From positions 1 to 20,119 of IMG/VR virus record IMGVR_UViG_3300035201_000238: DNA of 20,119 nucleotides. One strand, 5' to 3'. The position numbers and the translations under genes are program-made. Source of the DNA: a virus. The notes beneath the pieces are model-generated. The model made no database searches and was not told where the DNA came from. It saw nothing but the letters and a program-made list of their open reading frames with translations. The first letter of the stretch is position 1. Every line of letters starts with the position of its first letter. This document shows positions 1 to 20,119 of this stretch, in pieces.

Positions 1-1
1 A

Positions 2-859
2 GATGTTGATTATATAGTTATTGGTGGCGGTGGTGCTGGTGGTGCTGCTGATCCTGGTGCATTTTCTGGTGGTGGAGGTGGTGGAGGTACTGTTCATGTA
101 AGAACAGGTCATCCTATTACCAATGGTACATTTCCAGTTATAAGCGGAAAAGGTGGTACTAATTCTGCCTCTACTCCATCTGCCGCAATCGGAGGCCTGT
201 CTTATAATAATGCGGGATCAGGTCAAAATGGAGTGGCATCTACTTGTTTTGGACTTACTGCTCCAGGTGGTGGCGGTGGTGGCGGTACTGGTACTGGCGG
301 TGCTGTTGGAGGATCTAGTGGTGGAGGATCTCATGGAGTTACAACTGTTAATACTGCTACAGGTGATGATTGGCCAGGAGCTGCACCTTTAGTATCTCCT
401 ACCAATGGATGGGGTAATCCTAATCATGCAGGAGCAGCTTCATTCCTAGGTGGTGGCGGTGGTGGTGCGGGTAGTGGTGGACCTCCTGCTAGTCGTGCTG
501 GTGGAGCTGGTATAGATCTTTCTCCTATGGTTGGAACAACATTTGGAGGAAATTCGTCAGCAGATAATAATACTGCTAGTGGTGGATTTTTTGCTGGTGG
601 AGGTGGTGCTGGACATTATAGTGGACCTAAAGCAGCTGGCGGTTCTGGTGGTGGTGGTCCTTCTGGTGGTCCTGCTGGTGGAAATGGTGCTCGTGCAGTA
701 TTAAGCACTGGTTCTGGTGGTGGTGCTGCTGATGGTGCTACGGCAAGTCATAACCCATGGAATGATCCAACACAACCAAATGGTACTTTTGGTACTGGTG
801 GTGGCGGCGGTCCTGGTATTGTTATAATTAGATTTCTAACCGCAGACCTAAGCACCTGA
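2..859 (+). CDS. Glycine-rich tail-fibre-type protein (5' end outside window)
   Basis: The reading frame is open from the window edge and ends at TGA 857-859, so the N-terminus is missing. The visible 285 residues are dominated by runs of glycine with interspersed Ser, Ala and Pro. An early segment reads DYIVIGGGGAGG and the end reads GGPGIVIIRF. These are the opening and closing signatures of the glycine-rich (polyglycine-lattice-like) domain found in many marine phage fibre and adhesin proteins. The second fibre at 2011-3108 has the same signatures, so the two are paralogues. I infer a distal fibre or receptor-contact role outside the cell. ATGs inside the frame (for example at 233) are only internal Met codons; the frame continues upstream without a stop. 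Confidence 0.85.
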   Translation, partial: DVDYIVIGGGGAGGAADPGAFSGGGGGGGTVHVRTGHPITNGTFPVISGKGGTNSASTPSAAIGGLSYNNAGSGQNGVASTCFGLTAPGGGGGGGTGTGGAVGGSSGGGSHGVTTVNTATGDDWPGAAPLVSPTNGWGNPNHAGAASFLGGGGGGAGSGGPPASRAGGAGIDLSPMVGTTFGGNSSADNNTASGGFFAGGGGAGHYSGPKAAGGSGGGGPSGGPAGGNGARAVLSTGSGGGAADGATASHNPWNDPTQPNGTFGTGGGGGPGIVIIRFLTADLST

Positions 860-865
860 TAAATA
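858..865 (+). promoter_or_regulatory. Late-type promoter motif GATAAATA
   Basis: GATAAATAACT lies 14 bases before ATG 879 and overlaps the TGA of the upstream fibre gene. T4 late promoters read TATAAATA, and cyanophage versions are similar. The same 11-mer recurs at 10527 before another probable virion gene, which supports a late-promoter role. Confidence 0.55.
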
Positions 866-878
866 ACTAAAAAGTCTA

Positions 879-1619
879 ATGACAAGAGCAAGAGACACTG
901 CACGATTAGTTAATCCAAATCAATTTACAATTGATGCGGCTAATAATAGAATTGGATTAGGTAGTGAAACTCCTGATGCTAAGTTGGATGTTGCTGGTAT
1001 TGTAAGTGCAACTGCGTATTATGGAGATGGATCAAACCTTGAAGGCGTTGCAAGTGCAGGATTAGGTACAGCAATTAGTGATAGTGGTGCACTTAGTGTC
1101 ATTTATTATACTGATAATACATTAACAGTCGGAGATGATACTACTGTTGATGTTCCTGCAACTTCCGATTCTAATGTTGCATACACACAATATGCTGAAG
1201 TTGCAGTTGCTGATACAAAAGATTTAATTATTGCTGATGGTGATGACTTTGTTCCTGATATTCTTGGTATTACAACTGATGGACCTGCAGGAACAATGGC
1301 AGGCGGTGGAAGAATACGTGTAGATAATATTTCAAGTAAGTCTGGAAGTGGTTCAGTTTACTTTAACGCTGGTGTTGATATCACTGGTGTTGGTACGGTT
1401 GCAACCTTAGAAAATACAACTTTAGGTTCTGCTAATGTTACTGTAACTGGTATTACTACATCAGCCAGTACCATTGTAGGATCTGCTGTAACCACGGATT
1501 CAGAAGGAATTAGAGCAGCAGGTATTGTAACTGCTACTAGTTTTACTGGTAATGGTGCTAACCTTACTGGACTGAATATCCCTGCTGGATTTACATGGGT
1601 TGAAGCATCACTGTTCTAA
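879..1619 (+). CDS. Virion fibre-like protein with repeated GDGSNL/GNGANL motifs
   Basis: This 246-residue protein starts MTRARDTARL, a style of N-terminus I associate with cyanophage structural proteins. Near residues 30-55 it has a head-like segment (LGSETPDAKLDVAGIVSA) followed by YYGDGSNLEG. Near the C-terminus it has a second copy of the unit, GIVTATSFTGNGANLTGL. Such units are typical of beta-rich phage fibre proteins and of proteins carrying S74-type chaperone tails, although no S74 peptidase domain is present. It is rich in Thr, Val, Gly and Asp and poor in Cys, as expected for an extracellular beta-structure. It lies between two glycine-rich fibres behind a late-type motif, so a tail or baseplate accessory role is inferred. 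The exact function is unknown. Confidence 0.75.
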   Translation: MTRARDTARLVNPNQFTIDAANNRIGLGSETPDAKLDVAGIVSATAYYGDGSNLEGVASAGLGTAISDSGALSVIYYTDNTLTVGDDTTVDVPATSDSNVAYTQYAEVAVADTKDLIIADGDDFVPDILGITTDGPAGTMAGGGRIRVDNISSKSGSGSVYFNAGVDITGVGTVATLENTTLGSANVTVTGITTSASTIVGSAVTTDSEGIRAAGIVTATSFTGNGANLTGLNIPAGFTWVEASLF

Positions 1620-1622
1620 ATA
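1616..1622 (+). promoter_or_regulatory. Late-type promoter motif CTAAATA
   Basis: CTAAATAC overlaps the stop codon TAA (1617-1619) of the preceding gene and lies about 20 bases before ATG 1642. It matches the cyanophage variant of the T4 late promoter. Confidence 0.5.
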
Positions 1623-1641
1623 CTAATAAAAGAAAAATACA

Positions 1642-2007
1642 ATGGCATTAGCACGCGGAAATTTAGGAAATGTTACAGCAGTAGGTGCTGGTAGTAGTAC
1701 TGCTGTTTATACTGTTGGATCGGCAAAGACAGCATATGTGAAAGCAGTGTTACTTCATAATTTGGATCAATCTAATGCTCAAAATGCAAGAATTCATGTA
1801 GTTCCTAATAGTGGTGGTAGTGCAGGAAGTGCAACATCTACTACACAGGTTGCAAGAATTGGTATTGGAACAGATGATACATTCTTCTTTGAACCTGCAT
1901 ATCCTATTACATTAGTGGCGAATGGAGATACAATTCAAGTAGAAAATGAAGGTACTGCTGCTACTGCTGCTCTTAATGTAATTGTGCTTGGTGATAAGGA
2001 GGCTTGA
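1642..2007 (+). CDS. Small structural-type protein, conserved in style with cyanophage virion proteins
   Basis: The 121-residue product starts MALARGNLGNVTAVGAGSS. It is rich in Ala, Gly, Thr and Val, with a segment (TAYVKAVLLHNLDQSNAQNA) that alternates hydrophobic and polar residues like a beta-sandwich. There is no signal peptide, membrane segment or catalytic motif. Its place between fibre genes and behind a late-type motif suggests a small virion decoration or fibre-accessory protein. The 3' end carries AAGGAGG (about 1996-2002), which is the ribosome binding site of the next gene. No specific family name can be given from the sequence alone. Confidence 0.7.
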   Translation: MALARGNLGNVTAVGAGSSTAVYTVGSAKTAYVKAVLLHNLDQSNAQNARIHVVPNSGGSAGSATSTTQVARIGIGTDDTFFFEPAYPITLVANGDTIQVENEGTAATAALNVIVLGDKEA

Positions 2008-2010
2008 TAA

Positions 2011-3108
2011 ATGGGCGTCAAAAATAATAAATTTAATGTTAGATCATCATGGTGGAATTCATATGTAAGTGGAAAATCCAAGGCATATAATACAGGACAA
2101 CTTGGTAGTACTCACCCTGGATCGTATGGAGTTAGTGGTGGAACAGAGATTACACCTGGAGATGGATATGTTTACCACTTCTTTACTACTGCAGGTTCAG
2201 AAGAAACTTTAACAAATAACGATCCTACAAAGTCAGCTGAGTATGTTATAATTGGTGGCGGTGGTGCTGGTGGTAATGGACCTGATACTGGTAATTATCG
2301 TGCTGCTGGTGGTGGTGGTTCTGGACTTTATAGGAGTGGACCAATTACTCTAAGTACTGGTGTAGGTTATAAATTATATGTTGCAAATGGAGCACCTCAA
2401 ACTAGTGGTCCCGATGGTGCTGCTCCATATCCCACTACTACTGGTGGTCGTGGTGGAGATGGTGAAAATAGTTGGTTAGTAGATCCGACAGCTGGTATTA
2501 GTTCTATTACTTCTGCTGGTGGCGGTGGTGGTGGTGGTGGAGCCAATACTCCTGTCGGGCGTTATACAGGGCAAGATGGTGGTTCTGGTGGTGGTTCTGG
2601 TGGATATGGTCCTGGTACTAAAGGAACAGGTAGTGGTGTAGATTATCCAGGTAGTCCCCCTTCTTTACCCTCACCTACTGATGGATGGGGTAATGATGGT
2701 GGCACATCTGACGGATCTAATGGTGGTGGCGGTGGTGGTGCCAGTAGTGTTGGTGGTCCTGGCGCTGGGACTTATAAGGGTGGTGATGGTATTGCTGCAT
2801 TTAATGGTTCTACAGGCATTCCACCTGCTTATGGAACACCAGGACCAACTGCTGGTAGATGGTTTGCTGCTGGTGGAGGCGGGGGTACTAGACCCACTGC
2901 TTCTGCTAATGTGCAACCAGGTGGTGTTGGTGGTGGCGGTGCTGGTGGTTGGAACCACGGTGGACCTCAAAGATATGGTATTCCAGGAACTACAAATACT
3001 GGTAGCGGTGGTGGTGGAACTGGTGGTGATAATTACCCAGCCACTGAAGCAAATGGTTTAGGTGGAGCTGGTGCACCAGGTATTATAATGATTAGATATC
3101 CAGCTTAA
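2011..3108 (+). CDS. Glycine-rich tail-fibre-type protein, complete
   Basis: A 365-residue protein. Its non-repetitive N-terminus (about residues 1-75, with SSWWNSYVSG and GDGYVYHFFT) probably attaches it to the virion. From about residue 78 it has AEYVIIGGGGAGG followed by nearly 280 residues of Gly-rich sequence. It closes with GAGAPGIIMIRYPA, the same end signature as the partial gene at the window start. The start is supported by AAGGAGG just upstream. GGT-rich coding DNA makes long false frames on both strands (for example 2671-2970 minus), which are composition artefacts. The likely role is a receptor-binding or adhesion fibre. The two paralogues within 3 kb may exchange sequence by recombination. 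Confidence 0.85.
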   Translation: MGVKNNKFNVRSSWWNSYVSGKSKAYNTGQLGSTHPGSYGVSGGTEITPGDGYVYHFFTTAGSEETLTNNDPTKSAEYVIIGGGGAGGNGPDTGNYRAAGGGGSGLYRSGPITLSTGVGYKLYVANGAPQTSGPDGAAPYPTTTGGRGGDGENSWLVDPTAGISSITSAGGGGGGGGANTPVGRYTGQDGGSGGGSGGYGPGTKGTGSGVDYPGSPPSLPSPTDGWGNDGGTSDGSNGGGGGGASSVGGPGAGTYKGGDGIAAFNGSTGIPPAYGTPGPTAGRWFAAGGGGGTRPTASANVQPGGVGGGGAGGWNHGGPQRYGIPGTTNTGSGGGGTGGDNYPATEANGLGGAGAPGIIMIRYPA

Positions 3109-3132
3109 TTAAGATAGAAATAAATTTTTGTT

Positions 3133-3945
3133 ATGAATCATACTTATTTTTTTATGGGTGGATTGGCCCGTAGTGGATCTACTTTATTGACTGCGATCTT
3201 GAATCAAAATCCAAACATATATGTCTCGGAACAATCTCCAGTCTGTGATTTGACCTATAAATTAAATATATTATTTGAAGAGAATACATTTTATAAAGCA
3301 TGTTCTAATGTAGATGCAAGGACTAATGTTGTTAGGTCTTTGATTGATAATTACTATTATAATAGACCTGAACCCATTATTATTGATAAGTTTGGGTCAT
3401 GGGGAACACAATATAATCTTAGTATGATTCAAGCTTTGTATACTGAGGATGCAAAGATAATTTGTCCTGTAAGAGATATTATAGAGATATTCGCATCCAA
3501 TTTAGTATTAATAAAGAAGAATAAAACAAAGTCTTATATTGATAGGATGTTAGAGGAGCGTGATATAGAGTTATCTGATGAGAATAGGTGTGAATTTATT
3601 TTTGATGGTACTGATGGTGGACTTAAACATCAATTTTTTGCGTTAGAGCAGTGTATGAATAAGGAGAAGAGAGAATGTTTTCACCTTATAGAGTATAATG
3701 ATCTGGTTGACAATCCTCAAGAGGTATTGTATGATTTGTATGATTTTCTGAATATTGGAAGATATCAGCATAACTATGACTCAATAAAATATGAAGCAAA
3801 GTCTAGAGATGCTGTGTATTATGGGATGCCTGGATTACATGATGTAAGAGAGAGTATATCTAAAACATCTGTGAATCCAGAAGATATAGTGCCTCCATCA
3901 ATCATCAAGAAGTATCGTGATATAGAATTTTGGAGAGATGATTAA
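3133..3945 (+). CDS. Sulfotransferase family protein
   Basis: This 270-residue protein begins with a beta-strand and a loop, FFMGGLARSGSTLL (residues 6-19). That matches the PAPS 5'-phosphosulfate loop (usually PxxRSGSTLL) of sulfotransferases. A second segment, CPVRDIIEIFASNL (residues 111-124), supplies the Arg (114) and Ser (122) that contact the 3'-phosphate of PAPS in this family. The expected reaction is transfer of sulfate from PAPS to a hydroxyl group on a peptide or glycan. The acceptor is unknown. Length is normal for the single-domain family. The stop overlaps the start of the oxygenase gene (TAATG at 3943-3947), so the two are probably translationally coupled. The neighbouring fibre genes raise the possibility that virion or host-surface molecules are the substrate; that is inference. 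Confidence 0.85.
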   Translation: MNHTYFFMGGLARSGSTLLTAILNQNPNIYVSEQSPVCDLTYKLNILFEENTFYKACSNVDARTNVVRSLIDNYYYNRPEPIIIDKFGSWGTQYNLSMIQALYTEDAKIICPVRDIIEIFASNLVLIKKNKTKSYIDRMLEERDIELSDENRCEFIFDGTDGGLKHQFFALEQCMNKEKRECFHLIEYNDLVDNPQEVLYDLYDFLNIGRYQHNYDSIKYEAKSRDAVYYGMPGLHDVRESISKTSVNPEDIVPPSIIKKYRDIEFWRDD

Positions 3946-4544
3946 TGAGTTATGCAATTGAGCAGTTGTTTGTAAGTAAATTATATTATACTGTGGTAAG
4001 TGATTATCAGGTCATAAACAATCAGATTGAGCAGAGGATAGATGAGGTTGATTTCCAATATACGTCAAAATGGGGCAAGACACATCTTCTCTCTGGTTTT
4101 GGTAAAGATGTAATAAAAAAACACCGATTTGATTTATTATCTAAGGCAATAGATAAACATTTAGAAAATTATTGTTCTGAATTAAATTTTAAGAAAATAA
4201 AGTATAATCGTACATCATGGATATCAAAGTTTTCTCCTGGTGATTATGCACATGTTCATGGTCATGCCGATGTTGATATAGCGGGTGTCTATTATTATAA
4301 AACAAATAAAGAAGATGGAAATCTATATTTTCAAACTCCTAATCCTCATTTGGAGTCTAGTTTATGCTATGTGGATCAAGGACAACGATGGAGACATTTT
4401 CCAGAGGAAGGTAAATTGCTTTTATTTCCTGGTTGGTTGAAGCATGGAGTAACAACAAATGAAACTGAAGATACTAGAATGAGTATATCCTTTAATATTA
4501 TATTTCATCATGATGCTTTTTCTACAGGAACAGCAATGAAGTGA
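3945..4544 (+). CDS. Putative 2-oxoglutarate/Fe(II)-dependent oxygenase
   Basis: The 199-residue protein has the pattern of the 2OG-FeII_Oxy_5 (TIGR02466-like) family common in cyanophages. FSPGDYAHVHGHADVDIAGVYYY (residues 96-118, His-rich) contains the proximal iron ligands. GNLYFQTPNPH (125-135) follows, and then LLLFPGWLKHGVT (158-170) with the distal His 167. The 2-oxoglutarate-binding Arg 178 sits in DTRMSISFNI. Such enzymes usually hydroxylate proteins or small molecules using O2 and 2-oxoglutarate; the substrate here is unknown. It overlaps the sulfotransferase stop by one base and ends a transcription unit: a dyad lies just after its TGA. Confidence 0.85.
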   Translation: MSYAIEQLFVSKLYYTVVSDYQVINNQIEQRIDEVDFQYTSKWGKTHLLSGFGKDVIKKHRFDLLSKAIDKHLENYCSELNFKKIKYNRTSWISKFSPGDYAHVHGHADVDIAGVYYYKTNKEDGNLYFQTPNPHLESSLCYVDQGQRWRHFPEEGKLLLFPGWLKHGVTTNETEDTRMSISFNIIFHHDAFSTGTAMK

Positions 4545-4545
4545 G

Positions 4546-4563
4546 GACACTTAAAGAACTGTC
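4546..4563 (+). repeat. Junction dyad copy 1
   Basis: GACACTT-AAAG-AACTGTC, followed by ACACA. It is an inverted repeat with one mismatch per arm, one base after the oxygenase stop. It is about 30 bases upstream of TATACT (4595-4600) and belongs to the dyad family described under findings. Confidence 0.6.
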
Positions 4564-4594
4564 ACACAAAATCTCCATAAGTCTTTGAGTGTTC

Positions 4595-4609
4595 TATACT
4601 ACATGTAGT
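4595..4609 (+). promoter_or_regulatory. Probable -10 element with adjoining palindrome
   Basis: TATACT at 4595-4600 is a good -10 sequence. It partly overlaps a perfect 12-base palindrome, ACTACATGTAGT (4598-4609), at the expected transcription start. I see no convincing -35. The site lies between the end of the oxygenase unit and the small ORF plus SprT-like gene. Confidence 0.4.
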
Positions 4610-4621
4610 TACAAGGCACCT

Positions 4622-4732
4622 ATGAGGTATTCGACATCAGAGAAGTTAATCTTCATTACATCTTTCGTAGTGATGATGAACTGGGGTGTTAGACTGACTC
4701 AATCAGTGATTACTCATGCTTTATTTTGATTC
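4622..4732 (+). CDS. Small hydrophobic protein (36 aa)
   Basis: ATG 4622 opens a 36-codon frame encoding MRYSTSEKLIFITSFVVMMN, then a mixed hydrophobic tail ending in THALF. One membrane helix (residues 9-27) with a basic N-terminus is plausible. AAGG lies eight bases upstream. The stop overlaps the following gene by 17 bases, a common arrangement in this window. It may equally be an untranslated leader that happens to be open. No family is recognised. Confidence 0.4.
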
Positions 4733-5132
4733 AACAGGATACCGCACCAGAGCGGTCTGCAAGGACGCTGTAGTATGGTTTGTGAACAAATACCTGCCCA
4801 GGTATAAATTAGACATTCAAGTGAATCACAGAGGTTTAAAGAGAGAAGGTGTGCAAGGATGGTGTAATATAGAAGGTGATAATTATAGACCTCGATCCTT
4901 TTTTATTGAGATACATAATCGTTTGGATGAGGATGAGTATCTTCGTACATTGTTCCATGAATTGATTCATGTAAAACAATTTGTTAAAGGAGAACTTAAA
5001 GATAGGAGATCACATAAGTATTGGAAGAATGAAGACATATCAAATACAGAATATGATGATGATCCATCTGAAATAGAAGCAAGAGAAATGGAGGAAGTTT
5101 TACTTGAAAAGTATAGAGAGACACAGGTATGA
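4716..5132 (+). CDS. SprT-like zinc metallopeptidase domain protein
   Basis: The 138-residue product has the zinc-protease motif HELIHVKQ (residues 81-88: His 81, Glu 82, His 85). About 35 residues later comes DPSEIEAREME, where a Glu (119 or 121) is the likely third ligand. The preceding region holds the strands expected of the compact SprT-like fold (YKLDIQV, FFIEIHNRL). Host SprT/Spartan proteins act on DNA-protein crosslinks. Short phage members are mostly uncharacterised, so protein cleavage in the host cytoplasm is the safest statement. There is no signal peptide. The 3' end overlaps the next gene by 29 bases. Confidence 0.75.
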   Translation: MLYFDSTGYRTRAVCKDAVVWFVNKYLPRYKLDIQVNHRGLKREGVQGWCNIEGDNYRPRSFFIEIHNRLDEDEYLRTLFHELIHVKQFVKGELKDRRSHKYWKNEDISNTEYDDDPSEIEAREMEEVLLEKYRETQV

Positions 5133-5580
5133 TGGTGATAAGATAATTCATACTAGAAGAATAGTATTTGAACCCTATCGTTACTGTGAGTTAAATATGT
5201 GTTTGGTCATGGGGTTAATACAGCGTAATTTAACACCAGATTTGTTGAGAAATAAAAAATTGGCGTATCCTGGAGATATTCAGACAAATAAATGGTATGG
5301 GCATTGTTATCATGCGACACAAGCGTTGTATTATATAATGGATACTGACCAATTAGTACCGATGAGTGCTGAAGATTATCGTGGTGAGAAGCATTGGTGG
5401 TTGCAAAATGGAAAGAGGTTATATGATGCTACATCAGATCAGTATTATGTTGCAGGTAAAGTACCTCCTCATCATAATGGAAAGAAAGATAGGTGGTATG
5501 GGTGGAAGCAAAGACCACATCAAGCAACTTTAAACTTAATGGTAAAAGTTTTGGGAGATAGAATTGTGACAAAAAATTAA
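5104..5580 (+). CDS. Hypothetical protein with Cys-His-Asp arrangement (possible papain-fold enzyme)
   Basis: A 158-residue frame with TTG as the best start. GGAGG lies nine bases upstream at 5091-5095, while the first in-frame ATG (5197) would remove about 31 residues. The protein contains YGHCYHATQALYY (Cys 68 at a helix start), EKHWWLQNGKRLYDATSDQY (His 97, Asp 108, Gln 113) and a basic C-terminal part. Cys, then His, then Asp at these spacings resembles transglutaminase-like or NlpC/P60-like folds, but no family match can be confirmed by eye. The gene overlaps the SprT-like gene by 29 bases, so the two may be co-translated. The TAA sits inside a dyad (5567-5586). Confidence 0.65.
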   Translation: MKSIERHRYDGDKIIHTRRIVFEPYRYCELNMCLVMGLIQRNLTPDLLRNKKLAYPGDIQTNKWYGHCYHATQALYYIMDTDQLVPMSAEDYRGEKHWWLQNGKRLYDATSDQYYVAGKVPPHHNGKKDRWYGWKQRPHQATLNLMVKVLGDRIVTKN

Positions 5581-5586
5581 CTGTCA
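5567..5586 (+). repeat. Junction dyad copy 2
   Basis: TGACAAAA-AATT-AACTGTCA, with GTGACA/TGTCAC as outer arms (5566-5587). It contains the TAA stop of the upstream gene at 5578-5580. TATACT follows at 5622-5627. Confidence 0.55.
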
Positions 5587-5621
5587 CATGGAATAACTAT
5601 TTTTTATTTTTTATGCTATGC

Positions 5622-5627
5622 TATACT
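5622..5627 (+). promoter_or_regulatory. Probable -10 element (TATACT)
   Basis: TGCTATACTTAAT lies 16 bases before ATG 5644 and after a T-rich stretch. No clear -35 is seen at the right spacing. It follows dyad copy 2, as at other unit boundaries. Confidence 0.4.
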
Positions 5628-5643
5628 TAATCGGATATATAAA

Positions 5644-5838
5644 ATGAAAGCAGAATTTATTTGTGTTAAACCACGATCAATTGTTGCACAAGATAGATTT
5701 GATAATGATATGGATAGACTCCATTCATGTCGCGTAGTTAAACGTGATCATGGTAAGGTGATCCTTGATTCTATATCACGTCGTTATGCGTTTGAAATGT
5801 TTGAGAGTGGTGATGACAATTGGGAGGTAATTAAGTGA
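5644..5838 (+). CDS. Hypothetical protein (64 aa)
   Basis: MKAEFICVKPRSIVAQDRFD begins a 64-residue mixed-charge soluble protein. It looks like a small beta-rich domain (FICVKPRSIV, CRVVKRDHGKVILDSIS). There is no motif that I recognise. It is the first gene after a probable promoter and lies three bases upstream of the next start, so it probably heads a small operon running to 6444. Confidence 0.6.
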   Translation: MKAEFICVKPRSIVAQDRFDNDMDRLHSCRVVKRDHGKVILDSISRRYAFEMFESGDDNWEVIK

Positions 5839-5841
5839 GTT

Positions 5842-6138
5842 ATGTTGAGATCTATTGAATTTCCACATACACCACCAATTGGATACTCTTATGAAACAAA
5901 ACAATTCAAAAGTAATGTGGTTTCTATATGGTTGCATCATCATTACGAGTACGTCTATTCTAGTGAACTTGTTTCAACCATCTGGGGATTCTACAACACC
6001 AAGAAAAGATGCTACTTTGCGCCTATTACATCCACCAAGTGTGGAAATAAGGTAGATATATTGGAAACAACACCTTATACTGCTATGGTTCCTAATTACA
6101 ATCCGTTAGAAGCATTACTTTATTCTAGAGAGGACTAA
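5842..6138 (+). CDS. Hypothetical protein (98 aa)
   Basis: A 98-residue protein rich in Tyr, His and Ser (WLHHHYEYVYSSELVSTIWG, FYNTKKRCYFAPITS). The WGFYNTKKRCYFAPI segment, with its basic and aromatic residues, is reminiscent of small nucleic-acid-associated phage proteins, but this is weak. ATG 5842 follows the preceding TGA by three bases, with GGGAGG rather far upstream (5822). Its TAA overlaps the next ATG (TAATG at 6136-6140). Function unknown. Confidence 0.65.
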   Translation: MLRSIEFPHTPPIGYSYETKQFKSNVVSIWLHHHYEYVYSSELVSTIWGFYNTKKRCYFAPITSTKCGNKVDILETTPYTAMVPNYNPLEALLYSRED

Positions 6139-6287
6139 TGACAAAGAAATTATTTAAAAAAGAAAAGAAAGGGCATGAAGAAGTATGGGAGTGGGAAGAA
6201 ACTTCTGAAGTAAGAGAAGCGTTGAATAGATTGCATCGTGATATTAAAGATAAGGTTAAGGAGGTGAGTGATGAACATCCTGAATGA
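6138..6287 (+). CDS. Small charged hypothetical protein (49 aa)
   Basis: ATG 6138 overlaps the previous stop and encodes MTKKLFKKEKKGHEEVWEWE, then a helical, alternating charged tail (REALNRLHRDIKDKVKEV). The N-terminus is strongly basic and the C-terminus acidic. The coupled start and the following overlap with the next gene (17 bases) argue that it is translated. Function unknown. Confidence 0.55.
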   Translation: MTKKLFKKEKKGHEEVWEWEETSEVREALNRLHRDIKDKVKEVSDEHPE

Positions 6288-6444
6288 TAATGTAAGATAT
6301 CAACCAGAATTTAATTCTGTGTTAGATGAAGTTGATATTCTTAAAGAGCGTGTTGGTGAGTTAGAGAATGAGAATGCTCGTCTTTATAAACTTCTTGAGT
6401 CATTGGATGAGCGTATTAATATTCTAATAAATGAACCTACTTGA
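6271..6444 (+). CDS. Small coiled-coil protein (57 aa)
   Basis: ATG 6271 is preceded by AAGGAGG six bases upstream, one of the best ribosome binding sites in the window. The 57 residues are mainly one coiled coil (heptad-like LDEVDILKERVGELENENAR and LYKLLESLDERINIL, residues 18-53). It is probably an oligomeric adaptor or scaffold. There is no known family. Its stop TGA overlaps TTGACA (6441-6446), a possible -35 for the ferredoxin gene. Confidence 0.65.
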   Translation: MNILNDNVRYQPEFNSVLDEVDILKERVGELENENARLYKLLESLDERINILINEPT

Positions 6445-6464
6445 CACCCGTGCTACAATAAATA
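6441..6464 (+). promoter_or_regulatory. Ferredoxin gene promoter region (TTGACA plus AATAAATA)
   Basis: TTGACA is at 6441-6446 and CAATAAATAC at 6456-6465. The second matches the late-type motif and lies about 25 bases before ATG 6490. The two are too close to act together as -35/-10 (TACAAT at 6454 leaves only 7 bases). The late-type element is the better supported one. Confidence 0.45.
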
Positions 6465-6489
6465 CATCGAGTTTGTAAGGATTATTCTA

Positions 6490-6786
6490 ATGGCATCCTA
6501 TTCTGTAACGCTACGTTCTCCTGATGGTACTGAGAATACTTTTGATTGTCCTGAGGATGAATACATTCTTGATACTGCAGAAGAGCAAGGATTAGACCTT
6601 CCGTTCTCTTGTCGTGCAGGTGCATGTTCTTCCTGTGCAGGTAAAGTATTGGAAGGGACGGTGGATCAAGAAGACCAGAGTTTTTTGGATGATGATCAAG
6701 TTAAAGAGGGTTTTGCTCTGTTGTGTGTTGCCTACCCCACATCTGATTGTGTGATTGAAACTGAAAAGGAGGAACAATTGTACTAA
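6490..6786 (+). CDS. petF: Plant-type [2Fe-2S] ferredoxin
   Basis: This 98-residue protein matches photosynthetic ferredoxin over its whole length. The cluster ligands are Cys 41, 46, 49 and 79, in [12 protein letters not shown] and LLCVAYP. The acidic C-terminal end (ETEKEEQLY) is the usual partner-binding surface. In the host it would carry electrons from photosystem I to ferredoxin-dependent enzymes; cyanophages use such copies for bilin reductases or nucleotide synthesis. No partner enzyme is in this window. Cys 20 is an additional, non-ligand cysteine. ATAAGGATT lies upstream of the ATG. The stop TAA is inside a late-type CTAAATA motif. Confidence 0.95.
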
Positions 6787-6789
6787 ATA
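6783..6789 (+). promoter_or_regulatory. Late-type promoter motif CTAAATA
   Basis: CTAAATACC contains the ferredoxin stop codon (6784-6786) and lies about 35 bases before ATG 6823. A TATACTT at 6815-6821 just ahead of that ATG is a second, weaker candidate. Confidence 0.4.
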
Positions 6790-6822
6790 CCTTTTCAGTA
6801 CAAATGTTTAAAGTTATACTTA

Positions 6823-6960
6823 ATGAAGGATAGAAAAGCAGCAAAACGTATTATTAAGGTTGCGAAAAAGCACCCAGATTGGTATACTGAATCTGATGTG
6901 CAGTATGCTAAATTGATTAAAAAGCAGACTAAAAAGCAAAGGGTTGGATTATGTACTTAG
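6823..6960 (+). CDS. Small basic protein (45 aa)
   Basis: ATG 6823 encodes MKDRKAAKRIIKVAKKHPDW, then YTESDVQYAKLIKKQTKKQR and a short end. It is very Lys/Arg-rich and helical, with an HPDWYT...DVQYAK core of a type that I have seen in several cyanophages. A nucleic-acid or acidic-protein binding role is possible. Its stop overlaps the next gene's start region by ten bases. Confidence 0.65.
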   Translation: MKDRKAAKRIIKVAKKHPDWYTESDVQYAKLIKKQTKKQRVGLCT

Positions 6961-7139
6961 AAGATAGAATTGCACAATTAGAGCAACGTTTATCAAGACT
7001 TGAAAAAACGGTAGCACCCGTGGAACCTGATGAACCTTTTGAAACTGTTTTAAAAAGGGAGGGATATGAATATACCCCTCTCAGATCTTTAAAACATTAT
7101 GATGAAATAGTTAAGGCAGATAAAAATGGCGATCTCTGA
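6951..7139 (+). CDS. Hypothetical protein with N-terminal coiled coil (62 aa)
   Basis: MYLEDRIAQLEQRLSRLEKT (residues 1-20) is a clear heptad coiled coil. An acidic, Pro-containing linker and a charged C-terminal part (LRSLKHYDEIVKADKNG) follow. GGGTTGGATT precedes the start, and the gene overlaps its neighbours on both sides. It is probably a small oligomeric protein; function unknown. Confidence 0.65.
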   Translation: MYLEDRIAQLEQRLSRLEKTVAPVEPDEPFETVLKREGYEYTPLRSLKHYDEIVKADKNGDL

Positions 7140-7332
7140 TCAAGTTGAATATAGTATAAAAGAGGCACAAGATTCTCTTAGAAATGCTTTGGCATTTGCG
7201 GCAAGGAGTGAAAGACCAATGGTATGTAAGGCAATTGCTGATTCTATTGCACGTCTTGAGCACTTGATGGATGCAGATTCTTTATTGGATAAGTTGGATA
7301 AACATGTTGAGGAACTGAAGGGACAAGATTAA
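7126..7332 (+). CDS. Hypothetical helical protein (68 aa)
   Basis: MAISDQVEYSIKEAQDSLRN starts an all-helical, acidic 68-residue protein with two amphipathic helices (residues 5-27 and 33-64, SIARLEHLMDADSLLDKLDK). AAGG lies about nine bases upstream, and the gene overlaps the previous one by 14 bases. It has no catalytic motif. A conserved cyanophage family is likely but cannot be named. Confidence 0.65.
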   Translation: MAISDQVEYSIKEAQDSLRNALAFAARSERPMVCKAIADSIARLEHLMDADSLLDKLDKHVEELKGQD

Positions 7333-7335
7333 CAT

Positions 7336-7422
7336 ATGTTACTAGACTATAAAGATAATATAAAATTTATAGATAATATACCTAACTATGTTAGAATGTC
7401 CACACATTACTCAAAAAACTAA
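7336..7422 (+). CDS. Very small ORF (28 aa)
   Basis: ATG 7336 opens a frame (MLLDYKDNIKFIDNIPNYVR and eight more residues) that stops at 7422. There it forms TAATG with the next start. That coupling is the main support, since the ribosome binding site is poor. It could be a leader peptide or chance. Confidence 0.35.
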   Translation: MLLDYKDNIKFIDNIPNYVRMSTHYSKN

Positions 7423-7637
7423 TGATTAATCTCGACGACAGGTATCATTCCTACTTACATGGCAGCAAAAGAATGAGGATTGATGGTGTTGCAGAGAAAG
7501 TTAAAGGGTATGGTTGGCATGATGACGGCAAGGATATTACAGGTCATTATGTTATCACAGAGAATTATAAACTTTATTACAATATGAATGAACAGTTTGT
7601 GAAAATGGAACCCATGAAGGTGGCGGTTGCCACTTAA
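7422..7637 (+). CDS. Hypothetical protein (71 aa)
   Basis: A 71-residue protein, MINLDDRYHSYLHGSKRMRI, then GYGWHDDGKDITGHYVITEN and a short Val-rich end. It has a mixed alpha/beta look and no motif I can assign. The start overlaps the previous small ORF. The stop (TAA 7635-7637) lies inside dyad copy 3, so this gene ends the unit that runs from the ferredoxin gene. Confidence 0.55.
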   Translation: MINLDDRYHSYLHGSKRMRIDGVAEKVKGYGWHDDGKDITGHYVITENYKLYYNMNEQFVKMEPMKVAVAT

Positions 7638-7647
7638 AGAAGTGTCA
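7628..7647 (+). repeat. Junction dyad copy 3
   Basis: TGCCACTT-AAAG-AAGTGTCA is an inverted repeat with seven of eight bases paired, followed by CAA. It contains the stop codon of the upstream gene and is four bases from TATAAT (7651-7656). Confidence 0.65.
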
Positions 7648-7650
7648 CAA

Positions 7651-7656
7651 TATAAT
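7651..7656 (+). promoter_or_regulatory. Probable -10 element (TATAAT)
   Basis: A consensus TATAAT directly after dyad copy 3. The matching -35 position (7628-7633) would fall inside the dyad's left arm, so a protein bound there could replace or block -35 contact. A short hairpin, AGACC...GGTCT (7663-7680), and a second AT-rich TATAGTATG follow before the GTG start at 7713. Confidence 0.45.
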
Positions 7657-7712
7657 ACACAAAGACCGTCTCATGGTCTATAGTATGTGTATTGAATGAG
7701 ATCTAACCTTTC

Positions 7713-8030
7713 GTGTCTAAAGCATTATTCAAACCAGTTTTGAACTATTGTGAGCATCTTTGTGAAGCATTAGAGCATGATTATGTTAAGCAGTATGCTC
7801 CAAGACATAAAGAGTTTACTGTATCAACTGGCAGGAAGTATTACAAGATACTTGAAGATGGAAGCAGCGCAGTTGCTTTTGTTGATAAGGTAAATGGTGA
7901 TGTATTTAAACCTGCTAGTTGGAACTCACCAGCGAAGCATGTAAGATATAATTTATTGAATGATTCATCTCGTCATCAGTGTTTATCAAATGCTGATTGG
8001 GCAGGTGGTTTCTTATATTTGAGAGGTTAA
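7713..8030 (+). CDS. Conserved-type hypothetical protein, GTG start (105 aa)
   Basis: The frame starts at GTG 7713 and gives 105 residues. It contains TGRKYYKILEDGSSAVAFVD and GDVFKPASWNSPAKHVRYNL, then a C-terminal NADWAGGFLYLRG. The arrangement (a strand, an AFVDKxxGDVxKPA turn, then AKxVRYNL) is a small beta-domain family that I recall from cyanophages without known function. No active-site residues stand out. The TAA is followed two bases later by the GTG of the next gene. Confidence 0.65.
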   Translation: MSKALFKPVLNYCEHLCEALEHDYVKQYAPRHKEFTVSTGRKYYKILEDGSSAVAFVDKVNGDVFKPASWNSPAKHVRYNLLNDSSRHQCLSNADWAGGFLYLRG

Positions 8031-8032
8031 TT

Positions 8033-8365
8033 GTGGATCAACAAGAACAAGAATTTTTTAATTACATTAGTGAGGATATTCCTGATGTAGATGACACACT
8101 CTTTCAAGACATTCTTGATAATGGTATAGAAACAGTGGAACAATGGGAGGATGCTTATGTATGCACTATGCCCACATCTATCTTTGTTGAGGCACAATTT
8201 GTTGAACAATTGATGGATGATTTAGGTTACCTTGAAGAAGGAAGTATGCCTGACTTCATTACATCTCACATTGATTGGCAAAATGTATGGGATTGTGAGT
8301 TATCTCATGATTACTTTACTCTTGAATCCAACGATCAAACTCATTTCTTTTCACGGCATTTTTAA
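8033..8365 (+). CDS. Hypothetical acidic protein, possibly ArdA/antirestriction-like (110 aa)
   Basis: I choose GTG 8033, because GAGAGG lies about nine bases upstream and the longer TTG version overlaps the previous gene. The product is very acidic (pI clearly low) with many Asp/Glu, as in DNA-mimic proteins. Its C-terminal half, SMPDFITSHIDWQNVWDCEL then HDYFTLES and FFSRHF, resembles the end of ArdA-type antirestriction proteins (a DFxxxxIDWxxxWxxEL helix, then YF..., then xxFSRxF). If so, it would mimic DNA and inhibit a host restriction enzyme. The evidence is pattern likeness and charge only. Confidence 0.6.
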   Translation: MDQQEQEFFNYISEDIPDVDDTLFQDILDNGIETVEQWEDAYVCTMPTSIFVEAQFVEQLMDDLGYLEEGSMPDFITSHIDWQNVWDCELSHDYFTLESNDQTHFFSRHF

Positions 8366-8367
8366 TT

Positions 8368-8532
8368 ATGATCCATCATGCAAAAGGTCGTTACGTTGAC
8401 CTTCAAGGACGTTCACACTATTTTTCAATAGATGCGGATCAATCTGATCGTAGTTATATTAAGGATTTGATTGAAGCGCGTTACCCTGCTAAAGATGTTT
8501 TTATTAATACTGTAGAGGCAAGATCACGATGA
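8368..8532 (+). CDS. Small hypothetical protein (54 aa)
   Basis: ATG 8368 follows the previous TAA by two bases and encodes MIHHAKGRYVDLQGRSHYFS, then IDADQSDRSYIKDLIEARYP and an ending in EARSR. It looks like a small alpha/beta domain. The stop overlaps the start of the exported protein gene (ATGA at 8529-8532), which supports it as a real gene. Function unknown. Confidence 0.6.
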   Translation: MIHHAKGRYVDLQGRSHYFSIDADQSDRSYIKDLIEARYPAKDVFINTVEARSR

Positions 8533-8924
8533 AATTTGCACTCCTGCTTTCAACTTTATTCTTTTTGCCTGCCCCTGCGTTAGCATATGGGCAGACAAAT
8601 GTATTTGAAGAGTGTAAGCGATATATTCATAAGGAAAAGTACATACCAGGATATTATGATGGTCAAGGTAATTATAGATCTGGAAGAGTACAAAGGTATA
8701 AAGAAAGAGTTCCTTGTGGACCATCATCTGGCGGATATTATAATTCAAATTATCAATCACAGCAACCACAAAGACCTGTAGGATGTAATCGTGGGAGTAG
8801 AGTGTTTAATGGTCTGTTAGGTGGTGGTATTGCTGCAATGGTATCTAAAAAGGATGCTTATGCCTGGTCAATTCCTTTGGGTGTTGTTGGTGGTGTGGCG
8901 TTAGATAGAGCAGGATGTCCGTGA
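8529..8924 (+). CDS. Exported protein with signal peptide and glycine-zipper-like end (131 aa)
   Basis: Residues 1-19 (MKFALLLSTLFFLPAPALA) are a typical signal peptide ending in ALA. The mature part has CKRYIHKEKYIPGYYDGQGN, a Tyr/Gln/Ser-rich linker and then GLLGGGIAAMVSKKDAYAWS with IPLGVVGGVALDRAGCP. That is a Gly-rich double hairpin of the glycine-zipper type, which can insert into membranes. There are four cysteines. It is expected in the periplasm or outer membrane of the infected cell and may affect envelope permeability or superinfection; that is inference. It is followed by a sigma70-like promoter and a second exported protein. Confidence 0.7.
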   Translation: MKFALLLSTLFFLPAPALAYGQTNVFEECKRYIHKEKYIPGYYDGQGNYRSGRVQRYKERVPCGPSSGGYYNSNYQSQQPQRPVGCNRGSRVFNGLLGGGIAAMVSKKDAYAWSIPLGVVGGVALDRAGCP

Positions 8925-8928
8925 AGAC

Positions 8929-8957
8929 TTGACAAGTGCTCTAAAGTTTGGTAGTAT
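8929..8957 (+). promoter_or_regulatory. Sigma70-like promoter TTGACA-N17-TAGTAT
   Basis: TTGACA at 8929-8934, then a 17-base spacer and TAGTAT at 8952-8957. The ATG at 8987 is about 23 bases after the expected start point. The -35 lies in a short inverted repeat, ACTTG-A-CAAGT (8927-8937), which resembles the core of the junction dyads. Confidence 0.6.
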
Positions 8958-8986
8958 GTACACAAATGCAATGGTGGTATTTTATC

Positions 8987-9244
8987 ATGAACCCCCTCAA
9001 TGTCCTGTATGCTGTTCCTCTTTCAGTGATTTTGGCAGCACCAGTATCAGCACAAGCACAGTATTATCCTCCACATTACATGGGAGCAGGTCACAGCGCA
9101 CCAGTTGTTGTACCTCCTACCATTATTAATAATGCTCCACCAAGGACATATGAGCATAATTCTTCAAAGAAATCTTGTAGAGAAAGTGAGATTGATTTGT
9201 TCTTGTTTGGTATCAGAAGGACCACTGGAGATTGCACTCCATAA
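8987..9244 (+). CDS. Small exported protein (85 aa)
   Basis: ATG 8987 gives MNPLNVLYAVPLSVILAAPV then SAQAQ, a signal peptide with likely cleavage after AQA. The longer frame from 8948 would put 13 extra residues before the signal and lies over the promoter, so I reject it. The mature protein is short, with Tyr/Pro-rich and Pro/Val-rich parts (YYPPHYMG, VVVPPTIINNAPPR) and a Cys pair near the end (SKKSC, GDC). A periplasmic location is expected. Function unknown. Confidence 0.65.
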   Translation: MNPLNVLYAVPLSVILAAPVSAQAQYYPPHYMGAGHSAPVVVPPTIINNAPPRTYEHNSSKKSCRESEIDLFLFGIRRTTGDCTP

Positions 9245-9247
9245 ATT

Positions 9248-9267
9248 GTTCACTTTAAGAAGTGTCA
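9248..9267 (+). repeat. Junction dyad copy 4
   Basis: A core CACTT-TAAG-AAGTG perfect inverted repeat (9251-9264), then TCACAC. It begins four bases after the stop of the exported protein gene and about 31 bases before TATAAT (9299-9304). Confidence 0.6.
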
Positions 9268-9298
9268 CACACTACCACCAGATGCTGCTTTGGTGCTC

Positions 9299-9304
9299 TA
9301 TAAT
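9299..9304 (+). promoter_or_regulatory. Probable -10 element (TATAAT) of the helicase gene
   Basis: A consensus TATAAT six bases before ATG 9311. Transcription from it would begin at or within a base or two of the start codon, so the mRNA would be nearly leaderless. No good -35 is seen. Confidence 0.45.
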
Positions 9305-9310
9305 AACTGT

Positions 9311-10531
9311 ATGATGAAACTAAGAGCACACCAGCAACGCTGTCTTAATGCCATGCGGAAGTACCGCAAGGGTCAGATCATTGTGCCTACTGGTGGTGGT
9401 AAAACGTTGTGTATGATTAGAGATGCAGATAGACAGTTTAATAGTTGCAAATGGAGCGTATTCCTTAAAAATCCTGATAGAAAGACTATTGTAGTTGTAT
9501 CGCCACGTATTTTATTGGCACAACAACATAGTGAGGATTTTTTAAGTTTACTTGATGTACATCCTATGCTACAGGTTAAACCTTTGCATGTGCATAGTGG
9601 ATATATTTCTAATGATTCTACCACAGATCCTAATGAGATTGTGAAGTGGACTGAGAAGAATTACAGGTATAATAAGATTATCTTTACCACGTATCATTCG
9701 TTGCATAGGATACAAGAGTCTGGTATAAATGTAGATACAATCTATTTCGATGAGGCACATAATGCAGTTCAGCGACATTTTTTCCCTGCTACTGAATTTT
9801 TTGCTAATGTGGATGCAATACGCTGTTATTTCTTTACTGCTACTCCTAAGCACTCTACTACTATTTCGGATCCTGGAATGAATGATGAGGAAGTATTTGG
9901 TAAAGTATTAGAGCAAGTAACTGCTCCTGAATTAGTAGTCCAAAAGCACATATTACCAGCAAGAGTATTAGTTAAGCAGTTAGATATGATTAAAGCAGGT
10001 AGAGCACCAATTGAAACAGATGCAGAGAATTTGTTAACAACTCTTGATGATATTAAGATTGATAAGGTATTGATTTGTGTTAGAAGAGTGTCTCAGATCA
10101 TCAGGATGACTGAGGAGACTAACTTCTGCAATCAGTTACAAATGCGTGGATATAATTGGATGTATATTACTGCCAAGCATGGTGGAGTTATTAATGGTCA
10201 GAGTGTTGATCGTGAGCATTTCTTTAAGACACTAGAGAGATGGGGAACACAAGATGATACAAAATTTGTAGTTATGCATCATAGTATTTTGTCTGAAGGT
10301 ATTGATGTGCCTGGACTTGAAGCGACTATTATGATGAGGAATATGAATTACATTGCCATGAGTCAAACAATTGGACGTGTAATCAGGCGAGGTAACAAAG
10401 AGAAAACGCATGGACTGTGTGTGGTTCCTGTTAGTGACCGTGTTGGCATTTCTACTGCTAAGAAACTCAATGCTGTGGTTGATACTATATTTGTGAAGGG
10501 TCAACCTGCTGTTGGGATAAGAGGTAGATAA
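9311..10531 (+). CDS. Superfamily 2 DNA/RNA helicase
   Basis: 406 residues from ATG 9311 (or 9314); the upstream TTG extension would cover the -10. Helicase motifs are in order: a Q-like start (RAHQQRCLNAM), motif I PTGGGKT (26-32), Ia VVVSPRILLA (61-70), motif II DEAH (147-150), motif III TAT (176-178) and motif VI QTIGRVIRRG (352-361). The layout fits SF2 enzymes of the UvsW/type-III-restriction-helicase group, but it is shorter than UvsW and has no extra nuclease domain visible. The expected role is ATP-driven remodelling of DNA junctions, R-loops or RNA in phage replication. The name uvsW is not used because the motifs do not distinguish it. The stop is embedded in a late-type motif. Confidence 0.85.
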   Translation: MMKLRAHQQRCLNAMRKYRKGQIIVPTGGGKTLCMIRDADRQFNSCKWSVFLKNPDRKTIVVVSPRILLAQQHSEDFLSLLDVHPMLQVKPLHVHSGYISNDSTTDPNEIVKWTEKNYRYNKIIFTTYHSLHRIQESGINVDTIYFDEAHNAVQRHFFPATEFFANVDAIRCYFFTATPKHSTTISDPGMNDEEVFGKVLEQVTAPELVVQKHILPARVLVKQLDMIKAGRAPIETDAENLLTTLDDIKIDKVLICVRRVSQIIRMTEETNFCNQLQMRGYNWMYITAKHGGVINGQSVDREHFFKTLERWGTQDDTKFVVMHHSILSEGIDVPGLEATIMMRNMNYIAMSQTIGRVIRRGNKEKTHGLCVVPVSDRVGISTAKKLNAVVDTIFVKGQPAVGIRGR

Positions 10532-10534
10532 ATA
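10527..10534 (+). promoter_or_regulatory. Late-type promoter motif GATAAATA
   Basis: GATAAATAACT is identical to the 11-mer at 858-868. It contains the helicase stop (10529-10531) and lies 22 bases before ATG 10557. It is the main reason to see the next gene as late expressed. Confidence 0.55.
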
Positions 10535-10556
10535 ACTGAAAGATCTGTCGATTAAA

Positions 10557-10961
10557 ATGAAAACTTATAGTAATTTTTCTGAGGACGTATCTTCAAGGAG
10601 GGATCAAATTTCTTCTAGAGAGAGAAGTCGTGGTGATGATTTTACTCGACAGAGTAAATCAGATATGGATAGTGGAAGGGGAAGTGTAAGTCGGAGGAAG
10701 ATATCAGGTCATACAGGTGATACTGCAGCAAAGAAAATTGGTAGGGCATTTAATAGAGATGTTAATAGACTTGGACATGCAATTGTTAGTGCCCCTGGCA
10801 AGGCAGTAAGAGGAGCACTAGAGAGAAGAAAGAAAGCAAAGGCAGAGAAGGAAGCGGCGGCAAACTCAAAGGCAAAGGCAGATAAGAAGAATGAGGTAAA
10901 GAGAGAACCATTTAAACCCAAAAAAGCATCGAAGGGTGTTCCTTTTACTCCAAAGAAATGA
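10557..10961 (+). CDS. Very basic, probably virion-associated protein (134 aa)
   Basis: The 134-residue protein starts MKTYSNFSED, an MKTYxxF-type N-terminus that I recall in several cyanophage virion or internal proteins. It is extremely rich in Lys, Arg, Ser and Ala (RRKKAKAEKEAAANSKAKAD). The C-terminus repeats KPKK/TPKK-like units (FKPKKASKGVPFTPKK). No enzyme domain is visible, and low complexity prevents a confident family. The late-type motif and the positive charge suggest a packaged, DNA-binding or scaffold-like protein; that is inference. It overlaps the next gene with ATGA. Confidence 0.6.
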   Translation: MKTYSNFSEDVSSRRDQISSRERSRGDDFTRQSKSDMDSGRGSVSRRKISGHTGDTAAKKIGRAFNRDVNRLGHAIVSAPGKAVRGALERRKKAKAEKEAAANSKAKADKKNEVKREPFKPKKASKGVPFTPKK

Positions 10962-11125
10962 ACACTGATAGATCACCAAATGATGAGATAGAGTGGGACT
11001 TAGAGGACATGAAGAAAGCATGGATAGATGCTGCTGAGAAGGGATACGATACTAACATTTCTAACATTAGTGAAGCAACAGATGCGGATTGGCATGACTT
11101 CTGGTATAATAGTGTAGGTGGATAG
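10958..11125 (+). CDS. Small acidic hypothetical protein (55 aa)
   Basis: ATG 10958 overlaps the previous stop as ATGA. The 55 residues, MNTDRSPNDEIEWDLEDMKK then AWIDAAEKGYDTNISNISEA and DADWHDFWYN, are acidic and helical. Coupling to the basic protein upstream could mean that the two bind each other, but this is only a thought from charge. Function unknown. Confidence 0.55.
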   Translation: MNTDRSPNDEIEWDLEDMKKAWIDAAEKGYDTNISNISEATDADWHDFWYNSVGG

Positions 11126-11135
11126 CAATTTTTAA

Positions 11136-11486
11136 ATGAACATCTTACATAAAGTGAAGGATTGGTTATGGAGTTCTGATCCTAAGTGGAATCCTGATGG
11201 TGTTATATGCACTCTTGATGATAAAGAGGTTGATATGAGTGTATGTGATAATATATCTGATCCTTTCGTTGATAAGATAACATCAAAAGGGTTTATCTAT
11301 GATGCAGAATTATCTGACATCACAGGTGAAAGATGGAGTCGTAAATGGTCAACTGAGACCGGACCTGAAGAATCTATTTTAGAAGTATACTCCAAATCTA
11401 ATGATGGGGATTGGAGTCAGCAAATGATTGGTTATGGTGGGAGAGTATTTTATGAAGAGGAAGTTGATGTGGGTGAGTCAAATTGA
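11136..11486 (+). CDS. Hypothetical protein (116 aa)
   Basis: MNILHKVKDWLWSSDPKWNP begins an acidic 116-residue soluble protein with many Asp, Ser and Trp. GDWSQQMIGYGGRVFYEEEV forms the C-terminal end. There are no transmembrane segments, and two Cys (at C-T-L-D and V-C-D) are not in a recognisable motif. Its 3' end overlaps the start of a membrane protein gene by 20 bases. Not recognised. Confidence 0.6.
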   Translation: MNILHKVKDWLWSSDPKWNPDGVICTLDDKEVDMSVCDNISDPFVDKITSKGFIYDAELSDITGERWSRKWSTETGPEESILEVYSKSNDGDWSQQMIGYGGRVFYEEEVDVGESN

Positions 11487-11691
11487 TATACCTGCAAGAA
11501 TAGTTGGATCGTTTTTGGTCGTTACTGCTTATTTTATTGTGTTACACGTTAGTACCTTTTATGGTGCTATTGTGCATTTTATTGCTGATGCAATTTCCAT
11601 TCCATATTTTATTCGTACAAGATCATGGGATGTTGTGATTATGTTAGCATTCTTATTGGTTATTTCTACCACAAAACTAGTTCCGTTGTGA
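11467..11691 (+). CDS. Small multi-pass membrane protein (74 aa)
   Basis: I choose ATG 11467 because GAGG lies about six bases before it; the longer start at 11428 lies deep in the previous gene. The 74 residues contain two to three hydrophobic segments, IVGSFLVVTAYFIVLHV (10-26), FYGAIVHFIADAISIPYFI (29-47) and VVIMLAFLLVISTTKLVPL (56-74). RTRS forms a basic loop between the second and third. Inner or thylakoid membrane location is expected. The function is unknown. The stop TGA (11689-11691) forms the first bases of dyad copy 5. Confidence 0.6.
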   Translation: MWVSQIDIPARIVGSFLVVTAYFIVLHVSTFYGAIVHFIADAISIPYFIRTRSWDVVIMLAFLLVISTTKLVPL

Positions 11692-11708
11692 CAGTTAATA
11701 AACTGTCA
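11689..11708 (+). repeat. Junction dyad copy 5 (perfect)
   Basis: TGACAGTT-AATA-AACTGTCA is a perfect eight-base inverted repeat with a four-base centre and the best copy in the window. The stop codon of the upstream membrane protein is its first three bases. TATTAT (11722-11727) follows 13 bases later. Confidence 0.75.
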
Positions 11709-11721
11709 TATTATTCTCGCG

Positions 11722-11727
11722 TATTAT
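11722..11727 (+). promoter_or_regulatory. Probable -10 element (TATTAT)
   Basis: TATTATAGAG lies 13 bases after dyad copy 5. The -35 position (11699-11704) lies within the right arm of the dyad. The next start, ATG 11769, is about 35 bases beyond the expected start point. Confidence 0.4.
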
Positions 11728-11768
11728 AGAGTTATAGTGTATGATATGAATGTAATCAAGAAATCACT

Positions 11769-11891
11769 ATGAACACGAGAGACCTTGAGGAACTTGATAC
11801 TGATGAGTTTGAAATGTTTCTTGCTGAGTGTGAAGCAGAAGCATCTAAACTAGAGGTGACTGTTGATTATTATATTGCGGAGTTCTTGTGA
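11769..11891 (+). CDS. Small acidic protein (40 aa)
   Basis: ATG 11769 encodes MNTRDLEELDTDEFEMFLAE then CEAEASKLEVTVDYYIAEFL. It is very acidic and amphipathic-helical. The stop overlaps the next ATG (TGATG at 11889-11893). It is the first gene after dyad copy 5. Function unknown. Confidence 0.5.
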   Translation: MNTRDLEELDTDEFEMFLAECEAEASKLEVTVDYYIAEFL

Positions 11892-12004
11892 TGCTTTATG
11901 TAATAGTGTTGGCATATGTCTTTGCTATTTGTATTGGAATGGGATTTAATTATGCCTTATTTTCTCATTTCTGGAATAGAAATTTTAATAAGGTTGACAA
12001 ATGA
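11891..12004 (+). CDS. Small single-pass membrane protein (37 aa)
   Basis: ATG 11891 overlaps the previous TGA and encodes MLYVIVLAYVFAICIGMGFN then YALFSHFWNRNFNKVDK. There is one membrane helix (about residues 2-24) followed by a basic cytoplasmic end. The last codons (GTT GAC AAA) provide the TTGACA of the next promoter. Confidence 0.5.
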   Translation: MLYVIVLAYVFAICIGMGFNYALFSHFWNRNFNKVDK

Positions 12005-12022
12005 TATCTGGTGACTTAAAAT
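11994..12022 (+). promoter_or_regulatory. Sigma70-like promoter TTGACA-N17-TAAAAT
   Basis: TTGACA at 11994-11999, 17 bases, then TAAAAT at 12017-12022. This is the closest match to a bacterial consensus promoter in the window. The expected start is near 12029, with ATG 12044 about 15 bases downstream. The -35 is inside the end of the upstream membrane ORF. Confidence 0.65.
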
Positions 12023-12043
12023 TATAACAAATGCGGGGTTTTT

Positions 12044-12283
12044 ATGAGTCAGCAAGTGGATTTAAGTCAGGAACCTGATTTAGTAATCGATTATGATAGA
12101 CATGTAAAAGATGGCAATGTGTGGAAAGTGATGGTTCAATTGCCAATGCAAGATGAAACTTTGGATGCACCTATTGATCTGAATGTTGAAGTGCATGTAA
12201 TAGCACCTGATCAACATCTTGCTAGATATATTGCATCTACATTATTTGTAGACGCTGTATCTGTAGATGTTCCCAACCCCTAA
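12044..12283 (+). CDS. Hypothetical protein (79 aa)
   Basis: MSQQVDLSQEPDLVIDYDRH starts a 79-residue acidic, strand-rich protein (VWKVMVQLPM, LNVEVHVIAP, YIASTLFVDAVSVDVPNP). The strands and the short helix look like a small ferredoxin-like fold. It is the first gene of a new unit behind a strong promoter, and its TAA forms TAATG with the next gene. No family recognised. Confidence 0.6.
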   Translation: MSQQVDLSQEPDLVIDYDRHVKDGNVWKVMVQLPMQDETLDAPIDLNVEVHVIAPDQHLARYIASTLFVDAVSVDVPNP

Positions 12284-12486
12284 TGAAATTCGCTCACAGG
12301 CAACGAGTTAGATGGAAAGATGATGAAGGTTTTGTGAATTTTATTGATGATGAAATGATTACTATTTGTGTGCGTGAATGGGAGAAAACTCCTGAACTTG
12401 CAGAACACTCAATACATGGATTGAATCAAGTAAATGTAGTATGTCACAAAGAATATTGGGGTGATGTTCAAATTTTAGGAGAGTAA
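12283..12486 (+). CDS. Small hypothetical protein, possible SH3-like barrel (67 aa)
   Basis: MKFAHRQRVRWKDDEGFVNF, then IDDEMITICVREWEKTPELA and a final GLNQVNVVCHKEYWGDVQIL. The opening RVRWKDDEGFVNFIDDEMITICV has the alternation of a small beta-barrel (a GxV turn between two strands). The end, VNVVCHKEYWGDV, adds a third strand pair. There is no catalytic site. It is coupled to both neighbours by TAATG overlaps. Function unknown. Confidence 0.6.
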   Translation: MKFAHRQRVRWKDDEGFVNFIDDEMITICVREWEKTPELAEHSIHGLNQVNVVCHKEYWGDVQILGE

Positions 12487-12587
12487 TGGATATTTTATTT
12501 GTGTATGGTTTTATATTCTTATTGACATTTGGAATGCATTATACTTGGGCAGTAAAGTATAGAGGTGGAAGTAGTGGTCGTAAATGA
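12486..12587 (+). CDS. Small single-pass membrane protein (33 aa)
   Basis: ATG 12486 overlaps the previous stop. It encodes MDILFVYGFIFLLTFGMHYT then WAVKYRGGSSGRK: one membrane helix, then a short basic tail. Its TGA overlaps the next ATG (ATGA at 12584-12587). Chained overlaps make it likely to be real. Confidence 0.5.
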   Translation: MDILFVYGFIFLLTFGMHYTWAVKYRGGSSGRK

Positions 12588-12859
12588 TCTTTCCTATTAT
12601 TGTTGATGAACCTATTACATGGAAAAAGATTGAAGTTCCTGTTGAAATTGTGAGAGAATGTAAGGAGTATACTAACAAAGACCCTTACAATCGTGCCAAT
12701 GATGATTATATTAAATTAGTATTGCTGGATTGTTATTGGCATAAAATGGGATATTATAACAGCAATGGAAGATTAAACCTTATAAGATTGCCAGTATATC
12801 AGTATGAAACAAGAACAAACCAATCAAGAAAAGATAGAAGAGATTCTTTCCACTTTTAG
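12584..12859 (+). CDS. Hypothetical protein (91 aa)
   Basis: MIFPIIVDEPITWKKIEVPV, then EIVRECKEYTNKDPYNRAND, DYIKLVLLDCYWHKMGYYNS and a basic C-terminus. It is a soluble alpha/beta protein with no recognised motif. The start is coupled to the preceding ORF, and the 3' part overlaps the next small ORF by 56 bases. The last residues (TNQSRKDRRDSFHF) may therefore be constrained by the second frame. Confidence 0.55.
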   Translation: MIFPIIVDEPITWKKIEVPVEIVRECKEYTNKDPYNRANDDYIKLVLLDCYWHKMGYYNSNGRLNLIRLPVYQYETRTNQSRKDRRDSFHF

Positions 12860-12953
12860 TGATGCAAAAGTTTCTTATCTCTCTAGTCTTGATGTTAGAG
12901 GAGATTCGCATAAAGTGGTGATGATTGAGTATGATTTTGAACACAAATCTTAA
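12804..12953 (+). CDS. Small hypothetical protein overlapping its neighbour (49 aa)
   Basis: ATG 12804 opens a 49-codon frame, MKQEQTNQEKIEEILSTFSD then AKVSYLSSLDVRGDSHKVVM and IEYDFEHKS. An N-terminal helix and two strands are plausible. It overlaps the previous gene by 56 bases in another frame, longer than usual here, so confidence is moderate. After it comes a 127-base regulatory stretch. Confidence 0.5.
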   Translation: MKQEQTNQEKIEEILSTFSDAKVSYLSSLDVRGDSHKVVMIEYDFEHKS

Positions 12954-12963
12954 TATATAAACA

Positions 12964-12984
12964 GTAGTAGTTTATACATACTAC
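12964..12984 (+). promoter_or_regulatory. Inverted repeat GTAGTA...TACTAC
   Basis: GTAGTA (12964-12969) and TACTAC (12979-12984) around nine AT-rich bases. No T-tract follows. It lies in the intergenic stretch before the promoter at 13023, as a possible operator or weak hairpin. Confidence 0.3.
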
Positions 12985-12995
12985 ATCACACTATG

Positions 12996-13015
12996 TGACA
13001 CTAGATAAAGTGGTC
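12996..13015 (+). repeat. Junction dyad copy, diverged
   Basis: TGACACTA-GATA-AAGTGGTC keeps the GACACT...AAGTG core and the GATA centre but pairs in only four of eight positions. It lies eight bases upstream of a -35. Confidence 0.4.
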
Positions 13016-13022
13016 TAGTTGC

Positions 13023-13051
13023 TTGACAAATGAGAAGAATCACTATAGACT
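13023..13051 (+). promoter_or_regulatory. Sigma70-like promoter TTGACA-N17-TAGACT
   Basis: TTGACA at 13023-13028, 17 bases, and TAGACT at 13046-13051, with TATAGA as a shifted option. A diverged dyad lies just upstream. AAAAGGAG precedes ATG 13081. Confidence 0.55.
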
Positions 13052-13080
13052 TATCTTAACCACACAAAAAGGAGTCCATC

Positions 13081-13242
13081 ATGGTTTCATTTCTGGAGGC
13101 GCAAAAGCAAAAGGTCAGGATTACATTAGATCTAGAAGTATTTGAGGATTTTCATCCTAGAGACATCAATTATAAGCGTTTGTTTGATTTGGAACCCGGT
13201 GAGAGTGTTGATGCGTATGTAGAAGAGTTTGATACAGTATGA
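13081..13242 (+). CDS. Small acidic protein (53 aa)
   Basis: ATG 13081 has AAGGAG about seven bases upstream and follows a sigma70-like promoter, so translation is likely. Product: MVSFLEAQKQKVRITLDLEV, then FEDFHPRDINYKRLFDLEPG and ESVDAYVEEFDTV. It has a strand near the N-terminus and an acidic helical C-terminus. Function unknown. It precedes the methyltransferase pair by 49 bases, so it could be the first gene of that unit. Confidence 0.65.
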   Translation: MVSFLEAQKQKVRITLDLEVFEDFHPRDINYKRLFDLEPGESVDAYVEEFDTV

Positions 13243-13291
13243 TAGTATAGAGTTGACTTAAAACACCTAAACCTTTTCTTTTTCTTTTGTT

Positions 13292-14695
13292 ATGAAAATC
13301 TATGTGCACAGTCCACGTGAATGGATGGAGTTATATAAACTTGGATTGAGAGTGTTTGGGTGTTTTGTTGGTTATACAGAAAAAGAATATTTAGAGGAAC
13401 GATGGGATGATGGTGATTATTCTCATCTGATTGAAATTCCTAATTTATTAGATGAATTTGATGTTCATGATGAAATTACGGATCATTGGATTCATGATGA
13501 GTTGGTGAATGAAGGAGGGTGGCAACAATATCTTAAAGTTGATGATAGGGCAAGATCTTCTGATTTTTTCTTGTTTAATGATGGTACAGAGGATAAAGAA
13601 GAGGAACAAAGGAATGCATTAGAAAGTATTAGGAAGGTAGTAAAAAGAGTTGATCAATATTTTCGTGAGTATGAATTAAAATATAAGGAATCTCCTGCTA
13701 GAACAAGGAGGAAAGAGAAGAGAAGACTGGAAGATTATCATAGGAGAATTAAACCAGTATTGTTAGATTTTATATTTGAGAATTGTTTGCATCAGTCATC
13801 AAAAGATGATAAAATATCAATACTACGAGATGCTAAAGGTAGAGCATCTGAGTATCTTTTGGAAAAAGGATTTTCCAATATAACTACAGATGAAGATAAA
13901 GAGTCTGTAGCGTTACCATCTGTAACTAAAAATCAGATAAATTTTATCGATAAACAAACACGTGACAAATGGTACATGACAAAGAATAGGTTTTATGATT
14001 CTACTATTGGCAATCCACCCTATCAGAAAGGTAAGAACAGCGATTATTATGTAGAACATATTAAAAATGCTGCTGAGATTACTAAAATTGGTGGTAGAGT
14101 TGTGCTAGTAACTCCTAACAAATGGATTCTGCCTCATAGCAATGCATCTAAGACATTATTTCGTTACTATCAAGTGCAAAAGTTATGGGTTGATGTTAAT
14201 GAACATTTCAAAGGTATTGGCACACAGATTGGAATGTTCAGTGCTAATGTAAGTGCAGTTCCACATGAAGGGTTGGTTGAAGTTGAATTAGCAGATAAAT
14301 CTATCATACAATGGGATCCACGTGAATTGGTTATTCCTCCTAAAATGCCAACATCTGAAGGCATAGATTTGTTTAAAGAGTATAGAATTCTTAAGGATGA
14401 AGGGAAAACTCTTAACTTTACTAGGTGGAGTAAGAAAACTATACCATCTCATGAAAATTATGTGTTTGTGTGGCGACAGTGGAAATCCTTCCAAGGTGTG
14501 CCTTATTTTGATGCAGAAGTTGGGCATAAAAATCAATATCCAAATAAAATAAGAGATGGATCATATATTTTAACAGATAATCCTGATGCAATGTGTGAAT
14601 ATCTAAGGACAACAGTTTATGCACAAAAACTTTATAATTTGTTTGATGGGATGAACATTTATCCTTTCATGTGGGATTATATACCAGATGCCTAA
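13292..14695 (+). CDS. N6-adenine DNA methyltransferase, catalytic half (NPPY) with N-terminal extension
   Basis: A 467-residue protein. IGNPPYQKG (NPPY at 241-244) is the catalytic motif IV of N6-adenine methyltransferases. GGRVVLVTPNKWILP (267-281) follows, in the place of the strand/loop region that comes next in Eco57I-type enzymes. The C-terminal 180 residues (for example YVFVWRQWKS, GVPYFDAEVG) would be target recognition. No SAM-binding motif (FxGxG) is seen before NPPY; it occurs instead in the next gene. Residues 1-120 contain DHWIHDELVN and RSSDFFLF followed by ALESIRKVV, reminiscent of T5orf172/GIY-YIG-like domains, and residues 120-200 are a charged helical linker. The stop overlaps ATG 14688. 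Expected product: a subunit methylating adenine in phage DNA, which would protect it or mark it. Confidence 0.75.
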   Translation: MKIYVHSPREWMELYKLGLRVFGCFVGYTEKEYLEERWDDGDYSHLIEIPNLLDEFDVHDEITDHWIHDELVNEGGWQQYLKVDDRARSSDFFLFNDGTEDKEEEQRNALESIRKVVKRVDQYFREYELKYKESPARTRRKEKRRLEDYHRRIKPVLLDFIFENCLHQSSKDDKISILRDAKGRASEYLLEKGFSNITTDEDKESVALPSVTKNQINFIDKQTRDKWYMTKNRFYDSTIGNPPYQKGKNSDYYVEHIKNAAEITKIGGRVVLVTPNKWILPHSNASKTLFRYYQVQKLWVDVNEHFKGIGTQIGMFSANVSAVPHEGLVEVELADKSIIQWDPRELVIPPKMPTSEGIDLFKEYRILKDEGKTLNFTRWSKKTIPSHENYVFVWRQWKSFQGVPYFDAEVGHKNQYPNKIRDGSYILTDNPDAMCEYLRTTVYAQKLYNLFDGMNIYPFMWDYIPDA

Positions 14696-15101
14696 AAACA
14701 AACACAATGAGGAAATAGGATCGGGGATAGAAAGATCTGATGATCGTATTAATACTACAGGTGAAGTGTTCACACCTTTGGCACTTTGTGCTATAATGGT
14801 GAAAGAAATTCCATTAAATGTATTGGAAGATCCTAACTCTACCTTCATTGATAGTTCAGCAGGTAATGGTAATTTTTTGATTGCATTACGAGATGAATTA
14901 GTTCAATATCATGACATTAATCATATCTTAGATAATATGCTTTATGCCGTTGAATTAATGGAGGATAATCATAAAGAATTGTGCGAACGTTTGGGAGTAT
15001 CAATAGATCATCCTCATTATGTTTGCGACGATTCTTTAACATATCAATATGCATTCGGCAAACTTAACCCGTTAGAGTCTGCTTTTGCAGCAGCATTGTA
15101 A
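14688..15101 (+). CDS. N6-adenine DNA methyltransferase, SAM-binding half
   Basis: The 137-residue product carries the N-terminal half of an Eco57I/N6_Mtase-type enzyme. It has motif X-like TGEVFTP (24-30), motif I FIDSSAGNGNFL (53-64, the SAM loop), acidic motif II YAVELMEDN (86-94, Glu 89 for the ribose) and motif III VCDDSL (112-117). It stops about 20 residues later, exactly where a normal enzyme would run on to NPPY. That NPPY half is the gene immediately upstream, overlapped by eight bases. The two products probably form one active heterodimer. The alternative is a degraded remnant, but both frames are intact. Following the stop are 84 bases with a dyad and promoter. Confidence 0.75.
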   Translation: MPKNKHNEEIGSGIERSDDRINTTGEVFTPLALCAIMVKEIPLNVLEDPNSTFIDSSAGNGNFLIALRDELVQYHDINHILDNMLYAVELMEDNHKELCERLGVSIDHPHYVCDDSLTYQYAFGKLNPLESAFAAAL

Positions 15102-15106
15102 CAAAA

Positions 15107-15125
15107 GTTTACTTAAGAACTGTTA
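15107..15125 (+). repeat. Junction dyad copy, three-base centre
   Basis: GTTTACTT-AAG-AACTGTTA then CA. The arms pair imperfectly and the centre is one base short, but the right arm AACTGTTACA is identical to that at 15638. It starts five bases after the stop of the methyltransferase half. Confidence 0.45.
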
Positions 15126-15155
15126 CAGAATGCCAGGTTCCGCCAATGTCCCCCC

Positions 15156-15161
15156 TATAAT
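15156..15161 (+). promoter_or_regulatory. Probable -10 element (TATAAT)
   Basis: CCCCCTATAATAAGGG lies about 25 bases before ATG 15186, in a locally GC-rich setting. No good -35 is seen at 17 bases. It probably drives the next gene. Confidence 0.5.
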
Positions 15162-15185
15162 AAGGGAGTACAACGCAAGGTCACT

Positions 15186-15635
15186 ATGCCTGTTAAGTCT
15201 TCAACTGCCACCGCTCCCAAGCGCCGCGCCCGCAAGACCACTACTAGCAAGTCCCCAGTTGAGTCAACGACAAAGGTCATTCCTGTGCAGTCTGTGACTA
15301 AATACACAGAACCTCTAAAGAATGAAACCATGACTGAGACTCCCGCGCCTGTATCTCCTCAACCTGAAACTACATCAACCACTAGGAGATTTGCCACCAC
15401 TCGCCCAGTAGAACCAAAAATTACGCTGGAAGAGTATGTAACTGATTTTAAAATCAGGATGCAAATCAACAATTATGAGGTGATGGAGTTCTTGGCAGAT
15501 GTAGTCAAATTCTACAAAAGTGCCAAACCTGTTGTAGTCAAATCCATTGATTATGTCAAGGATTCTTATGATAGGGCATTCAATCAAGAACAGGATCAGA
15601 AAGAGGAAGAAAAGCAGGACAGTCAGGACAGTTGA
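15186..15635 (+). CDS. Hypothetical protein with low-complexity basic N-terminus (149 aa)
   Basis: MPVKSSTATAPKRRARKTTT begins about 75 residues rich in Thr, Pro, Ser, Lys and Arg, probably disordered. A helical second half follows (EEYVTDFKIRMQINNYEVME, FLADVVKFYKSAKPVVVKSI), then a Gln/Glu/Asp-rich tail. The basic N-terminus could bind DNA or an acidic host protein. The first third uses C-ending codons (gcc, cgc, ccc) more than the flanking genes, part of a GC-rich patch. The stop (TGA 15633-15635) lies in the centre of a dyad, followed by a terminator. Confidence 0.6.
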   Translation: MPVKSSTATAPKRRARKTTTSKSPVESTTKVIPVQSVTKYTEPLKNETMTETPAPVSPQPETTSTTRRFATTRPVEPKITLEEYVTDFKIRMQINNYEVMEFLADVVKFYKSAKPVVVKSIDYVKDSYDRAFNQEQDQKEEEKQDSQDS

Positions 15636-15645
15636 TAAACTGTTA
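15626..15645 (+). repeat. Junction dyad copy with stop codon at its centre
   Basis: GGACAGTT-GATA-AACTGTTA, then CA. The TGA stop of the upstream gene straddles the centre. A terminator begins four bases later. Confidence 0.65.
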
Positions 15646-15648
15646 CAA

Positions 15649-15671
15649 GCACCCCTTGAGGGTGCTTTTTT
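15649..15671 (+). terminator. Rho-independent terminator
   Basis: The stem GCACCC/GGGTGC with a CTTGA loop (15649-15665) is followed by six T (15666-15671). It ends the transcript of the preceding gene and is followed within six bases by the -10 of the next. Confidence 0.85.
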
Positions 15672-15676
15672 GTGCC

Positions 15677-15682
15677 TATAAT
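15677..15682 (+). promoter_or_regulatory. Probable -10 element (TATAAT)
   Basis: TGCCTATAATTAGAGAG directly follows the terminator T-tract. The -35 would overlap the terminator stem (TTGAGG at 15656 with a 15-base spacer). ATG 15708 is about 20 bases beyond the expected start point. Confidence 0.55.
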
Positions 15683-15707
15683 TAGAGAGTACACACGAGA
15701 TCACCGC

Positions 15708-15890
15708 ATGAACTGGTTTTCTGAGCACCTGCTGAACTCAACTCACTGGGTTTGGATTCGGTTGCTTGAAGACGCTCCTAAGGACGCCATCCATCGCCGA
15801 CTCACTTGGGTCTTTGATATGGGCGTGAGGGATACGATCAACTGGCACTTGGGCGACGAGATCGACTTCTCTGCCTGCCCTGGCGACTGA
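15708..15890 (+). CDS. Small Trp-rich hypothetical protein (60 aa), GC-rich
   Basis: ATG 15708 is chosen over the GTG at 15672, which lies before the -10. Product: MNWFSEHLLNSTHWVWIRLL, then EDAPKDAIHRRLTWVFDMGV and RDTINWHLGDEIDFSACPGD. It has five Trp in 60 residues. By my hand count the gene is about 54% G+C, far above the AT-rich genes around it, with C- and G-ending codons like those of high-GC marine Synechococcus. It may have been acquired from the host recently. A terminator follows at 15929. Function unknown. Confidence 0.6.
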   Translation: MNWFSEHLLNSTHWVWIRLLEDAPKDAIHRRLTWVFDMGVRDTINWHLGDEIDFSACPGD

Positions 15891-15928
15891 CTCCCACAGC
15901 ACCTCACGGCAACGTGACTAAACCAACT

Positions 15929-15956
15929 GAGAGGACTGGTGTTCCTCTCTTTTTTT
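15929..15956 (+). terminator. Rho-independent terminator
   Basis: A perfect seven-base stem GAGAGGA/TCCTCTC around CTGGTGT (15929-15949), then seven T. It lies 38 bases after the small GC-rich gene. Confidence 0.9.
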
Positions 15957-15979
15957 ATGTCAACAATTAAAAAATCCAT

Positions 15980-16019
15980 ATCGAGGCATCTGCAGGTAGT
16001 TTCATACCTGTGCCCCGAT
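15980..16019. other. Long imperfect hairpin in a non-coding stretch
   Basis: ATCG-A-GGCA-TCTG-CAGGTA pairs across a six-base loop (GTTTCA) with TACCTG-TGCC-C-CGAT. It has 14 base pairs, one mismatch and one four-base bulge. It lies between a terminator (15929) and the promoter at 16084, a 245-base stretch with no convincing gene. On the minus strand it would be followed by a run of T (complement of 15969-15974). It may be a small structured RNA or a bidirectional terminator. Confidence 0.4.
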
Positions 16020-16055
16020 CATAATAGGGAAAATTTCATTTATTGCACATAGAGT

Positions 16056-16075
16056 GGACACCTTACAAACTGTCT
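16056..16075 (+). repeat. Junction dyad copy, diverged
   Basis: GGACACCT-TACA-AACTGTCT keeps GACA...TGTC and the four-base centre; five of eight bases pair. It lies nine bases upstream of the -35 TTGACT. Confidence 0.4.
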
Positions 16076-16083
16076 ACTATTGA

Positions 16084-16112
16084 TTGACTTTCCTGCCCTT
16101 TGCTGCCATACT
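16084..16112 (+). promoter_or_regulatory. Promoter TTGACT-N17-CATACT (shared early-type class)
   Basis: TTGACT at 16084-16089, 17 bases and CATACT at 16107-16112, preceded by TGC. The 24 bases at 16103-16126 are identical to 18231-18254, which indicates a conserved promoter plus start region. It drives the gene at 16136. Confidence 0.7.
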
Positions 16113-16135
16113 ATAAGAGTAGTCAACCAAAAACT

Positions 16136-16396
16136 ATGCAAACCGCACTCATGACTGAAGACCAAACCTATAACGGTTGGGCAAATTATGAGACTTGGAA
16201 CGTTGCTTTGTGGATTGGAAATGATGAATTTCTTTACAACGTTGCACGTCGTTGTTCTGATTACAAACGCTTTGCTCAAAGGGTTTCATCTGATGATTAT
16301 GGTTATGAGTTTAAAACTCCTGATGGTGTTTCCTTCAATGATCCTAAACTTGACATTGAAGAATTGAATGAAATGATTGATGAGATGTGGGATTAA
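16136..16396 (+). CDS. YNGW/YETWNVALW family protein (DUF7249-like, 86 aa)
   Basis: ATG 16136 is used because the longer TTG form covers the promoter. The 86 residues include QTYNGWANYETWNVALWIGN, a signature that I recall from a small family (DUF7249) of cyanobacteria and their phages, followed by NDEFLYNVARRCSDYKRFAQ. The acidic helical C-terminus is LDIEELNEMIDEMWD. No function is known for the family. There is no clear ribosome binding site, and the leader is about 17 bases. The gene heads a unit that continues to 16705. Confidence 0.8.
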   Translation: MQTALMTEDQTYNGWANYETWNVALWIGNDEFLYNVARRCSDYKRFAQRVSSDDYGYEFKTPDGVSFNDPKLDIEELNEMIDEMWD

Positions 16397-16403
16397 TTCA
16401 ACC

Positions 16404-16571
16404 ATGAAAATTATCCTACTCGCTATCATTGCATTTCTTTTGTATCAGTCACCTGATGCAAGAAATGGTGCCGCTGATTTCCTACGAGGGACAGCAGACG
16501 TTGTTGACACTAAACCAACACCATCTGACAATCCTGAGTATTTCCAGATCCCAAATCCTTTTCACCAATGA
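16404..16571 (+). CDS. Small membrane-anchored or exported protein (55 aa)
   Basis: ATG 16404 (rather than the earlier 16377, inside the previous gene) gives MKIILLAIIAFLLYQSPDAR, then NGAADFLRGTADVVDTKPTP and a Pro-rich end. The N-terminal hydrophobic stretch (2-14) is a short membrane anchor. The SPDARxxAADxLRxxAD pattern recurs in small cyanobacterial and cyanophage proteins. Its stop overlaps the next ATG (16568). Function unknown. Confidence 0.65.
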   Translation: MKIILLAIIAFLLYQSPDARNGAADFLRGTADVVDTKPTPSDNPEYFQIPNPFHQ

Positions 16572-16705
16572 ACACAACGATCCGTTATTCTTTCCCTGCT
16601 GATTGTAAGTTTCGCCTAATGTCTTTCCCAACATATCAGAAAGCAATTGAAGCGATCGAAATGTTTAGGAAAATTAACATAAAAGCGGAAGTCAAGCACT
16701 GGTGA
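16568..16705 (+). CDS. Small hypothetical protein (45 aa)
   Basis: ATG 16568 overlaps the preceding stop (ATGA) and gives MNTTIRYSFPADCKFRLMSF, then PTYQKAIEAIEMFRKINIKA and EVKHW. It looks like a strand followed by a helix. The TGA (16703-16705) is the first part of dyad copy 10, which supports the reading frame's end being a true unit boundary. Function unknown. Confidence 0.55.
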   Translation: MNTTIRYSFPADCKFRLMSFPTYQKAIEAIEMFRKINIKAEVKHW

Positions 16706-16722
16706 CAGTTGACAAAGTGTCA
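16703..16722 (+). repeat. Junction dyad copy with stop codon
   Basis: TGACAGTT-GACA-AAGTGTCA, then CAAG; seven of eight bases pair. It starts with the stop codon of the upstream gene and is followed four bases later by a terminator stem. The near-identical copy at 18183-18202 shares CAGTTGACAAAGTG. Confidence 0.7.
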
Positions 16723-16726
16723 CAAG

Positions 16727-16750
16727 AGCGGTTGCAAAACCGCTTTTTTT
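16727..16750 (+). terminator. Rho-independent terminator
   Basis: A perfect seven-base stem AGCGGTT/AACCGCT with a GCAA tetraloop, then seven T. TTGCAA at 16732-16737 inside it may also serve as the -35 of the next promoter. Confidence 0.9.
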
Positions 16751-16760
16751 GTGCCATACT
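16732..16760 (+). promoter_or_regulatory. Promoter TTGCAA-N17-CATACT overlapping the terminator
   Basis: CATACTATAGG (16755-16765), with TGC before it, matches the class seen at 16107 and 18235. The 17-base spacer places the -35 within the terminator hairpin. The next ATG (16767) is only six bases beyond the -10, so a leaderless message is expected. Confidence 0.6.
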
Positions 16761-16766
16761 ATAGGT

Positions 16767-16973
16767 ATGGAAAACAAAATTACTACTCTTTCGACTATGC
16801 AACTTCAAACCGTCCGCGATTTCTTCACTGAAAATGAGTGGGACGCCATTGATTCTGCTCTCTCTGACTATCAAGACTATGGTGATCAAGAGACTGATTT
16901 GATGAACTCAATTGCAGACAAAATGCAAATGCTGTTTGCACCACGTTACCAGGATGAAAACCGTCATGGTTAG
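16767..16973 (+). CDS. Hypothetical acidic protein, probably leaderless (68 aa)
   Basis: ATG 16767 gives MENKITTLSTMQLQTVRDFF, then TENEWDAIDSALSDYQDYGD and a helical end. The protein is acidic and helical with no known motif. The upstream TTG alternative (16749) would be inside the terminator T-tract and the -10. There is no room for a ribosome binding site, since the -10 is six bases away. It overlaps the next gene by eight to twenty bases, depending on which of the two ATGs is used. Confidence 0.6.
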   Translation: MENKITTLSTMQLQTVRDFFTENEWDAIDSALSDYQDYGDQETDLMNSIADKMQMLFAPRYQDENRHG

Positions 16974-17898
16974 AGTTAAAAACACTCACATCGATCATCC
17001 AGAGGATTCAATTCTTCTGGGTGATCTTTCTGTTTTGGATTGGTTCACAGCACAATCACATCTTAGCACAAAGATTGATGGTGCTCCCGCAATAGTTTGG
17101 GGCACAAATCCCGCCACAGGTAGATTTTTTGTTGGCACTAAATCGGTCTTCAATAAAATCAAAATCAAGATAAATGAGACCCATGATGACATCGACAAGA
17201 ACCATGGACACACGCCTTCAGTTGCTAATATACTTCACCATTGCCTTTCTTATCTTCCTCGCACATCAAGCATCTATCAGGGGGACTTTATAGGATTTGG
17301 GAAAGGCGAAACGGAGTATAAACCCAACACAATCACATATAAGTTTAAGAAACCTGTATTTGCACAGTTAATCATTGCGCCACATACTGAGTATTTCTGT
17401 TCACCAGATCACAAAGATTTGCGCAATTGTTACTCAGAACCATTAACACATGACCTTGAAAAGTTTGGTGATAACGTGCTATGGGTAAGACCAAATGCAT
17501 ATTTAATGCAGGATGATTTCGACAATTCTATAGCATTTGCTAAACAAATAGCAACACTATGTAACTTTGTTGAAACAGAGAAGCATGCAACTAGGATCAA
17601 AAAGTTTATCAACACAATGATAAAGAATGGTACTAATTTACGTGCTTATTTCTTTGAAGAGGACATTGCTACTGTAACTGATTGTGATGTAAATCTCATA
17701 AGGTTATGGTTACTTGTCAAGTCAATTAAGGATGATATGATACAGTTAACACATAATGATGGTCCTGATGCATATATTGGAGATGAGAAGATTGATGCAG
17801 AAGGATATGTCATGACTAATGAATTTGGCACATATAAGTTAATCAATAGAGAACAATTCTCCCGTGCTAATTTTACCATGGAGAAGAATTGGACATAA
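16966..17898 (+). CDS. Covalent nucleotidyltransferase-like protein (ligase-type KxDG; DUF6267-like)
   Basis: 310 residues from ATG 16966 (ATG 16954 is possible). The opening NTHIDHPEDSILLGDLSVLD followed by TKIDGAPAIVWG (KIDG at 36-39) looks like the cyanophage/pelagiphage family annotated DUF6267. Ligase-superfamily motifs are visible: I K36-I-D-G, then FVGTKSVFNK (55-64), III-like YQGDFIG (104-110), IV EGYV (279-282) and V YKLIN (290-294, Lys 291). These match the order in ATP-dependent DNA/RNA ligases and capping enzymes, where the motif I Lys is adenylylated. No C-terminal OB-fold is evident. It may ligate or adenylylate a nucleic acid or protein; the substrate is unknown. Its TAA overlaps the next ATG. 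Confidence 0.75.
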   Translation: MVRVKNTHIDHPEDSILLGDLSVLDWFTAQSHLSTKIDGAPAIVWGTNPATGRFFVGTKSVFNKIKIKINETHDDIDKNHGHTPSVANILHHCLSYLPRTSSIYQGDFIGFGKGETEYKPNTITYKFKKPVFAQLIIAPHTEYFCSPDHKDLRNCYSEPLTHDLEKFGDNVLWVRPNAYLMQDDFDNSIAFAKQIATLCNFVETEKHATRIKKFINTMIKNGTNLRAYFFEEDIATVTDCDVNLIRLWLLVKSIKDDMIQLTHNDGPDAYIGDEKIDAEGYVMTNEFGTYKLINREQFSRANFTMEKNWT

Positions 17899-18032
17899 TG
17901 AGTAAATACTTAATGGTCGCATTTTTCTGTGTTAGTGTACTTGCTATTATACAAGTATACGAACCACAAATTGACTATCAACACAATCATTTAATGGAGG
18001 ATTATTACAATGAAGAGTGCAAGTGTTCTTAA
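17898..18032 (+). CDS. Small single-pass membrane protein (44 aa)
   Basis: ATG 17898 forms TAATG with the previous stop. It gives MSKYLMVAFFCVSVLAIIQV, then YEPQIDYQHNHLMEDYYNEE and CKCS. It has one membrane helix (about 5-20), a short acidic exposed tail and a terminal Cys pair. The overlap with the next gene (23 bases) is typical here. Function unknown. Confidence 0.5.
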   Translation: MSKYLMVAFFCVSVLAIIQVYEPQIDYQHNHLMEDYYNEECKCS

Positions 18033-18192
18033 AGAGTTAAAAGAATTGCGGGAAGCATGGCACAAACAAAACTTTAGATTTGACGCAAATCAGCGTAAAA
18101 GATATGATGAATTGCGTGGAATGAGACGAGAACGCGTTCAACAATTATATAAGGAAGGCAGGGTATATTCAGGACCATCTGGGATCAGTTGA
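18010..18192 (+). CDS. Basic helical protein, cyanobacterial/cyanophage type (60 aa)
   Basis: ATG 18010 has GGAGG about nine bases upstream. Product: MKSASVLKELKELREAWHKQ, then NFRFDANQRKRYDELRGMRR and ERVQQLYKEGRVYSGPSGIS. A long basic helix pair with the pattern LKELREAW...RFxANQxxRYDEL...RRERV occurs, from memory, in short cyanobacterial and phage proteins of unknown role. The TGA (18190-18192) lies at the centre of a dyad. Confidence 0.7.
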   Translation: MKSASVLKELKELREAWHKQNFRFDANQRKRYDELRGMRRERVQQLYKEGRVYSGPSGIS

Positions 18193-18202
18193 CAAAGTGG
18201 CA
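18183..18202 (+). repeat. Junction dyad copy, left arm diverged
   Basis: GATCAGTT-GACA-AAGTGGCA, then CAA. It shares CAGTTGACAAAGTG with the copy at 16703 and differs by one base over the next five. The stop codon of the upstream gene is at its centre. Confidence 0.6.
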
Positions 18203-18211
18203 CAACCCCTG

Positions 18212-18240
18212 TTGCATTTCCCGCCAAATTCTGCCATACT
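18212..18240 (+). promoter_or_regulatory. Promoter TTGCAT-N17-CATACT (shared early-type class)
   Basis: TTGCAT at 18212-18217, 17 bases, then CATACT at 18235-18240 preceded by TGC. The block 18231-18254 is identical to 16103-16126. The ATG at 18269 is about 22 bases past the expected start. Confidence 0.65.
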
Positions 18241-18268
18241 ATAAGAGTAGTCAAGGGAAACACACCCC

Positions 18269-18577
18269 ATGCGCAAGATTGAATCAGAGATGCAAGCAGC
18301 AATTGTTGAGCGCCGTGACTGGCACAAAGACAACACTGTAGTTTCAGTTGATTCAGACGGCAATACAGATGTTCGGTTACACGGTCATCTAATTGCAACA
18401 ATTTTTAACAATGGTGATCTCAAACTGTCCTCAGGCGGTTGGGAAACTGTCACAACCAAATCAAGACTAAATGCAATTCTTGATTGCTTTTTCCGCAGTC
18501 TAAGAGTTTATGCAAAAGACTTTATTTGGTACATTGGAGAAGACAAATTCTTTGATGGTTACACCATTGCTAGATAG
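18269..18577 (+). CDS. Conserved small protein with GGWETVTTKSRLNAIL motif (102 aa)
   Basis: The 102-residue product has MRKIESEMQAAIVERRDWHK, VRLHGHLIATIFNNGDLKLS and GGWETVTTKSRLNAILDCFF, ending in WYIGEDKFFDGYTIAR. The arrangement (strand, LHGxLIA, a GGWxTxTTKSRLNA helix, then a W-[YF]-containing strand) is a short family that I recall from many phages and some cyanobacteria. It has no known function; the fold looks like a small beta-sheet plus helix. AAGGG lies upstream of the ATG. A terminator follows directly after the stop. Confidence 0.75.
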   Translation: MRKIESEMQAAIVERRDWHKDNTVVSVDSDGNTDVRLHGHLIATIFNNGDLKLSSGGWETVTTKSRLNAILDCFFRSLRVYAKDFIWYIGEDKFFDGYTIAR

Positions 18578-18604
18578 GGGAGATTAATTCTCCCTCTTTT
18601 TTTT
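18578..18604 (+). terminator. Rho-independent terminator
   Basis: GGGAGA/TCTCCC with a TTAAT loop (18578-18594), then TCTTTTTTTT. It begins one base after the upstream stop and separates this gene from the next unit. Confidence 0.85.
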
Positions 18605-18627
18605 ATCTCCCATTCACCTTCAAATCC

Positions 18628-18828
18628 ATGACCACAATCACATTCAATCAAGAAGAGTATTATGCTCTAAGGGATTTAATCGAGCACAAGTTAAACAAAC
18701 TATGTGATACGATCAGGAAGGATGATAATAATTTAGGGTTACTGACTGAGCACGAAAAGGATATAAGAAATTATACTACTTATGACCTATTCATGAAAAT
18801 CACAGGAGCACCAAATTATGTACATTAA
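18628..18828 (+). CDS. Hypothetical protein (66 aa)
   Basis: MTTITFNQEEYYALRDLIEH, then KLNKLCDTIRKDDNNLGLLT and EHEKDIRNYTTYDLFMKITG. It is an all-helical soluble protein. The FNQEEYYALRDLI start reads like a short helical repeat family found in phage early regions. There is no promoter within the 20 bases after the terminator that I can identify, so it may use a start further upstream. It overlaps the next gene by eleven bases. Confidence 0.6.
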   Translation: MTTITFNQEEYYALRDLIEHKLNKLCDTIRKDDNNLGLLTEHEKDIRNYTTYDLFMKITGAPNYVH

Positions 18829-19018
18829 GGAGAAAGACTTTAAAGAAGCGCAGCAATTAGTTGAGGTTTTAATAGAATTAGTACAACAAGATAATGATTT
18901 TGCCGAATATATACTAGATGAATATGTGTGGTTATGTAATGATAAAAGGGTAAAAGAGTTACAAAAATTAGTTACAGATCTTACATCATTTGATGATGAA
19001 TCACCAAAAGGAGTTTAA
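18818..19018 (+). CDS. Hypothetical helical protein (66 aa)
   Basis: MYIKEKDFKEAQQLVEVLIE, LVQQDNDFAEYILDEYVWLC, then NDKRVKELQKLVTDLTSFDD. It is acidic, all-helical and probably a helix-turn-helix pair or oligomer. The overlap with the previous gene and the two-base gap to the next suggest one operon. Function unknown. Confidence 0.6.
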   Translation: MYIKEKDFKEAQQLVEVLIELVQQDNDFAEYILDEYVWLCNDKRVKELQKLVTDLTSFDDESPKGV

Positions 19019-19020
19019 TT

Positions 19021-19248
19021 ATGACGACGAGCATCACATCAAGGGTATTAAATATAGTATCAATTGCATTTTTGCTAGTGATACCATCATCATCAAGAGC
19101 ACATGATGCAGTAGTTAATGTAACCGATGAGGTAAAATCTTTCCGTGATGTTAATAGACCACCAGGTGCAATTAGCGGATCCGGTACAAAAGAAGACCCA
19201 TGGATTACACCAATAGATGTATATGAGGAATGGAAAAATGGAAGATGA
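19021..19248 (+). CDS. Exported small protein (75 aa)
   Basis: MTTSITSRVLNIVSIAFLLV then IPSSSRAHDA is a signal peptide with likely cleavage after SRA. The mature 45 or so residues, with VTDEVKSFRDVNRPPGAISG and SGTKEDPWITPIDVYEEWKN, are acidic. The SGSGTKEDPWI piece resembles the GxGTxxDPW start of right-handed beta-helix and fibre domains, but the protein is too short for one. AAAAGGAG lies upstream. It is the third exported protein in the window. Confidence 0.65.
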   Translation: MTTSITSRVLNIVSIAFLLVIPSSSRAHDAVVNVTDEVKSFRDVNRPPGAISGSGTKEDPWITPIDVYEEWKNGR

Positions 19249-19438
19249 CAATTATCTAACACCAATGGAATTAAGCGAGTTAATTGAAATTGTACGTTTA
19301 AATCAAAGTGTTGCAAATGAGGAAGAAAACGAGTTTTGGAATAGGGTTGTACATAAGTTACGTAATACATTTCCTTTAGCAGATATTGACACAGTACAGG
19401 ATTTTGATGATGACGATTTACCCGCCGACAATGTATAA
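19238..19438 (+). CDS. Hypothetical acidic protein (66 aa)
   Basis: ATG 19238 has GAGGAA about eight bases before it and is preferred over the earlier 19217. Product: MEDDNYLTPMELSELIEIVR, then LNQSVANEEENEFWNRVVHK and LRNTFPLADIDTVQDFDDDD. It is helical and acidic at both ends. It overlaps the exported protein gene by eleven bases. Function unknown. Confidence 0.6.
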   Translation: MEDDNYLTPMELSELIEIVRLNQSVANEEENEFWNRVVHKLRNTFPLADIDTVQDFDDDDLPADNV

Positions 19439-19449
19439 AGAGATACTCA

Positions 19450-19455
19450 TATACT
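19450..19455 (+). promoter_or_regulatory. Possible -10 element (TATACT)
   Basis: CATATACTATAAC (19448-19460) lies about 37 bases before ATG 19493. It resembles the CATACTATA class without the TGC extension and has no clear -35. Confidence 0.35.
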
Positions 19456-19492
19456 ATAACAATAGTACATTTTATTATCCCCTTTAAACATC

Positions 19493-19678
19493 ATGAACAC
19501 CCCTGACACTAACACCATTCTTTACAATCAAGCATCTGAATTATTAGATCTGGTTGAAGATACAGTAGAACATTTTTGTCAAGAGAATATGTGCTCTGGA
19601 CAAAAAGTTTATACTATGTTATACTCATTAGCAGAGGCAAAGTTAGACCAATTCCCTGATATTGATTATGATGACTAA
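19493..19678 (+). CDS. Hypothetical protein (61 aa)
   Basis: MNTPDTNTILYNQASELLDL, then VEDTVEHFCQENMCSGQKVY and a helical end, LYSLAEAKLDQFPDIDYDD. It is acidic and all-helical, with two Cys six residues apart (HFCQENMC) but no zinc-binding partner seen. It overlaps the next gene by about eight bases. Function unknown. Confidence 0.55.
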   Translation: MNTPDTNTILYNQASELLDLVEDTVEHFCQENMCSGQKVYTMLYSLAEAKLDQFPDIDYDD

Positions 19679-19856
19679 CAATAGATTCAGTAAAAAAGAG
19701 TTACAAATGATTGTTGATCTTACTTGTAATAATGAACAATCATCAGAAAGAAAAGAGGTATTAGATAGTATAAAAGAAAAGGCATATGCACAATTAAAAA
19801 CTATACCTACACCTATTGATCTTACTCCACCTAATCCCTATCCTTATGAAAAATGA
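19671..19856 (+). CDS. Hypothetical protein (61 aa)
   Basis: I use ATG 19671 (19668 is equally possible): MTNNRFSKKELQMIVDLTCN, then NEQSSERKEVLDSIKEKAYA and QLKTIPTPIDLTPPNPYPYE. It is a helical bundle with a Pro-rich tail. The start overlaps the previous stop region, and the end overlaps the next gene by eleven bases. Function unknown. Confidence 0.55.
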   Translation: MTNNRFSKKELQMIVDLTCNNEQSSERKEVLDSIKEKAYAQLKTIPTPIDLTPPNPYPYEK

Positions 19857-20046
19857 TCCCCCATTTGATACTCAAGCATATCAAAATTATGTTGATCAAG
19901 TTAAACAACATCAGTTAAATACGAATGAAAATCTAACAGAAATGATCTTACAATTAGGGTTTAAATTAGATCAACAACTCTCAAAGATTATTACTATTCT
20001 AGATGATTATGGAACCCGAAATACGTCAACTAAAGGAGAAAGTTAA
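19846..20046 (+). CDS. Hypothetical protein (66 aa)
   Basis: ATG 19846 encodes MKNDPPFDTQAYQNYVDQVK, then QHQLNTNENLTEMILQLGFK and LDQQLSKIITILDDYGTRNT. It is helical and rich in Gln and Asn. The longer frame from 19816 lies in the previous gene. The 3' third overlaps another possible start at 20009. Function unknown. Confidence 0.5.
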   Translation: MKNDPPFDTQAYQNYVDQVKQHQLNTNENLTEMILQLGFKLDQQLSKIITILDDYGTRNTSTKGES

Positions 20047-20119
20047 ACATGACATTCTTACTATTCTTAAGAGTTATACGCATGGAGTTCCCACATATAA
20101 TGATACATTCAAGAGACAA
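20009..20119 (+). CDS. Partial ORF running off the window end
   Basis: ATG 20009 opens MEPEIRQLKEKVKHDILTIL, then KSYTHGVPTYNDTFKRQ with no stop before the edge. It overlaps the previous gene by 38 bases. A competing start, ATG 20049 in another frame, has AAGGAG ten bases upstream and is also open, but its product is less protein-like. The true frame cannot be settled here. Confidence 0.4.
   Translation, partial: MEPEIRQLKEKVKHDILTILKSYTHGVPTYNDTFKRQ

Follow-up and report, generated by a model that had tools for sequence, protein, structure and literature searches.

Two overlapping genes in the analysed window, which is a stretch of 20,119 bases from the IMG/VR virus record of a marine phage with relatives in T4-like cyanophages, probably encode the two subunits of a single N6-adenine DNA methyltransferase of the Eco57I/N6_Mtase (gamma) lineage. 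The pairing is real, and as an enzyme design it is largely undescribed; it is not a broken gene. What is unusual is the division between two genes combined with a degenerate AdoMet-binding half in cis and an intact one in trans. The features of the window that bear on this finding are listed in Table 1.

Table 1. Features of the methyltransferase gene pair and its surroundings in the window
Feature	Position	Strand	Details
ResIII/DEAD helicase, probable functional partner	9290..10531	+	PF04851 E=2.9e-16; ~2.8 kb upstream of gene 1
Gene 1	13292..14695	+	467 aa, intact ORF; candidate catalytic/target-recognition subunit
T5orf172-like (GIY-YIG superfamily) N-terminal domain of gene 1, putative nuclease	13292..13588	+	~aa 1-99, HHalign
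Degenerate AdoMet-binding half of gene 1	13724..13996	+	~aa 145-235; AF2 strands, VIA-align, A6 conservation
Motif IV IGNPPY of gene 1 (catalytic)	14006..14023	+	From sequence; G240, N241, P243 invariant in 22 homologues
C-terminal part of gene 1, presumed target-recognition domain	14327..14692	+	Presumed from position and low conservation among homologues
Reading-frame overlap (ATGCCTAA)	14688..14695	+	8 nt, from sequence
Gene 2	14688..15101	+	137 aa, phrog_4376 family; candidate AdoMet-binding subunit
Motif X GEVFTP of gene 2	14760..14777	+	aa 25-30; VFTP invariant in A1
Motif I FIDSSAGNGNF of gene 2	14844..14876	+	D55, A58, G59, G61, N62, F63 invariant in A1
Motif II YAVELMEDN of gene 2	14943..14969	+	aa 86-94; Y86, V88, E89, E92, D93, N94 invariant in A1
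Motif III CDDSL of gene 2	15024..15038	+	aa 113-117, from sequence
C-terminal tail of gene 2	15039..15098	+	NPLESAFAAAL; clamp-binding-like GLExFF of relatives poorly kept

Methyltransferase motifs are divided between two overlapping genes

In the known Eco57I/TaqI-like N6-adenine enzymes of the gamma lineage, the motifs run in the order X-I-II-III-IV along a single chain. In the window, the catalytic motif IV was found on gene 1 (IGNPPYQKG at residues 239-247), which matched the Pfam family Eco57I (PF07669; E=2.4e-07, 31.4 bits, cut-off 25.3), and motifs X, I, II and III were found on gene 2, which carries FIDSSAGNGNFL at residues 53-64, ends 20 residues past motif III and contains no motif IV. 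Gene 2 belongs to phrog_4376 (E=4e-67), a phage family of unassigned function whose members are often annotated as 'hypothetical protein', and its match to N6_Mtase (PF02384) was weak (E=0.0026, 17.6 bits, under the cut-off of 20.4). In an alignment of gene 2 homologues (A1), 41 columns were invariant and motifs X, I and II were kept by every homologue; the gene-1 homologues kept an NPPY-type motif IV and had a degenerate motif I.

We compared both proteins with models of single-chain enzymes. On the methyltransferase model PDLC03273 (432 positions), gene 2 covered positions 43-127 and gene 1 positions 116-223, and on phrog_9133 the corresponding ranges were 734-797 and 815-872. Judged by these alignments, several of which are weak as single matches, the two genes are adjoining and nearly non-overlapping portions of a canonical enzyme. 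Compared with the nearest relative (L138, 51% identical to gene 1 over the full length), the pN/pS values of the two genes were 0.31/0.72 and 0.26/0.69, and the JC-corrected dN/dS was ~0.16 for each gene, with synonymous sites near saturation; both genes look to be under purifying selection. These results bear out several points of the initial annotation, which had described two intact genes with an eight-base overlap, had assigned motif IV to gene 1 and motifs X, I, II and III to a gene 2 that stops there, had proposed an alignment to the two halves of a single-chain enzyme and had argued that the gene was not degraded. The last point is supported by the intact frames, by purifying selection and by the same layout in independently sequenced phages.

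The gene pair is widely conserved

Homologues of gene 2 with 58-66% identity were found in ~43 cyanophage records, and three further records gave distant Lak-phage matches. The gene 2 family was represented by 315 candidate viral-contig loci, 80 of which were retrieved. Upstream sequence of at least 1.2 kb was available for 90 distinct AdoMet-subunit ORFs; of these, 80 had a catalytic ORF with the strict motif at a distance of at most 700 nt, and 60 of these 80 catalytic ORFs overlapped or nearly touched the AdoMet-subunit ORF; by inspection, most of the other 10 were also accompanied by a catalytic gene. The background for this count was 73 of 403 other ORFs, a rough control that is inflated by overlapping non-coding frames beside the catalytic gene. 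Partners with NFPY or other motif IV variants (L020, L040, L042 and others) fell outside the strict motif scan and were seen by ORF reading. The partner in L019 matched Eco57I and had no recognised motif IV, and motif IV was not located in L083.

A reverse search with the gene-1 family alignment identified 45 loci, and gene 2 was located downstream in all 34 of the gene-1-family loci examined ORF by ORF (L138-L171), several of whose contigs are near-identical or common to the gene-2 search. An alignment query was required, as a single-sequence search of viral contigs with gene 1 returned no match. The pair, which the initial annotation had proposed to look for in related phages, was accordingly recovered from both directions.

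In P-SSM2, S-SKS1, S-CAM7 and environmental contigs, the motif IV gene lies upstream of gene 2, usually with an overlap of 1-20 nt. Since this layout is shared by isolated phages, an assembly or frameshift artefact was ruled out. Other arrangements were also observed: in the Bellamy cassette a phrog_7683 gene sits between the catalytic and AdoMet genes, ACG-2014f has a different order, with the catalytic gene downstream and a nuclease-like gene in between, and one gene-2 copy of S-CAM7 SB42 lies beside a helicase with no adjoining catalytic gene. At L064:6436-8402 and L078:6207-8402, a single AdoMet-subunit gene comes after two catalytic genes in tandem, which suggests that the two catalytic chains may share one cofactor subunit at these loci.

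Gene 1 carries a degenerate AdoMet-binding half

Gene 1 was modelled alone (pLDDT 63, pTM 0.48), and from ~residue 145 on the model aligned to complete gamma enzymes (VIA-align; M.BseCI, Z 14.1; M.TaqI, Z 13.9); therefore, the AdoMet half is still there as a fold. In the model, the gamma-type fold of gene 1 is thus complete, but its cofactor-binding half has lost motif I. The AF2 model places strands at residues 175-177, 197-200 and 217-219 ahead of motif IV, and gene 1 reads DAKGRASEYL where an intact enzyme has D-x-x-A-G-x-G-N-F. In an alignment of gene 1, the L138 relative and 21 further homologues (A6), D180 and G183 of this half were invariant, and the conserved degenerate half may have some function. 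A recent tandem duplication of gene 2 was considered as its origin and was unsupported, as profile comparison detected no direct similarity between the gene 2 family and the degenerate halves (probability <1 for the class of gene 1 and <10 for the helicase-fused class). Across three partner classes, the degenerate halves resembled each other (profile probability 96-97).

Helicase-fused partners have T5orf172-type N-termini, and the N-terminus of gene 1 resembled these (HHalign probability 96, E=3.8e-09, 84 columns), and two of the helicase-fused partners matched Pfam T5orf172 directly. A Pfam scan of gene 1 did not call T5orf172, and the likeness is by profile comparison only.

These observations revise the picture of gene 1 as a clean half with no SAM loop. 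The absence of the loop holds at the sequence level, but a degenerate form of the AdoMet half is carried, and the model shows an entire gamma-type methyltransferase, to which a T5orf172-like domain is added at the N-terminus. The initial annotation had named a SAM-binding domain in gene 1 as evidence against its own proposal; such a domain is present in the fold and absent in the motif, and in structural content the two genes overlap. The proposal of a two-subunit, permuted enzyme keeps the support of the motif split, the conserved pairing and the same-order fusions described below, although gene 1 is not a bare half.

Minimal partners, fusions and bacterial systems

The catalytic partners fall into classes according to the stretch preceding motif IV, which is absent or comprises ~60-75, ~110-165, ~235-290 or 500-870 residues. 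The class of ~235-290 residues, to which the window belongs, has the T5orf172-like domain, and the class of 500-870 residues includes a ResIII helicase. Members of the minimal class, such as PSSM2_036 of P-SSM2, begin at motif IV (NPPY at residue 9), and no remnant of an N-terminal half was found upstream of the minimal forms within up to 3 kb searched. The minimal state required at least five changes of state on the catalytic-core tree, which has several long branches and leaves the exact number uncertain. As minimal partners lie beside gene 2, the cis half can be dispensed with, and it is the trans half that is retained.

Single-chain fusions in the swapped order were found in Aeromonas phages of the Aeh1 (Aeh1p090), Ah1, PX29, phiAS5 and ZPAH1 types and in a rumen MAG (fusion loci L110-L113, L119, L120, L124 and, for the rumen MAG, L092); a single-sequence search with the L092 fusion gave no match. 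The same order is also seen in split pairs from Vibrio phage phi-ST2, from L118 and L121-L123 and from a Diapherotrites MAG; when set against the L092 fusion, the L118 pair falls into two clean parts. The enzyme of Klebsiella phage KpV477, likewise split in this order, extends over three genes, and in the Lak phage L008 the two parts are ~0.5 kb apart. The swapped order had been read as a real layout, and natural single-chain fusions in exactly that order, together with the many gene 1s that start at motif IV, agree with that reading. In the related split enzymes at L103:1493-3426 (KpV477) and L105:1307-3465 (phi-ST2), the catalytic chain carries a LEM-3-like GIY-YIG domain.

As an independent bacterial case, a comparable system was identified at eight actinobacterial loci (Gordonia, Rhodococcus, Cellulomonas, Bifidobacterium, Frondihabitans, Agromyces, a Propionibacteriaceae MAG and Nocardioides), where an AdoMet-half gene, a helicase and a catalytic gene were found. 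The C-terminus of the helicase is a degenerate AdoMet half (FADVFSTAGLFLMEI), which matched the intact AdoMet halves with a profile probability of 95.7, and the catalytic gene has a conserved start at motif IV (MSKKFDVVIGNPPYQ). The three parts are clearly separate in seven of the eight loci, and in L098 the first two appeared as one ORF in the scan. Two separate stretches of the Type IIG model PDLC03626 are matched by this operon, which lies on contigs L094-L101 and looks like a bacterial restriction-modification layout that is undescribed.

Fold of the fusion and relation to known enzymes

The model of the L092 fusion had a pLDDT of 76 and a pTM of 0.75, with pLDDT values above 93 in the AdoMet half. 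Class-beta enzymes aligned to both halves of this model linearly (M.BceJIV, Z 10.2 over 159 residues; M1.HpyAVI, Z 9.9; CcrM, Z 9.5; the Type III Mod Mbo45V, Z 9.0 over 190 residues). Gamma enzymes matched it half by half, TaqI 97-244 corresponding to model residues 1-118 and CamA 18-158 to residues 323-444. Plain Foldseek with the same model gave weak matches (best E 6.7e-03). Neither the window proteins (E up to 1) nor the fusions L092 and L110 (E up to 0.5) matched N6_N4_Mtase (PF01555).

Gene 1 has the catalytic motif IV ([NDS]PP[YFW]) in an Eco57I-type context, and AdoMet motifs X and I-III are present on gene 2. The order X-I-II-III-IV in one polypeptide is not found here, the intact motifs being on two genes in swapped order and the cis copy being degenerate, and the class-beta order (IV-VIII, TRD, X-I-III) is found in the gene pair and in the natural fusions. 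The enzyme is accordingly gamma (Eco57I/N6_Mtase) in lineage and class beta in motif order. It shares lineage, motifs X-IV and the fold of gene 1 with the gamma enzymes (Eco57I PF07669/N6_Mtase PF02384; M.TaqI, M.BseCI and CamA), but in the window the presumed working AdoMet half is a separate downstream gene. It shares the order of catalytic motifs, recognition region and AdoMet motifs with class-beta enzymes (CcrM, M1.HpyAVI, M.BceJIV and Type III Mod), which, unlike the window pair, are one chain and belong to an N6_N4-type sequence family.

The swapped order is not unprecedented, being the class-beta order, and a permuted single-chain EcoKI-like enzyme is already in print: one sentence in the DNA-modification section of Iyer et al. 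2021 (PMC7824862) mentions a circularly permuted EcoKI-like methylase in jumbo phages. That methylase has the permuted order and the same broad lineage as the enzyme described here, and the Aeh1-type fusions may be among the methylases to which that section refers, although the section describes no split, degenerate cis half or operon. Some C5 methyltransferases are naturally split, with the cut at another place (PMC5944983), and in the split C5 enzyme M.AquI one methyltransferase is formed from two gene products, as we propose here. The helicase-fused partners combine T5orf172, ResIII and Eco57I parts and in this resemble Type IIG/Type I-like restriction-modification enzymes that have T5orf172, helicase and methyltransferase parts; unlike in those enzymes, the AdoMet half is encoded separately. 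In the open-licence literature on split or permuted phage adenine methyltransferases, we found no account of this arrangement, although one may still exist.

Genomic context and other features of the window

A helicase similar to that of the window comes immediately after the AdoMet subunit in L138, L083 and L091 and is located nearby in P-SSM2, Bellamy, ACG-2014f and S-SKS1; the helicase of the window is probably a functional partner of the methyltransferase. A protein of ~190-200 residues (phrog_7683; L005:2445-3008 and L004:3485-4087) was recurrently observed between or beside the two methyltransferase genes. Its match to Mrr_cat was weak and sub-threshold (E=0.12), and a nuclease function is a guess. 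The presence of T5orf172-like domains, helicases and phrog_7683 near the methyltransferase hints at a restriction-modification-like cassette, in which the enzyme probably sits. Such a cassette would perhaps attack host or competitor DNA, with the phage's own DNA being marked.

Three further features of the window were observed. A repeated intergenic element at 15622-18259, with three related copies (repeat-scan families D4, D5 and D8) that have TGCCATACTATAAGAGTAGTCAA and CAGTTGACAAAGTG in common, is possibly a regulatory element. An ORF at 16912-17898 (+) contains STKIDGAPAIVWG and EGYVMTNEFGTYKLI, which by eye are like nucleotidyltransferase/ligase motifs. Long glycine-rich repetitive ORFs at 233-3108 (+) probably encode tail-fibre or adhesin-like proteins.

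C-terminal tails of the AdoMet subunits

Of 61 distinct AdoMet-subunit tails, 54 ended in a peptide such as GLESFFN or GLDQFFE, a pattern that was picked after the tails were seen. The DNA polymerase gp43 of P-SSM2 ends in VNLDSFFS and, among 107 other coding sequences of P-SSM2 that were scanned, was the sole match. NLDFFFE forms the end of the AdoMet subunit of Klebsiella phage KpV477, and the end of this phage's gp55 contains PNLEFLYEAED. The T4 proteins gp43, gp55 and gp33 have similar C-termini, through which they bind gp45, the sliding clamp (PMC2988020). By analogy, these tails suggest clamp tethering of the AdoMet subunit in many of these phages; the window's own tail fits poorly.

Proposed mechanism and alternative explanations

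We propose that gene 1 would supply the region from motif IV to motif VIII, the presumed target-recognition domain and the T5orf172-like N-terminal domain, and that gene 2 would supply the AdoMet-binding half (motifs X, I, II and III). The gene 1 and gene 2 proteins would bind each other, and the base-binding catalytic site of gene 1 would act on a target adenine with AdoMet held on gene 2. Overlapping translation would keep the two proteins in step. The AdoMet half of gene 1 itself, being without motif I, would not be a working half, and a catalytic chain whose own AdoMet half is degenerate would receive an intact one in trans. Since gene 1 alone models as a complete fold, docking of gene 2 would require the degenerate half to be pushed aside or bypassed, and this half may be displaced, a relic or a competitor of gene 2. 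A scheme that we consider improbable as a whole is that the intact AdoMet subunit vies with the degenerate half for one face on the catalytic half, their exchange switching the enzyme between a methylating and a non-methylating (scanning or cleaving) state, and that in many phages the AdoMet subunit is also clamp-tethered by its C-terminal tail, which would couple methylation to replication.

Gene 1 might instead be self-sufficient, with an atypical motif I that binds AdoMet, and gene 2 might be an accessory AdoMet-sensing or regulatory subunit like the activator partners of other methyltransferases. The complete gamma-type fold of the gene 1 model and the conservation of its degenerate motif I as D-A-x-G-x-x within its class agree with this explanation, but the glycine loop is lost and varies between classes, partners without this half are common and still lie beside gene 2, and several phages have gene 2 and the catalytic half joined in one covalent chain; we therefore regard it as unlikely. 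We find it very unlikely that gene 2 serves another methyltransferase, or several, of the same phage and lies beside gene 1 as a matter of operon convenience, because adjacency, usually with overlap, was seen in the large majority of loci in both search directions. The exceptional arrangements in ACG-2014f and S-CAM7 SB42 and the tandem catalytic genes of L064 and L078 point towards such sharing, although several catalytic chains using one gene 2 would be a refinement of the two-subunit enzyme, not a replacement for it. A degraded or misassembled single-chain gene, for which only the unusual order speaks, is hardly conceivable given that the frames are intact and under apparent purifying selection and that the same layout occurs in the independently isolated P-SSM2, S-SKS1, S-CAM7 and Bellamy and in environmental contigs.

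If the two-subunit enzyme is correct, phrog_4376, a widespread family of unassigned function, gains a specific and testable function. A fixed, strongly conserved cofactor subunit with variable catalytic and target subunits could allow specificity to change with the cofactor part constant. The occurrence of an intact trans half with a degenerate cis half, of minimal partners and of full fusions side by side allows a direct test of how circular permutation evolved in methyltransferases. Moreover, annotation models built on single chains miss such enzymes, and the methylation capacity of phages is probably undercounted.
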